From the NCBI RefSeq assembly GCF_002001105.1, contig NZ_MUNP01000043.1, positions 1 to 64,000 of the forward strand: 64,000 bases of DNA. Direction: 5' to 3'. Below are positions 1 to 64,000 of this stretch, piece after piece. Position 1 is the stretch's first letter, and the number at the start of each line of letters is the position of its first letter. Both the position numbers and the translations under genes were made by a program. The notes under the pieces were generated by a model. That model saw nothing but the letters and a program-made list of their open reading frames with translations, ran no database searches and was not told where the DNA came from. This DNA is from Rhodanobacter sp. C06 (lineage in GTDB: Bacteria > Pseudomonadota > Gammaproteobacteria > Xanthomonadales > Rhodanobacteraceae).

Positions 1-84
1 TGCATCGCCCTGCTTTTGCTCTCGCTGTTGCTTCTGGCGCGCACGATGCGCACCGGCTCTTGTGGGGCCCCTCGGCGGGGGTGA
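1..84 (+). CDS. C-terminal tail of an unidentified membrane protein (partial)
   Basis: Reading frame 1 is open from the left edge to a TGA at 82-84 and gives 27 residues: a Leu-rich hydrophobic stretch (IALLLLSLLLLAR) followed by a short basic, polar tail. This looks like the last transmembrane helix of an inner-membrane protein, for example a transporter permease, but too little is present to name a family. It does not resemble the C-terminus of GspI, the gene expected upstream of gspJ in many T2SS operons. Repeat DNA begins right after the stop. Confidence 0.3.
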   Translation, partial: CIALLLLSLLLLARTMRTGSCGAPRRG

Positions 85-461
85 GGCGTGGACGACAAGG
101 CCGCGCAGCGGGCGAGGCCATGGATGGGCTCGCCTTTTCGCGCGGGCAGGAGCCCGCTCGAAAAGCCCGGCCCCGCCTCACGGACTTGCCGGGCAGGAGC
201 CCGGCAAGCGCCAACCGGGGTGTCGTTTCCTCTTGGTTACTTCTCCTTGACTCCGGGCATCCATGCCCTCCGCCCTTCGGGCCGGCTTCGCCGTTCGCAC
301 GTGCTCCTGCACGCGCGTGGACAAGCAAAGGAGAAGTAACTCGGGCCGCGGCAGCGGCACGAAACCGCCTTGAAACTTGCGGGAGCGTAGAAGCCCCCCT
401 CACCCCAACCCTCTCCACCAACGGACAAGCTGTTGGGGGAGAGGGAGGCATCTCGCCTGCG
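85..461. repeat. Block of consecutive palindromic repeats upstream of gspJ
   Basis: This gene-free stretch is almost entirely inverted repeats: an imperfect palindrome at 112-133; a hairpin at 134-165 (CTTTTCG and GCGGGC arms); a 10-bp-arm hairpin at 185-208 (CTTGCCGGGC/GCCCGGCAAG); a long-range pair GTTACTTCTCCTT at 236-248 with its complement in 327-340; and a copy of the CTCACCCC..CTCTCC/GGGGGAGAGG repeat at 397-450. Similar units recur elsewhere in the window. An open frame through the block joins gspJ in phase but has no coding character. Confidence 0.75.
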
Positions 462-1169
462 GTGAAGGGGAGAGCGGCAAACCACCACCACGGGCGCGCA
501 AACCGCGCCGCCGGCTTCACCCTGCTCGAAGTGCTGGGCGCGCTGGCCCTGCTGGCGCTGCTGCTGGTGGGCGTGTACGGCGGCGTGCGCAGCGCGATCC
601 ACGGCGTGCGTTCGGGCAGCGCGGCGATCGCGCGGGTCGACCAGATCGGTTCGGCCCAGCGCTTCCTGCGCGGCGAGCTGGCGCAGGCACTGGCGCAGCC
701 GATCGCGCACACCGACAACGGCCGGCCGATCTACTTCGCGGGCAGCGCGCATGAGATGCGCTACGTGGCGCCGCTGCCGGGTTACCTCGGCAAGCTGGGT
801 CCGCAGTTGCAGGTGCTGAAGCTGGTCGATGACGGCAAGGGCGGCCAGCGGTTGGAACTGCAACTGGCCCTGCTGCCGCCGGACGGCCAGCCGCCGAAGC
901 CGCTGGGCGAACCGCAGGTGCTGCTCGACCACATCAAGGATGGCGGCTTCAGTTATCGCGGCCGCGATGCGCAGAACCGTGAGCTGCCATGGGGCGCGGA
1001 CTGGGCCGACGGCAGCCGGCTGCCGCAGCTGGTGCGCATCCGGCTGCAGCCGCATGGCGGTTACGGCTGGCCTGAGCTGGACGTGCCGCTGCGGGTCGAT
1101 CCCGCGGCCGCGGTGGGCCGGGTCGGCCTGCTGCCCGGCAGCATGCTGTCGCCCGGAGGCGTGCGATGA
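462..1169 (+). CDS. gspJ: Type II secretion minor pseudopilin GspJ (XpsJ)
   Basis: Minor pseudopilin of the T2SS; in known systems GspI, J and K form the tip of the inner-membrane pseudopilus. The product has a prepilin leader ending in Gly18, then FTLLEV with the conserved Glu at +5 and a hydrophobic helix to about residue 40, followed by a soluble GspJ-type domain. I chose the GTG at 462 because it gives a normal 18-residue leader and has a GAGGGAGGC ribosome site about 12 bases upstream; any earlier start would translate the repeat block. 235 aa, normal for GspJ. The stop overlaps the gspK start (ATGA). Prepilin peptidase should process it. Confidence 0.88.
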   Translation: MKGRAANHHHGRANRAAGFTLLEVLGALALLALLLVGVYGGVRSAIHGVRSGSAAIARVDQIGSAQRFLRGELAQALAQPIAHTDNGRPIYFAGSAHEMRYVAPLPGYLGKLGPQLQVLKLVDDGKGGQRLELQLALLPPDGQPPKPLGEPQVLLDHIKDGGFSYRGRDAQNRELPWGADWADGSRLPQLVRIRLQPHGGYGWPELDVPLRVDPAAAVGRVGLLPGSMLSPGGVR

Positions 1170-2023
1170 AGCGCGCGCGGCAACGCGGCGTGGCCCTGCT
1201 GCTGGTGCTGTGGGCCTGCACCTTGCTGGCGATCCTGCTCGGCGGCTATGCGGTGCTGGCGCGCACCGCCGCGCTGCAGACGCGCTACCAGTTCGCGCAG
1301 ACGCGTGCCCATTACGCCGCCGAGGCGGGTCTGATGCGCGCGATCTACAGCCTGCAGGACCCGGACGCGAAGCGGCGCTGGGCCGGCGACGGTCGCGTCT
1401 ATCCGTTCCAGTTCGACGGCGCCGGGGTGCAGGTGACGATGACCGACGAGGGCGGCAAGGTCGACCTCAACGCTGCCTCGCCCGAGGTGTTGCAGGCGCT
1501 GTTCCGCGCCGCGGGACTGGACGCGGCGGCGGCCGGCAAGCTCGCCGCCAACGTGGTGGACTGGCGCAGTTTCGTCACCGTGCCGGGGCAGGCCGATCGC
1601 GCCCGCGCCGCCTACGTCGCGGCGGGGCGGGACTATGGCCCGCGCCACGGTCCGTTCGCCAGCCTGGAGGAACTGCAGCAGGTGCTGGGCATGACGCCGA
1701 CGCTGTACCGGAAACTGGAACCGGCCATCACGATCTGGTCCGGGCGTTCCACGCCGGACCCGAACACCGCGCCGCCGCTGGCGCTGGCCGCGATTCCCGG
1801 GCTCGATCCGCAGCAGCTGCAGGCGGTGCAAGCCGCACGGCAGCGTAACGCGGGTGCCGGCGGGCCACCCATCGGCAATGGAATCACGCATAGTATCCGC
1901 TCGCAGGCCGAGCTGGCCGACGGGACGCGCGCGGTGATCCGCGCCACGGTCCGCCTCCAGCCCGGGGGGATGGGCGCGCAGCCGTACACGGTGCTGCGCT
2001 GGCAGGAGGGTGACGGGGAATGA
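1166..2023 (+). CDS. gspK: Type II secretion minor pseudopilin GspK (XpsK)
   Basis: Largest minor pseudopilin, capping the pseudopilus tip. The short basic leader MKRARQRG precedes a hydrophobic helix (VALLLVLWACTLLAILLGG); the +5 Glu of other pseudopilins is absent, which is typical of GspK. The middle contains GKVDLNAASPEVLQALF and FASLEELQQVLGM, helix-hairpin-helix-like segments characteristic of the GspK alpha-helical domain. 285 aa, slightly shorter than the E. coli/Vibrio proteins. Start overlaps gspJ and end overlaps gspL, both by ATGA, indicating translational coupling. Confidence 0.9.
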   Translation: MKRARQRGVALLLVLWACTLLAILLGGYAVLARTAALQTRYQFAQTRAHYAAEAGLMRAIYSLQDPDAKRRWAGDGRVYPFQFDGAGVQVTMTDEGGKVDLNAASPEVLQALFRAAGLDAAAAGKLAANVVDWRSFVTVPGQADRARAAYVAAGRDYGPRHGPFASLEELQQVLGMTPTLYRKLEPAITIWSGRSTPDPNTAPPLALAAIPGLDPQQLQAVQAARQRNAGAGGPPIGNGITHSIRSQAELADGTRAVIRATVRLQPGGMGAQPYTVLRWQEGDGE

Positions 2024-3186
2024 GTGCAGCAACGCCATCGTCGAGGGCGCTGCAGGATCGCCTGCGCCAAGGCTGGCGCACCTCGCCGCTGCCGGGCTTC
2101 TTCGCCTGGTGGGGGGGCGAGTTGGGCGCGCTGTTGCCGCCGCGCTGGCGCGCCGCGCTGGCCGACGGCGCCGGCTGGCACCTGCTGCAACAGGTCGACG
2201 GCGACTGGCGGCTGCGCCGCGCCGGCCACGCCGAGCCGCTGGCGCGCTGGAGCGACGAGCTCGATCCGGTCGCGCAGCAGGCCGCGCTCGCCGGCGCCTG
2301 GCAGGGCACGGACCCCGAGGATCGCCGGCTGGCCCTGCTGCTGCCCGCCCACGCGGTGCTGCGCCGCGTGCTGCAGCTGCCCGTGGCCGCGCGCGGCAAG
2401 CTGCACCAAGTGGCGGGCTACGAGATGGATCGGCAGACCCCGTTCGGCGCCGCCCAGGTGTATTACGCCGTGCGCGAGCTGGCGCGACCGGTCGTGGCCG
2501 GCCGCTGCGCGGTGGAACTGCTGGTGGTGCGACGCGACACGCTGGATCCGCTGCTGGCCCGGTTGCGCACGCTCGGCATCACGGTCGACGCGGTGGACCT
2601 GGCGCAGGATGCCGGCCGGCTCGGCGTCGACCTGTTGCCGCCGGACCAGGCATCCCACCGCACGCGGCCGCGGCGACGCCTGAACCTGTTGCTCGCGGCG
2701 GCCTGCGTGCTGTTGCTGCTGCTGGCGATGGGCAGCTGGCTGCACAACCGCGAGAATGCGCTGACGCAGATGCAGGCACAGGTGGAGGCGATGCGCGGCG
2801 AGGCGCAGCAGGTGGCCGGCCTGCGCAAGCAACTGCAGGACGATGCCGGCGCGGCCGGCTTCCTGGCGCAGCGCAAGGCACAGCGCGCCACCGTGCTCGG
2901 CGTGCTGCTCGATCTCACCAGGCGGCTGCCGACCAGCGCGTGGCTGGAGCGCTTCAGCCTCGACGACAACGGCCAGATCGGCTTCCAGGGTCAGAGCCCG
3001 CAGGCGGCGAAGCTGCTTGACCTGCTCAAGGGCTCGCCGCTGATCGACAACGCGAACTTCCAGGGCAGCATCCAGTCCGATCCGTCCACCGGCAAGGAAC
3101 GCTTCTACATGGTGGCGCAGCTGCACAAGCAGGCGCCGGAGCATGCCGCTGCCGCCCAGCCGGCCAGCGGCGGGAGCGCGCCATGA
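2020..3186 (+). CDS. gspL: Type II secretion protein GspL (XpsL)
   Basis: Bitopic inner-membrane platform protein that links the cytoplasmic GspE ATPase to GspM. Residues about 1-215 form the cytoplasmic PilM/actin-like part, a single membrane helix lies near 223-243 (LNLLLAAACVLLLLLAMGSWL), followed by a coiled-coil segment (about 245-285) and a periplasmic ferredoxin-like PilN-type domain (about 290-370). 388 aa, usual size. Coupled by ATGA overlaps to gspK upstream and gspM downstream. The family is poorly conserved; operon position and architecture support the call. Confidence 0.85.
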   Translation: MSAATPSSRALQDRLRQGWRTSPLPGFFAWWGGELGALLPPRWRAALADGAGWHLLQQVDGDWRLRRAGHAEPLARWSDELDPVAQQAALAGAWQGTDPEDRRLALLLPAHAVLRRVLQLPVAARGKLHQVAGYEMDRQTPFGAAQVYYAVRELARPVVAGRCAVELLVVRRDTLDPLLARLRTLGITVDAVDLAQDAGRLGVDLLPPDQASHRTRPRRRLNLLLAAACVLLLLLAMGSWLHNRENALTQMQAQVEAMRGEAQQVAGLRKQLQDDAGAAGFLAQRKAQRATVLGVLLDLTRRLPTSAWLERFSLDDNGQIGFQGQSPQAAKLLDLLKGSPLIDNANFQGSIQSDPSTGKERFYMVAQLHKQAPEHAAAAQPASGGSAP

Positions 3187-3848
3187 AGGCGCTGAAGCTC
3201 AGCCCGCGCGACAGCCGCATCGCGGCGCTCGGCCTGCTGCTGCTGGCGCTGCTGCTGGCCTACTTCCTGCTGCTGCACTGGTGGTTCGTGGCGCCGCTGC
3301 GCGACATCGCCGCGCAGATGGACGACTTGCGCGACACCCAGAGCCGCTACGCCGCGGCGATCGCCGAGCAGCCGCAGCTGCGCCAGCGCATCGCCGCGCT
3401 GGGCGCGGGGCAGGCCGCCAGCAGCGCGTTCCTGCCCGAGGACGATCCGAACACCGCCGCCGCCGACCTGATGCAGCGCGTGGTGGACGCGGTGGGCGCG
3501 CACACCGAGGGCGGCAGCTGCACGGTGACGCAGAAGATGCCGGTGCCCAACCCGCAGGTGACCTCGGGCGAGCCGTACCGCAAGGCGGCGGTGAGCATCA
3601 ACCTCAGTTGCGACATCGAGCCGCTGGTGAGCGTGCTGCAGGCGCTGGAGCAGGGTACGCCCTACCTGTTCGTGGACAACCTCAACGTCTATCGCAACCC
3701 GGTGGCGGCGCGGCAGGGCAACGGACCGTCGCTGGAAGTGCAGTTCACCCTGTCCGGCTACGTGCGCCCCGGTGGCGCCACGCCCGCGGCAGCAGCCTCG
3801 GCGCCCGCGCCCGATGACGCCGCGGACGAAGCGGGAGCGACGCCATGA
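3183..3848 (+). CDS. gspM: Type II secretion protein GspM (XpsM)
   Basis: Inner-membrane platform protein and GspL partner. A short cytoplasmic N-terminus is followed by one strongly hydrophobic helix (about residues 15-35, ALGLLLLALLLAYFLLLHWWF), a coiled-coil stretch (DIAAQMDDLRDTQSRYA) and a PilO/GspM-like ferredoxin-fold domain containing ISVNLSCDIEPLVSVLQALEQGTPYLFVDNLNVYR-type sequence. The C-terminal 30 residues are Ala/Pro/Asp rich. 221 aa. Overlaps gspL and the next gene by 4 bp each (ATGA). Confidence 0.85.
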   Translation: MKALKLSPRDSRIAALGLLLLALLLAYFLLLHWWFVAPLRDIAAQMDDLRDTQSRYAAAIAEQPQLRQRIAALGAGQAASSAFLPEDDPNTAAADLMQRVVDAVGAHTEGGSCTVTQKMPVPNPQVTSGEPYRKAAVSINLSCDIEPLVSVLQALEQGTPYLFVDNLNVYRNPVAARQGNGPSLEVQFTLSGYVRPGGATPAAAASAPAPDDAADEAGATP

Positions 3849-4576
3849 ACGCCGCCAGCCAACGCCGGCTGACCCCGGTCCTGGTGATCCTCGCGCTGCT
3901 GCTGGGCGCGCTGTGGCTGGCGTTGCTGGCCGGCTTCGGCCGCGGCGTGCATTGGGACGCACCGCGCGCCGCCGCGCTGCCGCCCGCGTCCGGCAAGCAT
4001 GCCGGCCTGCCGACGCCGCTGCCGCTGGCGGAGTTCGCACCGGTGTGGCAGCAGTCGCTGTTCAGCCCCGACCGCAAGCCCGAGGCGCACGCCGCCAGCG
4101 GCGGCAGCAGCCTGGGCGACCTGGTGCTGACCGGCATCATCCTCACCCCGCAGCTGCACATGGCGCTGCTGCACGACAAGAACGGCAACAAGGAGCTGCG
4201 CCTGCGCGAAGGGCAGTCGCTGCCCGACGGCAGCCTGAGCCTGGTCGAGGTGAAGCCGCGTTCGGTGATCCTCGATTCCGCGCAGGGCCGCACCGAACTG
4301 AAGCTGCCCGCCGGTGCGCCGATCGACGCCGCGAAGGCAGTGCCCCCGACGGCTGCATCCGCGATGGCCGCGGACCCGATGGGTGCACCACGGGGCGATG
4401 CCGGGACCCCCGGCGGCGGCGCCATGCAACAGGTGGTGCCGATGGGCCAAGGCGCTTCGCGCCAGCAGCCTCCGCCATATACCCCGCAGCAACTCGACCG
4501 CCTGCGCAAACTCAAGGCCGCGATCCTGCAGCGCCGCGCCGCCAGCCAGGCCGCGAACCACGAAGGAGCTCACTGA
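3845..4576 (+). CDS. gspN: Type II secretion GspC-like protein (XpsN/GspN type)
   Basis: Links the inner-membrane platform to the secretin. One N-terminal membrane helix (about residues 10-31) is followed by a Pro/Ala-rich spacer with the WQQSLFSPDRKP motif and a beta-rich homology region (about 80-160: DLVLTGIILTPQLHMALL, EGQSLPDGSLSLVEVKPRSVIL) as in GspC HR domains. The C-terminal 70 residues are low-complexity and basic; no PDZ domain is visible. In Xanthomonas the gene at this operon position, xpsN, substitutes for gspC, and I follow that by context. 243 aa. Confidence 0.8.
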   Translation: MNAASQRRLTPVLVILALLLGALWLALLAGFGRGVHWDAPRAAALPPASGKHAGLPTPLPLAEFAPVWQQSLFSPDRKPEAHAASGGSSLGDLVLTGIILTPQLHMALLHDKNGNKELRLREGQSLPDGSLSLVEVKPRSVILDSAQGRTELKLPAGAPIDAAKAVPPTAASAMAADPMGAPRGDAGTPGGGAMQQVVPMGQGASRQQPPPYTPQQLDRLRKLKAAILQRRAASQAANHEGAH

Positions 4577-4579
4577 TCC

Positions 4580-6985
4580 ATGTCCCGCCAGCACACCCTC
4601 GCGCGTTCGCGGCCGCTTGCCCGCCTTCGATCCGGCCTGCCGCGCGTCGTCGCGCTGACGGCGCTGACCCTCCTCGCCGGTTGCGCCAGCCTGCCGCCAC
4701 AGCCCGACGACGCCTCGTTGCAGCGCGAGGCGATGGCCGGCACCCATGCACCGGTGCCGGCGCCGCTGCCGCTCAACAACGGCCAGACCACCACCACGAA
4801 TGCCGCGGTGCTGCCGCAGATCAGCCGCGGCAGCGGCCAGTTCGTGCGGCCGACCGCGTTGGCCACGCCGCGGCCGGCGGTGTCCGGGGCGAACGGCGTC
4901 ACCTTCAACTTCGAGAACCAGCCGGTGCAGGCGGTGGTGAAGGCGATCCTCGGCGACCTGCTCAAGAAGAACTACACCATCGTGCCCGGCGTGCAGGGCA
5001 ACATCTCGTTCTCCACCGCCGAGCCGGTGGACGCCAGCCAGGCGCTGCCGATCCTGGAGACGCTGCTGTCGTGGACGAACAACGCGCTGGTCGAGCGCAA
5101 CGGCAGCTACGTGGTGCTGCCGGCCAAGGAGGCGGTGGGTGGCAACCTGGTGCCCAGCCTCCGCGCGACGGCACCCGCCGGCGGCCTGCAGGCGCGGCTG
5201 TTCCCGCTGCACTACATCGCCGCCAGCGAGATGCAGAAGCTGATCAAGCCGTTCGCGCGGCCGGATGCGGTGCTGCTGGTCGATCCGGCGCGCAACGTGA
5301 TCGTGATGTCCGGCACCCCGGAGGAGCTGGCCAACTACCAGCGCACCGTGCAGACCTTCGACGTGGACTGGCTGCGCGGCATGTCGGTGGGCGTGTTCAA
5401 CCTTCAGCACGCCGACGTCGACCAGCTGATGCCCAAGCTGGACGAGATGTTCGGCCCCAAGGGCGACACCCCGCTGGCCGGCATGCTGCGCTTCATCCCG
5501 ATCAAGCGCACCAACGCGCTGGTGGTGATCAGCACGCAGCCGAACTACGTGGACGAGGTGGGCAACTGGATCGCGCGCATCGACCAGGGCGGCGGCAACC
5601 AGCCGCAGCTCTACGTCTACGACGTGCGCAACATCAAGGCCTCCGACCTCGCCAAGTACCTGGCGCAGATCTACGCCAGCGGCGGTGGCGGTGGTGGTTC
5701 CGGCGGTGAAGTCGGGCCCGGCCTCAGCTCCGGCACGCTGGGCAGCGCCGAGAACGCGCGCGGTTCGGCCAGCGGCATGGGCAGCACGGCCGGCAGCTTC
5801 GGCAGCACCAACACCACGGGTGGCGGCTTGGGCGGCCTCGGTGGTGGCAACGGCGTCGGCGGCATCGGCAACAACGGCTACGGCAACAACGGCGGCAACG
5901 GCACGGGTGGCCTGCAGGGCGGCGCGTCGTCATCCACCAGCTTCGGCAACACCAACGCGGCCAGCCAGGACCAGCAGTACGTCTCGCAGGACGGCAGTAT
6001 CCGTATCGGCTCGGTGGACGCGAACAACCAGCTGCTGGTACGCGCCCGGCCCTCGCAATGGGCCGAGATCGAGGCGGCGATCAAGCGGCTGGACACCATC
6101 CCGCTGCAGGTGCAGATCGAGACGCGCATCCTCGAGGTGAACCTCACCGGCCAGTTCCAGTTCGGCGTGCAGTGGTACCTGCAAGGCCTCTCCGGCAGCA
6201 CCGGCAGCACGGCCGATGGCAGCTTCAAGCCCGGCCAGCCCGGCAACCCCCGCCAGATCGCGCTGGGTGGTGGCGGCAACGCCTACGGCGGCGAACCGCT
6301 TTTCTACTCCTTCCTCAACAGCAAGATGCAGGTGGCGGTGCGCGCGATGGAGGACAGCGGCAACACCAAGACGCTGTCCGCGCCCTCGCTGGTGGTGATG
6401 AACAACCAGCCCGCCAGCATCCAGGTGGGCAACCAGGTGCCGGTGAACCAGAGCTACATCACGCCGGGCCTCGGCACAGGCGGCAGCACGATCGGCACGC
6501 TGGGCCAGGTGCAGTACCTCAACACCGGCGTGATCCTCAGGGTGGTGCCGCGGGTGAACCCGGGCGGCCTGGTCTACCTCGACGTCAGCCAGGAAGTGAG
6601 CAACCCCACCACCCAGGACAAGAACGGCAACTACACCATCTCCGACCGCAGCATGCAGACCCAGGTGGCGGTGCAGAGCGGCCAGACCGTGCTGCTCGGC
6701 GGCCTGATCCAGCAGAACGAGAGCACCGACGACAACGGTATTCCCGGCCTCAACCGCATCCCCTTCTTCGGCCGCCTGTTCGGCACCACCAACCGCAAGC
6801 GCGACCGCACCGAGCTGATCGTGCTGATCACCCCGCAGGTGATCCGCAACAGCGATGAGGCGCGCCAGATCACCGACGACTACCAGCACGGGTTCGAATC
6901 GCTGAAGCCGTTGCAGGCGGAGCGGGCGGCAGCGCCTGCAGTAGCGCCGGCGGGCGGAGCGCAGACGGCGCCGTTGAAGCATTGA
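4580..6985 (+). CDS. gspD: Type II secretion outer-membrane secretin GspD (XpsD)
   Basis: Forms the outer-membrane channel of the T2SS. A signal peptide ends in the lipobox LLAGC (Cys35), so it is a predicted lipoprotein, as XpsD is. Domains: N0 (about 105-180, TFNFENQPVQAVVKAILGD), N1-N3 repeats (about 200-500, including LFPLHYIAASEMQKLIKPF and DVRNIKASDLAKYLAQIY), then the secretin domain (about 530-760) with VPVNQSYITPG and VLLGGLIQQNE near its end. An unusually long Gly/Asn-rich insert (about residues 366-450) interrupts N3. 801 aa. Three bases after gspN, last T2SS gene of the operon. Confidence 0.95.
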   Translation: MSRQHTLARSRPLARLRSGLPRVVALTALTLLAGCASLPPQPDDASLQREAMAGTHAPVPAPLPLNNGQTTTTNAAVLPQISRGSGQFVRPTALATPRPAVSGANGVTFNFENQPVQAVVKAILGDLLKKNYTIVPGVQGNISFSTAEPVDASQALPILETLLSWTNNALVERNGSYVVLPAKEAVGGNLVPSLRATAPAGGLQARLFPLHYIAASEMQKLIKPFARPDAVLLVDPARNVIVMSGTPEELANYQRTVQTFDVDWLRGMSVGVFNLQHADVDQLMPKLDEMFGPKGDTPLAGMLRFIPIKRTNALVVISTQPNYVDEVGNWIARIDQGGGNQPQLYVYDVRNIKASDLAKYLAQIYASGGGGGGSGGEVGPGLSSGTLGSAENARGSASGMGSTAGSFGSTNTTGGGLGGLGGGNGVGGIGNNGYGNNGGNGTGGLQGGASSSTSFGNTNAASQDQQYVSQDGSIRIGSVDANNQLLVRARPSQWAEIEAAIKRLDTIPLQVQIETRILEVNLTGQFQFGVQWYLQGLSGSTGSTADGSFKPGQPGNPRQIALGGGGNAYGGEPLFYSFLNSKMQVAVRAMEDSGNTKTLSAPSLVVMNNQPASIQVGNQVPVNQSYITPGLGTGGSTIGTLGQVQYLNTGVILRVVPRVNPGGLVYLDVSQEVSNPTTQDKNGNYTISDRSMQTQVAVQSGQTVLLGGLIQQNESTDDNGIPGLNRIPFFGRLFGTTNRKRDRTELIVLITPQVIRNSDEARQITDDYQHGFESLKPLQAERAAAPAVAPAGGAQTAPLKH

Positions 6986-6998
6986 GGAGGAGGGCATC

Positions 6999-7355
6999 AT
7001 GGAGATGACCATGGATCGGATTCGTCGCGCACCCCTGCTTTGCGCCATCATGTTGTCGGTTGCGGCATGCGCATCCGTGCCGCGCGGCCCGGCCGTATTT
7101 GGCGGTGAGTACTTCTACAACTTCGAATACGCCGTACTTACTCCTGATGGCAGCAAGGCCAGATGGTGCGTCCACGGAGACATGTCGAAGGCGGAATTGG
7201 CCGCCACGGATACTTCCCAACCGTGGGGCACATCGCATGTTGTCGTCGAAGGGACGCTGGGGCCGACCGGACACTATGGCAACCTTGGATCCTGCGAGCG
7301 AGTCCTCACTGTTACCAAGATCCTCAACGTGAGCGACATGAAAGGGCGCGAATAG
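6999..7355 (+). CDS. Small predicted lipoprotein of unknown function
   Basis: 118-residue product with a short basic N-terminus, a hydrophobic segment and SVAACAS, a lipobox-like signal-peptidase II site (Cys about 25). The mature part contains GEYFYNFEYAVLTPDGSKARWCVHGDM and two further Cys. No family is recognised. A strong AGGAGGAGGG ribosome site directly follows the gspD stop and fits the ATG at 6999 (an in-frame ATG at 7011 is possible), so it is probably co-transcribed with the T2SS genes. Codon use is less GC-biased than in the neighbours. Confidence 0.7.
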   Translation: MEMTMDRIRRAPLLCAIMLSVAACASVPRGPAVFGGEYFYNFEYAVLTPDGSKARWCVHGDMSKAELAATDTSQPWGTSHVVVEGTLGPTGHYGNLGSCERVLTVTKILNVSDMKGRE

Positions 7356-7401
7356 AGCGTGCAGTACGATGGCTGCTCTCATTGAGTGCCATCGCGGCCG
7401 G

Positions 7402-7407
7402 TAAAAT
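7402..7407 (+). promoter_or_regulatory. Possible -10 element upstream of hrpB
   Basis: TAAAAT lies nine bases before the hrpB ATG, a spacing that would give a leaderless or nearly leaderless transcript. No convincing -35 hexamer was found at the right distance, so this is only a candidate. Confidence 0.3.
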
Positions 7408-7415
7408 CGCCGTGA

Positions 7416-10052
7416 ATGACTACCTCCGCTTCCAGCTTCCCGATCACCCCGCTGCTCCCCGACATCCGCGCGTCGCTGGAAGCGACGCCGCGGCTGGTGC
7501 TGGAGGCGCCGCCGGGTGCGGGCAAGACCACCCAGGTGCCGCTGGCCCTGCTCGATGCGCCGTGGCTGGATGGCCGGAAGATCGTGATGCTGGAGCCGCG
7601 GCGCATCGCCGCGCGCGTCGCCGCGCAATTCATGGCACGGCAGCTGGGCGAGGACGTTGGGCAGACGGTGGGCTACCGTATCCGCTTCGAGTCGAAAGTG
7701 AGTGCGGCCACACGCATCGAGGTGGTCACCGAAGGCATCCTCACCCGACTGATCCAGAATGATCCGGAACTGACCGGCATCGGCGCGATCCTGTTCGACG
7801 AATTCCACGAACGCCATCTCGCCGGCGATCTTGGCGCCGCGCTGGCGTTGGACGTGCAGGCCACGCTGCGGCCCGAGCTTCGTCTGGTGGTGATGTCCGC
7901 CACGCTGGACGGCGAGCGCATCGCGCGCTGGCTGGATGCGCCGCGCATCACCAGTCCCGGCCGCAGTTTTTCGGTGCGCATCGAGCACCCGCCGGCGCGC
8001 GCGCAGGAGAGCGTCGAGCACCACCTTGTTCGCGTGGTGAAACAGGCGCTGGCTGAGAACGACGGCGACGTACTGGCCTTCCTGCCTGGCCGGCGCGAGA
8101 TCGCGCGGGCGCAGGCGGTGCTGGAAGAAGCCATTGCGCGCGACGCGGTGCTTTCGCTCCCATCCCCCGCGAGCGAGGCCGAATCCGTGGGTCGGGATTC
8201 ATCCCGACCGGTTTCGCGTGTCGGGCTGAAGCCCGACCCACGTCGGCCGGGTGGGCGAGTGGGAGGCCCGCGCATCGAGATCGTGCCACTGCACGGCGAG
8301 CTGTCGCTGGCCGAGCAGCAGTTCGCCTTGTCGCCAGCCGAACCCGGTACACGTCGCATCGTGCTGGCGACCAACGTGGCCGAATCCAGCGTCACCTTGC
8401 CGGGCATCCGCGCGGTGATTGACGCCGGTCTCGCGCGCGAGCCGCGCTTCGATCCGAACTCCGGCTTCACCCGGCTGGAGACGGTGGCGATCTCGCAGGC
8501 CTCGGCCGACCAGCGCGCGGGCCGTGCGGGACGCGTGGCGGAAGGCACGGCGTACCGGCTGTGGCCGCAGAGCAAGCGCCTCGATCCCGCGCGCTCGGCG
8601 GAGATCGCGCAGGCGGAGCTGTCCGGCCTCGCGCTGGAACTGGCGGCCTGGGGCATCACGGCGAGCAGCCGCGACACGTTGCCGTGGCTGGATGCGCCGC
8701 CGTCCGGCGCGCTGGCGCAGGCACGCGAGCTGCTGGCGAAGCTCGGCGCACTCGATACGGACGGCCGTATTGCCGCGCTGGGCCGGCGCATGCTGGAACT
8801 GGGTGCCACGCCGCGGCTCGCTGCCGCGGCGCTGCGCACGCCGGAAAACTTGCGGCCGCTGGTGGCCGACTTGCTGGCGTTGATGGAGGCGCGCTCGCCG
8901 TTGCGCGGCGAGCAAGGACGCAGCGACGACTTCCGCATGCGCGTCGCCGCGCTGCATGCCTGGCGCGACCGCCGAAGCCACGGCGCCGACGCCGGCGCGC
9001 TGGCCGCGATCGAACAGGCCGCGAAAGGCTGGCGGCGCCGGCTGGACGTGCGCAGCAGCGCCAGCGGCACGCCCGACAGCCACGCGGTGGGCGACTTGCT
9101 GCTGCACGCCTTCCCCGACCGCATCGCGCGCCGCGACGAGGTGAACCCGCTGCGCTACACGCTGGCGAACGGTCGAGGCGCACGCCTGCACGAGCAGACC
9201 GCGCTGCTGGGCGAGCCGTGGCTGGTGGCGCTGGACCTGCGCCACGAGGCGCGTGACAGCCTGATCCTCGCCGCCGCGCCGTTCGACCCGCGCGTGCTGG
9301 AACGCGACTACCCGCAGCGTTTCGTGCGCGAGCGCGTGCTGCGCTGGAACGAGTCGCGCGACGCGGTGGAGGCCTTCGAGGAACGTCGCTACGCCGCCAT
9401 CGTGCTGGAACGCCGCAGCGTGCCGGTGCAGCCGGAAGATGCGCTGCCCGCGCTGCTCGCCGCGATCCGCAGCAAGGGGTTGGATGCCTTGCCGTGGAGC
9501 GAGTCCGCGCGTCGCCTGCGCCTCCGCGTGCAGGCCTTGCGCGCCTGGATGCCCGAGCTTGGGCTGCCCGATGTTTCCGACGCGCAACTGCTCGCCACGC
9601 TGGACGACTGGCTGGCGCCGTATCTCTCCGGCAAGCGCCGACTCGATGCGCTGGGCGCGGAGGAATTGTCGCAGGCGCTGTCGTCCCTGCTTGATCATGC
9701 GCAGCGGCAGGCACTGGATGCGCAGGCGCCGGATGCGCTGACCGTGCCCAGCGGGCAGACGCGAAAACTCGAATATGCGCCCGACGCGCCGCCGGTGCTC
9801 GCGGTGAAGCTGCAGGAACTGTTCGGCCTCGCGGACACCCCGCGCGTGGGCGGCGGCCGCGTGCCGGTGACCTTGCATCTGCTGTCGCCCGCGGGCCGAC
9901 CGATCCAGGTCACGCAAGATCTGAAGGGCTTCTGGGAGCGCACCTATCCCGAAGTGAAGAAGGAATTGAAGGGGCGTTACCCGCGCCACCCGTGGCCCGA
10001 CGATCCGTGGAGCGCCGCGCCCACGCACCGCGCGAAGCCGCGCGGCACGTGA
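7416..10052 (+). CDS. hrpB: ATP-dependent RNA helicase-like protein HrpB
   Basis: DEAH/DExH-family helicase. Walker A EAPPGAGKTT (about residues 29-38), DExH box LFDEFHERH (about 128), motif III MSATLDGERI (about 160) and motif VI QRAGRAGRV (about 366), followed by the helicase-associated domain and the HrpB C-terminal region (KGFWERTYPEVKKELKGRYPRHPWPDDP). Family length is about 820-840 aa; this one is 878 because about 39 residues (around 247-285) are translated from a palindromic repeat inserted in frame between the two helicase domains. Monocistronic, convergent with the next gene. HrpB's physiological substrate is not established in most bacteria. Confidence 0.92.
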   Translation: MTTSASSFPITPLLPDIRASLEATPRLVLEAPPGAGKTTQVPLALLDAPWLDGRKIVMLEPRRIAARVAAQFMARQLGEDVGQTVGYRIRFESKVSAATRIEVVTEGILTRLIQNDPELTGIGAILFDEFHERHLAGDLGAALALDVQATLRPELRLVVMSATLDGERIARWLDAPRITSPGRSFSVRIEHPPARAQESVEHHLVRVVKQALAENDGDVLAFLPGRREIARAQAVLEEAIARDAVLSLPSPASEAESVGRDSSRPVSRVGLKPDPRRPGGRVGGPRIEIVPLHGELSLAEQQFALSPAEPGTRRIVLATNVAESSVTLPGIRAVIDAGLAREPRFDPNSGFTRLETVAISQASADQRAGRAGRVAEGTAYRLWPQSKRLDPARSAEIAQAELSGLALELAAWGITASSRDTLPWLDAPPSGALAQARELLAKLGALDTDGRIAALGRRMLELGATPRLAAAALRTPENLRPLVADLLALMEARSPLRGEQGRSDDFRMRVAALHAWRDRRSHGADAGALAAIEQAAKGWRRRLDVRSSASGTPDSHAVGDLLLHAFPDRIARRDEVNPLRYTLANGRGARLHEQTALLGEPWLVALDLRHEARDSLILAAAPFDPRVLERDYPQRFVRERVLRWNESRDAVEAFEERRYAAIVLERRSVPVQPEDALPALLAAIRSKGLDALPWSESARRLRLRVQALRAWMPELGLPDVSDAQLLATLDDWLAPYLSGKRRLDALGAEELSQALSSLLDHAQRQALDAQAPDALTVPSGQTRKLEYAPDAPPVLAVKLQELFGLADTPRVGGGRVPVTLHLLSPAGRPIQVTQDLKGFWERTYPEVKKELKGRYPRHPWPDDPWSAAPTHRAKPRGT
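8155..8272. repeat. Palindromic repeat element inserted inside hrpB
   Basis: Two hairpins, GTCGGGATTCATCCCGAC (8191-8208) and GTCGGGCTGAAGCCCGAC (8220-8237), lie inside a larger palindrome whose outer arms are GTGGGTCGGG (8187-8196) and CCCGACCCAC (8232-8241). This is the form of an intergenic REP-like element, here within a coding frame without stop or frameshift. Confidence 0.8.
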
Positions 10053-10070
10053 TGCCCCTCTCGCGTGGCG

Positions 10071-10787
10071 CTAGTCCAGCCGATATTCCAGCGTCGCCAC
10101 CACGCGCACGGTCTTGTTGATCTGCTTGTCCGCCTGCAGCATCGGCGCCTTGTCGCGCGGCAGGATCTCGAACACGCCCTGGCTGGCGCGCTGGATGCCG
10201 CCCAGCCGGCTGCCCGAGTCGCGCGCGAACTGCTCCGCCGCGTCGCGCGCGTTCTTCGTGGCCGCGGCGATCATCGCGGGCTTCAGCGCGTTGATGCCGT
10301 CGAACAGGTAGGTGGGGCCACCGCTGTTGCCCGGGTTCTCGCCGCCCAGCACCACGCCCGCGTCGACCAGCGCGCTGCTGGCCTGGTAGGCGGCGGCCAC
10401 CTTGTCCACGTCGGCGCTGCGCACCATCACCGTGCGCACGATGATGTAGCGGCTGGGGTACTTGCCTTCGCCCCAGGTCTGCGCGGCGCGGTCGGTGACT
10501 TCGAGGTCGCGGAACGCGATGGACTCCGGCCCCAGTCCCCGCCTGGTGAGAAACGCGGTGACCGCGGCGTCGTCCTGCTGGATCGCCGCCTGCACGGCGG
10601 CGAGCTGGTCGCCCGCGCGCACGAAGCGCAGCTGCCACAGCGCGAGGTCGGCCTTCACGTCGCGTTCGGCCAGCCCCTTCACGGTGACGATGCGCGCGTT
10701 GCGCCCGGCCTCGAAGCCGTGGCCGGTGAACCAACCGCCCAGCGCGAGGCCGATGGCGAGCAACAGGCTGCTGGCGATCCACTTCAT
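10071..10787 (-). CDS. SIMPL-domain (DUF541, YggE-like) periplasmic protein
   Basis: 238-residue product with an N-terminal signal anchor (KWIASSLLLAIGLALGGWF) and a SIMPL domain over most of the rest: RIVTVKGLAERDVKADLALW, the FRDLEVTD segment, a Gly-rich loop, and ATKNARDAAEQFARDSGSRLGGI near the end, which is the typical family signature. E. coli YggE is linked to oxidative-stress defence, but the biochemical role of the family is unknown. The ATG at 10787 is preceded by GGAG at 8 bases. Convergent with hrpB, 18 bp apart. Confidence 0.88.
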   Translation of the reverse strand: MKWIASSLLLAIGLALGGWFTGHGFEAGRNARIVTVKGLAERDVKADLALWQLRFVRAGDQLAAVQAAIQQDDAAVTAFLTRRGLGPESIAFRDLEVTDRAAQTWGEGKYPSRYIIVRTVMVRSADVDKVAAAYQASSALVDAGVVLGGENPGNSGGPTYLFDGINALKPAMIAAATKNARDAAEQFARDSGSRLGGIQRASQGVFEILPRDKAPMLQADKQINKTVRVVATLEYRLD

Positions 10788-10837
10788 GGCGCGTCTCCGG
10801 CGTGGGCAATGCGCCGAGTCTGCCACGCCGCCGCGCG

Positions 10838-11470
10838 CTACACCTCGGCCTTGAACGTGCGGCCCAGCGCGGGCCCCACGCCGTAGTAATGGCGGAACAC
10901 GTAGAACAGCGGCCGGTAGCGGCGTGGATCGATGTGCGAAGTGCCGGGCACCACGATGTCGGCGTGCGCATGCACCTGGCACACCTCCAGCTCCAGCGTG
11001 ACGTAGCCGCCGGCATCGCCGCGCCAGGCTTCCAGCGGGCGTTCGATCGCGTCGAGCACGCGCGCCTCCAGTTGCAGCGGCGCCTCGGCGATGCGCGGTG
11101 CGCTCACCCGCAGCGAAGGCAGCGCGCGCCAGCCGGCCAGCGTGAACTTGTCCGGCTCGTGGCGATAGCCGCGCTTCCACGCCGGTACCGGATCGCAGCC
11201 ACTGGTGGGCGCCAGCCGTTCCACCGCCTCGCGCATCGATTCACTCGCGAGGTTGAGTACGCATTCGCGCTCGCGCAGCAGGTTCGCCAGGCCCTGGCCG
11301 CCGCCGGTCAGGCCGATCGTCACGCGGTCGGCCAGCGCCCAGGCCGAGGACATCGGCGTGATGTTGGCCGAGCCGTCGGGATTGCGCGTGGTGATCAGCA
11401 CGACGGGCGTGCCGAAGTAGAGGATGGAGGGGCGGATCTGCAACGTGTCGGGGGCGTGGTACATGTCCAT
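10838..11470 (-). CDS. Flavin reductase-like (FMN-binding split barrel) protein
   Basis: 210 aa. The N-terminal PSILYFGTPVVLITTRNPDGSANITPMSSAWALADRVTIGL is the classical start of the flavin_reduct split-barrel family, which binds FMN and often transfers flavin to or serves as a partner oxidoreductase. Substrate unknown. Start at 11470 or the in-frame ATG at 11464. Divergently transcribed from an ArsR-family regulator across an 82-bp gap that contains a 20-bp palindrome, suggesting local control by that regulator. Confidence 0.8.
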   Translation of the reverse strand: MDMYHAPDTLQIRPSILYFGTPVVLITTRNPDGSANITPMSSAWALADRVTIGLTGGGQGLANLLRERECVLNLASESMREAVERLAPTSGCDPVPAWKRGYRHEPDKFTLAGWRALPSLRVSAPRIAEAPLQLEARVLDAIERPLEAWRGDAGGYVTLELEVCQVHAHADIVVPGTSHIDPRRYRPLFYVFRHYYGVGPALGRTFKAEV

Positions 11471-11501
11471 GCCGGCAGTGTCGCGGCGTCGCCCCGCCGA
11501 T

Positions 11502-11521
11502 GTTTCGCTGCACGTCGAAAC
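11502..11521. promoter_or_regulatory. Candidate operator GTTTCG-N8-CGAAAC between flavin reductase and arsR genes
   Basis: A perfect 6-bp-arm inverted repeat with an 8-base centre (CTGCACGT) in the divergent promoter region. ArsR-family proteins typically bind such dyads. The same arms and spacing recur at 40296-40315 in another divergent promoter region. Confidence 0.5.
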
Positions 11522-11540
11522 GAGCGCGCAGGGCGAGCAC

Positions 11541-11546
11541 TACACT
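11541..11546 (+). promoter_or_regulatory. Possible -10 (TACACT) of the arsR-type gene
   Basis: TACACT ends seven bases before the ATG at 11553; if used, the transcript would be nearly leaderless. This agrees with the absence of a ribosome site before this start. No clear -35 was seen. Confidence 0.35.
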
Positions 11547-11552
11547 GCGCGT

Positions 11553-12245
11553 ATGAGCCGCAGCGGACTTCCCAATCACTACCAACTGGCCGAGTTCGGC
11601 GCCCTGCTGGCGGAACCTGCGCGCGCGGCGATGCTGCTGGTGCTGCTGGACGGCAGCGCGCGTCCCGCCGGCGAGCTGGCGCGTGTGGCCGGTGTGGGCG
11701 CGGCCACCGCCAGCGCGCACTTGAAGCGCCTGCTCGACGGCGGCCTGCTCGCGGTACAGGTGCAGGGCCGGCATCGCTATTACCGCCTCGCCGATGACGA
11801 GGTGGCGGCGTGGCTGGAGGCGATGGCGCTGCCGCGCGCGCCCAAGGCGCCGCGTCCGCCGGGCAGCGATCCCGCCTTGTGCCGCGCGCGCACCTGTTAT
11901 CGCCATCTTGCCGGCGAGCTGGGTGTGGCGATGTGCAGCGCGTGGCTGGAGCGTGGCTGGCTGCAATCGGCCGGCGACGGTATGCGCCTGCAGGCGCCAG
12001 CGGTCGAGGCGCTGGTGGGCGCAGGCTGGCAGGCGGAGCCGGCCGGACACCTGCTGCGCCTGCGCGGCCGCGGCTGCATCGACTGGACCGAGCGCCGCCT
12101 GCACGTGGGCGGCCCGCTGGGCGTGGCGCTCACCGACGCGATGCTGGAGGCCGGCTGGCTGCGCCGCGCCAGCCGCAGCCGGGCCCTGCTGCCCAGCGAC
12201 GATGGCCTGCGCCGCTTCGCGCAGCTGGGCGTGCGGCTGGATTGA
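11553..12245 (+). CDS. ArsR-family winged-helix transcriptional regulator
   Basis: 230 aa. Residues about 5-85 form an ArsR/SmtB winged helix-turn-helix (LLAEPARAAMLLVLLDGSARPAGELARVAGVGAATASAHLKRL, HRYYRLADDEVAAWLEA). The longer C-terminal part includes CRARTCYRHLAGELG and matches the extended ArsR regulators often found beside oxidoreductase genes rather than the short metal sensors; the two Cys (about residues 110 and 115) could be sensory. Divergent from the flavin reductase, its probable target. The TGA stop directly abuts the MITE-like element. Confidence 0.85.
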   Translation: MSRSGLPNHYQLAEFGALLAEPARAAMLLVLLDGSARPAGELARVAGVGAATASAHLKRLLDGGLLAVQVQGRHRYYRLADDEVAAWLEAMALPRAPKAPRPPGSDPALCRARTCYRHLAGELGVAMCSAWLERGWLQSAGDGMRLQAPAVEALVGAGWQAEPAGHLLRLRGRGCIDWTERRLHVGGPLGVALTDAMLEAGWLRRASRSRALLPSDDGLRRFAQLGVRLD

Positions 12246-12511
12246 GAGCCTTTTCAATATCTCCACGTGGCCCGCGTTGCCTTGCCGTAGCCGTCAGGTG
12301 GTGGCGTGCGGCGCAGCGCCTGCCTGGCTGGCAGGTCAAGCCACGCGCTGCCGCATGGCGGCTACGGCAAGGCAACCCGCAGGGCCGGGTCTGTTTGCCC
12401 GCATGCCTGCGTCATCACTCGGTCATGGACGGACGTCCACTCCCTCCTTTTTCCTTGGCCTGCGTGCAAACAGCTCCCGGCGCGGGCCACGCGGAGACAT
12501 TGAACAGGCTC
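12246..12511. mobile_element. MITE-like element with 31-bp terminal inverted repeats
   Basis: The ends are 31-bp imperfect inverted repeats (12246-12276 and 12481-12511, 28 of 31 matching), each starting GAGCCT at the outer edge. Inside, GTTGCCTTGCCGTAGCC (12276-12292) is exactly inverted at 12360-12376. No transposase frame fits in 266 bp, so it would be non-autonomous. The flanks are TGA on the left (the arsR stop) and TAA on the right, compatible with a mutated 3-bp TNA target duplication as in the IS1031 group of IS5 elements; this assignment is tentative. Confidence 0.65.
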
Positions 12512-12584
12512 TAAGCAACGCTGTCGACACGGATTTCATTGGCTGCGCGGTTTGATGGGGCTTCCCATACTTGGAGACCTGCCC

Positions 12585-12947
12585 ATGAAATCGCATGGTG
12601 TATTCGTCGCGTTGGCGCTGCTCGCGGCGCCGATGCTGGTCCATGCTTCGTGTGATGCGGTGAAGGCGAGCATCGACGCGAAGCTCAAGGCCAAGGGGCT
12701 GGAAGGCTACACGCTGACGGTGGTGGCGCACGACGAACCGGCCGGGGACGGCAAGGTGGTCGGCCAGTGCGAGGGCGACAAGCAGATCGTCTACAAGAAA
12801 GGTTCGGGCGCCGCCGGTGAGGCGGAAGGCGGCACGACGCCGCCCGCCAAGACGGACACGAAGCCCGCCGCGAGCAAGGATTCGTCGGGCATGCCGCGCA
12901 AGAGCGACGAGCCGCAACCGGCCGTGCCCTCGTCCAGCGGGGGGTGA
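12585..12947 (+). CDS. DUF1161-family periplasmic protein
   Basis: 120 aa with a cleavable signal peptide (MKSHGVFVALALLAAPMLVHA|SCD). The mature N-terminal 60 residues match DUF1161: CDAVKASIDAKLKAKGLEGYTLTVV and VVGQCEGDKQIVYKK with two conserved Cys likely forming a disulfide. The C-terminal half is a low-complexity Lys/Pro/Ser tail. GGAG at 12573 supports the ATG at 12585. Function unknown; E. coli homologues are small exported proteins without a known role. Confidence 0.8.
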   Translation: MKSHGVFVALALLAAPMLVHASCDAVKASIDAKLKAKGLEGYTLTVVAHDEPAGDGKVVGQCEGDKQIVYKKGSGAAGEAEGGTTPPAKTDTKPAASKDSSGMPRKSDEPQPAVPSSSGG

Positions 12948-12950
12948 GCG

Positions 12951-14333
12951 TCAGGGTTTCGGGGCCGGCGGCGAACGCTCGAAGCTGCCGGCATCGCCGG
13001 GGAACACTACCGGGCTCTCGTAGCCGTCGGCGGAAACCGCGGACACGCCGAAGAACCAGTCGTCGATCACCACGTCCTTGAGCACGGCGTGGGCTACGTC
13101 GCCCACCGCGCGTGCGTGCTGCCATTGCGGCGCGGTGGTGTCGCGCCAATGCACGCGGTAGCCGGCGGCGCCCGGCACCTTGCGCCAATCCAGCGTGGTG
13201 TCGGTGGCCAGCGCGCCGTGGATTTCCACGCCGTCGGGCGGTGCGGGCGCGCGGCTCAGCGCGGCCATGGTGATCGCGTTGAGCGCGGTCACCCGCGCCA
13301 GGTAGCGGAAGTCGATGCCGTCGATGGTGTCGCCGTAACGCACCCCACTCTCCGTGCGCAGGTCCTGGTGCTGATGCGTGTAGTCCTCGTGTGCCTCGGT
13401 GACGCGCACCGCGGGATAGCCGGCTTCGAGGAACGGCACCTGGTCGCCGCCGCGGCCGTAGCGGTCGGTGCGGTAAACCATGCGCACGCGGAAATCGGGC
13501 AGGTAGCGGTCGGCCAAGCTGGCCATGGTGCGCGCGAGGTTGCGCGAGGGCGAGTCCACCTCGCCGCCGTGGTAGCGCCGGTACGCCGCCTGCGCGGGCG
13601 TCTCATTGGTTTTCGTGCCTTCGGAGAACACCCGCACCACGGTGTTGTCGATCACGCCGTTCTGGCCGCGGCTGTTGCCCACGATGTCGTTGTTGAGCTC
13701 GGCCTCCACCTGCCAGCCGTGTGCGACGGCGTAGTCGGCCAGCACCTTGCCGCCGTACAGGCCCTGCTCCTCGCCGGACAGTGCGGCGAACACCAGGGTG
13801 GCGCGGTTGTCCTGTTTCGACAGCAGCCGCGCCGCCTCGATCAGCGCGGCCACACCGGAGGCGTCGTCGTTGGCGCCGGGCGCATCGCTGCGGGCGTTCA
13901 TCACGTCGCTCACGCGCGAATCCAGGTGCCCGGTGATCACGATCACGCGCTGCGGATCGGTGCTGCCGCGCTTGATCGCTACCACGTCCATCACCTCGGT
14001 GGGCTGCGGGATGCGCTTGCCGGTGAACGTCTGCGCGGGCGTGACCACTTCCAGGCAGCCGCCGCAGTCGCGCGAGATCGCCGCGAAGCGCGCCTGCACC
14101 CAGCGCCGCGCGGCGCCGATGCCGCGCGTGGCGGATTTCGTGTCGGACAGCGTGTGGCGGGTGCCGAAGCCCACCAGGGCGGTGATGGTGGCGCGCAACT
14201 CGGTTTCGCTGGGCGCCGTGCCCAGTGCCAGCAATCCGGGATGCTCCCGCGGCACGGCGGGCAACTCGGCGGCATGGGCGGACAAGCTGGCGCACAGGGC
14301 GATCCAGCACCACGCGGACAGGATTCGACGCAT
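12951..14333 (-). CDS. Secreted M28-family zinc metallopeptidase
   Basis: 460 aa with a signal peptide (MRRILSAWCWIALCASLSAHA). The M28 core has the metal ligands in order: His136 (TGHLDSR), Asp156 (GANDDASG), catalytic Glu188 and ligand Glu189 (LSGEEQG), Asp216 (ELNNDIVGN) and a His near 320 (YTHQHQD). A C-terminal fibronectin-III-like region (about 375-460) follows. Expected to be an aminopeptidase acting in the periplasm or outside the cell, possibly exported by the T2SS. GGGAGC precedes the ATG at 14333. Convergent with the DUF1161 gene. Confidence 0.88.
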   Translation of the reverse strand: MRRILSAWCWIALCASLSAHAAELPAVPREHPGLLALGTAPSETELRATITALVGFGTRHTLSDTKSATRGIGAARRWVQARFAAISRDCGGCLEVVTPAQTFTGKRIPQPTEVMDVVAIKRGSTDPQRVIVITGHLDSRVSDVMNARSDAPGANDDASGVAALIEAARLLSKQDNRATLVFAALSGEEQGLYGGKVLADYAVAHGWQVEAELNNDIVGNSRGQNGVIDNTVVRVFSEGTKTNETPAQAAYRRYHGGEVDSPSRNLARTMASLADRYLPDFRVRMVYRTDRYGRGGDQVPFLEAGYPAVRVTEAHEDYTHQHQDLRTESGVRYGDTIDGIDFRYLARVTALNAITMAALSRAPAPPDGVEIHGALATDTTLDWRKVPGAAGYRVHWRDTTAPQWQHARAVGDVAHAVLKDVVIDDWFFGVSAVSADGYESPVVFPGDAGSFERSPPAPKP

Positions 14334-14798
14334 CGCGACAGCTCCCCGGCAACGATTCGGTTCGGCGGGCCCGCGGCCAGTGTGTTGCAGCAAGCCTGCC
14401 CCCGGAATACCCGGTACGACCAATTGATCGATTCGATCACGGCCACGGTATCGCAACTTCATGCCCGGCGCTTCCCTCGCGCTTTTGCGAAATGGCAGCG
14501 GTGTCACTCCGATTGGAACGAGATAATCGAAAATAATTGCCGATTTGTATTTGCCACAACTACGGACTTCGGCTTCGACAATTCGTTTCTTGTTGCGTGG
14601 ATGCCTGCGTTCCGTCGGCGCGGCGATTACCCGTAAGCCGCATGGAATGGGCGTTCTTGTGGCTACGGTGCCGTGACCATTGCGTCGATAAATCGAATGT
14701 AATTGCGTTTTCGCTGCGCTTTTTTATGCGATGAAACCCAACATGAAGCTTGCGTAAATGATTAGTGTGCTGTCGGTACGCATTTGCGCTTTTTGGTA

Positions 14799-14827
14799 TT
14801 GACGAGTGCAAATTCGATTGCTTAGTT
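14799..14827 (+). promoter_or_regulatory. Candidate sigma70 promoter for the sedolisin gene
   Basis: TTGACG and TTAGTT are separated by 17 bases in the A/T-rich part of the region. The -35 is good and the -10 weak, so an activator or another promoter is possible. Confidence 0.35.
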
Positions 14828-14868
14828 TCGAATGATTCGCCATGGGGAGCATCGGCGAATGGTTCCGG

Positions 14869-14960
14869 ATGACATCTGCGGGGGCGGGTGTCGTCGAGCG
14901 AAGCCCCAAGGCCGACCGCGAGAGGGAATCTCTCAGGGGGACGGTGGCCGTAGCGGGCGC
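14869..14960 (+). ncRNA. Structured leader with partial glycine-aptamer-like motifs (tentative)
   Basis: A stem with arms GATGACA/TGTCGTC (14869-14896, one mismatch or GU pair) is followed by GCGAAGCCCCAAGG and then GGAATCTCTCAGG..GGACGG, which resembles the conserved GCCGAAGGNGCAA and GAAUCUCUCAGG..GGAC blocks of glycine riboswitches. Against this, GAGAG next to CTCTC would form a simple local hairpin, and no matching P1 stem or second aptamer was found. Treat it as a structured leader of unknown function. Confidence 0.25.
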
Positions 14961-15074
14961 TCGGGAATCGTCTGGCAAGCAGAAAAACGGCGTCGCACGC
15001 GGGTGCGACATGTCATTGCCACGGGGTCACGCGACCGCGTCAGGTCCGTTCGTCCCGAAATTGGGGAGTCATCC

Positions 15075-17582
15075 ATGCATCACGTTCGCTTGAAAGCACT
15101 GGCCGCCGCCATCGCCATGGCCGCGGCCTCTTCGGTGTGCGCCGGCACGGCCCACACCACCAGCAGCGCACTGTTCACCACCGTGCGACACGCCACCACC
15201 CTGCACACGGGCGACCGCGTCGTCGGTCCGCTGGAAGTCGCGCAATCGATGCACGTCGCGGTATCGCTGAAGTTGCGCAACAAGGCGCAGCTGGATGCGT
15301 TCATCGCCAACCCGCACCATCCCAACCTCACGTCCGCGCAGTTCAACGCGCTGTACGCGCCGACCCAGGCGCAGGCGCAGCAGGTGGCCGACTTCCTGAA
15401 GCAGTCCGGCTTCGGCAACGTCACCATCGAGCCGAACCGCCAGCTGGTGACCGCCAGCGGTCGCGCCGACACGGCCGCTTCCGCGTTCCGCACCTCGCTG
15501 GTGCGCGTGCACACGCATGACGGGCGCAATGCCTACGCCACCGCCAGCGACGTGAAGATCCCGGTTGCGTTGCAGGGCATCGTGAACGAGGTGCTGGGCC
15601 TGCAGACCGTGCACACCTTCCACGTGCTGAGTCCGGTGCACACCAACGCGACCGGCTCGGCCGGCGCGCACAACCCGGCCGATTTCGCCGTGATCTACAA
15701 CGCGGGCAGCACGGCGACCGGCGCCACGATCCCGGTGGGCATCATCGCCGAAGGCAGCATGACGAACGTGCAGAGCGACTTCAGCTCGTTCCTCAGCCAG
15801 AACCCGAGTCTCGGCAGCATCCCGATGAACGTGGTGACGGTGGACGGCGGCAGCAGCGACACCAGCGGCGACGGCGAGTGGGACCTGGACAGCCAGGACA
15901 TCGCCGGCATCTCCGGCGGCGTGAAGTCGCTCACCCTGTACACCACCTCCAGCCTGAACACGCAGCCGCTGGTGGATGACTTCAACAAGGCGGTCACCGA
16001 CAACACGGTGCGCATCATCAACGTCTCGATCGGCGGTTGCGAAACCGGCATGGAGACGAGCGGCGCGGCCACGGGCGACAACATCTTCGAGCAGGCCGAC
16101 GCGCAGGGCCAGACCTTCTCGATCTCCTCCGGCGACAGCGGCGCGGACGAGTGCGGCACCGGCGGCATCGTGCCGAGCTGGCCGGCCGATTCGCAGTACG
16201 TGGTGGCGGTGGGCGGCACCGAGCTGTACACCTCGGGCACCACCTGGACCAACGAGACGGTGTGGAACAACCTGAGCTCCAGCGAAGGCGCGACCGGCGG
16301 CAGCCCCAGCACCTTCGAGGCGCAACCGAGCTGGCAGAAGAACGTGGGCCAGAACGCCGGCAGTTCCTATCGTGGCCTGCCCGACGTGGCCTTCGACGCC
16401 AGCCCGGTCAGCGGCGCGAACGTGATCGTGGACGGCGCCAGCCAGCAGATCGGCGGCACCAGCCTCGCTTCGCCGCTGTTCGTGGGCGTGTGGGCGCGCG
16501 TGCTGGCGGCCAAGCCTTCGCTGGGCTTCGCCGCACCGCTGATCTACGCGGATGCCGCGTCGCATTATTCGACCGACTTCCATGACGTCACCTCGGGCAA
16601 CAACAGCGGCGAAACCGCCGCCGTGGGCTGGGACTACACCACCGGCTTCGGCTCGATCAACATCGCGAACTTCGTGGCGAACGTGGCCGGCAGCAGCACT
16701 GTGACGGTGCCCACCGCCAGCAACGGCGCGGTGAGCACCAACCAGAACACCGCGGTGTCCGGCACGCTGTCGGCCTCGGCCGGCGGCGCCAGCATGACGT
16801 TCGCGGTGGTGGCCCAGCCCACCCACGGCACGGTGACGATCACCAATGCCTCCACCGGCGCGTTCACCTACACGCCGGCCAGCGGCTACACGGGCAGCGA
16901 CTCGTTCACCTTCGATGCCAAGGACAGCGCGGGCACCTCGAACGTGGCCACCGAGAGCGTCACCGTGAATGCGGCAGGCGGCGGCACGCCGGTCGCCAAC
17001 TTCACCGACACGACGAGTGGCCTGACGGCGAGCTTCACCAACACCTCGACCGACACCGGCGGCACGATCAGCAGCTACGCCTGGACGTTCGGCGACGGCG
17101 GCACCTCCACCAGCGCCAGCCCGAGCCACACCTACACCGCGGCGGGAACCTACACCGTCTCGCTGAAGGTGACCGACAACACCGGCGCGACCAACACCAA
17201 GAGCGGCTCGGTGACGGTCACTGCCCCCAGCGGCGGCACGTTCAGCAACAACACCAGGAAGGCGATCAACGACAACGCCACCATCACCAGCAGCATCAAG
17301 GTGACCGGCGAGCCGGGTGCGGCGCCGTCGACGCTGCAGGTGCATGTCAACATCACGCACAACTGGTCGGGCGATCTGGAGATCGACCTGGTTGCGCCTA
17401 ACGGTGCCTACGCGGTGCTGCAGTCGCCGGACTACAACGACGACGGCAACATCAACACCACCTACACCGTGGATGCCTCCTCGGTGCAGGGCAACGGCAC
17501 CTGGAAGCTGCGCGTGATCGACAACGATCCGTACTACAGCGGCGACTACGGCACGCTCAACAGCTGGAGCATGACGTTCTGA
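15075..17582 (+). CDS. Secreted sedolisin (S53 family) serine-carboxyl peptidase with PKD and P domains
   Basis: 835 aa preproprotein. Signal peptide (about 1-23), Pro-kumamolisin activation domain (about 35-195), then the S53 catalytic domain with Glu and Asp of the triad in GEWDLDSQD (about 267-272), the oxyanion Asp in SSGDSGADE (about 351) and the nucleophile in GGTSLASP (about 461). C-terminal to it are a cadherin/Ig-like repeat (about 540-635), a PKD domain (about 638-715) and a proprotein-convertase P domain (about 718-835). Sedolisins are acid endopeptidases. Probably exported by the T2SS. The next gene shares the last 200 residues. Confidence 0.92.
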   Translation: MHHVRLKALAAAIAMAAASSVCAGTAHTTSSALFTTVRHATTLHTGDRVVGPLEVAQSMHVAVSLKLRNKAQLDAFIANPHHPNLTSAQFNALYAPTQAQAQQVADFLKQSGFGNVTIEPNRQLVTASGRADTAASAFRTSLVRVHTHDGRNAYATASDVKIPVALQGIVNEVLGLQTVHTFHVLSPVHTNATGSAGAHNPADFAVIYNAGSTATGATIPVGIIAEGSMTNVQSDFSSFLSQNPSLGSIPMNVVTVDGGSSDTSGDGEWDLDSQDIAGISGGVKSLTLYTTSSLNTQPLVDDFNKAVTDNTVRIINVSIGGCETGMETSGAATGDNIFEQADAQGQTFSISSGDSGADECGTGGIVPSWPADSQYVVAVGGTELYTSGTTWTNETVWNNLSSSEGATGGSPSTFEAQPSWQKNVGQNAGSSYRGLPDVAFDASPVSGANVIVDGASQQIGGTSLASPLFVGVWARVLAAKPSLGFAAPLIYADAASHYSTDFHDVTSGNNSGETAAVGWDYTTGFGSINIANFVANVAGSSTVTVPTASNGAVSTNQNTAVSGTLSASAGGASMTFAVVAQPTHGTVTITNASTGAFTYTPASGYTGSDSFTFDAKDSAGTSNVATESVTVNAAGGGTPVANFTDTTSGLTASFTNTSTDTGGTISSYAWTFGDGGTSTSASPSHTYTAAGTYTVSLKVTDNTGATNTKSGSVTVTAPSGGTFSNNTRKAINDNATITSSIKVTGEPGAAPSTLQVHVNITHNWSGDLEIDLVAPNGAYAVLQSPDYNDDGNINTTYTVDASSVQGNGTWKLRVIDNDPYYSGDYGTLNSWSMTF

Positions 17583-17588
17583 TGCATG

Positions 17589-17618
17589 GCGGCGCGCAGC
17601 GATGCGCGCCGCTTTTTT
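17589..17618 (+). terminator. Rho-independent terminator after the sedolisin gene
   Basis: Perfect 10-bp stem GCGGCGCGCA/TGCGCGCCGC with a 4-base loop, followed by six T. Confidence 0.9.
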
Positions 17619-17677
17619 CCCGGGCTGAAGGCCCGCCGGACCTGCGGCTCAGGGAACTCCGAACAGCAGTTGTCGTA

Positions 17678-17757
17678 CCCGCGAAAGCGGGCGCGATGCC
17701 CGGACATTTGTCCATTCCGTCCTTGAAAAAAACCGAATGCATGTGCGGGGGCACATG
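17678..17757 (+). promoter_or_regulatory. Leader hairpins upstream of the second secreted hydrolase
   Basis: The 175-bp region after the terminator holds a hairpin CCCGCGAAAGCGGG (17678-17691) and a 7-bp-arm hairpin CATGTGC/GCACATG (17740-17757) just before the ribosome site GGGGAG at 17782-17787. No promoter is obvious. Confidence 0.35.
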
Positions 17758-17792
17758 TTTGCGAACACCTGTTTCCTGATTGGGGAGATCAC

Positions 17793-19532
17793 ATGAAAAG
17801 CATCGTGTTGAAGACACTCGCGGCATCCGTTCTGCTGGGCCTGATGGCCGGACCGGCGTTCGCCCAGGCCGACGGGGCCACGAACCCGCAGGGCAATCCC
17901 TACTCGCCCGCCCACGGGCACAGCTACCGCCGCGGCGTGATTCCCACGCGGGCAGTGCACGAGAAGATGAAGCACTACAAGGACACGCACACGCCCGCCG
18001 TGATGACGGCGGCGACCGGCGCCAACACGCTCAGCTACGCCGGCGGCATCGACGGCGTCGGCGTGATGGACGGCCACGTGAAGGTGTACATCGTGTACTA
18101 CGGCAACCAGTGGGGCTCGCAGAGCACGAACGCGAATGGCGACGATGTGTTCTCCGGCGACTCCTACGGCGCGGCGGCCCAGGCCGAGGAGATGTTCAAG
18201 GGTATCGGCACCGGCGGCGAACTGTGGTCGGCCGACCTGACCCAGTGGTGCGACGGCCCGAATGTCGCAAGCGGCGCCACCAGCTGTCCGTCGAATGCGA
18301 GCTTCGTGCCGTACCAGAGTGGCGGCGTGTACGCCGGCTCGTGGTACGACAACTCCGCGGCGGCACCCAGCGCGCCGACCGCGACTGACCTCGCGAACGA
18401 GGCGATCGCGGCGGCAGCGCACTTCGGCAATACCGCGGCCGGCTCGAACCGCTACACCTACTACATCATCATGTCGCCGCATGGCACCGACCCGGACAAT
18501 TATCAGGATCCGAACCAGGGCTACTGCGCGTGGCACAACTACACCACCTCGTCCTACGGCGACATCGCCTACAGCAACCAGCCGTACAACATGGATCAGG
18601 GCTCGGGCTGCGGAGTGGATTTCGTCAATGCGAGCCCGGGCGGCGACCTGGACGGCTGGACGATGACGCTGGGCCACGAGTGGCACGAGATGATGTCGGA
18701 TACCTATCCGGCGGGTGGCTGGACGAACCAGGTCAGCGGTTCGGCCGACAACGGCATGGAGAACTCCGACGAGTGCGCGTGGATCGCGGCGGGCCAGCCG
18801 GGCGGCGCGGCGAACGTGAGCATGAGCACCGGCACCTTCACCGAGCAGGCCAGCTGGTCGAATGACACCAACGCCTGCGCGATCTCGCATCCGATCGTGG
18901 GCGGCGGCAGTGGTGGTGGCAGCACGCCGGTGGCGAATTTCACCGACACGGTGAACGGCCTCACGGTGAACTTCACTGACAGCTCCACCGACACGGGCGG
19001 CACGATCAGCTCCTACTCGTGGAATTTCGGTGACGGCAGTGCGGCGGCGACCACGGCCAACCCCAGCTACACCTATGCGGCGGCCGGCACCTACAACGTC
19101 ACCGAGACGGTGACCGACAGCACCGGTGCGAGCAACAGCAAGTCCGCGTCGGTGACCGTGACCGCTGCGGGCGGTGGTGGCGGCACCTTCAGCAGCACCG
19201 ACACGCCGGTGACGATAGCCGACAACGCCACGATCCAGGACGGCATCGCGGTGGGCGGCCAGTCGGGCAACGCGCCGGCCACGTTGAAGGTGAGCGTGAA
19301 CATCGCGCACAACTGGTCGGGTGATCTGGAACTCGACCTGATCGCGCCGGACGGCACCTCGTACACGCTGCAATCGCCGGACTACAACAACGACGGCAAC
19401 ATCAACACCACTTACACGGTGAATGCCTCGGCGGATCAGGCGAACGGCACCTGGCAGCTGCAAGTGATCGACAACGATCCGTACTACAGCGGCGATGCGG
19501 GCACGCTCAACAGCTGGAGCCTGCAATTCTGA
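17793..19532 (+). CDS. Secreted HExxxE metallopeptidase-like protein with PKD and P domains
   Basis: 579 aa with a signal peptide ending about AFA|QA (residue 24). The central domain (about 70-365) contains GHEWHEMMSDT (about 294) and, 25 residues on, ENSDECAW. The canonical HExxH is absent; the HExxxE..D pattern with a following E.xDxCAW matches the putative metal site of EXORDIUM/phosphate-induced-protein-1-like families (HELAE..DP), a family comparison made from memory. A PKD domain (about 378-460) and a P domain (about 465-579) follow, nearly the same as in the upstream sedolisin. Likely a T2SS-exported hydrolase; activity unproven. Confidence 0.75.
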   Translation: MKSIVLKTLAASVLLGLMAGPAFAQADGATNPQGNPYSPAHGHSYRRGVIPTRAVHEKMKHYKDTHTPAVMTAATGANTLSYAGGIDGVGVMDGHVKVYIVYYGNQWGSQSTNANGDDVFSGDSYGAAAQAEEMFKGIGTGGELWSADLTQWCDGPNVASGATSCPSNASFVPYQSGGVYAGSWYDNSAAAPSAPTATDLANEAIAAAAHFGNTAAGSNRYTYYIIMSPHGTDPDNYQDPNQGYCAWHNYTTSSYGDIAYSNQPYNMDQGSGCGVDFVNASPGGDLDGWTMTLGHEWHEMMSDTYPAGGWTNQVSGSADNGMENSDECAWIAAGQPGGAANVSMSTGTFTEQASWSNDTNACAISHPIVGGGSGGGSTPVANFTDTVNGLTVNFTDSSTDTGGTISSYSWNFGDGSAAATTANPSYTYAAAGTYNVTETVTDSTGASNSKSASVTVTAAGGGGGTFSSTDTPVTIADNATIQDGIAVGGQSGNAPATLKVSVNIAHNWSGDLELDLIAPDGTSYTLQSPDYNNDGNINTTYTVNASADQANGTWQLQVIDNDPYYSGDAGTLNSWSLQF

Positions 19533-19580
19533 CCAAGGATGCGGTGCGCAGGGAGGCGCGCCGCCGATATTCAAACCAGG

Positions 19581-19605
19581 CCCGGCCGGTGACGGCCGGG
19601 TTTTT
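19581..19605 (+). terminator. Rho-independent terminator
   Basis: 8-bp perfect stem CCCGGCCG/CGGCCGGG, loop GTGA, followed by five T. Confidence 0.9.
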
Positions 19606-19638
19606 CTCCGTACTCGTCCCGCATGCGACCATGCACGG

Positions 19639-20886
19639 ATGACGACGAACAACACACCGCGCTTGGCGATCATCGGCGGCGGCCCCGCCGGCCTGATGGC
19701 GGCCGAGACCGCCTGCGCGGCCGGCATCCGGGTCGACCTGTACGACGCCATGGGCTCGGTGGGCAGGAAATTCCTGCTGGCCGGCAAGGGCGGCCTCAAC
19801 CTCACCCACGGCGAGCCGTTCGCACGCTTCGTCGAGCGCTACGGCGAACGCCGCGACGAGATCGCGCACTGGCTGCGCGCGTTCGATGCCGAGGCGTTGC
19901 GCGCCTGGGCTCGCGGGCTGGGCGTGGAGACTTTTGTCGGCAGCTCGGGCCGGGTGTTCCCCGCCGACATGAAGGCGGCGCCGCTGCTGCGCCGCTGGCT
20001 GCACCGGCTGCGCGCCGACGGCGTGGCCTTCCACATGCACCATCGCTGGCTGGGCTGGCAGGACGACGGCGAGTTGCGCTTCGCCACGCCGGACGGCGAG
20101 CGCCTCGTTGCGGCCGACGCCGTGGTGTTGGCGCTGGGTGGCGCCAGCTGGCCGAAGCTCGGTTCCGATGGCGCGTGGCTGGCGCCGCTGCGTGCCGCCG
20201 GCGTGGACGTCGCGCCGCTGCAGAGCGCGAACTGCGGTTTCGAGATCGCGTGGAGCGAACACCTGCGCACGCGTTTCGCCGGCGTGCCGCTCAAGGCAGT
20301 GACGGCGCACTGGACCGATCGCCGCGGCGCCGCGCAGGTGCGGCAGGGCGAATGCGTGCTCAGCGAGTACGGCATCGAGGGCAGCCTGGTCTATGCGATC
20401 GGCGCGGAGTTGCGCGAGCACATCGCGACGCACGGCGAGGCGCTTCTGCGGCTCGATCTGGCCCCGGGCCTGCCGCAAGGAGCGCTGGCCGAGCGGCTCG
20501 CCGCCCCGCGCGGCAAGCACAGCCTGGGCGACTGGCTGCGTCGCCGCGCGCATCTCGATGCCGCCAAGTGCGCGCTGGTGTTCGAAGGCGCGGACAAGGC
20601 TGCGCTCGCCGATCCGGTCGCGCTCGCGGCGCGGATCAAGGCGCTGCCACTGCTGCTGCGCGCGCCGCGCCCGCTGGCCGAGGCGATCAGCACGGCCGGC
20701 GGCGTGCGGCTGGAGGCGCTCGACGAGCAGCTGATGCTGCATGCGCGGCCGGGCACGTTCTGTGCCGGCGAGATGCTGGACTGGGAGGCGCCCACCGGCG
20801 GCTACCTGCTTAGCGCCTGCTTCGCGAGCGGCTTGCTCGCCGGGCGTGGCGTGGCGCATTGGCTGCAGCGCCAGGCTGGCATTTGA
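19639..20886 (+). CDS. BaiN/HI0933-family FAD-dependent oxidoreductase (TIGR03862-like)
   Basis: 415 aa. N-terminal dinucleotide-binding motif LAIIGGGPAGLMAAETAC (about residues 9-26), GSVGRKFLLAGKGGLNLTHGE (the family signature), an ALGGASWPKLGSDGAW segment, and the C-terminal FAD-contact block TAGGV..FCAGEMLDWEAPTGGYLLSACFASG. These define the HI0933-like flavoproteins; the physiological substrate is unknown. The start at 19639 gives the standard N-terminus. It stands alone behind a terminator. Confidence 0.88.
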   Translation: MTTNNTPRLAIIGGGPAGLMAAETACAAGIRVDLYDAMGSVGRKFLLAGKGGLNLTHGEPFARFVERYGERRDEIAHWLRAFDAEALRAWARGLGVETFVGSSGRVFPADMKAAPLLRRWLHRLRADGVAFHMHHRWLGWQDDGELRFATPDGERLVAADAVVLALGGASWPKLGSDGAWLAPLRAAGVDVAPLQSANCGFEIAWSEHLRTRFAGVPLKAVTAHWTDRRGAAQVRQGECVLSEYGIEGSLVYAIGAELREHIATHGEALLRLDLAPGLPQGALAERLAAPRGKHSLGDWLRRRAHLDAAKCALVFEGADKAALADPVALAARIKALPLLLRAPRPLAEAISTAGGVRLEALDEQLMLHARPGTFCAGEMLDWEAPTGGYLLSACFASGLLAGRGVAHWLQRQAGI

Positions 20887-20915
20887 GCTTGCTTGAGTCG
20901 AGTCGCTCCCGCGCG

Positions 20916-20950
20916 CTCTCCCCTTTGCATCGGGGGAGGGTCGAGGTGAG
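20916..20950. repeat. Copy of the GGGGGAGGG..GGTGAG repeat (reverse orientation)
   Basis: CTCTCCCC..CGGGGGAGGGTCGAGGTGAG is the reverse complement form of the repeat seen at 397-450 and 31515-31567. It lies in a 138-bp convergent gap that holds nothing else recognisable. Confidence 0.6.
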
Positions 20951-21024
20951 ACGCGGGGCGCGATGGATTTTCCTGCTTGCCGTGGGGGCTTTGGCCAAGC
21001 CGTCTTGTCGCTCGCGATCAGGAA

Positions 21025-21624
21025 TCAGCGCTGGATCAAACGCCCCAGCCGCAGCTCCAGCCACCGGCTGACATCCCCCCATTCGCGGTCGAGGATGGAA
21101 TAGCACACGGTGTCGCGCAGGCTGCCATCGGGCCGGCGCCGGTCGGCGCGCAGCACGCCATCACGATGGGCGCCGAGGCGCTCGATCGCGCGCTGCGAAT
21201 CGAGATTGCGGTGGTCGGTGTGCAGCAGCACCGCCACGCAGCCCAGCGTGTCGAACGCATGCGCCAGCAGCAGGCGCTTGCAGGCGGTGTTGAGGTGGCT
21301 CTGCTGCCAGCGCTTCGCGTACCAGGTGTAGCCGATCGCCAGCCGCGGCAGTTCGGGCGTGATGTCGTAGTAGCGGGTGCTGCCCACGATCTCGCCGCTG
21401 CCCGGTTCGCGCACCGCGAACGGCAACATCGTGCCGTCGCGCTGGCCTTCCAGCGCCTTCTCCACGTAGGCCGCGACCTGGCCGGGGGCGGGTACGCTGG
21501 TGAACCACAGCTTCCACAGTTCGCCATCGGCGGCGGCGGCCTCCAGCGCGGGAACGTGATCGAAGCTCAGCGGTTCCAGCGCGACATGCGCGTCGCGCAG
21601 CAGGACAGGGTCGGTGAAAGGCAT
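21025..21624 (-). CDS. GNAT-family N-acetyltransferase (RimJ/RimL type)
   Basis: 199 aa. The fold is recognisable from LEPLSFDHVPALEAAAADGELWKLWFTSVP, GSTRYYDITPELPRLAIGYTWYAKRWQQSHLNTACKRLLLAHAFD and VLLHTDHRNLDSQRAIERLGA, the acetyl-CoA-binding pattern of RimJ/RimL-like enzymes that acetylate amino groups of proteins, amino acids or antibiotics. Substrate unknown. The 3' end faces the FAD-protein gene; the YdcH-like gene lies 11 bp upstream on the same strand, so the two may be co-transcribed. Confidence 0.85.
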   Translation of the reverse strand: MPFTDPVLLRDAHVALEPLSFDHVPALEAAAADGELWKLWFTSVPAPGQVAAYVEKALEGQRDGTMLPFAVREPGSGEIVGSTRYYDITPELPRLAIGYTWYAKRWQQSHLNTACKRLLLAHAFDTLGCVAVLLHTDHRNLDSQRAIERLGAHRDGVLRADRRRPDGSLRDTVCYSILDREWGDVSRWLELRLGRLIQR

Positions 21625-21635
21625 CGGCGGGCGCG

Positions 21636-21842
21636 TCAGGCGTCGAGGTCGGGGATCAGCTTGCTTTCCAGCCGCGCGATGTGATCCTTCAGCAGCAGCT
21701 TGCGTTTCTTCAGGCGGGTGAGCTGCAACTCGTCGCGGCCGATCGCGCTGGCCAACTGGTTGATCGCGCTGTCGAGGTCGCGATGCTCCAGCCGCAATTC
21801 GGCGAGCAGTTGGGCGGTTTCGGCGTGATCCTGTACCTGCAT
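21636..21842 (-). CDS. YdcH-family (DUF465) small protein
   Basis: 68 aa, entirely helical and charged: LLAELRLEHRDLDSAINQL, then LTRLKKRKLLLKDHIARLESKLIPD, the hallmark of the YdcH/DUF465 family of small coiled-coil hairpins. Function unknown. ATG at 21842. A very long open frame on the same strand runs through the region upstream, but it is antisense to ttcA and the aminotransferase and is not a gene. Confidence 0.85.
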   Translation of the reverse strand: MQVQDHAETAQLLAELRLEHRDLDSAINQLASAIGRDELQLTRLKKRKLLLKDHIARLESKLIPDLDA

Positions 21843-21911
21843 GGCGGTGTACGGCGCTGCGGACGGTGCCCCGTAGTGTAGCGCCGCCGGAAGCGGGTGG
21901 AGCAGGGCAGG

Positions 21912-21917
21912 TACAAT
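21912..21917 (+). promoter_or_regulatory. -10 element (TACAAT) of ttcA
   Basis: TACAAT lies 27 bases before the ATG at 21945. No strong -35 was identified. Confidence 0.45.
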
Positions 21918-21944
21918 GGGTGTCCCGTCGCCCGCAAGTTCGCC

Positions 21945-22775
21945 ATGTCCGCGCTGCTCGAAACCGTTGCCACGCCTGCCGCCGAGGTCGAGCGCCTCGC
22001 CACCCGGCTGCGCCACCAGGTCGGCAAGGCGATCACGGATTTCCGCATGATCGAGGACGGCGACAAGGTGATGGTGTGCCTGTCCGGCGGCAAGGATTCC
22101 TACACCTTGCTGGACATCCTGCTGCAGCTGCAGGCGAAGGCGCCGGTGCGTTTCGGGCTGATCGCGGTGAACCTGGATCAGAAGCAGCCGGGCTTTCCCG
22201 AGCACGTGCTGCCGGAGTACCTGGAATCGCGCGGCGTGCCGTTCCACATCATCGAGCAGGACACCTACAGCACGGTCACCCGGGTGATCCCCGCGGGCAA
22301 GACGATGTGCAGCCTGTGCTCGCGCTTGCGCCGCGGCGCGCTGTACACCTGGGCGGCGGCGAACGGCATCACGAAGATCGCGCTGGGCCACCATCGTGAC
22401 GACATCCTCGCCACCTTCTTCCTCAACCTGTTCCACCAGGCCAGCCTGAAGGCGATGCCGCCCAAGCTGCGCTCGGACGACGGTCGCCACGTGGTGATCC
22501 GCCCGCTGGCCTATTGCCGCGAGAGCGAGATCGCCGAATACGCGGCGCTGCGGGAGTTCCCGATCATCCCCTGCAACCTGTGCGGCTCGCAGGAGAACCT
22601 CCAGCGCAAGCAGGTGCGGCGCATGCTCGACGAGTGGGAACGCGAGTATCCCGGCCGCAGCGAGACGATGTTCCGCGCGCTGGGCAACGTGGCGCCGTCG
22701 CAGCTGGCCGACCGCAGGCTGTTCGATTTCGAGGGGCTGGGCGCGGGCGAACGGGCGGCCGGCGACGAAATCTGA
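21945..22775 (+). CDS. ttcA: tRNA 2-thiocytidine(32) synthetase TtcA
   Basis: 276 aa. ATP-pyrophosphatase that inserts sulfur at C32 of certain tRNAs using a 4Fe-4S cluster. The PP-loop [13 protein letters not shown] is at about residues 46-58; the cluster cysteines are in [11 protein letters not shown] (about 120-130) and PCNLCGSQ (about 210); [16 protein letters not shown] and [11 protein letters not shown] are further family signatures. I chose ATG 21945; an in-frame ATG at 21897 would add 16 residues and would sit upstream of the likely -10 element. Confidence 0.95.
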
Positions 22776-22838
22776 GATCATCGGGTGTCCGTCCGATTGG
22801 ACGTCCATACTTCCATACGAAGAAAAGCGAGAAATCAC

Positions 22839-24041
22839 GTGTCCATCTTTGCTTCCGTTGAAATGGCCCCGGGCGATCCCATCCTCGGCCTCACCGAAAC
22901 CTACCTCGCCGATCCGCGCAAGGAGAAGGTGAACCTGGGCGTGGGCATCTACGTGGACGAGCAGGGCAAGGTGCCGGTGCTGGACGCGGTGCGCCAGGTG
23001 GAACAGGCGTTGGCGCGCGACAACCTGCCGCGCAGCTATCTGCCGATCGACGGGCTGCCCGCGTACAACCGCGCCACGCAGAAGCTGCTGTTCGGCGAAG
23101 GCGCGCCCATCCTCGACGCGGGCCGCGTGGCCACCGCGCAGACCATCGGCGGCAGTGGCGCTCTGCGCGTGGGTGCGGACCTCCTGAAGCAGGTGCTGGG
23201 CGCGAACGCGAAGCTGGCGATCAGCAACCCCAGCTGGGGCAACCACCATGTGGTGTTCCGCACCGCCGGCTTCCAGCTGATCGACTACCGCTATTACGAC
23301 GACGCCAGCCACGGCCTCGACTTCGCCGGCATGCTGGCGGACCTGGGCAAGCTGGAGCCCGGCACCGTGGTGCTGCTGCATGCCTGCTGCCACAACCCCA
23401 CCGGTGTGGACCTGGACGCCGCGCAGTGGGCGCAGGTGGTGGCGCTCTTGAAGGATCGCGGCCTGCTGCCCTTCGTCGACATGGCCTACCAGGGCTTCGA
23501 CAAGAACGCCACCGCGGACGCCACCGCGGTGCGCCTGCTGGCCGATTCGGGCATCCCCGCCTTCGTGGTGGCGAATTCCTACTCCAAGTCGTTCTCGCTG
23601 TACGGGGAGCGCGTGGGCGCACTCAGCTTCGTGGGCGCCGACCGCGACGAGGCCGCGCGACTGCTGTCGCGCATCAAGACCACCGTGCGTGCCAATTACT
23701 CCAGCCCGGCCACGCACGGTGGCAAGCTGGTGGCGGGCGTGCTGGATAGCGCCGAACTGCACGCGCTGTGGGAGCAGGAACTGGGCGCGATGCGCAGCCG
23801 CATCCACACGATGCGCGCGGCCTTCGTGGACAAGCTCGCCGCGCTGGGCGCGCCGGACTTCGGCTTCATCAACAAGCAGGCCGGCATGTTCTCCTACTCG
23901 GGCCTGAGCAAGGCGCAAGTGGATCGCCTGCGCGAGGAGTTCGCGATCTACGCGCTCGGGAGCGGCCGCATTTGCGTGGCCGCGCTCAACACCGGCAATA
24001 TCGACTACGTGACCAAGGCCGTCGCGGCCGTGTGCCGTTGA
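22839..24041 (+). CDS. Aromatic amino acid / aspartate aminotransferase (class I, PLP)
   Basis: 400 aa, the normal length of the AspC/TyrB subgroup. N-terminus IFASVEMAPGDPILGLTETYLADPRKEKVNLGVGIYVDEQGKVPVL is diagnostic; WGNHHVVF, HACCHNPTGVD, DMAYQGFD and the PLP lysine in NSYSKSFSLYGERVGAL (about residue 250) follow, with the substrate-carboxylate Arg region near GSGRICVAALN. It transfers amino groups between glutamate and aromatic acids or oxaloacetate. The start is GTG at 22839. A TGGACGTCCA palindrome lies 32 bases upstream. Confidence 0.92.
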   Translation: MSIFASVEMAPGDPILGLTETYLADPRKEKVNLGVGIYVDEQGKVPVLDAVRQVEQALARDNLPRSYLPIDGLPAYNRATQKLLFGEGAPILDAGRVATAQTIGGSGALRVGADLLKQVLGANAKLAISNPSWGNHHVVFRTAGFQLIDYRYYDDASHGLDFAGMLADLGKLEPGTVVLLHACCHNPTGVDLDAAQWAQVVALLKDRGLLPFVDMAYQGFDKNATADATAVRLLADSGIPAFVVANSYSKSFSLYGERVGALSFVGADRDEAARLLSRIKTTVRANYSSPATHGGKLVAGVLDSAELHALWEQELGAMRSRIHTMRAAFVDKLAALGAPDFGFINKQAGMFSYSGLSKAQVDRLREEFAIYALGSGRICVAALNTGNIDYVTKAVAAVCR

Positions 24042-24068
24042 TTCCTACGGGTCGTCTTACACGCGCAT

Positions 24069-24094
24069 GGCCGCCGCAAGGCGGCCTTCGCTTC
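24069..24094 (+). terminator. Probable terminator after the aminotransferase gene
   Basis: 7-bp stem GGCCGCC/GGCGGCC with loop GCAA, followed by a T-rich stretch (TTCGCTTCTTT). The T run is imperfect. Confidence 0.5.
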
Positions 24095-24111
24095 TTTAGC
24101 ATGGATATCGA

Positions 24112-25029
24112 ATGTTCTTCCGCAACCTCACCCTGTTCCGTTTTTCCCCCGCCGTCGCGGATGACTTGAAGCGTCTGGACGAAGCGCTGGGCGAGCACCG
24201 TCTGCGCCCCTGCGGCCCGCTGGAAATGTTCACCAAGGGCTTCGTGCCGCCGGTCGGCCGCGGCGACGACGCGCCGCTCACCCACGTGGTGAAGCACTGC
24301 ACCATGGTCACCGTGGGCGGCGAGGACAAGCTGCTGCCCGCCGCGGTCATCAACGACGAGCTGCATCGCAAAGTGCAGAAGATCGCCGAGGAGGAAGGTC
24401 GCAAGGTGGGCGGACGCGAGCGCAAGCGCCTCAAGGAAGACCTGCTCACCGAACTGCTGCCGCGCGCCTTCGTGCGCAGCTCGCGGATGTCGGCTTACGT
24501 GGACACGAAGCAGGGCTGGCTGGTGCTCGACACCTCCAGCCGCAAGTCGGCCGAGAACGCGCTCACGCAAATTCGCGAAGCGCTGGGCAGCTTCCCCGCG
24601 ATCCCGCTGGCGCCGGAGGAAGGCCCGCGGGTGCTGATGACCGACTGGCTCGCCAACGGCACGCTGCCCGCCGGCCTCGCGTTCGGCGACGAGGTGGAAC
24701 TGCGCGACCCGGCCACCGCCACCGGTGCGATCGCCAAGTGTCGTCGTCAGGATCTCGATGCGGAAGAAGTGAAGGAGCACCTGCGCAACGGCAAGCAGGT
24801 GTTCCAGCTCGGCCTGGTGTTCGACGACCGCATGAGCTTCGTGCTGGGCGAGGACCTGATCGTGCGCAAGCTGAAGTTCCTCGACGTGGTGCTGGACGAG
24901 ATGGGCGACGGCCACGAGGACGCCCAGGCCGAGGCCGACGCCAGCTTCGCCCTGCTCACCCTGGAACTGGAGCGCCTGCTGGCCAAGCTGGAGGAGTGGT
25001 TCGGCTTGCCGCGTCCCAACGACGGTTGA
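24112..25029 (+). CDS. rdgC: Recombination-associated protein RdgC
   Basis: 305 aa, the standard length. N-terminus MFFRNLTLFRF and segments GFVPPVGRG, LLPAAVINDELHRKVQKIAEEEGRKVGGRERKRLKEDLLTELLPRAF and LALEPE-like C-terminal blocks are characteristic. RdgC is a ring-shaped double-stranded DNA-binding protein that modulates RecA-dependent recombination. It has its own gap and no obvious operon partner. Confidence 0.95.
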   Translation: MFFRNLTLFRFSPAVADDLKRLDEALGEHRLRPCGPLEMFTKGFVPPVGRGDDAPLTHVVKHCTMVTVGGEDKLLPAAVINDELHRKVQKIAEEEGRKVGGRERKRLKEDLLTELLPRAFVRSSRMSAYVDTKQGWLVLDTSSRKSAENALTQIREALGSFPAIPLAPEEGPRVLMTDWLANGTLPAGLAFGDEVELRDPATATGAIAKCRRQDLDAEEVKEHLRNGKQVFQLGLVFDDRMSFVLGEDLIVRKLKFLDVVLDEMGDGHEDAQAEADASFALLTLELERLLAKLEEWFGLPRPNDG

Positions 25030-25159
25030 GATTGGCGTCAGAACGGGCTTTCCGCAAGCCGTGACCGCCGACCCTTGCGCCGGGACGTGGTTCTCCCCAC
25101 ATACTGTCCCTCCGGGCACGCCGACCACGGCGGCGCCCGGACGTACAGGCAGCAGGCAC

Positions 25160-25930
25160 ATGGCGCAGCATCTCGAAGGCGACTGGCTGGAACTGGCGAC
25201 CGCAGGCGGCAACACCATCCGCGTGCTCAAGGCCGCCCACCCGCGTGCGCGGCGCTTGCGCCTCACCGTGACACCCAAGGGCGCGCGCGTCACCTATCCC
25301 GACGGCACCCATCCGGCCCAGGTCAGCGCGTTCCTGCGCCATCACGCCGACTGGCTGGAGCAGAAGCTCGACGAGCTGAACCTGATCGTGAAGCCGCTGC
25401 CGCCGCTGCGCGTGGGCCACGCCACTACGCTGCCGCTGCGCGGCGAGCTGGCCACGCTGGACTGGGCCGATGGCGCCTACCCGAAGATCGAGGCGCAGGC
25501 CGAAGGCCTCACCCTGGTGATCCCGCGCCCGCACACCCGCGCCCTGCCGGTGGCACGTGGCCTGCTGGCCTCGCATTTCGAATCGCTGATCCGCCGCGAC
25601 GTGTCACGCTGGCTCGCGTTCTACGTGCCGCAGCTCGGCCTTGCGCCCACCGCGCTGAAGGTGCGGCCGATGAAGAGCCTGTGGGGCAGCCTGGACACCC
25701 GCGACCGCATTAACCTCGACCTCGCGCTGGCGCTCGCGCCACCCGCTGCGCTGCGCTACGTGCTGGTGCACGAACTCTGCCATCTGCGCGTGCGCAGCCA
25801 CGCGCCGCGTTTCTGGGCGCAGGTGGAAGGCTTGCTGCCCGACTGGCGCGAGCAGCGCGACTGGCTGCGCGGCAACGGCGCCACGCTGAAAGCCGAACTG
25901 GATCGGCTGGTGGCGGATGTGGCGGATTAA
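25160..25930 (+). CDS. YgjP-like (M48-type, HELCHL) metal-dependent hydrolase
   Basis: 256 aa. The second half carries MKSLWGSLDTRDRINLDLALALAPPAALRYVLVHELCHLRVRSHAPRFW: the WGS..I..N..L..P..YV..HEL.HL pattern of the YgjP/DUF45 family, with HExxH plus a downstream His as metal ligands. Some members are encoded with restriction systems, others act as solitary putative proteases; the substrate is unknown. ATG at 25160 was chosen as the first start giving a normal family N-terminus. Unlinked to neighbours. Confidence 0.85.
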   Translation: MAQHLEGDWLELATAGGNTIRVLKAAHPRARRLRLTVTPKGARVTYPDGTHPAQVSAFLRHHADWLEQKLDELNLIVKPLPPLRVGHATTLPLRGELATLDWADGAYPKIEAQAEGLTLVIPRPHTRALPVARGLLASHFESLIRRDVSRWLAFYVPQLGLAPTALKVRPMKSLWGSLDTRDRINLDLALALAPPAALRYVLVHELCHLRVRSHAPRFWAQVEGLLPDWREQRDWLRGNGATLKAELDRLVADVAD

Positions 25931-26041
25931 GGGGGCGCGGAGACGATAGCGACTTTCATCGCTGTCGCACCGTGCTTCTACTTGTGGCGTTTCAATTGCC
26001 CCTATGATCTGGCGATGTCCGCTTTGGGTCGAAGGCGGGCG

Positions 26042-26440
26042 TTAGCTGGATGTCTCCAACACTTTTACGGCGGGCTTATAGCCTTGACTCGCCGCCCGTT
26101 TCAGCCAGAACTTCGCACGCCTTCTGTCGTCGGGAGCCACTCGAGTACGGAGTAGTGCATAGGCAGTGAATGCACAGTTCGCGCTCCCGTTTTCCGCTCC
26201 GATGATCGCCCATCTCAGTGCCTCATCCAGATTGACGGTGACGTTTGAGTAGAAACGCGAAAGGCGAAGAGCTGAGCCCCCCGATCCATCGAGGGCCTCT
26301 TGGGAAAGTTGCTGAACTTGCGAAGGCGTCAGAACAAACTCTTGCTCAGCGAATGTTTGATCGGCAGCTAAAAGGCGATTGGAGGGGCACGCCAACGTCA
26401 TCAAACTGAGCAAGAGTACAAAGTGAAATCGATGCCGCAT
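26042..26440 (-). CDS. Exported Sel1-like repeat protein (small)
   Basis: 132 aa with a signal peptide (FHFVLLLSLMTLACPSNRLLAADQ). The C-terminal half contains two Sel1/TPR-like units: NVTVNLDEALRWAIIGAENGSANCAFTAYALL and DDRRRAKFWLKRAASQGYKPAVKV. Such repeats mediate protein-protein contacts. The gene and its flanks (about 25930-26600) are clearly poorer in GC than the rest, with more AT-ending codons, suggesting recent acquisition. No partner gene is evident. Confidence 0.7.
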   Translation of the reverse strand: MRHRFHFVLLLSLMTLACPSNRLLAADQTFAEQEFVLTPSQVQQLSQEALDGSGGSALRLSRFYSNVTVNLDEALRWAIIGAENGSANCAFTAYALLRTRVAPDDRRRAKFWLKRAASQGYKPAVKVLETSS

Positions 26441-26603
26441 CGTCTATTCCTGGGTTTGGGCGTGCAGGCTAAATCGGCTTCTTCAGTGCCCGCTCCGTGT
26501 CGAAAGAGGGCAGCCGAGTATACGAGTCGCCTGACAACCGTCACTCGATCATGGCGCAGCGCAAGTGCATGCTGACGGCATCGCTCCCGCGGAAGTCACC
26601 GCC

Positions 26604-27182
26604 ATGTCCCTTCCCTTCGGCACCGTCGTTTCCCTGATCTGGGCGGCTTGGCTGCTGTACTGGTTCGTCAGCGCGTTTGGCACCAAGCGGGCGGCGCGGG
26701 TGGACAGCCTGGGCACGATGCTGGTGTACCGGGTGCCGCTGCTGCTGGGTTTCGCCCTGCTGTTCTCGAACCTCCCCTGGGCGGGATTGGAATGGTTGTG
26801 GCGAGCTTTCCTTCCGGCCGCGATGGGTTGGGCCTGGCTGGGCCTGCTCCTGCTGCTGCTCGGCGTGGGCTTCGCCTGCTGGGCGCGCGTGGCGCTGGGG
26901 CGCAACTGGAGCGCCACGGTGCAGTTGAAGCAGGGTCACGAGCTGGTCGTGGTCGGCCCGTACCGCTGGGTGCGCCATCCGATCTACACCGGCATCCTGC
27001 TGGGCCTGTTCGGCACGGCGCTGGTCATCGGCGAGTGGCGCGGCTTGCTCGCGCTGGCGCTGGTCGCCGCCGGCTTCTGGTTCAAGCTGCGCCACGAGGA
27101 GGTCTGGATGCGCGAGCGCTTCGGCGCCGCCTACGTGGACTACATGCGGCATACCAAGGCGCTGATTCCCGGCATCGTGTGA
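26604..27182 (+). CDS. Isoprenylcysteine carboxyl methyltransferase (ICMT)-family membrane protein
   Basis: 192 aa with about four or five membrane segments. The C-terminal signature VGPYRWVRHPIYTGILLG, then RHEEVWMRERFGAAYVDYMRHT, is typical of ICMT/PEMT-like methyltransferases, which bind SAM at the membrane interface. Bacterial members act on unknown lipids or small thiols rather than prenylated proteins. The ATG at 26604 is preferred because it starts the first membrane helix directly. The product of a 26565 start would only add charged residues. Confidence 0.82.
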   Translation: MSLPFGTVVSLIWAAWLLYWFVSAFGTKRAARVDSLGTMLVYRVPLLLGFALLFSNLPWAGLEWLWRAFLPAAMGWAWLGLLLLLLGVGFACWARVALGRNWSATVQLKQGHELVVVGPYRWVRHPIYTGILLGLFGTALVIGEWRGLLALALVAAGFWFKLRHEEVWMRERFGAAYVDYMRHTKALIPGIV

Positions 27183-27285
27183 CATCGCGGCCAAGGTGAA
27201 TGGACGTCCATCCGCACTTGTGCGGGCAAGGGCGTGCGGCGCATGCTCGGCCGGTTCTTCCCTGGCCACCGGAGCGATGCCGGAC

Positions 27286-27594
27286 ATGAAGCATTACTGC
27301 TGTCGATTGCTGGCGCCGCGTGCCACGTTTCCCGGTGACATGACGCCGGCCGAGGCGGCGGCGATGCACGAGCATGCGGGCTATTGGCGCGAGCGCATGC
27401 GCGAGGGCAAGGTGGTGGTGTTCGGGCCGGTGCGCGATCCGGTGGGCGCGTGGGGCCTGGCCGTGTTGCAGCTGCCGGACGACGAGGAACCTGCCGCACT
27501 GATCGACGGCGATCCGGTGATCCGTGCCGGCCTCGGCTTCCGCTTCGAGATCCACCCGATGCAGGCGGTGCTGCCGGAGTCGTCGCGCGGCTAG
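27286..27594 (+). CDS. YciI-like protein
   Basis: 102 aa. MKHYCCRLLAPRATFPGDMTPAEAAAMHEHAGYWRERMREGKVVVFGPVRDPVGAWGLAVLQ-type sequence is a YciI/YCII-related fold: His near residue 33 and an Asp close by are the conserved pair. GGAG at 27271-27274 suits the ATG at 27286 better than the one at 27277. It stands first in a run of YCII/DGPF genes but has no copy of the TGTCGAAA promoter motif of the next two genes, so it may not belong to the same regulon. Confidence 0.75.
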   Translation: MKHYCCRLLAPRATFPGDMTPAEAAAMHEHAGYWRERMREGKVVVFGPVRDPVGAWGLAVLQLPDDEEPAALIDGDPVIRAGLGFRFEIHPMQAVLPESSRG

Positions 27595-27604
27595 CGGCGT
27601 CAGC

Positions 27605-27631
27605 TGTCGAAACGGCCGGCGCCGGCGCGTC
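27605..27631 (+). promoter_or_regulatory. ECF42-type promoter of the first DGPF gene
   Basis: TGTCGAAA (27605-27612), a 15-base spacer and CGTC (27628-27631). The identical pattern occurs before the second DGPF gene. TGTCGA-type -35 boxes are described for ECF42 sigma factors, and such a sigma factor is encoded 1.2 kb downstream. Confidence 0.8.
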
Positions 27632-27680
27632 TAGGCCGTGGGCGACGCGATGCCGCGTCGCCATCACCGGGAGCCCTGCC

Positions 27681-28043
27681 ATGAATTACAGCATCCTGAT
27701 CTACGAGACCGCGGCCGATTTCGCCGTGCGCAACGACCCCGATCCCGAGCGGCGCGAAGCCTACTGGTCGGCGTGGCCACCGTATGCCCAGGCGCTGCGC
27801 GAGGCCGGCGTGTTCGCCGGCGGCGCCGGACTGGAGCCGCCGGATACCGCCACCACGCTGCGCTTCCGCGGCGACGAGCAGCTGGTGCAGGACGGCCCGT
27901 TCGCCGACACCAAGGAGCAGCTCGGCGGCTTCTTCATCGTCGACGTGCCCGATCTCGACGCCGCGCTGGCCTGGGCCGCGCGCGTGCCGCGTTCGCCCGG
28001 ACGGGTCTGCGAGGTGCGGCCCAACCTGAAACCTATGGGTTGA
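27681..28043 (+). CDS. DGPF-domain (YCII-related) protein 1
   Basis: 120 aa. The family-defining motif appears as DGPFADTKEQLGGFFIVDVPDLDAALAWAARVP (about residues 70-103). DGPF proteins are small ferredoxin-like-fold dimers of unknown activity and are the usual genetic partners of ECF42 sigma factors. GGGAG precedes ATG 27681. It has its own TGTCGAAA-N15-CGTC promoter. 43% or so visual similarity to the following DGPF gene suggests tandem duplication. Confidence 0.88.
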   Translation: MNYSILIYETAADFAVRNDPDPERREAYWSAWPPYAQALREAGVFAGGAGLEPPDTATTLRFRGDEQLVQDGPFADTKEQLGGFFIVDVPDLDAALAWAARVPRSPGRVCEVRPNLKPMG

Positions 28044-28050
28044 CGCGTTC

Positions 28051-28077
28051 TGTCGAAACCATCGTTGCCCGCGCGTC
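28051..28077 (+). promoter_or_regulatory. ECF42-type promoter of the second DGPF gene
   Basis: TGTCGAAA (28051-28058), 15 bases, CGTC (28074-28077), the same elements and spacing as at 27605-27631. The spacers differ in sequence, so the match is not just a recent duplication of the whole region. Confidence 0.8.
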
Positions 28078-28124
28078 CATGTCACGGACGCCCACCGCGC
28101 CCGCCCATCCTTCGGAGAACCGCC

Positions 28125-28514
28125 ATGCAATGCACGATCTTTGTCCACGAGCAGGCCCACATCATCGCCATGCGCAACGATCCGGTGCAGCGCGCCGCGC
28201 TGTATCCGCCGATCGGCGCCTACCTCGACGCGCTGAAGGAGGCCGGCGTGTTCGTTGCCGGCGCCGGGCTGGAAGAACGGTCCACGGCCACCGTGCTGTC
28301 CGCCGCCGGCAGCAGCTGGCAGGCGCAGGACGGCCCGTATGCCGACACCAAGGAACAGCTGGCCGGCTTCTTCCTGATCGACGTGCCCGACCGCGCCACT
28401 GCGCTGGCCTGGGCGCGGCGCTGTCCGGTGTTGCCGGGACGCACGGTCGAGTTGCGCGGCAACTTGTGCCGGCCGGAGGAGATGCAACCGGCCGTGCACG
28501 CGGTACAGGCATGA
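28125..28514 (+). CDS. DGPF-domain (YCII-related) protein 2
   Basis: 129 aa. Contains DGPYADTKEQLAGFFLIDVPDRATALAWARRCP, a variant of the DGPF motif, and VRNDP-like MRNDPVQRAALYPPIGAYLDALKEAGVFVAGAGLE near the N-terminus, aligned with DGPF protein 1. GGAG lies before the ATG at 28125. With the TfoX-N-like and sigma genes it forms a compact unit: the next gene begins 16 bp downstream. Confidence 0.88.
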   Translation: MQCTIFVHEQAHIIAMRNDPVQRAALYPPIGAYLDALKEAGVFVAGAGLEERSTATVLSAAGSSWQAQDGPYADTKEQLAGFFLIDVPDRATALAWARRCPVLPGRTVELRGNLCRPEEMQPAVHAVQA

Positions 28515-28530
28515 GCGCTCGGCTCCGGCC

Positions 28531-28875
28531 ATGAAGGAACGCGCCGCCGCCAGTGTGCCCGTCGATGCCGAGGCGCTGTTCCGCGCGCTCGCCTCGCGCC
28601 TGGGCGAAGCGAGCACGGTCGCGCCTGCGCAGCGTTTCGGCGACGGCGCGCTGAAGGTCGATGGCCGCATCTACGCCGCGCTCAGCCACGGCCGCCTCTT
28701 GCTCAAGCTGCCGGTCGCGCGCGTGGAGGCGCTGCTGGCGGCGGGGCAGGGCGAACGTTTCCGCTCCGGTGGCCGCGTGATGAAGGCGTGGGTCACGGTT
28801 GGGCCGGAACACGGCGAGGAGTGGCTCGCGCTGGCGCGCGAAGCGCGCGCCTTCGTCGCCGGCCCTGCACGATGA
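28531..28875 (+). CDS. TfoX N-terminal-domain-like protein
   Basis: 114 aa. The core KVDGRIYAALSHGRLLLKLPVARVEALLAAGQGERFRSGGRVMKAWVTV matches the TfoX_N fold (MmcQ/YjbR-like beta-alpha protein). Stand-alone members are frequent next to DGPF and ECF sigma genes, but their function is unknown; full-length TfoX regulates competence, and this protein lacks the C-terminal half. Lies between DGPF protein 2 and the sigma factor, 10 bp from the latter. Confidence 0.8.
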   Translation: MKERAAASVPVDAEALFRALASRLGEASTVAPAQRFGDGALKVDGRIYAALSHGRLLLKLPVARVEALLAAGQGERFRSGGRVMKAWVTVGPEHGEEWLALAREARAFVAGPAR

Positions 28876-28885
28876 TGGCGGCCGC

Positions 28886-30121
28886 ATGAGCGTCGACGCG
28901 ACGCATCGCGCGGTCGAGCAGGCGGCACGCGAATCCTACGGCCGCCTGCTCGCCTTCCTCGCCGCGCGCACGCGCGACGTGGCGGCCGCCGAAGACGCGC
29001 TGGCCGAGGCCTTCCATGCGGCGCTGGAGCACTGGCCGCGCGATGGCGTGCCCGCACAGCCGGAGGCCTGGCTGCTCACCGCCGCGCGGCGCCGGCTGAT
29101 CGATGCGTCGCGGCGCGCACAGGTGCGTCGCGACGCGTTGCCCGCGCTGCTGGTTGCGGCGGATGCAGCGGAGGAACAACTCGTGCCCGATCTCGCGTTT
29201 CCCGACGAACGTCTCAAGCTGCTGTTCGTCTGCGCGCACCCGGCGATCGCCCGCGACGTGCACACACCGCTGATGCTGCAGACCGTGCTGGGGCTGGATG
29301 CCGCGCGCATCGCCTCGGCCTTCCTGGTGAAGCCGGCCACCATGGGCCAGCGGTTGAGCCGCGCCAAGGCGAAGATCCGCGATGCCGGCATCGCGTTCGA
29401 GCTGCCGCTGGCCGGTGACTTGCCGGCGCGGCTCGGCGCCGTGCTGGAAGCGATCTACGCCGCCTACGGTAGCGGCTGGGACGACGTGGCAGGCGCCGAT
29501 CCGCGTCGTCGGGGCCTGGCCATCGAAGCGGTGGCGCTGGGCCGCACCTTGCTGCAGCTGCTGCCGGCCGAGCCCGAGGCGCGCGGCCTGCTGGCGCTGA
29601 TGCTGTACTGCGAATTGCGCCGCGCCGCGCGCCGCGACGAGAGTGGCACCTACGTGCCGCTGTCGCGGCAGGACACTATGCGCTGGTCGCGACCGCTGAT
29701 CGCGGAAGCGGATCGTCTGCTGCAGGCTGCCCAGCGCGCGGGGCGGCTGGGCCGCTTCCAACTGGAAGCGGCGATCCAGGCCGTGCATGCGCGCCGCGCC
29801 GTCAGCGGCGTCACCGACTGGGAAGCGCTGGCGCTGTTGTACGAAGGGCTGGTGCGTCTCGCACCCGGCATCGGCGCCCTGGTGGGCCGGGCCGCCGCGG
29901 TGGCCGAAGCGCGCGATGCCGAACACGGCTGGGCGCTGCTGCAGGCGATTCCGGCCGAGGCCGTGCGCGACTACCAGCCCTACTGGGCGCTGGCCACGCA
30001 CCTGCTCGCGCGCCTGCAGCGCCATGGCGAAGCGGATACGGCCCGCGAGCGCGCGATCGGCCTGTGCGAAGACCCGGCGATGCGCACATTCTTGCGGCAA
30101 CAGGGGCGTCGTCCGCACTGA
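28886..30121 (+). CDS. ECF42-type RNA polymerase sigma factor with C-terminal extension
   Basis: 411 aa. Sigma region 2 (about residues 8-75, YGRLLAFLAARTRDVAAAEDALAEAFHAALEHWP) and region 4 (about 105-165, FVCAHPAIA..TPLMLQTVLGLDAARIASAFLVKPATMGQRLSRAKAKI) are followed by a long helical domain (about 170-411, SNOAL-free, TPR-like: LIAEADRLLQAAQRAGRLGRFQLEAAIQAVHA), which defines ECF42. No anti-sigma factor gene is nearby; in this group the C-terminal domain is thought to control activity. Linked to two DGPF genes whose promoters share one motif. Confidence 0.92.
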   Translation: MSVDATHRAVEQAARESYGRLLAFLAARTRDVAAAEDALAEAFHAALEHWPRDGVPAQPEAWLLTAARRRLIDASRRAQVRRDALPALLVAADAAEEQLVPDLAFPDERLKLLFVCAHPAIARDVHTPLMLQTVLGLDAARIASAFLVKPATMGQRLSRAKAKIRDAGIAFELPLAGDLPARLGAVLEAIYAAYGSGWDDVAGADPRRRGLAIEAVALGRTLLQLLPAEPEARGLLALMLYCELRRAARRDESGTYVPLSRQDTMRWSRPLIAEADRLLQAAQRAGRLGRFQLEAAIQAVHARRAVSGVTDWEALALLYEGLVRLAPGIGALVGRAAAVAEARDAEHGWALLQAIPAEAVRDYQPYWALATHLLARLQRHGEADTARERAIGLCEDPAMRTFLRQQGRRPH

Positions 30122-30354
30122 GTTCCGGTACGGAAGACAACGCCGGCGCGGGCCGATTGAACCAAAACGGCCGAAACGGGCATGAACACATGTCGGGATC
30201 AGGCGATCCCGGTGATGGGTCATGCACGACAGCAAGCGAAGACGGCCGGAACCGGCGGCATGGCGGCAAGCGACCACGCCGACTGCTGGCGCACCGATCT
30301 GCGCGCAACGCCGTGACCTCGTCTCGCCACGCAACCCGAACGGAGGAACCCTCC

Positions 30355-31443
30355 ATGTCACGCATTCCGATTTCCGCGCCGATCCTGCGCCGTCTCGCCA
30401 CCGCCCTCGTCGTGGCCGGCGTTGCCACCATCAGCTTGCAGGCGAAGCCGGCGCTCGCCCGCGGCGGCGACGACGGCAACATCCTCGTCGCCGACCAGTT
30501 CAACAACCGCGTCGTCGAGATCAACCGCCGGACGCACCAGGTGGTGTGGCAATTCGGCAACGGCTCCGATCTGCCCGGCCCGCACAGCGTCGTGGGCACC
30601 AACGACGCCGAGCGCTTCGGCTCGCTCACCCTGATCTCCGGCACCGGCACGCCGCCGGGGCTGCCCGGCTGCAGCGACACGGTGAACGGCTGTCCCGACA
30701 ACCGCGTGATCGTGGTCGATCCGCACGGCGACATCGTCTGGCAATACGGCCAGGCGGGCGTGGCCGGCGCCGGTCCGGACCAGCTCAACACGCCGGTGCA
30801 GGCGCTGTTCCTGGTCAGCTTCCCGGGCCACTACGGACCGCACGTGCTGATCGCCGACCAGGCCAACCAGCGCATCATCCTGGTCAACCTGCGCAAGCAG
30901 GTCGTGTGGCAGTACGGCACCACCGGCGTCAGCGGCAGCGGGCCGAACCAGCTCGACAACCCGAACAGCGCCGAGCTGCTGGCCAATGGCCACGTCCTGA
31001 TCGCCGACGAGAACAACAACCGCGTGATCGAGGTCACCCGGACCGGCGCACTGGTGAAGCAATTCACCGCGCTGGGCACGGTGAGCGGCGCGGCGTTCGC
31101 CAGCCGCTTGCCGAACGGCGACACGCTGATCACCGATTCCAACAACAACCGCATCGTGGAGGTGGATGCGAGCGACAACCCGGTGTGGCAGTACTTCACC
31201 AACACCGAGGCGGGCAGCAATCCCACGCCCTTGCCCACGCGCGCGGTGCGCCTGCGCAACGGCGACACGCTGATCAGCGACCAGTTCAACGACCGCGTGA
31301 TCGAAGTGAACATGCTGGGCAAGACCGTGTTCACGCAAGGCGCGCTGAACACGCCCGGCAGCGGCTACGACCAGCTCAACGGACCCTACGACGCCAAGCA
31401 GATCGGCGACTTCACCGGACTGACGCCGCCGTTTGGCAAATGA
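30355..31443 (+). CDS. Secreted NHL/beta-propeller repeat protein
   Basis: 362 aa with a signal peptide (about 1-35, ending PALA|RG). The mature part is built of six-bladed-propeller-like repeats with the pattern HVLIADxxNNRVIEV..., for example NILVADQFNNRVVEI, HVLIADQANQRIILV, HVLIADENNNRVIEV, DTLITDSNNNRIVEV and DTLISDQFNDRVIEV, interleaved with VWQYG motifs. Such NHL/PQQ-like propellers bind ligands or proteins; no enzymatic residue is evident. GGAGGAA (30342-30348) supports the ATG at 30355. The 233 bp before it show no promoter I can defend. Confidence 0.85.
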   Translation: MSRIPISAPILRRLATALVVAGVATISLQAKPALARGGDDGNILVADQFNNRVVEINRRTHQVVWQFGNGSDLPGPHSVVGTNDAERFGSLTLISGTGTPPGLPGCSDTVNGCPDNRVIVVDPHGDIVWQYGQAGVAGAGPDQLNTPVQALFLVSFPGHYGPHVLIADQANQRIILVNLRKQVVWQYGTTGVSGSGPNQLDNPNSAELLANGHVLIADENNNRVIEVTRTGALVKQFTALGTVSGAAFASRLPNGDTLITDSNNNRIVEVDASDNPVWQYFTNTEAGSNPTPLPTRAVRLRNGDTLISDQFNDRVIEVNMLGKTVFTQGALNTPGSGYDQLNGPYDAKQIGDFTGLTPPFGK

Positions 31444-31514
31444 GCGCGTGCAGGGATCGACATTGGAACACGCGACGCTTGTTCGATGTCTCCAGCCTCA
31501 CAAGCGAAAAAGCG

Positions 31515-31567
31515 CCCTCTCACCCCGACCCTCTCCCCCAAGCGGAGCTTGGGGGAGAGGGAGACGG
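31515..31567. repeat. CTCTCACCCC..CCTCTCCCCC / GGGGGAGAGG palindromic repeat
   Basis: Left arm CCCTCTCCCCCAAGC and right arm GCTTGGGGGAGAGGG form a 14-15 bp stem. The best preserved copy of a repeat also seen at 397-450 and 20916-20950, with related forms at 48041-48083 and inside tdk at 55369-55430. It lies between convergent genes and could act as a bidirectional transcript end. Confidence 0.8.
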
Positions 31568-31597
31568 GCGCAGCGCGCTCTTCCGAATCCCGGCGGT

Positions 31598-32578
31598 TCA
31601 GTGCGACAGCGCGAACGCGGTGAGGATCTGCGCGGTTTCCTCGGGTTTCTCCAGCTCGGGCATGTGGCCGCAACCGTTCAGCGTGCTGGTGCTGATCGCG
31701 CTGGCGTGCGTCAGGCCGTTGCGCAGGCTGTCCAGCGCGGAGATGTCGATCACCTTGTCGTCCTTGCACCACAGGCCCAGCACCGGCATGGTCAGTTGGT
31801 CGAGCCGGTTCTGCACGGCGAGGTATTGCGAGGGTTCGCGCAGTTCGCCCAGCACCTTGGCGATGAAGGCGTGGTCCTTCACGTTGCGCGCCACCAGCAC
31901 GTCGACGAAGCGGCCGGGGATGTCGGGACGCTGGTCGAACACCAGGTCGGCGGCATGCCAGAAGCCGGCGCGATCGGAGAACACGAACGGGTCCTTGCCG
32001 GCCAGCGTCGCGCGTGCGAACGCGTTCTCCTTGAACTTCAACCCGAACGCGTCGACCAGCGCCAGCTCGCCCACGTGCTCGGGATGCTCGGCGGCGTAGA
32101 CGCCGGCGATCGCGCCGCCCATCGAGTGGCCCACCAGCAGGAAGCGACCCAGGCCCAGGGTCTGCACGAAGGTCTGCAGGCGCGCGGCCTGGGCGTCGAT
32201 GTTGTAGCTCGCGTTCGCATCGCGCGAGGACTCGCCCCAGCCCGGCAGGTCGGGAATGACCAGGTGGAAGTGCGGCGTGAGTTGCTTGGCTACCTCCAAC
32301 CACACCTCCTTGCTGTCGGCGAAGCCGTGCAGCAGCACGATGGTGGGGCCTTCGCCGCCCTCGTAGTACGACCAGCGCGTGTCACCGGCCTGCACCGAAT
32401 GCTTCTCCAGGTGCGCGGCCATCGCTTCGCGCGCGATGTTCGCGCGGAACAGCCACTGCGGCGCGAACAGGTAGCTGCCGCCCAGCAGCACGACCAGCGC
32501 CACCACCACGATGGCGAGGAACTTCAGGCGCCGAAACAGCATGCGCTGCCAGAGCGGGCGGTTGGAGGGGTTGGACAT
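31598..32578 (-). CDS. Membrane-anchored alpha/beta-hydrolase (lipase-like)
   Basis: 326 aa. An N-terminal basic stretch and membrane helix (about 17-38, LKFLAIVVVALVVLLGGSYLF) anchor it to the inner membrane. The fold follows: IVLLHGFADSKEVW (oxyanion loop), the nucleophile elbow LLVGHSMGGAIAG (Ser about 150), the Asp in CKDDKVIDI and the His in GCGHMPELEKPEETA. It resembles Moraxella lipase-3/monoacylglycerol lipase-type esterases. Substrate unknown. Lies 58 bp downstream of the M1 aminopeptidase gene on the same strand. Confidence 0.87.
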   Translation of the reverse strand: MSNPSNRPLWQRMLFRRLKFLAIVVVALVVLLGGSYLFAPQWLFRANIAREAMAAHLEKHSVQAGDTRWSYYEGGEGPTIVLLHGFADSKEVWLEVAKQLTPHFHLVIPDLPGWGESSRDANASYNIDAQAARLQTFVQTLGLGRFLLVGHSMGGAIAGVYAAEHPEHVGELALVDAFGLKFKENAFARATLAGKDPFVFSDRAGFWHAADLVFDQRPDIPGRFVDVLVARNVKDHAFIAKVLGELREPSQYLAVQNRLDQLTMPVLGLWCKDDKVIDISALDSLRNGLTHASAISTSTLNGCGHMPELEKPEETAQILTAFALSH

Positions 32579-32636
32579 GGTTTCGAGCTCTCGTCGGTGG
32601 GGCGCCCGCCAGTGCGGGCGGGAAGCAAAGCCCGAT

Positions 32637-34493
32637 TTACCTATTTGCCCTTTTTGGCGAGGCAAAAAGGGCCTCCACCGCCTGCTGGGTCAGCGGGTGG
32701 TAGCCGTCCTTCGCCTTGGCGTAGACCTGCTCGGCATAGGCGAGGCCCGCCGGTGTCTTCGCGAACGCGCCGTACACCGGCAGGGTGAGGTAGAGCCGGC
32801 CGATGCGGGTCATGTGCTCGGCGGCGGCCGGCCACACGGCCTTGTCGCCGGCGGCGATGGCGTGCACGTACCAGCGCATGCCGATCTCGGCGTTGTGCGT
32901 ACCGGTAAGGTGCCAGGCGGCGTCGATCGCCTGCATGTCGGCGAGCTTGGGCATGTCGGGCAGGCGGTCGAGGAAGTACATCCACTCCTGCGTGTTCCAG
33001 CCCTTGGCATCGAGCTTCGCGGCCGGCAGCGTGCCGGCGAGGAAAGCCGTGCGTTCCTTGTCGACGGCATCGAACTGCGGCGAGTCGGGGATAGTCGCGT
33101 CCTTCGGGATACCGGTGCCGTAGACCCAGTCCTGCACCTCGTTCCAGCTCATCTTGCCCGGGTATTTGTCGATCAGGTTGGGCTTGAGGTCGGCCAGCAT
33201 TTGTTCGGTGGTGATGCTGTGCCAGGCGTGGCGATCGAAGTAGCCCTTGAGCCAGGTGTCGAAGTCCTGGCGGCCGAACTTCTGCTCCAGCGTGCGCAGG
33301 AACCACGAGCCCTTGCTATAGGCCACGTCGGAGAGCGAGTCGTCGCCGCCGAGGCCCTTGGGGTCGGGCGCGAGCTTCTGCGCGTTCGCGGGCATCGCGC
33401 CGATGTCTTTCTGCAGCGCACGGATCGCCAGCAGGTCTTCCTCGGTGGCCTGGCGCTGGCCGTACAGCGCCTCGGTGATGCGGCCCTGCACGTAGGTGGT
33501 GAAGCCTTCGTTCAACCAGATGTCACGCCAGGTGGCGGCGGTGACCAGGTTGCCCGACCACGAATGCGCCAGTTCATGCGAGATCACGCTGACCAGGCTC
33601 TTGTCGCCCACGATGATCGTGGGCGTGGCGAAGGTCATGTTCGGGTTTTCCATGCCGCCGTAGGGGAACGACGGCGGCAGCACCAGCAGGTCGTAGCGGC
33701 CCCAGCGATACGGGCCGTACAGCGACTCGGCGGTGGCGATCATCTTCTCGGTGTCGGCGAACTCGCGCGCGGCGCCGTCCACCACGGAAGGCTCGGCATA
33801 CACCGCCGAGCGCGGGCCGGTTTCCTTCACCGCGATGTCGCCGGCGGCGATCGCCAGCAGGTAGGAGGGAATCGGATGCGGCTGGGAAAAATCGAACGAT
33901 CCGTCAAGAGGATGCTTCGCGTCGTTCAGCGCGCTCATCACCACGCGGATGTCCTTCGGCGCGCTGACGTGGGCGTCGTAGGTGAAGCGGATCGCCGGCG
34001 AATCCTGCAGCGGCACCCACGAACGCGCATGGGTGGACTCGGACTGCGAGAACATGAAGGGCGCCTTCTTGTCCGCCGTTTGCGCGGGCGGCAGCCACTG
34101 CAGGCCGGTGGCGCCGGGCGAGGTGACGTAGCGGATGCGCACCTGCGCCGGGTGCTTCGGCGCCTCGATGGTGAGCTTGCTGCCCATCGCCTTGACGGCC
34201 GGCGCCAGCGCGTACTTCAACGCGTGCGTCTTGCCGTTCGCGTCCACCGCCTCGACCGAGGCGACCTTCAGCGCGCTGGTGTCCAGCACCAGCGCGGGCG
34301 CCCTGGGATTCTTCCAGTCCAGCTTCAGCGTGGCCACGCCGTCCAGCTGCTTGTGCGGGAAATCGACCCTGAGATCGAGGTCCAGGTGGGTTACCACCAC
34401 CTGGTCGGGCTGGGCGTAGGAGTTGGGGTCGTTGGCACGGGCGGCCAGCGGCAGCACGAGGGCGCCGAGGGCGAGGACGGGAAGCAGGCGCAT
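32637..34493 (-). CDS. Secreted M1-family aminopeptidase (leukotriene-A4-hydrolase-like)
   Basis: 618 aa with a signal peptide (MRLLPVLALGALVLPLAARA). M1 signatures: exopeptidase motif PYGGMENPN (about 281), zinc site HELAHSWSGNLV with the downstream Glu in WLNEGFTTYVQ (about 305-335), and a C-terminal helical domain like LTA4 hydrolase. The LTA4H subfamily cleaves N-terminal Arg or other residues from short peptides. ATG 34493 gives the signal peptide; no strong ribosome site. The gene ends 58 bp before the hydrolase gene and may be co-transcribed with it. Confidence 0.92.
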   Translation of the reverse strand: MRLLPVLALGALVLPLAARANDPNSYAQPDQVVVTHLDLDLRVDFPHKQLDGVATLKLDWKNPRAPALVLDTSALKVASVEAVDANGKTHALKYALAPAVKAMGSKLTIEAPKHPAQVRIRYVTSPGATGLQWLPPAQTADKKAPFMFSQSESTHARSWVPLQDSPAIRFTYDAHVSAPKDIRVVMSALNDAKHPLDGSFDFSQPHPIPSYLLAIAAGDIAVKETGPRSAVYAEPSVVDGAAREFADTEKMIATAESLYGPYRWGRYDLLVLPPSFPYGGMENPNMTFATPTIIVGDKSLVSVISHELAHSWSGNLVTAATWRDIWLNEGFTTYVQGRITEALYGQRQATEEDLLAIRALQKDIGAMPANAQKLAPDPKGLGGDDSLSDVAYSKGSWFLRTLEQKFGRQDFDTWLKGYFDRHAWHSITTEQMLADLKPNLIDKYPGKMSWNEVQDWVYGTGIPKDATIPDSPQFDAVDKERTAFLAGTLPAAKLDAKGWNTQEWMYFLDRLPDMPKLADMQAIDAAWHLTGTHNAEIGMRWYVHAIAAGDKAVWPAAAEHMTRIGRLYLTLPVYGAFAKTPAGLAYAEQVYAKAKDGYHPLTQQAVEALFASPKRANR

Positions 34494-34562
34494 GCAGCGG
34501 CTCCGGCAGGGAAACGGAAGCGCGGAGTATGCCACCGACACGCCGGCGGCCGCCCGTGACGG

Positions 34563-34594
34563 AAGCCCGGGTGGGCGTCGGCCCGACCCACCCG
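34563..34594. repeat. GGGTGGG..CCGACCCACCC palindromic repeat
   Basis: GGGTGGG (34569-34575) and CCCACCC (34587-34593) flank CGTCGGCCCGA. It shares the GGGTCGG/CCGACCC core with the element inserted in hrpB (8187-8241). Located in the divergent gap between the M1 peptidase and GGDEF-EAL genes. Confidence 0.55.
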
Positions 34595-34698
34595 CGGCCG
34601 CCGGGACGGCTGTTTCTCGACGGCAAAAAGGTGCAAGCTTCCGGCATGGACGCCACCACCTGTCGCGCCCCGGTGGCTTACGGTTTGCAGAGGGAAGC

Positions 34699-36831
34699 AT
34701 GCTGGTCGACGCGGATCCGACGGGGTTCGGCTACTTCACCGCCGCGCTGATCGCCACCACCGGCATCGCGCTCGCTTCCGGCGTGCAGTTCGTGGTGATC
34801 GGCTTGTGGCGCCGGCGCGAAACCATCCATCTTTCCTACGCGATGCTGTGCCTCTGTCTCGCCGGCTTGGCGCTGGGCAACCTGCTGTTGCGCACCGCCG
34901 GCGACCTGGCCGGGGCGACTTCCGCGCTGCGCTGGATGATAGGGATGTCGACCTTGTCCTTCCTGCCGTTCGTGGCGTTCATCGGCGCCTATACCGGCAC
35001 GACGATCGCCTGGCGCGTGAAGCTGCTGCTGGGCGCACTGACGCTGCTGTTCCTCTGGCTCAACGGGGTGACGGCGACCACCTTGTTCTACACGCAACTG
35101 GTGGCGACACCGGGCGACGTGCTGCCCTGGGGCGAGCACTTGTACGGCATCGCCGGCACGGTCTCGATCTGGGGCTGGCTGTTCCATCTGGCGAGCTACT
35201 CGTTGTTCCTCTGGGCGCTGTGGCGCGCGTGGCGGCAGTACCGCCGTGGCGAGTCGATGCTGGCCCTGCTGCTGGGCATCTGCCTGCTGGTGCAGTTCGC
35301 GGCCTTGTTGTGGGGTGACATCGCGATCGACTGGCTCGGCGTGCGCTCGCCGTACCTGGATGCCTTCGCCTTCCTGCCCTTCGTGCTGCTGATGAGCCTG
35401 TCGCTGGCGGCCCAGCTGCGCCAGCGCTCGATGCAGCTGGAGCGCGCGAGGCAGGATCTGGAGGCCGAGGCGCATACGCGCCGCGAGGCCGAGCTGAGTC
35501 TGCGCCACATCGCCTACCACGACAGCCTGACCGGGTTGCCCAACCGCGCCCACTTGCTGGACCGCCTCGCCGAGTGGCATGCCGATGCGGTGGCGCGCGG
35601 TCAGCACGGCGCGCTGCTGCTGATCGACCTGGACAACTTCAAGACCATCAACGACGGCCTCGGCCACCATATCGGCGACCATCTGCTGCAGGCGATCGCC
35701 GACCGCCTGCTCGCGGTGGTGCCGCCGGAAGCGGTGCTCGCGCGCCTCGGCGGCGACGAGTTCGTGCTGCTGCTCGAACCGTTGCGGGGCACGCCGGACG
35801 ACATGCAGGCGCGGGCGCAGCAGGTCGCCACCGACATGATCGCGCGCCTGGCGGAGCCGGTGAACGTGGGCAGTCGCGTGCTGGCCGTGGGTGCCAGCGT
35901 CGGCGTGGCGGTATTTCCCGCCGGCGAGCAGGACGTGGCCGACCTGCTGCGCCGGGCCGACATCGCGCTGTACCGGGCCAAAGCCGCCGGCCGCGGCACG
36001 GTGCGTCTGTTCCTGCCGCCGATGCAGCAGGAAGCCGACACGCGCCTGACGCTGGAGCGCGGTCTGCGCGCGGCGCTGGAGCAGGGCAGCATGGATGCGC
36101 AGTTCGCCCTGCATTTCCAGCCACAGCTCAGCCCGCAGGGCGAATTGCTGGGTGCCGAAGCGCTGCTGCGCTGGCGCCATCCGCAACTGGGCGACCTGTC
36201 GCCGGCCGAGTTCATCCCGATGGCCGAGGAAACCGGGCTGATCCACGCGCTCGGCAACTGGGTGGTCGGTGCGGCCTGCGCCTGCATCATGGCTTGGGAT
36301 CGCGACGGCGTACCGTTCCGCGGGCGCCTGGCGGTGAACGTGAGCGCGTGGCAACTGGTGCAGCCGCGGCTCGCCGCGCTGTTCGAGGCGCAGGTGCGCG
36401 CGGCGGGCATCGAGCCCGCGCGGCTCACGCTGGAGCTGACCGAGAGCGCGTTGCTGCAGGATTTCGACAGCGCGCTGGCGACCATGCAGCAACTCGTGGC
36501 GGCGGGTTTCAAGCTCGCGCTGGACGACTTCGGCGTGGGCTACTCCGCGTTGAGCTACCTGCAACGGCTGCCGCTGGACATGCTCAAGATCGACCGCTCC
36601 TTCGTCAGCGAGTTGACGCCCGAGGTCGCCAGGCCGCTGGCGGGTTTCATCATCGACGTGGCCCACCGGCTCGGCATCGTCGCGGTGGCCGAAGGCGTGG
36701 AAACCGAGCCCCAGCGTCACGTACTGGAGCAGATGGGTTGCGACGGCCTGCAGGGCTACCTGATCTGCCGTCCGCTGGACGATGCCGGTTTCCGCCAGTG
36801 GCTGGGCGCCCTTTCCCTGGAGCGAGCGTAG
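34699..36831 (+). CDS. Membrane GGDEF-EAL protein, cyclic-di-GMP turnover
   Basis: 710 aa. About seven membrane helices (residues about 10-240) form the sensor, followed by a short coiled coil, a GGDEF domain (about 275-440, intact RLGGDEFVLLLE, no RxxD inhibitory site) and an EAL domain (about 455-705). EAL-site residues are all present: EALLRWRHP, LAVNVSAW, LELTESALL, LALDDFGVGYSAL, MLKIDRSF and VAEGVETE, so phosphodiesterase activity is likely; cyclase activity is possible. Signal unknown. Starts at ATG 34699 behind AGGGAAG. Confidence 0.93.
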   Translation: MLVDADPTGFGYFTAALIATTGIALASGVQFVVIGLWRRRETIHLSYAMLCLCLAGLALGNLLLRTAGDLAGATSALRWMIGMSTLSFLPFVAFIGAYTGTTIAWRVKLLLGALTLLFLWLNGVTATTLFYTQLVATPGDVLPWGEHLYGIAGTVSIWGWLFHLASYSLFLWALWRAWRQYRRGESMLALLLGICLLVQFAALLWGDIAIDWLGVRSPYLDAFAFLPFVLLMSLSLAAQLRQRSMQLERARQDLEAEAHTRREAELSLRHIAYHDSLTGLPNRAHLLDRLAEWHADAVARGQHGALLLIDLDNFKTINDGLGHHIGDHLLQAIADRLLAVVPPEAVLARLGGDEFVLLLEPLRGTPDDMQARAQQVATDMIARLAEPVNVGSRVLAVGASVGVAVFPAGEQDVADLLRRADIALYRAKAAGRGTVRLFLPPMQQEADTRLTLERGLRAALEQGSMDAQFALHFQPQLSPQGELLGAEALLRWRHPQLGDLSPAEFIPMAEETGLIHALGNWVVGAACACIMAWDRDGVPFRGRLAVNVSAWQLVQPRLAALFEAQVRAAGIEPARLTLELTESALLQDFDSALATMQQLVAAGFKLALDDFGVGYSALSYLQRLPLDMLKIDRSFVSELTPEVARPLAGFIIDVAHRLGIVAVAEGVETEPQRHVLEQMGCDGLQGYLICRPLDDAGFRQWLGALSLERA

Positions 36832-36849
36832 CGCCCAGGGGGCGCTACG
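36827..36849. terminator. Bidirectional hairpin between convergent genes
   Basis: Perfect 10-bp arms CGTAGCGCCC/GGGCGCTACG with a 3-base loop, overlapping the stop codon of the GGDEF-EAL gene and just before the end of pip. No T run on either strand, so termination is only probable. Confidence 0.5.
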
Positions 36850-36865
36850 CCTGGCCGACCGCGGA

Positions 36866-37819
36866 TCAGCCGTAGCGATCCGCCAGCTTGTCGGTCGCTT
36901 GCACCAGTGCATCGACGATGGCCGGATCGGCCGCGCTGTGGCCGGCCAACACGATGCGCAGCTCGGCCTCGGGCCACGCCGCATGCAGGTCGAGCGCGGT
37001 CTTCACCGGGCAGATGATGTCGTAGCGGCCGTGCACGATGGTGGCAGGGATGCGGCGGATCCTCGGCACGTCGCGCAGCAGCTGGTCCGGTTCGAGGAAC
37101 ATGCCGTGGCGGAAGTAGTGCGCTTCCAGGCGTGCGAGGCTCACCGCCTTGTGGGGATCGTCGAAATCGCCGCCGGCGTCCGGGTCGTGGACCAGGGTGG
37201 TGCTACCGCCTTCGTAGGCGCTCCAGGCCCGCGCGGCGGCGAGGCGCATGGCTTCGTCGTCGCCGTCGAGCCGCTTCCAGTAGGCCTCGATCATCGCGCC
37301 GCGTTCGGCCTCCGGGATGAAGTCGCGGAAGCGCGCCCAGCGCTCGGGGAAGATGTACTGCGCGCCGCCGTCCGCCTCGTTGAACCAGCGCAGTTCCTCG
37401 GGGCGAGCGAGGAAGATGCCGCGCAGCACCAGCCCAAGCACGCGCTCGGGATGCGCTTCGGCGTACGCCAGCGCCAGCGTGGAGCCCCACGAACCGCCGA
37501 ACACCACCCAGCGCTCGATGCCCAGTTCCTCGCGCAACGCCTCGATGTCGGCGACCAGATGCGCGGTGGTGTTGTCGACGAGGTCGGCGAACGGCGTGGA
37601 CTGGCCCGCGCCGCGCTGGTCGAACAGCACCACATGCCAGCGGGCCGGGTCGAAGAAGCGGCGATGGTACGGCGCGATGCCTGCGCCGGGGCCGCCGTGC
37701 AGGAACACCACCGGCAGCGCGTCGGGAGTGCCGCATTCCTCCACGTGGAGGGCGTGGCGCGCATCCACCGCGAGGCGGCGGGTGCGGAAGGGCTCGATCT
37801 CGGGGTACAGCTCGCGCAT
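36866..37819 (-). CDS. pip: Proline iminopeptidase (S33 family)
   Basis: 317 aa, the normal length. MRELYPEIEPFRTRRLAVDARHALHVEECGTPDALPVVFLHGGPGAGI (oxyanion HGGPG about 41-45), FDQRGAGQSTP, nucleophile GGSWGSTLALAYA (Ser about 110), Asp in IVHGRYDIICP and His in LAGHSAADP near the C-terminus. It removes N-terminal proline from peptides in the cytoplasm. GAGGAGC precedes the ATG at 37819. An inverted REP pair lies directly upstream. Confidence 0.93.
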   Translation of the reverse strand: MRELYPEIEPFRTRRLAVDARHALHVEECGTPDALPVVFLHGGPGAGIAPYHRRFFDPARWHVVLFDQRGAGQSTPFADLVDNTTAHLVADIEALREELGIERWVVFGGSWGSTLALAYAEAHPERVLGLVLRGIFLARPEELRWFNEADGGAQYIFPERWARFRDFIPEAERGAMIEAYWKRLDGDDEAMRLAAARAWSAYEGGSTTLVHDPDAGGDFDDPHKAVSLARLEAHYFRHGMFLEPDQLLRDVPRIRRIPATIVHGRYDIICPVKTALDLHAAWPEAELRIVLAGHSAADPAIVDALVQATDKLADRYG

Positions 37820-37833
37820 GGGATGCTCCTCAT

Positions 37834-37910
37834 GTAGGAGCGCACCCTGTGCGCGAATGCTCTTGCCCTGATCGAGACACAAGGCAATCGCTCACAGGGT
37901 GCGCTCCTAC
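37834..37910. repeat. Inverted pair of GTAGGAGCGCACCCTGTGCGCGA REP elements
   Basis: GTAGGAGCGCACCCTGTGCG (from 37834) and its reverse complement ending CTCCTAC at 37910 match at 22 of 23 positions and flank a 31-bp spacer. This GTAGGAGCGC unit is a familiar REP form in Pseudomonas and Xanthomonadales. It sits between two minus-strand genes. Confidence 0.85.
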
Positions 37911-37920
37911 CGGTCTGTAT

Positions 37921-39618
37921 TCAGGTGAACTGCAACGTCTCGGTGAGATCCCCCGGCGCCGGGCTGCCCGCGTCGCGCATCGCCTGGTCGCGTATCGCGA
38001 TGCCAGGCAGCGGTTGCAGCCCGAAGCGGCGGTTGAGGAAGCGCTGGATCGAGCCGGTGTCGTAGACGGTGTGCTCGACGTGGCCGCGCTTCGCGTGCGG
38101 CGAGACCACCAGCGCGGGAACGCGCGTACCGGGCCCCCAGCGGTCGCCCTTGGGCGGCGCCACGTGGTCCCACCAGCCGCCGTTCTCGTCCACGGTGATC
38201 ACCACCAGGGTGTGCGGCCACAGCGGGCTCCGCTGCAGTGCTTCGACGATCTGCACGATGTGCGCATCGCCCGCGGCCACGTCGGAATAGCCCGCATGCA
38301 TGTTGAGGTCGCCCTGCGGCTTGTAGAACGCCACCGCGGGCAGGGTGCCGTGCTTGATGTCGGCGAAGAGGCGGTTGCTGGCCGCGCCGCTGCCGGTGCC
38401 GCCGTCGCGCAGGTGCCGCGCGCGCGCGGCGCTGCCGGGCGCGAAGGCCGCGAAATAGTTGAACGGCTGGTGGTGTTCCTGGAAATTCGGTCCGTAGGGA
38501 AAGCTGTCGTGCGTGCCGCGCACGCCCTTGCCGTCCAGCGCCAGCTGCCAGCCGCCCGCGTACCAGGCCCAATCCACGCCCGCGGCACTGAGTCGGTCGC
38601 CGATGGTGGCGTGCACCTGCGGCGGCAGCGTGCTGGGGTCGGCGGGGTCGGCCAGCAGCGAATTCTTCGGGTCCCTGGTGAAGGCCGGCGCGTAAGGCGG
38701 CCCCATCGTGTTCACCGCCCAGAAGTCGGGCGTGAGCGCCATGCGCGAGGCGAACTTCGGCCGGCCCTGCATCGCGCTAGTGGGCGAATCCGCGGCCAGC
38801 TTCGGACGGATGCCGGCGGGGTCGTCGCCGTCCAGTTCGGTGATCTGGAATTTCGCCGGGGCCTGGTCCGCATGCGGAAAGAACGGCGGCTGCGCGGCGA
38901 CCAGGTACTGGTGGTTGAGGAAGGAGCCGCCGAAGGCACCCATGAAGAAGTTGTCGCACAGCGTGTACTGCTTCGCCAGCTGCCACAGCGCGAGCTTGTC
39001 CGCGCTGTCGCCGTAGCGGCCCATCACCAGCGCGCCGCTGTCGCCCCAGGCCACGAAGCCGTCGTTCCTGCCGCCGTTGATCTGCAGCTGGTTGGTGTAG
39101 AAGCTGTGGATCAGGTCGCGGGTGACCAGTGCCTGCGGCAGTGGCTGGCCGTCGGGCGTGGCGAGCGCGAACGGCGCGTTGGCGAGGCCGCGGATCGCGT
39201 CCTCGCCAATCTGGTACTCGCGGCCGTCCAGCACCTGCTTGTGCGGCATCAGGCCGTGCCAGATCGGCGGCAAGTTGTCGAGCAGTCCACCGTCGCGGTC
39301 GCGCTGGCGGTAGCGCTCGGGTGCCAGCGCGGACAGCGGCTGCGCGAGACCGGGGAAATCCCCGAACAGGTTGTTGAAGCTGCGGTTCTCCGCGTAGATC
39401 ACCAGCACGTGGCGGATGTGCTCGCGCAGCGCGGCATCCAGTGCTTCGCTGGTGCTGCTGGCGATGTGCGCGGCCTGGGTGCTCGTGGCAGTCTTGCAGC
39501 CGCCCATGGCCAGCGCGGCGCCGGCCAGCGCGATGCCGCCCAGCAGTCGGCGGCGCGCGGGATCGTTGGGTGCATCGTCGGTGGCGACGGGCGGAATGGG
39601 TGGCAGCTTCTCGGTCAT
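37921..39618 (-). CDS. Tat-type exported phosphoesterase (AcpA/phospholipase C-like acid phosphatase)
   Basis: 565 aa. ARRRLLGG (residues 21-28), a hydrophobic stretch and GGC (Cys41) suggest a Tat signal with a lipobox. Phosphoesterase-family motifs: HVLVIYAENRSFNNLFGDFPG (metal Glu/Asn), DNFFMGAFGGSFLNHQYLVAA, VVITVDENGGWWDHVAPP and RVPALVVSPHAKRGHVEHTVYDTGSIQRFLNRRF. It belongs with Francisella-type AcpA acid phosphatases and non-hemolytic phospholipases C; head-group specificity cannot be told. Likely periplasmic phosphate scavenging. Confidence 0.9.
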   Translation of the reverse strand: MTEKLPPIPPVATDDAPNDPARRRLLGGIALAGAALAMGGCKTATSTQAAHIASSTSEALDAALREHIRHVLVIYAENRSFNNLFGDFPGLAQPLSALAPERYRQRDRDGGLLDNLPPIWHGLMPHKQVLDGREYQIGEDAIRGLANAPFALATPDGQPLPQALVTRDLIHSFYTNQLQINGGRNDGFVAWGDSGALVMGRYGDSADKLALWQLAKQYTLCDNFFMGAFGGSFLNHQYLVAAQPPFFPHADQAPAKFQITELDGDDPAGIRPKLAADSPTSAMQGRPKFASRMALTPDFWAVNTMGPPYAPAFTRDPKNSLLADPADPSTLPPQVHATIGDRLSAAGVDWAWYAGGWQLALDGKGVRGTHDSFPYGPNFQEHHQPFNYFAAFAPGSAARARHLRDGGTGSGAASNRLFADIKHGTLPAVAFYKPQGDLNMHAGYSDVAAGDAHIVQIVEALQRSPLWPHTLVVITVDENGGWWDHVAPPKGDRWGPGTRVPALVVSPHAKRGHVEHTVYDTGSIQRFLNRRFGLQPLPGIAIRDQAMRDAGSPAPGDLTETLQFT

Positions 39619-39781
39619 GGCGGCGTACTCGTCAGCAGCGAGAGGTGGAGAGTATGCACGCCGCGCGTGGGCGGATGTTCCGACGGAAGCGTCGCATTCA
39701 CATGACGCCGACAGGCGTCGACGCGACGGGACAGGCATGGTTCATCGACGGACCGCACGCGGGCCTGCATGCACGCCTCCG

Positions 39782-40276
39782 TCAGTCCAGCGGCAGCTTG
39801 CGCGCGGCGTCCCACATCGCGCGGGTGAGCGCGCGGTTCGCGTGCGGCGCCTGCAGCACGATCAGGGTGGTGGTGCTGATGCTGGAATGGATCTTCAGCA
39901 GGCGGTCGAGCACGCTTTCGAGGTGGCCGATGGACATCGCCACCACGCGCAGCAGGGCGGAGTCCTCGCCGGCGAGGCGGCGGCAATCCAGCACCTCGGG
40001 GATGTCGGCGACGATCTGGCCGATGCGCGCGCAGATGCCGCCGTCGCAGCGCAGCCGCACCATCGCTTCGATGCGATAGCCCAGCCGCTTCGGCTCCACC
40101 ACCGCGCGATAGCCGGTGATCACGCCGGCTTCCTCCAGCCGCTTCACGCGCTCGGCCACGGCCGGTGCGGAGAGCTTCACCTTGCGCCCCAGCTCGGCGT
40201 AGCCCAGGCGCGCGTCGCGCTGCAGGGCTTCGAGGATGTGCCAGTCCTTGGCGTCCAGATCAGGTTTCGATTCCAA
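39782..40276 (-). CDS. Lrp/AsnC-family transcriptional regulator
   Basis: 164 aa from a TTG start at 40276, which has CGGAG nine bases upstream and gives the canonical N-terminus (LDAKDWHILEALQRDARLGYAELGRKV). An in-frame ATG at 40351 would add 25 poorly conserved residues and run through the divergent promoter. The winged HTH (LSAPAVAERVKRLEEAGVI) is followed by the RAM/ligand domain (YRIEAMVRLRCDGGICARIGQIVADIPEVLDCRRLAGEDSALLRVVA). Divergent from an EamA exporter, which it probably controls in response to an amino acid. Confidence 0.87.
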   Translation of the reverse strand: MESKPDLDAKDWHILEALQRDARLGYAELGRKVKLSAPAVAERVKRLEEAGVITGYRAVVEPKRLGYRIEAMVRLRCDGGICARIGQIVADIPEVLDCRRLAGEDSALLRVVAMSIGHLESVLDRLLKIHSSISTTTLIVLQAPHANRALTRAMWDAARKLPLD

Positions 40277-40295
40277 GGCGGTATGCTCCGGTTTC

Positions 40296-40315
40296 GTTTC
40301 GACCGACGGCGAAAC
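40296..40315. promoter_or_regulatory. Candidate operator GTTTCG-N8-CGAAAC between lrp-type and EamA genes
   Basis: Perfect 6-bp arms around ACCGACGG, located in the divergent promoter gap. The same arm sequence and spacing occur at 11502-11521. Lrp/AsnC dimers bind such dyads. Confidence 0.5.
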
Positions 40316-40398
40316 ATTCCGCCGGCCTGTCGATGCATTATTCCGCGGCATCGCGCGCAAGACTAGGATGCGCACTCCCCCGGCACAGAATCCGCCCC

Positions 40399-41319
40399 AT
40401 GGTTTCCACCGAACGCCTCGATGCGCGGGCTCTCGTCTGCATCGCCATCGCCCTGCTCACCTGGTCGTCGGCGTATGCCGCGATCGCCTATGCGCTGGCC
40501 TCGTTCACGCCGGGCGAAGTGGCGTTCTCACGCCTCGCGATCGGCTCGCTGTGCTTCGCGGCGTTGCTGGCGGCGAAACGCGTGCCGCTGCCGGCGCGGC
40601 GCGACTGGCCGCAGCTCGTGCTGCTGGGCCTGATCGGCCTCACCACCTATCACGTCTGCCTCAACTGGGCGGAAACGCGCATCGCCAGCGGCACCGCGTC
40701 GATCGTGATCTGCCTGGTGCCCGCGGCGACCGCGGCGGTGTCGGCGCTGTGGCTGCGCGAGCGCCTGAGCCTGCGCACCTGGGTCGGTCTGGGCGTGGCG
40801 CTGGCCGGCACGGTGCTGGTGGTGCTGGCCAGCGGCCAACGCGTGGAAGCCGATCCGAAGGCGTTGCTGGTGCTGGTCTGCGTGCTCGCTTCGGCGGTCT
40901 ATTTCGTGGGACAGAAGCCGCTGTTCGCGCGTTCCAGCACGCTGGCGGTCACCGCCTTCACCTTCTTCGTGGGCACCTTGGGCTGCCTGCCGTTCGCGAG
41001 CGGCTTGCCGCAGGCGCTGGCGGCGGCGCCGTGGTCGCATGTCGCCGCGCTGCTATGGCTGGGCATCGCGCCGAGTTTCCTCGGCTACCTCGCGTGGAAC
41101 GTGGCGGTGCATCGCGCCAGCGCCTCGCGGGTGTCCAGCTTCATCTACCTGTCGCCGCCCATCGCGATCGTGATCGGCTGGGTATGGCTGGGCGAGGTGC
41201 CCGGTGCGATGGTGCTGGTCGGCGGCGCGATCGTGATCGGCGGCGTGGTGCTGGCGAACGCGCGGCGTCGTTCCGCGGCACCCGCGGCGACGCTGGCCGA
41301 GGCCTGCAAGCCGTCCTGA
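40399..41319 (+). CDS. EamA/DMT-family metabolite exporter
   Basis: 306 aa with ten predicted membrane helices arranged as two EamA repeats (about 10-140 and 150-290). Typical segments are WSSAYAAIAYALASFTPGEVAFSRLAIGSL, LIGLTTYHVCLNWAETRIASGTASIVICLVPAATAAVSALWLRERLSL and, in the second repeat, LSPPIAIVIGWVWLGEVPGAMVLVGGAIVIGGVVLA. Inner-membrane exporter of amino acids or other metabolites; the divergent Lrp-type regulator suggests an amino-acid substrate. Confidence 0.92.
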   Translation: MVSTERLDARALVCIAIALLTWSSAYAAIAYALASFTPGEVAFSRLAIGSLCFAALLAAKRVPLPARRDWPQLVLLGLIGLTTYHVCLNWAETRIASGTASIVICLVPAATAAVSALWLRERLSLRTWVGLGVALAGTVLVVLASGQRVEADPKALLVLVCVLASAVYFVGQKPLFARSSTLAVTAFTFFVGTLGCLPFASGLPQALAAAPWSHVAALLWLGIAPSFLGYLAWNVAVHRASASRVSSFIYLSPPIAIVIGWVWLGEVPGAMVLVGGAIVIGGVVLANARRRSAAPAATLAEACKPS

Positions 41320-41347
41320 ACTTCCAACCATCGAAAAGGAGTGTCGC

Positions 41348-42037
41348 GTGTACGAGCTCTACATCGCCAACAAGAACTACTCCTCGTGGTCGCTGCGGCC
41401 GTGGATTCTGCTGCGCGAGCGTGGCATTGCGTTCGACGAGAAGCTGGTGCCGTTCCTCGGCGGCGCCGGGGCGAACTGGGACGAGTTTCGCGCGTTCTCG
41501 CCCAGCGGCAAGGTGCCCTGCCTGCGCGACGGCGACACCGTGGTGTGGGATTCGCTGGCGATCACCGAATACGTGGCCGAACGCGATCCCGGCGTGTGGC
41601 CGGCCGATGCGCAGGCGCGCGCGTGGGCGCGTTGCGCCGCCGCCGAGATGCACTCCGGTTTTCCCGAGCTGCGCAACGTATGCACGATGAACTGCGGCGT
41701 GCGCGTGCGCGTCGAGGCGACCAGCGCGGCCTTGCGCAAGGATCTCAGCCGCATCGAGGAGCTGTGGAACGAAGGGTTGGCGCGCTTCGGCGGCCCCTTC
41801 CTCGCCGGCAAGGCCTTCACCGCGGTCGATGCGTTCTACGCGCCGGTGGCGTTCCGCATCCAGAGCTACGGCCTGCGACTGGGCGACGCCGCGATGGCTT
41901 ACGCGCAGCGCCTGCTCGACCGGCCCGCGATGCGCGCGTGGTACGACGCGGCCTTGGCCGAAACCTGGCGCGACCCGGAGCACGAGGACGAGGCGCGGCG
42001 GGCGGGCCTCTGGCTGCAGGATCTGCGCACGGCTTGA
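41348..42037 (+). CDS. Glutathione S-transferase-family protein
   Basis: 229 aa. N-terminal thioredoxin-like domain YELYIANKNYSSWSLRPWILLRERGIAFDEKLVPF with the Ser/Tyr catalytic region SSWS, then GKVPCLRDGDTVVWDSLAITEYVAE (cis-Pro and the glutathione-contact ES..I motif), followed by an all-helical C-terminal domain. Resembles YfcF-like GSTs. GTG start at 41348, directly behind AAGGAG (41336-41341). Follows the EamA gene by 28 bp on the same strand and may share its transcript. Confidence 0.88.
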   Translation: MYELYIANKNYSSWSLRPWILLRERGIAFDEKLVPFLGGAGANWDEFRAFSPSGKVPCLRDGDTVVWDSLAITEYVAERDPGVWPADAQARAWARCAAAEMHSGFPELRNVCTMNCGVRVRVEATSAALRKDLSRIEELWNEGLARFGGPFLAGKAFTAVDAFYAPVAFRIQSYGLRLGDAAMAYAQRLLDRPAMRAWYDAALAETWRDPEHEDEARRAGLWLQDLRTA

Positions 42038-42094
42038 AGCACCGGAACGCCGGTCATCGCGGGGTGGCCCCGCGATGGCCGGCGCGCTCGTGGA

Positions 42095-42715
42095 TCAACG
42101 CTTCGCGCGGTTGTGCTTGGTGCGGTAGATGCGCTTGCTGTCGCGGTTGTCGGCGCGCTGGATGCGCTTCTGTTCGCGCGGGCCAACGCGGCCGTTGTTG
42201 GTGCCCGCCACGTGTTCCATGTGGTCGACATGCGCCTGGCGGCCCTGCATGCGCGCGTCCTCGCGGTTGGTGAGCTGGCCGGACTTCACGCCGTTGGCCA
42301 GACGTTGCTCCTGGTTCGCGTTGCGCTGCGCGTCGGCCTGCAGTCGGCGCGACGAGGCCGAGTTCGGGTTGCCCGTGATCGCGTCGTGCTTGTCCTTGTA
42401 GATAGCGTTGCTGTCGCGGTTCTGCATGTGCTGGATCTGCGCGTTCTCGGCCTTGGTCATCGGGCCGTTGCGCATGTCGCGCTGCTCGGTGCGGTCCAGG
42501 TTCGCCTGGCGCTGTTCCAGGTTGGATGCCTGGCGGGTGCTGAGCTGGCCGGACTTCAGGCCCTGGTCGATGCGCTGCTGCTGGTTGGCGTCGCGCTGGG
42601 TGTCGCTGGCCGCGTTCTGGGTCGGCGTGGTCTGCGCCTGCACGGCGGCGACGCCGCCCAGCCCGCACAGGCCCAGCAGGCCGACGACCAGCCACTTCTG
42701 CGTATGGTTCTGCAT
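42095..42715 (-). CDS. Exported protein made of two ~73-residue repeats, unknown family
   Basis: 206 aa with a signal peptide (WLVVGLLGLCGLGGVAAVQA|Q). The mature protein is two imperfect copies of about 73 residues: each starts QR(D/N)ANQ(Q/E)QR, continues G(L/V)KSGQL(S/T), and ends NRDS(N/K)xIYxxKH. Composition is highly hydrophilic, rich in Gln, Asn, Arg and Asp, nearly free of hydrophobic core residues. Homologous proteins are, to my knowledge, uncharacterised. An intrinsically disordered or nucleic-acid/metal-binding periplasmic protein is possible, but this is a guess. Confidence 0.75.
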   Translation of the reverse strand: MQNHTQKWLVVGLLGLCGLGGVAAVQAQTTPTQNAASDTQRDANQQQRIDQGLKSGQLSTRQASNLEQRQANLDRTEQRDMRNGPMTKAENAQIQHMQNRDSNAIYKDKHDAITGNPNSASSRRLQADAQRNANQEQRLANGVKSGQLTNREDARMQGRQAHVDHMEHVAGTNNGRVGPREQKRIQRADNRDSKRIYRTKHNRAKR

Positions 42716-42846
42716 GGTGTTCTCCTCCTCTCATGGTGCCGCCCGTTGCACGGGCGGTCTGGAGCGGAGAACGGGGCGTCCGGAACGCCGATGACGCGCC
42801 GACCGGCGCCTGTTCAGGCGCCAGTCGAACTGCGGCACGATCCGGC

Positions 42847-43464
42847 TCAGGCTAGCGGAGTGACCCGCAGCACGGCCGGATCGTCGGCATGTTCCAGCAG
42901 CAGCCGGCGCACGCGGTCCTGCCAGGCCGCGCCGAACGCGGCACGCTGCACGGCGGTGGCGTCCGGCTGCATCGCGGCGCCCATCAGGGCGCGTGCCTTC
43001 GGCGACGGCGGCACGCTGGAGAGGTCCAGCGCCACCATCACCGACTTGCCATTGTCGCGACGGGTGAAGCGGACCGCCTCGCCGTCCGGCGCATCCGCGA
43101 AGCCCAGCAATCCCTGCCGCACGAATCGGCCGCTAATGCCGTGGAAGCCGTTTCCGGCGGCGGCGCCGGTGACCAGGGTGAGCACCTGCGAGATCACGCC
43201 GGTGACGCCTTCGTCCTCCGGTGCCGGCATCTGCACCGTGATGCCGCCGCGTTCGGCCGACTCGTGCGGATACAGCGCGCGCAGCGCCGCGCGGGCCATC
43301 AGCCAAGCGCCGGCCACGGTGGGGCAGGAGTGGCCGGCCACGCGCACTGCGTCGAGGTAGTGGTATTCGAGCAGGCCGCCCGCGGCCGCGCCGAGCAGGT
43401 CGGCCAGCGGGTCGCGCACCAGGATGCGCGGCGCCTCGTCGAAAAAAGCGGGATGCATCGTCAT
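42847..43464 (-). CDS. FmdE-like domain protein
   Basis: 205 aa. The N-terminal half has AGGLLEYHYLDAVRVAGHSCPTVAGAWLMARAALRAL, the conserved Cys/His pattern of FmdE-like proteins (GHxCP), which in archaea lie beside formylmethanofuran dehydrogenase and often bind metal. Later segments GVIGQ-like GVTGVISQVLTLVTGAAAGNGFHG continue the family. Function in bacteria is unknown. The start overlaps the stop of the DUF2249 gene (ATGA), so the two are translationally coupled. Confidence 0.72.
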   Translation of the reverse strand: MTMHPAFFDEAPRILVRDPLADLLGAAAGGLLEYHYLDAVRVAGHSCPTVAGAWLMARAALRALYPHESAERGGITVQMPAPEDEGVTGVISQVLTLVTGAAAGNGFHGISGRFVRQGLLGFADAPDGEAVRFTRRDNGKSVMVALDLSSVPPSPKARALMGAAMQPDATAVQRAAFGAAWQDRVRRLLLEHADDPAVLRVTPLA

Positions 43465-43727
43465 TCCCCCGGCAGGCCGGTGATGCCGAAGTCGATCACC
43501 ACCGCGTCGGCGTCGCGCTGGCGGTAGGTCACCGTGAGGTGTTCGCCGAGGCGTTCGCGCAACTGGGCGATCAGGGGCAGCGGATCGTGGTCGTTGACGA
43601 AGCGCATCGTCTCGCCCGAGCGCAGTGCGCCGATCGCGCCGTAGATCGCCGAGTGGCGGAAACGCCGCGCCACGCCGCGGGCGTCGAAGAGGTGGGTGTG
43701 CTGGTCGAAGACGGTGTCGGGGGACAT
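43461..43727 (-). CDS. DUF2249-domain protein
   Basis: 88 aa from the ATG at 43727. RRFRHSAIYGAIGALRSGETMRFVNDHDPLPLIAQLRERLGEHLTVTYRQRD matches DUF2249, a small SirA/TusA-like fold frequently encoded near hemerythrin, nitrite-reductase and other redox genes. An in-frame TTG at 43757 could add ten residues. It is the first gene of a two-gene unit with the FmdE-like protein. Substrate or partner unknown. Confidence 0.8.
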   Translation of the reverse strand: MSPDTVFDQHTHLFDARGVARRFRHSAIYGAIGALRSGETMRFVNDHDPLPLIAQLRERLGEHLTVTYRQRDADAVVIDFGITGLPGE

Positions 43728-43806
43728 CGGCGTGTGCTCGCGGGAAAGGGAGCACAACCATATGCCGCGTGCCGCGGCGCGCCACTGACCTGGATCAACC
43801 GCGTTG

Positions 43807-44445
43807 TCAGTCGGCTGCCACCGCGCTCAGGCGCCGCAGGGCACGGCGACGGCCGATCGCGGGAAAGACGCGGGCGAGCAGCGGGATCGTCAGCAGGAAG
43901 AAGTTGTTGTTGCCCGGCATGTGCGGTGCCGCCAGCAGCGCGGCGATGGCCGCCGTGGGCAGGGTCAGTGCGCGCCAGCGCAGCGCGTTGACTTCCTCAG
44001 GCGGTACCCCGGCGCGCACCCGCCCGGGCCGGAGCGCGAGCTGGAACAGCAGCAACTGCAGCAGCCCGGCGGCGAGCAGGGTGGCCGAGTAGAACACCTC
44101 CGGTACGCGCGCGAGCGGGTTGGAGCTCATCAGCGCGGTGGCGAAGGGCATGAAGGCGACCACCATCAGCAGCAGCATGTTCGGCCACATCAGGCGGGGT
44201 TCGTAGCCGTCCAGCACGCCGAACAGCCGGTGGTGCGCAATCCACAATGCGCCGATGGTGAGAAAGCTCAGCATGAAGCCCATGAAGCTCGGGATCAGGT
44301 GCGCCAGCGCAGCGAGGTAGGCGGCATCGTCCAGGGTGTCCAGCCGCGGCACGTGCACCTCGATCACCAGCAGCGTGATCGCGATGGCGAATACGGCGTC
44401 GGAGAAAGCCTTCAGGCGTTCCAGTTGCTGCGTTCCCTGGCTCAC
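43807..44445 (-). CDS. TMEM175-family (DUF1211) potassium-channel-like membrane protein
   Basis: 212 aa with about six membrane helices. The signature of the family, KAFSDAVFAIAITLLVIEV (RxxxFSD), is at residues 11-29, and the second part carries LTIGALWIAHHRLFGVLDGYEPRLMWPNMLLLMVVAFMPFATALM. Bacterial homologues form tetrameric potassium-permeable channels. Lies 10 bp downstream of ubiE on the same strand. Physiological role not evident from context. Confidence 0.9.
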   Translation of the reverse strand: MSQGTQQLERLKAFSDAVFAIAITLLVIEVHVPRLDTLDDAAYLAALAHLIPSFMGFMLSFLTIGALWIAHHRLFGVLDGYEPRLMWPNMLLLMVVAFMPFATALMSSNPLARVPEVFYSATLLAAGLLQLLLFQLALRPGRVRAGVPPEEVNALRWRALTLPTAAIAALLAAPHMPGNNNFFLLTIPLLARVFPAIGRRRALRRLSAVAAD

Positions 44446-44455
44446 ATGTCGTCCT

Positions 44456-45217
44456 TCAGAACTTGTACGCCCGATGGATCGCCACGATGCCGTTCGAGAG
44501 ATTGCGCACCTCGACCTTGCCGAAGCCGGCGCGTTCCATCATGCCCTTCAGGGTGGCTTGGTCGGGGTGCTTGCGGATCGACTCGGCGAGGTACTGGTAG
44601 CTGTCGGCGTCGCCGGCGAACAGGCGGCCGAGCTTCGGCAGCACCTTGAAGGAGTGGAAGTGGTAGAGCTTGTTGAACAGCTCGCTCTGCACGCGCGAGA
44701 ACTCCAGCACCAGCAGGCGGCCGCCGGGCTTGAGCACGCGGCAGATGTCGGCCAGCGCGGTGTCCTTGTCAGTGACGTTGCGCAGGCCGAAGGCCATGGT
44801 CACCGCGTCGAAGCTGTTGTCGGGGAAGGGCAGGCATTCGGCGTTGAGCTGGGCCCAGCGCAGGCCGCCGACCAGGCCGCGGTCGGTGAGGCGGTCGCGG
44901 CCCACGCCGAGCATCGCGGCGTTGATGTCGCCGACGACGACTTCGCCCTGCTCACCCAGCACCGGCTTGAGCAGGGCGGCGATGTCGCCGGTGCCGCCGG
45001 CCAGATCCAGCACGCGGTCGCCCTTGCGCACGCCGCTGACGGCGACGAAGTGGCGCTTCCACAGGCGGTGGACGCCGAACGACATCAGGTCGTTCATCAG
45101 GTCGTAGTTCTTCGCCACCGAGGTGAACACTTCGCCGACCAGCTTCTGCTTGTCGGCGACGGGCACGTCGCGGTAACCGAAATGGGTGGTGGGCTGCTCG
45201 TTCATGGCGTCATGCAA
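44456..45217 (-). CDS. ubiE: Ubiquinone/menaquinone C-methyltransferase UbiE
   Basis: 253 aa. SAM-dependent C-methylation of demethylmenaquinol and 2-polyprenyl-6-methoxy-1,4-benzoquinol. Motifs: [44 protein letters not shown] at the N-terminus, SAM motif [13 protein letters not shown] (about 70-81), [24 protein letters not shown] and VLEFSRVQ. The start could also be the second ATG at 45205. No ubiJ/ubiB genes follow here, so the usual ubi operon is broken up. Confidence 0.95.
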
Positions 45218-45232
45218 TCCGATGATGGGTCG

Positions 45233-47914
45233 TCACAGCGGCAGGTCGCGCTGCGTGCCTTCTTCTTCCGCGTCGGCGTTCGTGGGGACGTCGGCAGGAT
45301 GCGCGCGGTGGCCCTCGTGCTCGGCTTCCACGTGGCGCTGATGCAGTTCCGCACCGGCGTCGGCGGGAACGACGAGCGGCACCGGCGCGGCAGGTTCGGG
45401 AGCCGGCTCGTCGGCCGCGACCTCGCGGTCGCCGCCGGGGGTGATCTTGAGGATGGAATGGCGCATCTCGCGCGACAGGATCACCCGTGCGTCGCGCACC
45501 ATGTCGTCGAGCGCGCTGTTGTAGTCGAGCTTGCCGGCCTCGTCGGTCCACACCACGCGGCGCTCGCGCAGCTTCTGGATGAAGCCGCGGAACAGCGCCT
45601 TGTCGAAGAACTCCGGCGCGTTGAGCTCGTTGAGCAGGGACAGCCGCTGCGCGGTGAGCGTGCAGGTGGTTTCCAGCTCGGTGGCGGTGAGCGCGTGCGG
45701 GCCGTGCTTGGCCAGCGCGGCGATCGCGATGTAGTAGCGCTCGAAGGCCTGGATCAGGCTGCGTGCGATGATGCGGAGCTGGAACGCGCTGTCGTCCTGG
45801 CCGGGCGCGCGTTCCAGCATGCGGCCTTCGCCGGTGGTTTCGAGCAGGCCGCGGCGCACGAAGAAGTCGATGGTGACCTGCAACTGCGCACCGAAGCCTT
45901 CCTCGTCCCAGGCCAGGAACAGCTCGCCCTGCAGGAACGGGTAGATGATGCGGCCCAGCCGCTGCACCGAGGCGCGCGACATGCGCCGGTTGTTGAGGAA
46001 GCAGCAGGCCACCCACGCGCCGGCGGCGAGCAGGTGCAGCACGTTGTTGCGGAAGTAGCTGAGCAGCACCGCCTGCTCGCCCTCGACGTCGAGCACGTCG
46101 CCCAGCGGATGCTTGACGCGGCGGATCCAGCCCATCTGCTCGCCATAGGCGATGATGCCGGCCGGGTCCGTCGGGGTCAGCGTGATGCGGTCGGAGTAGG
46201 GCAGCTCCAGCAGCAGCGACTTGGTGAGTTCGAGCTGCGCCAGCAGGTCGTTCTCGGCCATCGCGTGCTTGGGCGTGGCCAGCAGGGTGAGCGCGAGCAG
46301 GTTGATCGGGTTGACGTCGGCGGCGCGGTTGACGTTGACCTGGATCCGCTCGGCGAGCTGGTCGATCACGCCGCCCAGCCATTCGGGGCGGCTGTCGGGG
46401 TCGGCGCTGGCGCTGCGCCAGTCGGGGCTTGCCGCATCCAGCAGCGGGTTCAGCTCGATCGGCTCGCCGAAGTTGATCGTGACGTGGCCGTAGCGCTGCT
46501 TGAACAGCCCGCCGATGCCGCGCAGCAGGGCGAACAGGGTTTCCTTCTCCTTCGGCTGGCCGCTGAGCTCGCCCGCGTAGCTCTTGCCTTCCATCAGCTT
46601 CTCGTAGCCGATGTAGACCGGCTGGAACAGCACCGGCCGGCGCGGCGCGCGCAGGAACGCGCGCACGGTCATCGACAGCAGGCCGGCGCGCGGTGCCAGC
46701 AAGCGACCGGTGCGCGAGCGACCGCCTTCGATGAAGTATTCCATCGGCACGCCGCGGTCGATCAGCTGAGCCATGTACTCGTTGAAGATCACCGAGTACA
46801 TCGCGTTGCCCTTGAACGTGCGGCGCATGAAGAACGCGCCGCCGCGGCGCAGGATCGGTCCGATCACCGGCAGGTTGAGGTTGACGCCCGCGGCGATGTG
46901 CGGCGGCACCACGCCGGACATGTGCAGCTGGTAGCTGAGCAGCAGGTAGTCGGCGTGGCTGCGATGGCTGGGCACGTAGACCACCTCGTAGCCCGGCGCG
47001 GCGGCGCGTGCCTTGTCGAAGTGGTGCATCGCGATGCCGTCGTACAGCTTGTTCCAGAAGTTCGACAGCAGGAACGATACAGAACGCACCACCGGGTGCG
47101 AGTAGTCGGCGGCGATCTCCAGCATCATCTTCTGCGCGCGGCGCCAGGCCTTGGCCTCGCTGATCTTCTCCTTCGCCGCGCTGGCGGCGATCGCCGCGCG
47201 CACCGGCTCGGCGCGCAGCACGTCGTCGACCACGGTGCGCCGGTGCGAGAGGTCGGGGCCGATCACCGCGGCGCGGATGCGGTGGAAATGGGTGCGCAGC
47301 ACGCGCGCCAGCTTGCGCGCGAAGCGCGGTGGCGGCAGCTCGCCGGATTCGGCCAGCACCTCGCGCAGCGACACCGGCGCGGCGAAATGCACCGTGGTGT
47401 CGCGGCCGTTCAGCAGCAGTGCCAGCAGGCGGCGGAAGCGGCCCACCATCACCCAGTTCTCGGAGAACAGCACGCTGAACCAGCCCGATTCGCGGTTCGG
47501 TGCGCGGCCCACGTAGATCGACACCGGCACGATCTGGATGTCGCGCTCGGGCAGGCCTTCCAGCGATTGCACCAGTTGGCCCAGCGGTTCGTTCGGCGAA
47601 CGGTGGCGCTTGCGCCCGAACAGCCAGCCGTCGCGGCGCATCAGCGCGAACACCGAGCGCCGGCGGCGGGTGCCGGCCAGCGGCTGCAGCGGGCTGGGCA
47701 GGCCGGCCTCGCGGCAGGCGCGGTCGAGGATCAGCGCGTCGGAGAAGCCGTCGCGCTCGATCACGTAGCAGACCGGCACGCCGGCCTTGAGCAAGGTGGC
47801 CGGTTCGGCCGGGTCGCGGCGGATGCGCACCCAGGGTTGCAGCAGCTGACCCGCCAGGTGGAACCACCAGGGGGCGCGGCGACGAGGGGAATCCGCGATG
47901 GAGATGTTCTGCAT
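45233..47914 (-). CDS. plsB: Glycerol-3-phosphate acyltransferase PlsB
   Basis: 893 aa, about 85 longer than E. coli PlsB, as in Xanthomonadales; the extra part is an acidic Ala/Pro/Glu-rich C-terminal tail (about 835-893). Acyltransferase blocks: I VPSHRSHADYLLLSY (about 313-327), II GGAFFMRRTFKGN, III FIEGGRSRTGRLL (about 394) and IV FQPVYIGYEKL. It makes 1-acyl-sn-glycerol-3-phosphate from glycerol-3-phosphate and acyl-ACP/CoA at the inner membrane. Ends 15 bp before ubiE. Confidence 0.95.
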   Translation of the reverse strand: MQNISIADSPRRRAPWWFHLAGQLLQPWVRIRRDPAEPATLLKAGVPVCYVIERDGFSDALILDRACREAGLPSPLQPLAGTRRRRSVFALMRRDGWLFGRKRHRSPNEPLGQLVQSLEGLPERDIQIVPVSIYVGRAPNRESGWFSVLFSENWVMVGRFRRLLALLLNGRDTTVHFAAPVSLREVLAESGELPPPRFARKLARVLRTHFHRIRAAVIGPDLSHRRTVVDDVLRAEPVRAAIAASAAKEKISEAKAWRRAQKMMLEIAADYSHPVVRSVSFLLSNFWNKLYDGIAMHHFDKARAAAPGYEVVYVPSHRSHADYLLLSYQLHMSGVVPPHIAAGVNLNLPVIGPILRRGGAFFMRRTFKGNAMYSVIFNEYMAQLIDRGVPMEYFIEGGRSRTGRLLAPRAGLLSMTVRAFLRAPRRPVLFQPVYIGYEKLMEGKSYAGELSGQPKEKETLFALLRGIGGLFKQRYGHVTINFGEPIELNPLLDAASPDWRSASADPDSRPEWLGGVIDQLAERIQVNVNRAADVNPINLLALTLLATPKHAMAENDLLAQLELTKSLLLELPYSDRITLTPTDPAGIIAYGEQMGWIRRVKHPLGDVLDVEGEQAVLLSYFRNNVLHLLAAGAWVACCFLNNRRMSRASVQRLGRIIYPFLQGELFLAWDEEGFGAQLQVTIDFFVRRGLLETTGEGRMLERAPGQDDSAFQLRIIARSLIQAFERYYIAIAALAKHGPHALTATELETTCTLTAQRLSLLNELNAPEFFDKALFRGFIQKLRERRVVWTDEAGKLDYNSALDDMVRDARVILSREMRHSILKITPGGDREVAADEPAPEPAAPVPLVVPADAGAELHQRHVEAEHEGHRAHPADVPTNADAEEEGTQRDLPL

Positions 47915-48040
47915 CCGCCTATTCTACCGGCTGGCTCGTAAAACCATGCTCGCGCGTGTGGTGGGCTGACCGGCCTCCCTTTCTCCCGGGTTGTGCCGGG
48001 GGAGACGGTGAGGGCGACGAGCGCATTGGGAGTCCGCAAG

Positions 48041-48083
48041 CCGCCCCCCCAACCCCTCCCACGCCAGCGAGGGAGGGGAGTCA
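48041..48083. repeat. CCCCCCAACCCCTCCC / GGGAGGGGAG repeat (variant)
   Basis: CCCCTCCC and GGGAGGGG arms around ACGCCAGCGA form a short stem; a related hairpin TCTCCCG..CGGGGGAGA lies at about 47980-48005. A variant of the repeat family at 397-450 and 31515-31567, in the gap between plsB and a lipoprotein gene. Confidence 0.55.
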
Positions 48084-49028
48084 GTTCTTCGCGGCAGTGC
48101 TGGCCGCGGGAGCCGGGAGCGCGGTCAACGCCGTGCTGCCCGCCACGGCCGGTTGCTGCTGCAGGCGTTCGTGCGCCTCGTGCACGTTGTTGATCAGCGA
48201 CTCGCTGTACCAGCGGCCGTCCTGCTGCACCAGGGTGGATTCGGCGGAAAGCGGCTTGCCGAGCAAGGTGTAGTCGATCTTCACCACCGCACGGCCGTCC
48301 TTGCTGGAGAGCGTGCTGAGCTTGACCGAGTTCAGCGTGTCGTCCACCGACAGCCCGTAGATTGCCAGCAGTTGCTTGAGGCCCGCGTAACCGGTGGCGT
48401 ATTTCGCCATCGCAGCGTCGAAATCCATGCTGCGCAACTGGTCCGGGCTCCTGAGGTCGAGCCTGCGCGCGGTGGCCACCACCACGCCCACGGCCTGCTT
48501 GGCCTTGGCCTGGTCGAACCACGGCACCTGCTTCGCCCACGGCACCAGCACGTCGATCAGCTGGTTCGCCTGGGTCTTCTGCTCGCCGTCCAGGTTCTTG
48601 TTCTGCGCCACGCCGTTCTTCAGCAGGGCGTCGCCCACGCTGATCATGACCGGCAGCTGGTCCTTGTACTGCTGCTCCATCTGCTTGAGCTTGGGTTGCA
48701 GTTCGGCGTAGAGCTTGTTCTCCGCGTCCGGGTCGGTGAGCTTCTGCACGGCCTCGTCGAACTTCGCCTTGTCCGCGGCGCTGACGGGCGGCTGGTTCGC
48801 GTTGTGGCGACTCCAGTCCGCGCGCAGGGTGGTGTACTCGGCCGGCGGCAGGGCGTGCTTCCACAGGCCGTTGAAGTCGCCCGCCTTGAGCAGGTCGATC
48901 GAACCCTGCACGGCCGCCTCCGGCGTGCTGCCGCCGACCTGGTTGGCTTCGTCCTGGTGGTGGCAGGCAGCCAGCGCCAGCACGGCGACGAGGGGCAGCA
49001 GGCTGCGGCGGAGGGAGCGGAAGCGCAT
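48081..49028 (-). CDS. Predicted lipoprotein of unknown function
   Basis: 315 aa. Signal peptide with lipobox VLALAAC (Cys22) followed by HHQDEANQVGGSTPEAAVQGSIDLLKAGDFNGLWKHALPP. The rest is predominantly helical and charged with no catalytic motif I recognise; the 200-290 region (DYTLLGKPLSAESTLVQQDGRWYSESLINN) resembles the ligand-free NTF2-like/DUF4878 type of small-domain lipoproteins, but this is only an impression. ATG 49028. Probably outer-membrane or periplasmic. Confidence 0.65.
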   Translation of the reverse strand: MRFRSLRRSLLPLVAVLALAACHHQDEANQVGGSTPEAAVQGSIDLLKAGDFNGLWKHALPPAEYTTLRADWSRHNANQPPVSAADKAKFDEAVQKLTDPDAENKLYAELQPKLKQMEQQYKDQLPVMISVGDALLKNGVAQNKNLDGEQKTQANQLIDVLVPWAKQVPWFDQAKAKQAVGVVVATARRLDLRSPDQLRSMDFDAAMAKYATGYAGLKQLLAIYGLSVDDTLNSVKLSTLSSKDGRAVVKIDYTLLGKPLSAESTLVQQDGRWYSESLINNVHEAHERLQQQPAVAGSTALTALPAPAASTAAKN

Positions 49029-49442
49029 GGGCAAGTCTCGTGGTGCGGGGAGATGGACGCGCCGACCGGCGCGGCGAAGGGTCAGGGTAAGCGGCGAGGT
49101 AAAGGTGGACAAGGGTCGATCGCAGGAATATGCGAGTGCCATATTGAAAAGTGCGGCCATGGATGGCCGCCCGTGTGACGTCCGCGATCAGGGACGATCG
49201 CAAAGGCGATGTAAAAGTGCGGCCATGAATGGCCGCCTGCTTGATCTTCGTGATCAAGATGATCGCAAAAACAAAGAAAAGCCCCGCGGGCGTAGCCTCG
49301 CGGGGCAATCCGGCGGAGCCGGTGGGAAATGGCCTTGCCTGCGGAAACGTTTCGGTCAGCAGCAGGTAGGCGAGGCAGATATTACCGGGCCGTTAAACTT
49401 GAGGCAACACTTTTGTTTTATGTTGTAACTTTATGTTTTTAT
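49029..49442. repeat. Intergenic region with a 66-bp imperfect direct repeat
   Basis: Two direct copies, starting at about 49145 and 49211, each contain AAAAGTGCGGCCATG(G/A)ATGGCCGCC, itself a palindrome with arms GCGGCCAT/ATGGCCGC, and end in a GATCAxGGxxGATCGCA block. The rest of the 414-bp gap holds only the minus-strand terminator at 49267-49306. No CDS or promoter found. Confidence 0.65.
49267..49306 (-). terminator. Rho-independent terminator (minus strand) downstream of the e(P4)-type gene
   Basis: On the minus strand GCCCCGCG/CGCGGGGC (8-bp arms, 49281-49306) is followed by a T-rich run (TTTTCTTTGTTTTT). Confidence 0.8.
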
Positions 49443-50321
49443 TCAATTATATCGTAACGTGTCGAGCTTCTGCTGACGCCGCTGCGCCGGTGGCGCGCTC
49501 CAGTCGTTGTTGAACAGCGCCGGCTCCCAACTGCCGTAGGTGGGGTTGGGCAGCACGAACCAGCGGGTGCCGACCCAATCCATGTAGCCGGCGATGGCCT
49601 GCTTGCGGCCGGCCTCGGTGTTGGCGACGACATCGACGAAATCGCCCAGCTGGTCGCCGAACTGCATCAGCACGCGGTACTTGCGACCCACCAGTTGGCG
49701 GCGGCAACCCTTCTCGGTGCCCGCCTGCTCGCAGCCCGGCAGCACCGTGCCCAAACCGAGGAAAGCTTCGGGGCCGGACACCGGGAAGCCCAGCTTGCGC
49801 AGGTTCGCCAGGGTGGCCGTGTCGAGGTCCTGCGCGCGGTTGGAGAGGTAGATCACCGCGATGCCGTGTTCGGCGGCGTAGCGGGTGAAGGCCAGCGCGC
49901 CGGGTATGGCGCGGGCGCGTTCTTCCTTGCACCAGGCAGCCCAGCTGGCCTCGTCGTACTGGCCGCCGCTCTTCACCAGTCGGGCCTGGTAAGGCGAGTT
50001 GTCCAGCACGGTCTCGTCGATGTCCAGCACCACCGCAGGCGGCAGGCCGGCGGTGGGCGTGGCACGATCCTCCTTCGTCAGCGCGTCCCACTGCGGATCG
50101 TGCAGGGCGGCCAGCAGGCGCGACTGGGCGTCGCGGAAGGTCTGGATGTAGATCAGGTCGTGTTCGATCGCGGTCTGCGTCCACACCACCGCGTTGAGGT
50201 TGTCGTTGGCGTTGGCTGATGTCGCTGCTGCGGCGGGTGCGATCGCGGGGTGTGGGGGTGTGGCGGCGCAGCCGGCGAGCAGGGTGAACGCGGCCAGGGC
50301 CAGCGGCAGGTGAAGTCGCAT
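49443..50321 (-). CDS. Lipoprotein e(P4)-type 5'-nucleotidase/acid phosphatase
   Basis: 292 aa. Signal peptide with lipobox LLAGC (Cys18). HAD-superfamily motifs: I VVLDIDETVLDNSPYQ (DxDxT), II YLSNRAQD, III/IV GRKYRVLMQFGDQLGDFVD. This places it in the class C / e(P4) family of outer-membrane lipoproteins that hydrolyse nucleotides such as NMN and 5'-AMP for uptake (as shown in Haemophilus). ATG 50321. Divergent from the AI-2E-family gene. Confidence 0.92.
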   Translation of the reverse strand: MRLHLPLALAAFTLLAGCAATPPHPAIAPAAAATSANANDNLNAVVWTQTAIEHDLIYIQTFRDAQSRLLAALHDPQWDALTKEDRATPTAGLPPAVVLDIDETVLDNSPYQARLVKSGGQYDEASWAAWCKEERARAIPGALAFTRYAAEHGIAVIYLSNRAQDLDTATLANLRKLGFPVSGPEAFLGLGTVLPGCEQAGTEKGCRRQLVGRKYRVLMQFGDQLGDFVDVVANTEAGRKQAIAGYMDWVGTRWFVLPNPTYGSWEPALFNNDWSAPPAQRRQQKLDTLRYN

Positions 50322-50446
50322 GGGGCGGGGGATCTCCGGAAGGGGCGGCGAGTCTGGCAGGATTTTACGACAGAGCCGTGTCGGGGGCTGGTTGCCGCCA
50401 CTGTGGACTGACAGACTGGCCGTCATCCCCCATCCCCGGAGCCCGC

Positions 50447-51481
50447 ATGCACGATCCGACGTCCGCCGCGTCCCGCGCCAGCTCGCCCGCCATCCGCGTC
50501 ACCAGCTACGTGCTGGCGGCGCTGGCGCTGTGGCTGGTGCTGCAGCTGCACCTGCTCTCCGCCCTGCTGGCGGGCCTGCTGGTGTACGAACTGGTGCAGG
50601 CGGCGGTGCCGCTGCTGGGTCGGCGCATCCCCGGCGACCGTGCCCGGATGGTGGTGGTGGCCGTGTTGGGCGCGCTGGTGGTGGGCCTGCTGGTGCTGCT
50701 GATCCTGGGCGCGATCAGCTTCTTCCGCAGCGAGCTGGGCAATCCCGAACTGCTCTGGCAGCAGCAGCTGATGCCACTGGTGGAGAAGGCGCGCCAGCAG
50801 CTGCCGGCGATGCTGGTCGACCACCTGCCCGACAGCGTGGACGACCTGCGCGACGGCGTGGTCGAGCTGGCGCGCAAGCATGCGGTCGAGCTGCAGCTGG
50901 CGGGCAAGGAGGCGGCGCGCGCGTTCGTGCACATCCTGATCGGCCTGGTGCTGGGCGCGATCGTGGCGCTCAGCCGCACCCGCCCCGCGCACCAGGTGGG
51001 GCCGCTGGCGGCGGCGCTTGGCCAGCGCAGCCATCGGCTGGCCCAGGCCTTCCGCGACATCGTGTTCGCCCAGATCAAGATCTCGCTGGTCAACACCGCG
51101 CTCACCGCGATCTTCCTGCTTGGCGTGCTGCCGCTGATGGGCATCCACGTGCCGCTGTCGAAGACGCTGGTGGCGATCACCTTCATCGTCGGGCTGTTGC
51201 CGGTGGTGGGCAACCTGCTGTCCAACACCGCCATCACGATCGCCGCGCTGTCGGTCTCGCTGGGCGTGGGCATCGCCGCGCTCGGCTTCCTGATACTGAT
51301 CCACAAGCTGGAGTACTTCCTCAACGCGCGCATCGTGGGTTCGCAGATCCATGCGCGGGCATGGGAGCTGCTGATCGCCATGCTGCTGCTGGAGGCTGCC
51401 TTCGGCCTGCCCGGCGTGATCGCCGCGCCGATCTACTACGCCTATCTCAAGGGCGAGCTCGAAGCACAGCGTCTGATCTGA
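50447..51481 (+). CDS. AI-2E-family transporter (UPF0118)
   Basis: 344 aa, about eight membrane helices with the family layout: paired N-terminal helices (VLAALALWLVLQLHLLSALLAGLLVYELV), a soluble loop (about 100-150) and the C-terminal segments FAQIKISLVNTALTAIFLLGVLPLMGIHVPLSKTLVAITFIVGLLPVVGNLLSNTAITI and VGSQIHARAWELLIAMLLLEAAFGLPGVIAAPIYYAYLK. TqsA exports AI-2 in E. coli; other members are Na+/Li+ antiporters, so the substrate is open. Unlinked. Confidence 0.9.
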   Translation: MHDPTSAASRASSPAIRVTSYVLAALALWLVLQLHLLSALLAGLLVYELVQAAVPLLGRRIPGDRARMVVVAVLGALVVGLLVLLILGAISFFRSELGNPELLWQQQLMPLVEKARQQLPAMLVDHLPDSVDDLRDGVVELARKHAVELQLAGKEAARAFVHILIGLVLGAIVALSRTRPAHQVGPLAAALGQRSHRLAQAFRDIVFAQIKISLVNTALTAIFLLGVLPLMGIHVPLSKTLVAITFIVGLLPVVGNLLSNTAITIAALSVSLGVGIAALGFLILIHKLEYFLNARIVGSQIHARAWELLIAMLLLEAAFGLPGVIAAPIYYAYLKGELEAQRLI

Positions 51482-51490
51482 GGGCCTGGT

Positions 51491-53080
51491 TCAATCCGCC
51501 TTCCCGATGCCGGCCCCGGCCAGCAGCCAGCGCAGATCGCGCAACTGGTTCTCGTAGTGTCGCCAGTGACCCACCGCGTCGCGGTAGATCGATGTGCGCA
51601 CCTGCCAGGCGTTGGGCGTGTTGACCGGCGCGGCATTGCTTTCCGGGCGCAGGCAGGCGTCGTTCCAGGGCAGCTCGCAGAAGTCCAGCAGTTCGCGTGC
51701 GGCGGCTTCCGTATTCTCGACCAGCGACTCGTACTGCACCTCGTGGATGCGTCCGGGCAGCACCTTGCGCCAGTGCGCCAGCAGGCGGTCGAACTGGATG
51801 TAGTAGCGGCCGATGTCGTCGAGGCCGAAGGAGTAGTCGTAGAACCCCGATGTCTGCTCGAACAGGTGGCGGAAGTTGCCGATGCAGGTATCCAGCGGGT
51901 CGCGGCGCAGGCAGACGATCTTCGCGTTCGGCAGCGCGCGGGCGATGAAGCCGGCGTAGAGGAAGTTGTGCGGCATCTTGTCGATGAAGCGCGGCGTCTC
52001 TCCCGTGGCCGGTCGCGTGCTGGCGAGATAGGCCGCGCCCAGCTGCTGCCAGTCGACATGGCGGGTGCGGGCGGCGATGTCCGCTTCGCCCAGCAGCGCG
52101 GCGGGACAGCCGGAGGCCCGCTGCAGCAGGGTGGGGAAGTTCTGCAGCTCGCCGGTGGAACACACGTCGGGGTGGCTGGAGAGGATGCGGTCCAGCAAGG
52201 TGGTGCCGGTGCGCGGCAGTCCGATGATGAAGATCGGCTCGCGCGTGGGGTCGCCCGTGGCGGTTTCCGCATCGGCGGCCGGAAAGGCGCGGATCAGCGC
52301 ATCGAACATCGTCTCGTCGCGCGCGAACGCATAGGGCCGCATGCGCCGGCCGGCTGCCTTGCCGTGCGTGTAGTGCTTGAACGCGGCCGGATAGTCGGCA
52401 AGGTCGTCGCATTCCTTGCCCAGCGCGATGTTGAGCAGTAGCTGCGCGCCGGGATCGTCGCCGTGGCGTTGCAGCAGTTCGTGCAGCCGCACGATGTGGT
52501 TGTGTCCCGTGGTTTGCCGTTGCAGCTGGGCGAGCAGCAGGTGCGCGTACCAATGGCGCGGTTCGAGCCGGATGCAGGCTTCCAGCTCCTGCTCGGCGCC
52601 TTCGGTGTCGCCCAGCGCATTCAGGGCGTAGGCGAGGTTGAGGCGGGCGATCGCGTGCTCGGGCGACAGCACCACGGCGCGGCGGAAGGCGTTGGCCGAC
52701 TGCATCAGGGCGTTGGCGTGCCGGTAGACCATGCCCAGCGTGTCCAGGGTCATCGCGTCGTTGGGTGACAGGGTCATCGCGCGATCCGCGACCAGCCGCG
52801 CCTCGCGGAACCGGCGCGTCTGCGCCAGCGCCTTCGCGTATTGCGCGACGTAGTCGGCGCGCCGCGGTTCCAGGTGGGTGGCCTTCAGCAGGTGCTCCAG
52901 GGCCTTCGGCATCTGCTGCACCTGCTGCGTCTGCAAGCAGGCGATGCCGACCATGAAATGCACGCGCGCGTCGTTCGGCGCGATGGTCAGCAACTGCACG
53001 GCGCGCTGCTGCACCCGCGGCCAGTCGTTCTGGTTGAAGGCGGCGACGAGCTTGGTATAAGCCCGGGTCGAGTCGATCAC
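51491..53080 (-). CDS. TPR-sulfotransferase fusion protein
   Basis: 529 aa. N-terminal TPR array (about residues 5-245, e.g. NALMQSANAFRRAVVLSPEHAIARLNLAYALNALGDTEGAEQELEACIRLEP) followed by a sulfotransferase domain (about 275-510) with the 5'-phosphosulfate loop IFIIGLPRTGTTLLDRIL (about 277-294), 3'-phosphate binding LRRDPLDTCIGNFR and a C-terminal HxxxxxLLDFCELPW segment. It probably transfers sulfate from PAPS to a protein or glycan. GTG start at 53080 behind GGGGGAA; no ATG is available. Confidence 0.88.
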   Translation of the reverse strand: MIDSTRAYTKLVAAFNQNDWPRVQQRAVQLLTIAPNDARVHFMVGIACLQTQQVQQMPKALEHLLKATHLEPRRADYVAQYAKALAQTRRFREARLVADRAMTLSPNDAMTLDTLGMVYRHANALMQSANAFRRAVVLSPEHAIARLNLAYALNALGDTEGAEQELEACIRLEPRHWYAHLLLAQLQRQTTGHNHIVRLHELLQRHGDDPGAQLLLNIALGKECDDLADYPAAFKHYTHGKAAGRRMRPYAFARDETMFDALIRAFPAADAETATGDPTREPIFIIGLPRTGTTLLDRILSSHPDVCSTGELQNFPTLLQRASGCPAALLGEADIAARTRHVDWQQLGAAYLASTRPATGETPRFIDKMPHNFLYAGFIARALPNAKIVCLRRDPLDTCIGNFRHLFEQTSGFYDYSFGLDDIGRYYIQFDRLLAHWRKVLPGRIHEVQYESLVENTEAAARELLDFCELPWNDACLRPESNAAPVNTPNAWQVRTSIYRDAVGHWRHYENQLRDLRWLLAGAGIGKAD

Positions 53081-53157
53081 GGTATTCCCCCTGGCGCCGG
53101 GGCAGAGAGGCGGCCGGACGCCATCCACACAATGAAAGGCAGGCGCCCGATCGTCAA

Positions 53158-55137
53158 CTAGGCGCCCGCGAGCATCGCCTTGATCCGCGCCATGTGCGAT
53201 TCGGCCGTCTCGCGGGTCGTTTCCTTGTCCGCTTCCGGGTCCTTGCCCTGCCAGTGCAGGTCGCCCTGCGGCAGCTCGTGCAGGAAGCGGCTGGGCTGGT
53301 TGCCGTGCACCTCGCCGTAGCGCTTGGTCTTCGCCGACCAGGACAGGGTGAGCAGCTCCTTGGCTCGGGTGATGCCCACGTACATCAGCCGGCGTTCCTC
53401 GTCGATGCGGCCCTCGTCGATCGCGCCGTCGTGGGGCAGGGTGCCGTCCTCGCAACCCACGATGAAGACGAAGCGGAACTCCAGGCCCTTGGCAGCGTGC
53501 AGGGTCATCATGCGCACCGCGTTGCCGGGGTCGTCGCGGTCGGCGTGCGAAAGCAGGGCGAGCTGGGCGGCGAGGTCGCCGGCGCTGTCGCCCTTCTGCA
53601 TCGCGCGGAACCAGTCGGTGAGTTCGCGCAGGTTGCCGAGCTTGCGCTCGCGCACGGAGACATCGGGCGTGGCGGCGGCGAGCTGGGCCGCGTAGCCGGT
53701 GCGCTTCAGGAGGCGGTCGACCAGGTCGGCCGCGCTTTCGTGCAGCGCGGCGCTGCACAGTTCGTCCATCAGCTCGGAGAAACCCGCCAGCGCGGCGGCC
53801 GGGCGCGGCGAGAGCTGGCGCAGCACGGCGTCGCTGCGGGTGGCTTCGAGCAGCGAGCAATGCTTCGTCTGCGCGAACTGGCCCAGCTTTTCCAGCGTGG
53901 TGGCGCCGATCTCGCGCTTGGGCACGTTGACCACGCGCAGGAATGCGGCGTCGTCGCTGGGGTTGGTCAGCAGGCGCAGGTAGCACAGCACGTCCTTCAC
54001 CTCGGCGCGGTCGAGGAAGGAGAGTGCGCCAGTGAGGTGGTAGGGGATGCGCGCGAGGCGCAAGGCCTTTTCCAGCGGCCGCGCCTGGAAATTGCCGCGG
54101 TAGAGGATGGCGATGTCGTGCCAGCGCGTCTTGTGTTTCTCGGCCAGGGTGGCGGCTATCGAGGCGATCTTCTCGGCCTCGTGCTCGGCCTCCTTGCATT
54201 CCAGTACGCGGATCGGTGCGCCTTCCGGATGTTCGCTCCACAGCTTCTTTTCGTGGGCGTGCGGATTGTTCGCGATCAATGCGTTCGCGGCGCGAAGGAT
54301 GCGCTTGCCGCAGCGGTAGTTCTGTTCCAGCTTGATCACGCGCAGGTTCGGCCAGTCGCGGCCGAGCTGGTCGATGTTCTCGGGGTTCGCGCCGCGCCAG
54401 GCGTAGATGCTCTGGTCGTCGTCGCCCACGCAAGTGATGCCGCCGCGCTCGCTGACCAGCGCCTTCAGAAGGCGGTACTGCGCGTCGTTGGTATCCTGGT
54501 ATTCGTCCACCAGCAGGTAGCGCAGGCGCTCGCGCCAGACGGCGCGGCATTCGTCATCCGTTTCCAGGATGCGCAGCGGAAGGCGTATCAGGTCGTCGAA
54601 GTCCACGGCGTTGAACGCAGCGAGGCGCGCCTGGTACATCTCGTAGATCGTCGCCGCTTCGAGTTCACGCGGACTGCGCGCGGCAGCCAAGGCCTCTTCC
54701 GGCGTGAGGCCGGCGTTCTTGGCGCGGCCCAGCAGGTTGCGCAGGCCGAACAGCACGTCGGGCTTGGCACCCTTCGGTGCCAGCTCCTTGACGATGCCCT
54801 CGCTGTCGTCCGCGTCCAGCACCGAGAAGCCGCGGCGCAGCCCGGCGCGTGCGTGCTCGATCTGCAGGAATTTCAGTCCCAGCGCGTGGAAGGTGCACAC
54901 GGTGAGCGCGGCGGCGTCCTCGTTCGATACCAGCTTGCCCACGCGCTCGCGCATCTCGCGCGCGGCCTTGTTGGTGAAGGTGATCGCGGCGATCTTCGAC
55001 GCCGCCAGCTTCCGCCGCTGGATCAGGTGGGCGATCTTCTGCGTGATCACGCTGGTCTTGCCCGAACCGGCGCCCGCCAGCACCAGCAGCGGGGTGTCGC
55101 AGTGTTCGACGGCGGCCAGTTGTTGCGGGTTGAGCAT
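53158..55137 (-). CDS. rep: ATP-dependent DNA helicase Rep
   Basis: 659 aa. SF1A (UvrD/Rep) helicase that travels 3' to 5' and helps restart or keep replication forks moving. Motif [17 protein letters not shown] (about 19-34), Ia [27 protein letters not shown] (about 212), [37 protein letters not shown] and [14 protein letters not shown] are intact. Length fits Rep rather than UvrD (about 720). ATG 55137. Head-to-head with tdk over 97 bp. Confidence 0.93.
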
Positions 55138-55234
55138 GGAGCGAAGGCGATGTGAGGCGGCGGCCGATGGTAGCAGAGGGATCGGCAGTGGCCCGGCGGG
55201 TTACCATGCGCAATCCGGCATCCGGCGCAGCGAC

Positions 55235-55930
55235 ATGGCCAAGCTCTACTTCTATTACTCGGCGATGAACGCCGGCAAGACCACCACCCTTCTGCAGAGT
55301 GCGTACAACTACCACGAGCGCGGCATGCGCACGCTGATCCTGAAGCCGGATATTGATACGCGCGAGCATGACAGACCCCCATCCGGCCCTGTGGGCCACC
55401 TTCCCCCGCAGGCGGGGGAAGGGAAACAGACGCAGCCTGCGGCTGCGGATACCACGATGGTGGCCTCGCGCATCGGCCTCAAGGCGAACGCGCGGCGCTT
55501 CGCGGGCGAGGAGAACCTGCTCGCCCTGGTCGAGGCCGACATCGCCGCGCACGGCACGCTGAACTGCGTGTTCGTGGACGAGGCGCAATTCCTCACCCGC
55601 GCGCAGGTGTGGCAACTCAGCGACGTGGTGGACAAGTTGCGCATCCCGGTGCTGGCCTACGGTCTGCGCACCGACTTCCGCGGCGAACTGTTCGAAGGCA
55701 GCCGTTATCTGCTGGCCTGGGCCGACGAGCTGCAGGAGATCAAGACGATCTGCCATACCGGCAGCAAGGCCACCATGGTGGTGCGCGTGGACGAGCAGGG
55801 CCGCGCGGTCACCGACGGCCCGCAGGTTGAGATCGGCGGCAACGACCGCTATGTCTCGGTGAGCCGCGCCGAGTTCAAGAAGATCACCGAACAGAAAATT
55901 TGCGCCCCCGCAAATTTTCAAAATAAGTAA
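55235..55930 (+). CDS. tdk: Thymidine kinase (class II) with in-frame repeat insertion
   Basis: 231 aa; the family is about 190-210. P-loop [14 protein letters not shown] (about 9-22), [11 protein letters not shown] (about 110-120), ELSEVVD-like and [15 protein letters not shown] are conserved, as is [15 protein letters not shown], where the second Cys of the usual C.CG zinc site is His-Thr. About 25 residues between TRE (about 44) and VASRIG (about 74) derive from a GC-rich palindromic repeat and have no counterpart in E. coli Tdk. The C-terminal residues are read from a perfect hairpin. It phosphorylates thymidine in the salvage pathway; activity of this allele should be considered open. 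Confidence 0.9.
55369..55452. repeat. Palindromic repeat inserted inside tdk
   Basis: A hairpin CTTCCCCCGC/GCGGGGGAAG (55400-55421) with CCCCATCCGGCCC..GGGCCACC in front is the layout of intergenic CCCTCATCC..TTCTCCC..GGGAGAAGG repeats common in Xanthomonadales and Pseudomonas. Here it is translated without a frameshift or stop. Confidence 0.7.
55894..55919 (+). terminator. Perfect 11-bp hairpin overlapping the 3' end of tdk
   Basis: GAAAATTTGCG/CGCAAATTTTC with a CCCC loop, ending eight bases before the TAA. AT-rich arms are followed by AAAATAAG and not by a T run on the plus strand. Termination function is uncertain; other possibilities are a mobile repeat end or RNA-stability element. Confidence 0.45.
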
Positions 55931-55979
55931 CGGCTGTGGCTTCGAACTCCGCCGCACCCACTCAACTCCAGGCAACCCG

Positions 55980-56753
55980 ATGACCGAAGCCCAACAACCC
56001 CCCGAGTGGCCGCGCCCCTACTGGCAACCGGGTTCCGGTGACGACGCGCTGCTGCAGTTCTACGTGTTCGGCAAGTTCGAGCGCGAGCTGGTGATCCCGG
56101 CGCAGCGTTACGGCAGCCCCGGCCTGCCCGCGGGCGTGGAGCTCAAGCGTTTCCAGAACCTCGAGCTGCGCAAGTGGGAGGGTTATCCGCTCAACGGCTC
56201 GCTGGGCGAGATCCTGCGCGAGGACGCGCCGGAAACCTTCGAGCAGGCGCGCATCGCGCCCGAGGTGCTGGTGGTGCGCGGGCAACTGGCCGATCGCGCC
56301 AGCCTGGACTACCTGCGCGACACCTTGGGCGTGCTAGCCGCCCTGCTCGACATCGGCGGCCGCGCGATCCTCGATCCGCAGATTCTCGGCCTGTTTGACG
56401 CCGAGGCGTGGCGCGAGCGCTACCTGGTGCCGGGCGGCGCGCCGCCGCGCAACCATGTGCTGATCCTGCGCAGCGACGAGCCGGGCAGCGACCGTTCCTG
56501 GGTGCACACCCGCGGCATGCGCAAGTTCGGCCGCCCCGACCTCAGCTTCCGCCAGATCCCCGCGCACGAGCTGGATCGCGCCGGCGTGCTGTGCGAGAAG
56601 CTGGTGGAGATGCAGGCACTGGGCACCCGCTTCGCGGCGGGCCAGGCGCTGGAAGTGGAGGGCATGCCGCAGGCGCTGGTCGCGCAGCCGGGCGGCCGCC
56701 TCGACGATCCGGAGTTCAACAACCGGCACGTGGAATTCCGCTGGCCGTTCTGA
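55980..56753 (+). CDS. Conserved-looking protein of unknown function
   Basis: 257 aa, no signal peptide or membrane segment. The sequence is mixed alpha/beta with notable blocks YVFGKFERELVIPAQRYGSPGLP, LELRKWEGYPLNGSLGEILRED, VLVVRGQLADRASLDYLRDTLGVLAALLDIGG, RSWVHTRGMRKFGRPDLSFRQIP and DDPEFNNRHVEFRWPF. I do not recognise a family. Start ATG 55980, 49 bp after tdk on the same strand; it faces the deacetylase gene (9-bp gap). Codon use is like that of its neighbours, so it is a real gene. Confidence 0.7.
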   Translation: MTEAQQPPEWPRPYWQPGSGDDALLQFYVFGKFERELVIPAQRYGSPGLPAGVELKRFQNLELRKWEGYPLNGSLGEILREDAPETFEQARIAPEVLVVRGQLADRASLDYLRDTLGVLAALLDIGGRAILDPQILGLFDAEAWRERYLVPGGAPPRNHVLILRSDEPGSDRSWVHTRGMRKFGRPDLSFRQIPAHELDRAGVLCEKLVEMQALGTRFAAGQALEVEGMPQALVAQPGGRLDDPEFNNRHVEFRWPF

Positions 56754-56762
56754 ACGGATGCT

Positions 56763-57842
56763 TCAGGAAATCCGGCTGACGGTGGGGTAGCTCACCAGTT
56801 TGGGCAGCGTCAGCATGGCCGCGAACCAGCCGCCGTCCATCTCGCGTTCGACCGGCAGGCGGCGCAATGCGTAGCGATCGATCGCGTGCGCCGGGTTGGT
56901 GCCGCAGATGTAGCTGCATGCCGCGCGGTAGCCGGCCGCCATGGCTGCCTCGACCACCCGCGCGTCGAACGAGGCATCGCCGCCGACCGGGTAGGAGAGC
57001 AGCGTGACGGGCGCGCCGAGTTCGCGTTCCAGCGTGGCCCGGGAGTCGCGCAGTTCCGCGTCCAGCGCGGGCTGGGGCAGCTTGGCCAGCATGCGGTGAT
57101 GCACGCCATGCGAGCCGATCTCGCAACCGCCCGCGTGCATTTCTCGCAGCTGCGCCCAGCTCATCGGGCGGCAGTCGGCATGGCCGGCTGCAGAGGGCAA
57201 GTTCCAGGCCTGTTCCAGACGTGCGATCAGCGCCATCTGGTGGTCGTCGTCGAGATCCTTCAGCCGATCCAGCACGTCGTGCGCCAGGCCCCGGCGCGCC
57301 GTGCGGTCCGCCGGCATGGACCGCATCAGGTCCAGTTCGGGCAGCGCCAGCTCGCCGGCCGGCGCGCGCAGGATCATGTGCACCAGCCAGTCGTAGGCAT
57401 AGGGGCGGCCGCTGTCGATGTGCCCGGTGGAGACGAAGAAGGCGGCCGGTATCTCCAGTTCGCGCAGGACGGGAAAGGCCTGGTGGTAGTTGTCGTCGTA
57501 GCCGTCGTCGAAGGTCACCACCACCGCGTCGGGTGGCAGCCGCTCGCCGGCGTCGATCGCCGCCACCACCTGTCCCAGCGACATCGGCCGGAAGCGCCGC
57601 TTGAGCAGCTGCATCTGCTGCCGGAAGCACTCTGTCGACGCACTGACCAGGCCAAGGTCGAAATCGAAGCGATCCGGCGCGTTCACGGTCAGCACGCGGT
57701 GATAGGCCAGCAGCCGCAGGTCCCGGTACAGGCAACTGCGTGCCTGTTGCAGCAAGCGCAGCAAGCCGGCGTGGTGGCACAGCCGGCCCAGGCGCCCGCG
57801 CAGGCCGAACGGCGTTTCGCCATGCCCGGCGTGATTCAGCAC
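56763..57842 (-). CDS. Polysaccharide deacetylase (NodB-like, carbohydrate esterase 4)
   Basis: 359 aa from a GTG at 57842; frames upstream are open but show no domain, and no ribosome site decides the start. NodB motifs: 1 VVVTFDDGYDDN (catalytic Asp and metal Asp, about 115-126), 2 IGSHGVHHRML (metal His pair), 3 LLSYPVGGDASFDARVVEA. An N-terminal extension (RGRLGRLCHHAGLLRLLQQARSCLYRDLRLLAYHRVL) is typical of cytoplasmic or membrane-associated deacetylases in exopolysaccharide clusters. Removes N-acetyl groups from a sugar polymer or lipid-linked sugar. Divergent from the amidotransferase operon, 476 bp apart. Confidence 0.87.
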   Translation of the reverse strand: MLNHAGHGETPFGLRGRLGRLCHHAGLLRLLQQARSCLYRDLRLLAYHRVLTVNAPDRFDFDLGLVSASTECFRQQMQLLKRRFRPMSLGQVVAAIDAGERLPPDAVVVTFDDGYDDNYHQAFPVLRELEIPAAFFVSTGHIDSGRPYAYDWLVHMILRAPAGELALPELDLMRSMPADRTARRGLAHDVLDRLKDLDDDHQMALIARLEQAWNLPSAAGHADCRPMSWAQLREMHAGGCEIGSHGVHHRMLAKLPQPALDAELRDSRATLERELGAPVTLLSYPVGGDASFDARVVEAAMAAGYRAACSYICGTNPAHAIDRYALRRLPVEREMDGGWFAAMLTLPKLVSYPTVSRIS

Positions 57843-58066
57843 GGCGACTGTGCCGGGCGATCGGCCCGGTCGGGCGCCGCCGACCGGTTCCGGACGTGCC
57901 AGCTTCGGTCGATGGCACGGCACGGGCCCGCACGCCGGCCCGCCGGCGAGGCGCCGTGGCCCGACATGGCGATGAGCGCCTCCTGCATCACATCGTGTGA
58001 CACGTCGACGAACCCCCTGGCCGACTGCCGCCTGCCTGCCGGCAAGCGGGCTACCCCTGTCCAAAG

Positions 58067-58082
58067 TGTGATGTAAATCACG
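58067..58082. promoter_or_regulatory. CRP/Clp-type binding site
   Basis: TGTGA-TGTAAA-TCACG (58067-58082) matches the CRP consensus TGTGA-N6-TCACA at nine of ten positions. The Xanthomonas homologue Clp recognises the same sequence. Confidence 0.75.
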
Positions 58083-58098
58083 CTTTCTTGATGCATTC

Positions 58099-58104
58099 TA
58101 TAAG
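58099..58104 (+). promoter_or_regulatory. -10 element (TATAAG) of the amidotransferase operon
   Basis: TATAAG with its start point expected near 58111 puts the centre of the CRP box at about -37, close to the class II activation position. No independent -35 is needed in that arrangement. Confidence 0.5.
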
Positions 58105-58318
58105 CACAAGCACGTGTCCGGGGAAGCACCTGCGCAACCGGCCGCGGCACATGGGGTAGGGGGCCACCATGCCGACCAGGTCATCGATCGCATCGCTTCC
58201 CCATGGCCGGCTGGCGCCGACCATGGGTGGCGAGCGCGTGGCCGCATCGGCCGGACTCGGGCGTGCGCTACCGCCGTCACCCGCGATCGGTCGGGCGCGG
58301 CCCTGAGGAAACGAAGCG

Positions 58319-60259
58319 ATGTGCGGCATAGCCGGTTTCCTTGGTCCCCCCGATGCACCCGCCGCGGCGCAGGCCACGCTGCAGCGGATGATTCGCACCC
58401 TGCACCACCGCGGGCCGGACGGCTACGGCTTCCATGTCGACGGCGGCGCCGGGCTCGCGCACGCGCGGCTGGCGGTAATCGACCTGGCCACCGGGGCGCA
58501 GCCAATCGCGAACGAACGGCGCAACGTGTGGACGGTGTTCAACGGCGAGATCTTCAACTACCGCAGCCTGCGCGCGGAGCTGCAGCGCCGCGGCCACCGC
58601 TTCGCCACGGCGTCGGACACCGAGGTGATCGTGCACCTGTACGAGGAGCACGGCGACCGCTTCGTCGAGCACCTCAACGGCCAGTTCGCGATCGCACTGT
58701 GGGACGCCGAGCGGCAGCGTCTGCTGTTGGCGCGCGACCGCTGCGGCGTGCGGCCGCTGTACCACGTGCGTGCGGGCGGCCGGCACTGGTTCGCCTCGGA
58801 GATCAAGGCGCTGCTCGCCGTGCGCCCGGAGCTGGCGCGGCTGGATCCGCAGGGGCTGGCGCAGGCCTTCACGTTCTGGGGGCCGATCGAGCCGGGCAGC
58901 GTGTTCGCCGGCGTCGAGTGCCTGCCGCCGGGGCATCTGCTGGCGATCGAGCGCGACGGCCGCGAGACGCTGAGCCGCTACTGGGACTGGTCGTTTCCGG
59001 AGCAAGGCGCGCCGCAGCGTCGCTGGCAGTCGGTGGAGCAGGCCGCCGGCGAACTGCGTGAACTGCTCTCCGATGCCGTGCGCCTGCGCCTGCAAGCCGA
59101 CGTACCGCTGGGCGCCTACCTCAGCGGCGGCCTGGATTCCTCCGCCGTGGTGGCGCTGATGCGCGAGGCTGGCGCGGCTTCGGTGCGCACGTTCTCGATC
59201 GCCTTCGACGAGGCCGAGTTCGACGAGAGCGCGCACCAGCAGGCGATGGTGCGCCACCTGGGCTGCGAGCACACCACGTTGCAGTGCACGCGGCGGGCGA
59301 TCGGCGAGGCGTTCCCCCAGCTGATCCGGCATGTCGAGTCGCCGGTGCTGCGCACCGCCGGCGTGCCCCTGATGCTGCTGGCGCAACAGGTGCGCCAAGC
59401 CGGCTACACGGTGGTGCTCACCGGCGAGGGCGCGGACGAGGTGTTTGGCGGCTACGACCTGTTCAAGGAGGCCAAGGTGCGGCGCTTCTGGGCGCGCCAG
59501 CCGGATTCGCGTTTCCGCCCGCTCCTGCTCGGGCGGCTGTACGGGTACCTGGGGAATTCGCCGGTGCGGCACGCGGCGCTGGCGCAATCCTTCTTCGGCC
59601 GCGGCATGGAGGGCCTCGATCGGCCGGTTTTCGCGCACGTGCCGCGCTGGACGAGTTCGCGGCATGCGCTGCGCTTCCTCGCGCCCGAGCTGCGCGCCGG
59701 CATCGACGGCTGGGATCCGCTGGCCTGGTACGAGCAGCGCCTGCCGCCGGCGATCGCGCGCTGGAGCCCGTTGGCGCGCGACCAGTACGTGGAGGCCAAG
59801 ACCCTGCTGGCCGCCTACCTGCTGCCGTCGCAGGGCGACCGCCCCGCGATGGCGCATTCGATCGAGGGGCGCTTTCCCTTCCTCGACCATCGCGTGGTCG
59901 AGTTCGCGAACGCGCTGCCCGCGCACTGGAAGATCCGCGGCATGACCGAGAAATACCTGTTGCGCAAGGCGCTCGCCGGCCTGCTGCCGGCGGACATCCT
60001 CGCGCGCACCAAGCAGCCGTACCGCGCGCCCGACCAGTCCAGCTTCTTCGTCGACGGCGAACCGCTGGACTACGTGGCCGACCTGCTGAGCGGCGAACGC
60101 ATCCGCGCCGCGGGCTGGTTCGACGCGCCCGCGGTGGGGCGCCTGTTCGAGAAATGCCGGCATGGACGCGCGATCGGCTTCGCCGACAACCAGGCCTTCG
60201 TCGGCATCCTCTCGACCATGCTGATCGACGAGTTTTTCCTGCGGCGGGCCGCCGCATGA
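58319..60259 (+). CDS. Asparagine synthase-like glutamine amidotransferase
   Basis: 646 aa. N-terminal class II glutaminase (MCGIAGFLG with catalytic Cys2; RHRGPDGYG-like LHHRGPDGYGFHVD; AVIDLATGAQPI; VFNGEIFNYRSLRAEL), then an ATP-pyrophosphatase domain with the PP-loop YLSGGLDSSAVVALM (about 263-277), SIAFDEAEFDES and LTGEGADEVFGGYDLF. The length and context (ACP, AMP ligase) fit the exosortase- or exopolysaccharide-associated amidotransferases more than housekeeping AsnB. It would make an amide from an activated carboxylate. First gene of the operon; GAGGAAAC precedes the start. Confidence 0.88.
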   Translation: MCGIAGFLGPPDAPAAAQATLQRMIRTLHHRGPDGYGFHVDGGAGLAHARLAVIDLATGAQPIANERRNVWTVFNGEIFNYRSLRAELQRRGHRFATASDTEVIVHLYEEHGDRFVEHLNGQFAIALWDAERQRLLLARDRCGVRPLYHVRAGGRHWFASEIKALLAVRPELARLDPQGLAQAFTFWGPIEPGSVFAGVECLPPGHLLAIERDGRETLSRYWDWSFPEQGAPQRRWQSVEQAAGELRELLSDAVRLRLQADVPLGAYLSGGLDSSAVVALMREAGAASVRTFSIAFDEAEFDESAHQQAMVRHLGCEHTTLQCTRRAIGEAFPQLIRHVESPVLRTAGVPLMLLAQQVRQAGYTVVLTGEGADEVFGGYDLFKEAKVRRFWARQPDSRFRPLLLGRLYGYLGNSPVRHAALAQSFFGRGMEGLDRPVFAHVPRWTSSRHALRFLAPELRAGIDGWDPLAWYEQRLPPAIARWSPLARDQYVEAKTLLAAYLLPSQGDRPAMAHSIEGRFPFLDHRVVEFANALPAHWKIRGMTEKYLLRKALAGLLPADILARTKQPYRAPDQSSFFVDGEPLDYVADLLSGERIRAAGWFDAPAVGRLFEKCRHGRAIGFADNQAFVGILSTMLIDEFFLRRAAA

Positions 60260-60277
60260 CCTTGACCGGAGCACGTG

Positions 60278-60544
60278 ATGTCGACTGAAGCCGCGAGCGT
60301 GGAAGCGCGCGTCCGCCACTACATTCTGGAGAACCTGCTGTTCAGCGACGACGGCAGCGAGTTGCCGAACGACGCCTCGCTGCTGGACCGCGGCATCATC
60401 GACTCGACCGGCGTGCTGGAGGTGGTGATGTTCCTCGAAGAGGCGTTCGGCATCCGGGTCAAGGCCAGCGAGATGCTGCCGGAGAACTTCGACTCGGTGG
60501 ACAACATCGTGCGTTTCGTCGAGCGCCAGCGGAGCGTGGCGTGA
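60278..60544 (+). CDS. Acyl carrier protein
   Basis: 88 aa. The 4'-phosphopantetheine attachment Ser lies in RGIIDSTGVLEVVMFLEEAFGI (Ser about 43), and the acidic helix II/III pattern follows (VKASEMLPENFDSVDNIVRFVE). Stand-alone carrier protein next to an AMP ligase, so the tethered substrate is probably loaded by that ligase rather than used in fatty-acid synthesis. The stop overlaps the ligase start (GTGA). An adjacent GTG (60275) could add one residue. Confidence 0.9.
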   Translation: MSTEAASVEARVRHYILENLLFSDDGSELPNDASLLDRGIIDSTGVLEVVMFLEEAFGIRVKASEMLPENFDSVDNIVRFVERQRSVA

Positions 60545-62106
60545 AAGACCGGATCGCGCCGCGCCGCCTGCTGCACGAGGCGCTGCTGGAACACGGCGCC
60601 GACCCGTTGCGTGCGCGGCGCACGGCGGTGGTGGTCGAGGGCAGGGCGTACAGCTACGCCGAATTGCTCGACCGCGCCCTGCGCCTCGCGGGCGCGCTGC
60701 GGGAACGCGGCGTGCAGCGCGGCGACCGCGTGGCGATCTACATGGACAACACCTGGCCCTGCGTGGTGGCGATCTTCGCGGTGCTGCTGGCCGGTGGCGC
60801 CTTCATGGTAGTCAACCCGCTGACCAAATCGGACAAGCTCGGCTACATGCTCGACGACAGCGGTGCGCGCGTACTGCTCAGCGATGGGCATATCGCGCAG
60901 GAGTTCCTGCCGCTGCTGGCCACGCGGCCCGCCTTGCGCGTCATCGCCTCGGGCAAGCTGCCTGCGGGCCACGCCATCGAGGCGTTCGACGTGGTGATCG
61001 CCGCGAGCGCGCCGCTGGCCGCGCCACCCGCCACCATCGCGCCGGACCTCGCCGCGCTGATCTACACCTCGGGTTCCACCGGGCAGCCCAAGGGCGTGAT
61101 GCACACGCACCAGTCCATGCTGTTCGCGGCTGGCAGCCTGATCGAATACCTGCGCCTCGGCCCCGACGAACGCATCCTCTGCGCGTTGCCGCTGGCGTTC
61201 GACTACGGCCTGTACCAGTGGCTGATGACGGTGCAGCTGGGCGCCACCCTGGTGCTGGAACGTTCCTTCGCGTTCCCCGCCCAGGTGTTCGCGCGCATGC
61301 GCGAGTTCGAGGTGACGGTGTTCCCCGGCGTGCCCACCATCTTCGCGATGCTGCTGTCCGCGCATCGCGGCGAGCCGCTGTGCTTTCCCGCCGTGACGCG
61401 GGTGACCAACACCGCCGCCGCGCTGCCCGACGAGCAGGCGCTGCGGTTGCGCGAGATCTTCCCGCACGCGTTGATCTACAAGATGTACGGGCTCACCGAG
61501 TGCAAACGCGTGTGCTACCTCGAGCCGGAGTTGCTGGAAGCGAAGCCCGGCTCGGTGGGCAAGGCGATTCCCGGCACCGAGGTGTACCTGCGTTCGCCTG
61601 CGGGCGAGCCGGTGCTGCCGGGCGAGGCGGGCATCCTGCACGTGCGCGGCCCGCACGTGATGCTGGGTTACTGGAACCGCCCCGACCTCGGCGCGCAAAT
61701 GCTGCGGCCCGGTCCGCTGCCCGGCGAGCGCGTGCTGTGCACGCACGACTGGTTCCGCATGGACGCGGAGGGCTTCCTCTACTTCGTGGGCCGCAGCGAC
61801 GACATCATCAAGACCCGTGGCGAGAAGGTGAGCCCGGTCGAGGTGGAGAACGCCTTGCACGCCATCGACGGCGTGCGCGAGGCGGCCGTGGCGGGCGTGC
61901 CGGACGAGTTGCTGGGCCAGGCCATCCGCGCCTGGGTGGTGCTGCAGCCGGGGGCGACGCTGAGCCCCGGGCAGATCCGCGCGCAATGCATGAAGCGGCT
62001 GGAGAACTTCATGGTGCCGCAGCAGATCGTGATCTGCGCGGAACTGCCACGCACCGCGACCGGCAAGGTCAGCCGCAAGGCGCTGCTTGAAAATTCACCC
62101 GTCTGA
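60541..62106 (+). CDS. AMP-forming acyl-CoA/acyl-ACP ligase
   Basis: 521 aa, class I adenylate-forming family. P-loop LIYTSGSTGQPKGVMHTH (about 176-193), YGLTECKRVCYLEPE (about 318), GDWFRMDAEGFLYFVGRSDDIIKTRGEKVSPVEVE (about 410-440) and the catalytic Lys in PRTATGKVSRKAL near residue 510. Overlaps the ACP gene by 4 bp with a GTG start, implying stoichiometric expression with it. Acyl specificity cannot be read; exosortase-A-associated ligases and NRPS stand-alone ligases are the nearest types. Confidence 0.9.
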   Translation: MKDRIAPRRLLHEALLEHGADPLRARRTAVVVEGRAYSYAELLDRALRLAGALRERGVQRGDRVAIYMDNTWPCVVAIFAVLLAGGAFMVVNPLTKSDKLGYMLDDSGARVLLSDGHIAQEFLPLLATRPALRVIASGKLPAGHAIEAFDVVIAASAPLAAPPATIAPDLAALIYTSGSTGQPKGVMHTHQSMLFAAGSLIEYLRLGPDERILCALPLAFDYGLYQWLMTVQLGATLVLERSFAFPAQVFARMREFEVTVFPGVPTIFAMLLSAHRGEPLCFPAVTRVTNTAAALPDEQALRLREIFPHALIYKMYGLTECKRVCYLEPELLEAKPGSVGKAIPGTEVYLRSPAGEPVLPGEAGILHVRGPHVMLGYWNRPDLGAQMLRPGPLPGERVLCTHDWFRMDAEGFLYFVGRSDDIIKTRGEKVSPVEVENALHAIDGVREAAVAGVPDELLGQAIRAWVVLQPGATLSPGQIRAQCMKRLENFMVPQQIVICAELPRTATGKVSRKALLENSPV

Positions 62107-62115
62107 AGGGCATCC

Positions 62116-63003
62116 ATGGACGCGTTCTACCGTTCGCTGCACGACCACCTTGCCGGCTCCCTGCAGACACTGCCGGACAAGCCGCGCGAAAATCCCGACA
62201 ACGCCTTGCGGGCGCTCTGGTATGCCGCCGTCGGCCAGCCGCGTTCGGTGGTGACGGCCGGCGAGGGCGAGCTGCCGCCGCTGGACGACGACGTCGGTCG
62301 GCGCCGGCTGCAGCAACTCATCGAACGGCGCCTCGCCGGCGAACCGCTGGCCCATCTCACCGGACGCGCCCATTTCATGGGACTGGACATGCTGAGCGGG
62401 CCTGCGGCGCTGATCCCGCGCGTGGAAACCGAGCAACTCGCGCAAGCCGGCATCGAACTGCTGCTCGGGGAGCCGCGGCATCCCGCCGCCCGCGTGATCG
62501 ACGTCTGCACCGGCTCGGGCAACCTCGCCTTTGCCATCGCCCACCATGTGCCCGACGCCGTGGTCTTCGCCGCCGACATCAGCGCGGAGGCGCTCGCCCT
62601 GGCCGAATGCAACCGCCGGCACCTGGGGCTGGAACGGGTGGAGCTGCGCCGCGGCGATCTGCTGGAACCCTTCGGTAGCGAGTTCGACAGCACGATCGAC
62701 CTCGTTGCCTGCGCGCCGCCCTACATACTCAGCGCCAAGGTGGAACAGATGGCGCCGGAGATCGCCGAGCACGAACCGCGGTTGGCCTTCGACGGCGGCC
62801 CGCTGGGCGTGACCATCCTGCTGCGCCTGCTGGAGGAATCGCCGCGCCTGCTGCGCGGCGGCGGCTGGCTGGCGCTGGAAGTCGGGCTGGGCCAGGGACC
62901 GGCGCTGGGACGACGACTGCTGCGCGACCCGCATTACGATGCGGTGCGCCAGTTGGCCGATGCACGCGGCGACGTGCGGGTGATCCTCGCCCGTCGCGCC
63001 TGA
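62116..63003 (+). CDS. PrmC/HemK-like SAM methyltransferase with altered NPPY motif
   Basis: 295 aa with the PrmC/PrmB architecture: helical N-terminal domain (about 15-110, LAGEPLAHLTGRAHFMGLDMLSGPAALIPR) and a Rossmann domain with motif I VIDVCTGSGNLAFAIAHHVPDAVVFAADIS (about 135). In place of the catalytic Asn of NPPY it has ACAPPYILS (about 200), so canonical glutamine N-methylation is doubtful and another acceptor is likely. The next gene starts 24 bp on, this one 9 bp after the ligase. The housekeeping prmB/prmC copies must be elsewhere. Confidence 0.85.
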   Translation: MDAFYRSLHDHLAGSLQTLPDKPRENPDNALRALWYAAVGQPRSVVTAGEGELPPLDDDVGRRRLQQLIERRLAGEPLAHLTGRAHFMGLDMLSGPAALIPRVETEQLAQAGIELLLGEPRHPAARVIDVCTGSGNLAFAIAHHVPDAVVFAADISAEALALAECNRRHLGLERVELRRGDLLEPFGSEFDSTIDLVACAPPYILSAKVEQMAPEIAEHEPRLAFDGGPLGVTILLRLLEESPRLLRGGGWLALEVGLGQGPALGRRLLRDPHYDAVRQLADARGDVRVILARRA

Positions 63004-63027
63004 GCGTCAACGCGAAGGAGCACGCAC

Positions 63028-64000
63028 ATGGATGGACTGAACGCCAAGGTCTTCGAGCTGGACTGGGAGGCCGAAACCGCGCGCATCGCCGCGCGCCTGC
63101 GCGAGGCCACCGCCCGCGTGCTGCACAAGCGCGGCCTGGTGGTGGCGATCTCCGGCGGCGTGGACAGCGCCGTGTGCGCCGCGCTCGCAGTGCGCGCGCT
63201 GGGGCCGGACAAGGTGTTCACCCTGATCCTGCCCGAGCGCGACTCGGCCTCTTCCAGCGCGCGCAACGCGCGCGTGCTGGCCGCACACCTCGGCGTGCGC
63301 ACGGAGGTCGTCGACATCGCCCCGGCGCTGGCCGCGATCGGCTGCTACGCCGCGCGCGACGAGGCGGTGCGCCGGCTGCTGCCCGACTACACCGAGGCCT
63401 GGCGCATGAAGATCGCCATCGCCGGCGGCAGCGCGGGCGCCATCAATCACTTCATGCTGATCGCCGAGTCGCCCCAAGGCGTGCGCCGCGAATGCGCGCT
63501 GCCGCTGCCCGAATACCTGCAGATCGTCGCCGCCACCAGCTACAAGCAGCGCCTGCGCAAGACGCTGGAATACTTCCACGCCGACCGCCTCAACTACGCC
63601 GTGGTCGGCACGCCGAACCGGCTGGAATACGACCAGGGTTTCTTCGTGAAGAACGGCGACGGCTCGGCCGACGTGAAGCCGATCGCGCACCTGTACAAGA
63701 CCCAGGTCTACGGGTTGGCGCAGCATCTGGGCCTGCCCGACTGCGTGGCCACCGCCGCGCCCACCACCGACACCTACAGCCTCGCCCAGGGCCAGGACGA
63801 GTTCTACTTCGCGCTGCCCTGGGCGCAGATGGACCTCGCGCTGTGGGCGCTGGAACACCGACGTCCGGTCGGCGAACTGGCGACCGCGCTGGGCACCACC
63901 GAAGCCGCGGCGGCGGCGGTCTACACCGACATCGAGCGCAAGCGCAGCAGCACGCGCTACCTGCATCTGGCGCCGCTGCTGCTGGGGCCGGAGTCATCGA
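63028..64000 (+). CDS. NAD-synthetase-like (NadE family) amide ligase, partial
   Basis: At least 324 residues, open to the right edge with no stop. ATP-pyrophosphatase fold: PP-loop VAISGGVDSAVCAAL (about 38-52), GTPNRLEYDQGFFVKNGDGSADVKPIAHLYKTQV (about 194-227, the NadE ATP/deamido-NAD block), then PTTDTYSLAQGQDEFYFALPWAQMDLAL in place of the usual TADLRPGQxDE loop. Canonical ammonia-dependent NadE is about 275 aa, so this one is longer or carries an extension. Either a second NAD synthase or, given the context, an enzyme amidating a cluster intermediate. GAAGGA ribosome site. Confidence 0.82.
   Translation, partial: MDGLNAKVFELDWEAETARIAARLREATARVLHKRGLVVAISGGVDSAVCAALAVRALGPDKVFTLILPERDSASSSARNARVLAAHLGVRTEVVDIAPALAAIGCYAARDEAVRRLLPDYTEAWRMKIAIAGGSAGAINHFMLIAESPQGVRRECALPLPEYLQIVAATSYKQRLRKTLEYFHADRLNYAVVGTPNRLEYDQGFFVKNGDGSADVKPIAHLYKTQVYGLAQHLGLPDCVATAAPTTDTYSLAQGQDEFYFALPWAQMDLALWALEHRRPVGELATALGTTEAAAAAVYTDIERKRSSTRYLHLAPLLLGPESS

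Follow-up and report, generated by a model that had tools for sequence, protein, structure and literature searches.

An ECF42 sigma factor operon of Rhodanobacter sp. C06 with a putative second promoter before its second DGPF gene

Genes and promoter sites at the locus

The window, meaning the whole 64-kb stretch of Rhodanobacter sp. C06 DNA that was analysed, carries on its forward strand an operon of four genes and two 27-bp putative promoter sites, P1 (27605-27631) and P2 (28051-28077). The genes encode DGPF1 (27681-28043, 120 aa), DGPF2 (28125-28514, 129 aa), a small protein provisionally assigned to the YjbR/TfoX_N superfamily (28531-28875, 114 aa) and a class B ECF42 sigma factor (28886-30121, 411 aa). 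P1 consists of the -35 element TGTCGAAA (27605-27612), a 15-bp spacer and the -10 element CGTC (27628-27631), and P2, located between DGPF1 and DGPF2, of the same TGTCGAAA (28051-28058), a 15-bp spacer and CGTC (28074-28077). Both DGPF genes are thus preceded by a site, exactly where the earlier note on this sequence had placed them.

DGPF1 and DGPF2 are YCII-domain proteins (Pfam PF03795, 57 and 58 bits, cut-off 24) that are homologous and 52% identical in alignment. The sole solved structure matching DGPF1 at E 0.01, its closest solved relative, is PA1349 of P. aeruginosa (PDB 1S7I, E 6.4e-17), which is of the same YCII/DGPF type and is annotated as hypothetical. Two of the proteins were scanned against PHROGs, with no matches. 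A third YCII gene lies upstream of P1 (27286-27594) and was rejected as part of the module, with no class B site before it and no match in L128, the locus whose sigma factor is 90% identical to that of the window. The operon is flanked by a PEMT/ICMT-type methyltransferase gene and an NHL-repeat protein gene, and no anti-sigma gene is therefore adjacent, in agreement with the earlier note.

The small gene that had been called TfoX-N-like is present, although its product matches TfoX_N (PF04993) with 21.2 bits, under the gathering cut-off of 30.1; the relative at locus L154 scored 24.5. Neither was the protein listed for YjbR (PF04237, gathering cut-off 30.1) in the Pfam scan, and its relatives at L131, L139 and L154 stayed below that cut-off with 25.5, 22.9 and 28.1 bits, respectively. 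Another of the four relatives scanned, at L133, had no Pfam match, and that of L154 was over the Luciferase-domain cut-off too (25.9 vs 23.7). For a model of the small protein the best Foldseek E was 0.086, and a second structure comparison gave Z of 10.2 for PSPTO_3016, 8.9 for DR2400 and 8.1 for VP1028, followed by matches at about 6; PSPTO_3016 and DR2400 are YjbR-type structures in the model alignment. MotA-like matches were also obtained for this model, with Z of about 5. The small gene is missing from the L128 locus.

The sigma factor and its known relatives

The sigma factor matched Sigma70_r2 with 35 bits (cut-off 24) and r4_2 weakly with 21.4 bits (cut-off 25.7), and had no r3 match, which is the ECF42 arrangement of sigma2 and sigma4 without sigma3. 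The ECF42 extension of about 200 residues of TPR/DUF6596 type is present, with 96.5 bits for DUF6596 (cut-off 27), and in a fold search of the C-terminus the best matches were TPR proteins (E 1.8e-3, probability 1.00, none below 0.001), in agreement with the long C-terminal domain that had been noticed before. YCII/DGPF genes stand beside the sigma gene, two within the operon and the third upstream of P1, and the neighbouring products are YCII, YjbR/TfoX-like, PEMT/ICMT-type and NHL-repeat proteins with no anti-sigma factor among them. In Streptomyces the ECF42 promoter has the form TGTCGA / CG[AT]C, and the two window sites conform to it. The operon is supported as an ordinary ECF42 module of a known kind in its sigma factor identity, its DGPF partners and its promoter reading, and with this a previously uncharacterised operon is placed firmly within ECF42.

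The earlier note saw novelty in the proteobacterial host, but proteobacterial ECF42 is already known and novelty on that ground is not supported: Sinorhizobium meliloti RpoE10 and Pseudomonas putida ECF-10 are described in the sections consulted of PMC8999054 and PMC6180224, and class B loci come from several phyla. According to the portions of the literature consulted, among them section 12 of PMC6180224, the S. meliloti SMc01151-rpoE10 locus is like that of the window in its TPR-extended sigma factor, its upstream YCII-type gene and the absence of an anti-sigma gene, and the RpoE10 promoters, TGTCGG...CGTC, are similar to the window sites. It differs in having a single YCII gene beside the sigma gene where the window operon has two, and neither a second internal promoter nor a YjbR/TfoX-like gene, both present in the window, is mentioned for rpoE10 in those portions. 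YCII neighbours and a TPR extension, as in the window, are likewise found with the Streptomyces venezuelae ECF42 factors (Sven_0747, Sven_4377 and Sven_7131) and P. putida ECF-10, in which the C-terminal TPR extension was required for activity according to the part of PMC8999054 consulted. A two-promoter DGPF operon was not found in the literature searched, a single library.

Rarity of the promoter pair in the host genome

In the 64-kb window, TGTCGAAA-N15-CGTC occurs at P1 and P2 only, and the 27-bp motif appeared in none of 100 dinucleotide shuffles of the window. With a matrix trained on class B promoters, from which the window and L128 were excluded, P1 scored 24.6 and P2 19.15, and a scan of both strands of the 64 kb returned no further site above 8 bits. 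The spacers of P1 and P2 had been called unrelated; they are indeed different, yet they share the same letter at 9 of 15 positions, and each has GCG as its last three bases.

The pattern TGTC[GC]AAA-N15-CG[AT]C was found at three sites in the 4.14-Mb assembly, compared with one for the backward-pattern control. The third copy (C10:91258) lies near a contig end and overlaps a predicted 116-aa ORF on the opposite strand, and for these reasons it was set aside as a regulon member. With one mismatch allowed, 11 sites were found genome-wide against 8 in the control, and there is therefore no clear excess past the exact sites. Frequent occurrence away from DGPF and sigma genes had been proposed in advance as evidence against the promoter reading, and the motif turned out to be rare and tied to these genes. 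A wider class B regulon was sought by the exact and one-mismatch searches and rejected, nothing clear being found beyond P1 and P2; the class B regulon seen in the host genome is this operon only.

Class B loci in other genomes

Again it is upstream of YCII genes that the promoter is found in class B loci elsewhere, where its form is TGTCGAAAT...CGTCAT. The 27-bp promoter preceded 101 of 114 YCII genes and the reversed control none of the 114, in a gene set that also trained the matrix (window and L128 left out) and that holds at least four genomes twice; the proposed link between DGPF partners and this promoter is thereby upheld. A first, stricter motif recovered only 45 of 84 YCII upstream regions, because Paenibacillaceae mostly have TGTA and rhizobia have CC or GC in the -10 element, and it was superseded by the matrix. 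Where a named locus encodes a full-length sigma factor (79 loci), the sigma gene is preceded within 2 kb by a YCII gene in 77 cases, and a 4-base overlap with the sigma start was seen in 26. The window sites are atypical in one respect: an A follows CGTC in 96 of 101 class B sites, while P1 and P2 read CGTCTA and CGTCCA, so that the usual CGTCAT is absent from both.

Over 98 pairs of sigma factor and promoter, residue 155 was Q with TGTCG (79 pairs) and K with TGTCC (18), with one exception (L193), and residue 73 varied with the -10 element, being D with CG (89), Q with CC (4) and H or R with GC (5). The window sigma factor has Q155 and D73, matching the letters of P1 and P2. On the tree, these substitutions have only a small number of origins, and shared descent is therefore a confounder of the covariation; covariation of this kind in ECF sigma factors has been published (Todor 2020, as cited in the parts consulted of PMC11588781 and PMC8103513). 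The comparison yields a cross-phylum class B promoter model and the two residues, 155 and 73, as candidates.

Proposed self-activation of the operon

The sigma factor very probably switches on its own small operon, and the explanation as a whole, a self-activating ECF42 operon whose sigma factor acts at both P1 and P2, is considered likely. The sigma factor would be held and released by its own TPR extension instead of by an anti-sigma factor, and would guide RNA polymerase to both sites. Transcription from P1 would give the whole DGPF1-DGPF2-YjbR/TfoX-like-sigma message and that from P2 a shorter one without DGPF1, by which the sigma factor would increase the amounts of both itself and the DGPF proteins, DGPF2 and sigma receiving an additional dose. 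The DGPF proteins would be the main output, probably as small-molecule-binding or detoxifying proteins of YCII fold, and they may signal back to the TPR domain; the system might have a role in electrophile or redox stress. In S. meliloti, overexpression of RpoE10 did not raise its own operon in the part of the study consulted (PMC6180224, section 12), so self-activation is not a rule.

Contig C20 of the same genome carries a second ECF42 system, of class A, which resembles the window operon in its DUF6596 sigma factor, its YCII gene and its promoter of the form TGTCGA...CGTC, whereas its sigma factor is about 37% identical to that of the window, its -10 element reads TTCGTCG and its sites are scattered before other genes. 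Class A-type sites numbered 11 in the host genome against 2 in the control, with TTCGTCG in 9 of the 11, and TTCGTC was found in 10 of 12 class A loci. The genes behind the class A-type sites of the host genome encode GST, DUF899, RibD_C, AHSA1 and YCII proteins, and class B sites elsewhere precede genes for DUF899, FMN_red, SDR, SnoaL_2 and CMD proteins; since the targets are partly of the same kind, gene company cannot separate the two systems, and the genes sharing these promoters hint at reactive small-molecule handling by DGPF/YCII systems. It is conceivable, but improbable, that the class A sigma factor uses P1 and P2, which would make the operon a unit of the class A regulon and its own sigma factor a downstream relay. 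By eye, the class A sigma factor has the same residues at both covarying positions, 73 and 155, the two motifs share the -35 TGTCGA, and a TGTCGAAA...GCGCGTC site is present in a class A operon (L127), so that class A might also use the pair; the class A TTCGTCG is however missing from P1 and P2, and class B loci elsewhere retain their own promoter form. With two ECF42 lineages that share a -35 but differ around the -10, the genome offers a natural test of how small a promoter difference can keep two sigma factors apart.

The part of P2 in the self-activating operon can be judged from related loci. Of nine two-DGPF loci, two, the window and L128, have a site immediately upstream of the second DGPF gene. 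Its absence from the other seven, together with the homology of DGPF1 and DGPF2 and the lack of a stable hairpin in the window P2 leader, is compatible with P1 being the sole real promoter and P2 being left over from the tandem duplication of a promoter together with its DGPF gene. This is held to be rather unlikely, for L128 keeps the P2 elements and spacing though the spacer has changed. Both sites are in fact kept there at the same spacing with changed spacers, P1 being conserved with one change and beginning GGTCGAAA. Judging by these comparisons, the local traits of the operon are the putative promoter copy P2 before the second DGPF gene and the one extra small gene. Having two promoters per locus was rejected as a unique trait, as 10 of the 80 named loci carry at least two plus-strand class B sites scoring above 12 bits. 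The extra sites are mostly before other genes; in L150 one site precedes an FMN_red gene and one a YCII gene, and in L114 a site follows the second DGPF gene, before a predicted ORF. That the repeated motif is due to chance or a repeat element, as the 69% G+C of the window and the partial spacer agreement might suggest, is very hard to reconcile with its absence from the 100 shuffles, its three genomic sites and its conservation before 101 of 114 genes.

A hairpin in the leader of class B messages

A further pointer from the class B comparison is an inverted repeat in the P1 leader (27641-27662, forward strand), with a 9-bp stem (27641-27649 and 27654-27662) and the loop ATGC, which would lie at the 5' end of the mRNA if the transcript starts about 9 nt after CGTC. 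Rfam gave no match in 27000-30500. Among class B DGPF leaders a hairpin close to where the transcript should start was found in 34 of 67 compared with 6 of 67 in the control; a replication went in the same direction, with few leaders truly independent, and 11 Firmicutes class B leaders showed a weak trend (mean z -0.55). Class A leaders did not support extending the hairpin to ECF42 regulons in general (38 non-redundant sites, mean z -0.57 vs -0.34 in the control; 8 of 38 vs 6 of 38 at p 0.05). In a MAFFT alignment of 51 leaders the 3' arms were not aligned. We tentatively suggest that class B DGPF messages of several phyla could begin with a stem-loop near the transcript start in which pairing is kept while the stem sequence varies, possibly as a built-in mRNA stabiliser or a sensing structured leader. 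The P1 leader of L128 has a hairpin in the same place with a different sequence.

The operon and its promoters

The sequence TGTCGAAA-N15-CGTC was found on the forward strand at 27605-27631 (P1) and 28051-28077 (P2), exactly where the earlier note had placed two sites, each preceding a gene for a DGPF (YCII-domain) protein. These are its only occurrences in the 64-kb window, it was absent from 100 dinucleotide shuffles, and a matrix scan of both strands of the 64 kb gave no third site above 8 bits for class B, the ECF42 lineage to which the sigma factor in the window belongs. The genome-wide search proposed in the earlier note shows the motif to be rare, as the slightly looser TGTC[GC]AAA-N15-CG[AT]C has three sites in the 4.14 Mb assembly (one in a backward control), two of them being P1 and P2 and the third overlapping an oppositely oriented ORF of 116 aa close to a contig end. 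With one mismatch allowed, there are 11 genome sites versus 8 in the control. The two spacers had been called unrelated; they do differ, but 9 of 15 positions are identical and both end in GCG. The ECF42 promoter of Streptomyces has the form TGTCGA / CG[AT]C. Neither a sigma-70-type promoter nor a forward-strand terminator-like site was found in 27500-30400.

DGPF1 (27681-28043) and DGPF2 (28125-28514) both exceed the YCII cut-off of 24 bits, at 57 and 58, and share 52% identity. One more YCII gene, less closely related (32.8 bits), lies at 27286-27594, directly upstream of P1, with no class B site in front and no match in L128, a relative with a 90% identical sigma factor. The gene at 28531-28875, previously described as TfoX-N-like, is present and resembles TfoX_N, but its score of 21.2 bits is below the cut-off of 30.1. 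Scans of four relatives gave sub-cut-off YjbR matches in three and no match in the fourth; one of the three, L154, also exceeds the cut-off of a Luciferase-domain model. The AlphaFold model of the small protein (pLDDT 83.5) gave no Foldseek match at E <0.001, while a second-look alignment placed YjbR-type structures at the top (Z 10.2 and 8.9), followed by VP1028 (Z 8.1). It is tentatively assigned to the YjbR/TfoX_N superfamily.

The sigma factor gene (28886-30121) has Sigma70_r2, a sub-threshold r4_2 and DUF6596, and its model (pLDDT 90.3) is nearly all helical with TPR proteins as best matches (best E 1.8e-3). Since the operon is flanked by genes for a PEMT/ICMT-type methyltransferase and an NHL-repeat protein, no anti-sigma gene adjoins, in agreement with the original observation. 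All testable ECF42 features are present in the module, which supports its ECF42-type identity; it is a known kind of system and the observation is sound. The novelty attributed to the proteobacterial host does not hold, as Sinorhizobium meliloti RpoE10 (relevant sections of PMC6180224) and Pseudomonas putida ECF-10 (relevant sections of the review PMC8999054) are already published proteobacterial ECF42 factors. What the analysis adds, on its own reading, is the coexistence of two ECF42 lineages whose sites differ, a second promoter accompanied by a small inserted gene, and a tendency towards leader hairpins that merits a proper test.

The class B promoter across phyla

Of 580 related places in named genomes, the 80 best are spread over Pseudomonadota, Bacillota, Cyanobacteriota, Acidobacteriota, Verrucomicrobiota, Gemmatimonadota and single MAGs of others. 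A YCII gene is located within 2 kb upstream of sigma in 77 of the 79 named loci with full-length sigma, and a 4-base overlap with the sigma start occurs in 26 of the 79. An iterated matrix built from 114 YCII upstreams (named loci and 28 family loci, window and L128 excluded) found the 27-bp motif in 101/114 and in 0/114 of the reversed control, in a set where at least four genomes are present twice and on which the matrix itself was trained. The gap in scores was clean, from 16.5 for the lowest accepted to -2.6 for the highest rejected, and P1 and P2, outside the training set, scored 24.6 and 19.15. The consensus is TGTCGAAAT-N14-CGTCAT, with TGTA in most Paenibacillaceae of the set, TGTCC in one same-family clade, and CC or GC replacing CG in the -10 of rhizobia and kin.

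These letters covary with two sigma residues in 98 sigma-promoter pairs. Residue 155 (window 29348-29350) follows the -35, being Q with TGTCG (79) and K with TGTCC (18), with L193 (Q with C) as sole exception. Residue 73 (29102-29104) follows the -10: D with CG (89), Q with CC (4), H with GC (3) and R with GC (2). A quick tree requires at least two changes for the TGTCC label and at least one for the -10 label, numbers that are minima and leave descent as a confounder because they were counted solely against rows of other labelled groups. The part least explained by descent is the switching between Q-CC and H/R-GC in nine rhizobial and kindred rows. Reading of ECF promoters by few residues is established (Todor 2020, as described in parts of PMC11588781 and PMC8103513). 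The covariation supports a reading of class B motifs by their own sigmas.

Second promoter and inserted gene

Of the 13 motif-less upstreams, three are those in L162, L168 and L197; in the other ten, among which three genomes appear twice, the gene that follows is the second of two DGPF genes in its operon. Taken one per genome, only two of nine two-DGPF loci (window, L128, L129, L131, L133, L139, L154, L109 and L114) carry the motif before the second DGPF gene, namely the window and L128. Both sites in L128, of which P1 begins GGTCGAAA, keep the elements and spacing with changed spacer sequence, and the YjbR/TfoX-like gene is missing there. Among the 80 named loci, a relative of this gene was found in just L131, L133, L139 and L154, and distant versions may have been missed since the search model was built from 7 sequences. 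Extra sites are not rare, with more than one class B site on the forward strand in 10 of 80 named loci; in L114 one lies directly 3′ of the second DGPF gene.

Two ECF42 lineages

Of the two genes for DUF6596 sigma factors in the genome, one is in the window and the other on contig C20; their products are about 37% identical. In a family-wide search DUF6596 was present in 95 of 117 genomes and scores split into a higher group, class A, the lineage of the C20 sigma, and the lower class B. By BLAST, the window sigma is the nearer of the two for all 28 class B loci (listed at ≤114.6 bits, the window's own excluded) and the C20 sigma for each of the 12 loci taken from class A, a few at 117-119 bits being outside both sets. 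Of the eight genomes of the genus in this search only that of the window has a second match, the other seven having a single class A match.

All 12 class A loci have TGTCG-N18-CGTC upstream, in the form TTCGTC in 10; the exceptions are L124 (GCTCGTC, about 1 kb away from the YCII gene) and L127 (GCGCGTC). With at most one mismatch, the class A motif TGTCGAT-N12-CNTTCGTCG has 11 scattered sites in the genome (control 2), on contigs C1, C3, C4, C6, C19, C20, C26, C33 (two), C38 and C66, 10 of these within the fetched loci L009-L021, and 79 when 11 genomes of the genus are taken together, where the control gave 2 in all. The class A sigma operon of L127 has a class B-like site, TGTCGAAA...GCGCGTCG, at L127:2463 (reverse strand), which hints at possible interchange of the two promoter forms. 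At L105:4749 (reverse strand), close to a class B operon, a gene for a 3-dmu-9_3-mt (glyoxalase-like) protein is preceded by a site of class A type (TTCGTCG).

Predicted leader hairpins

On reading the leaders, the stretches 3′ of CGTC in class B promoters (L088-L115, L128-L207), inverted repeats are visible directly 3′ of the -10. Folding of 38 nt after CGTC in 67 non-redundant leaders of 101, relative to dinucleotide shuffles, gave a mean z of -1.52 with p ≤0.05 in 34 and z < -1.64 in 34, whereas the 38-nt stretches preceding the -35 gave a mean of -0.22 and z < -1.64 in 6/67. Of 54 stems of at least 5 pairs, 28 begin at offset 6 to 8 after CGTC. Among three ECF42 promoter strings of S. meliloti in the relevant part of PMC6180224, two stop 9 nt after CGTC, a point assumed to be the transcript start. 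Firmicutes leaders (n = 11) showed little trend (mean z -0.55) and class A leaders no clear one. The P1 leader contains a 9-bp stem at 27641-27662 but reaches a whole-leader z of just -1.29 against single-base shuffles; folding of the P2 leader gave no hairpin. Since stem sequences vary between lineages, an RNA structure would fit better than a single operator sequence.

A prediction stated beforehand was applied to new loci, where 11 non-redundant leaders had a mean z of -1.65 and p ≤0.05 in 5 (control +0.27, 0/11), with a stem start less regular than predicted. This replication is weaker than its face value: five leaders (L258, L259, L263, L265, L267) neighbour sigmas just ~39-44% identical to that of the window, L252 precedes a non-DGPF gene, and L241 shares 86% identity with a first-set site. 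The strictly class B, independent leaders L239, L240, L246 and L251 have z of -1.23, -0.32, -1.11 and -3.15, with p 0.05 in one of the four.

Mechanism and function

The best reading is that the sigma factor, under control of its TPR extension, would activate P1 and P2 and thus its own operon. Against self-activation, RpoE10 overexpression in S. meliloti did not induce its own operon in the relevant section of PMC6180224. The class A sigma might also read P1 and P2. If the operon's own sigma acts on both promoters, the additional P2 would lift DGPF2, the small protein and sigma above DGPF1.

Ten proteins behind class A-type sites in the genome were scanned, giving four YCII, GST, DUF899, RibD_C and AHSA1, and two without Pfam match. 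Nine of them stand behind the 11 listed sites, of which that on C19 has no clear gene and that on C66 was outside the gene survey; RibD_C comes from an additional site not among the 11. At other loci, class B sites are followed by FMN_red, SDR, DUF899, SnoaL_2 and CMD genes. This company of genes behind both kinds of site suggests handling of reactive small molecules as the function. One Pfam-less protein type with MAPxxQYLM near the N-terminus (L012:2176-2925, L019:3175-3885, L165:5326-6054) recurs downstream of class A sites in this genome and, in a MAG of Gemmatimonadaceae, of a class B site.
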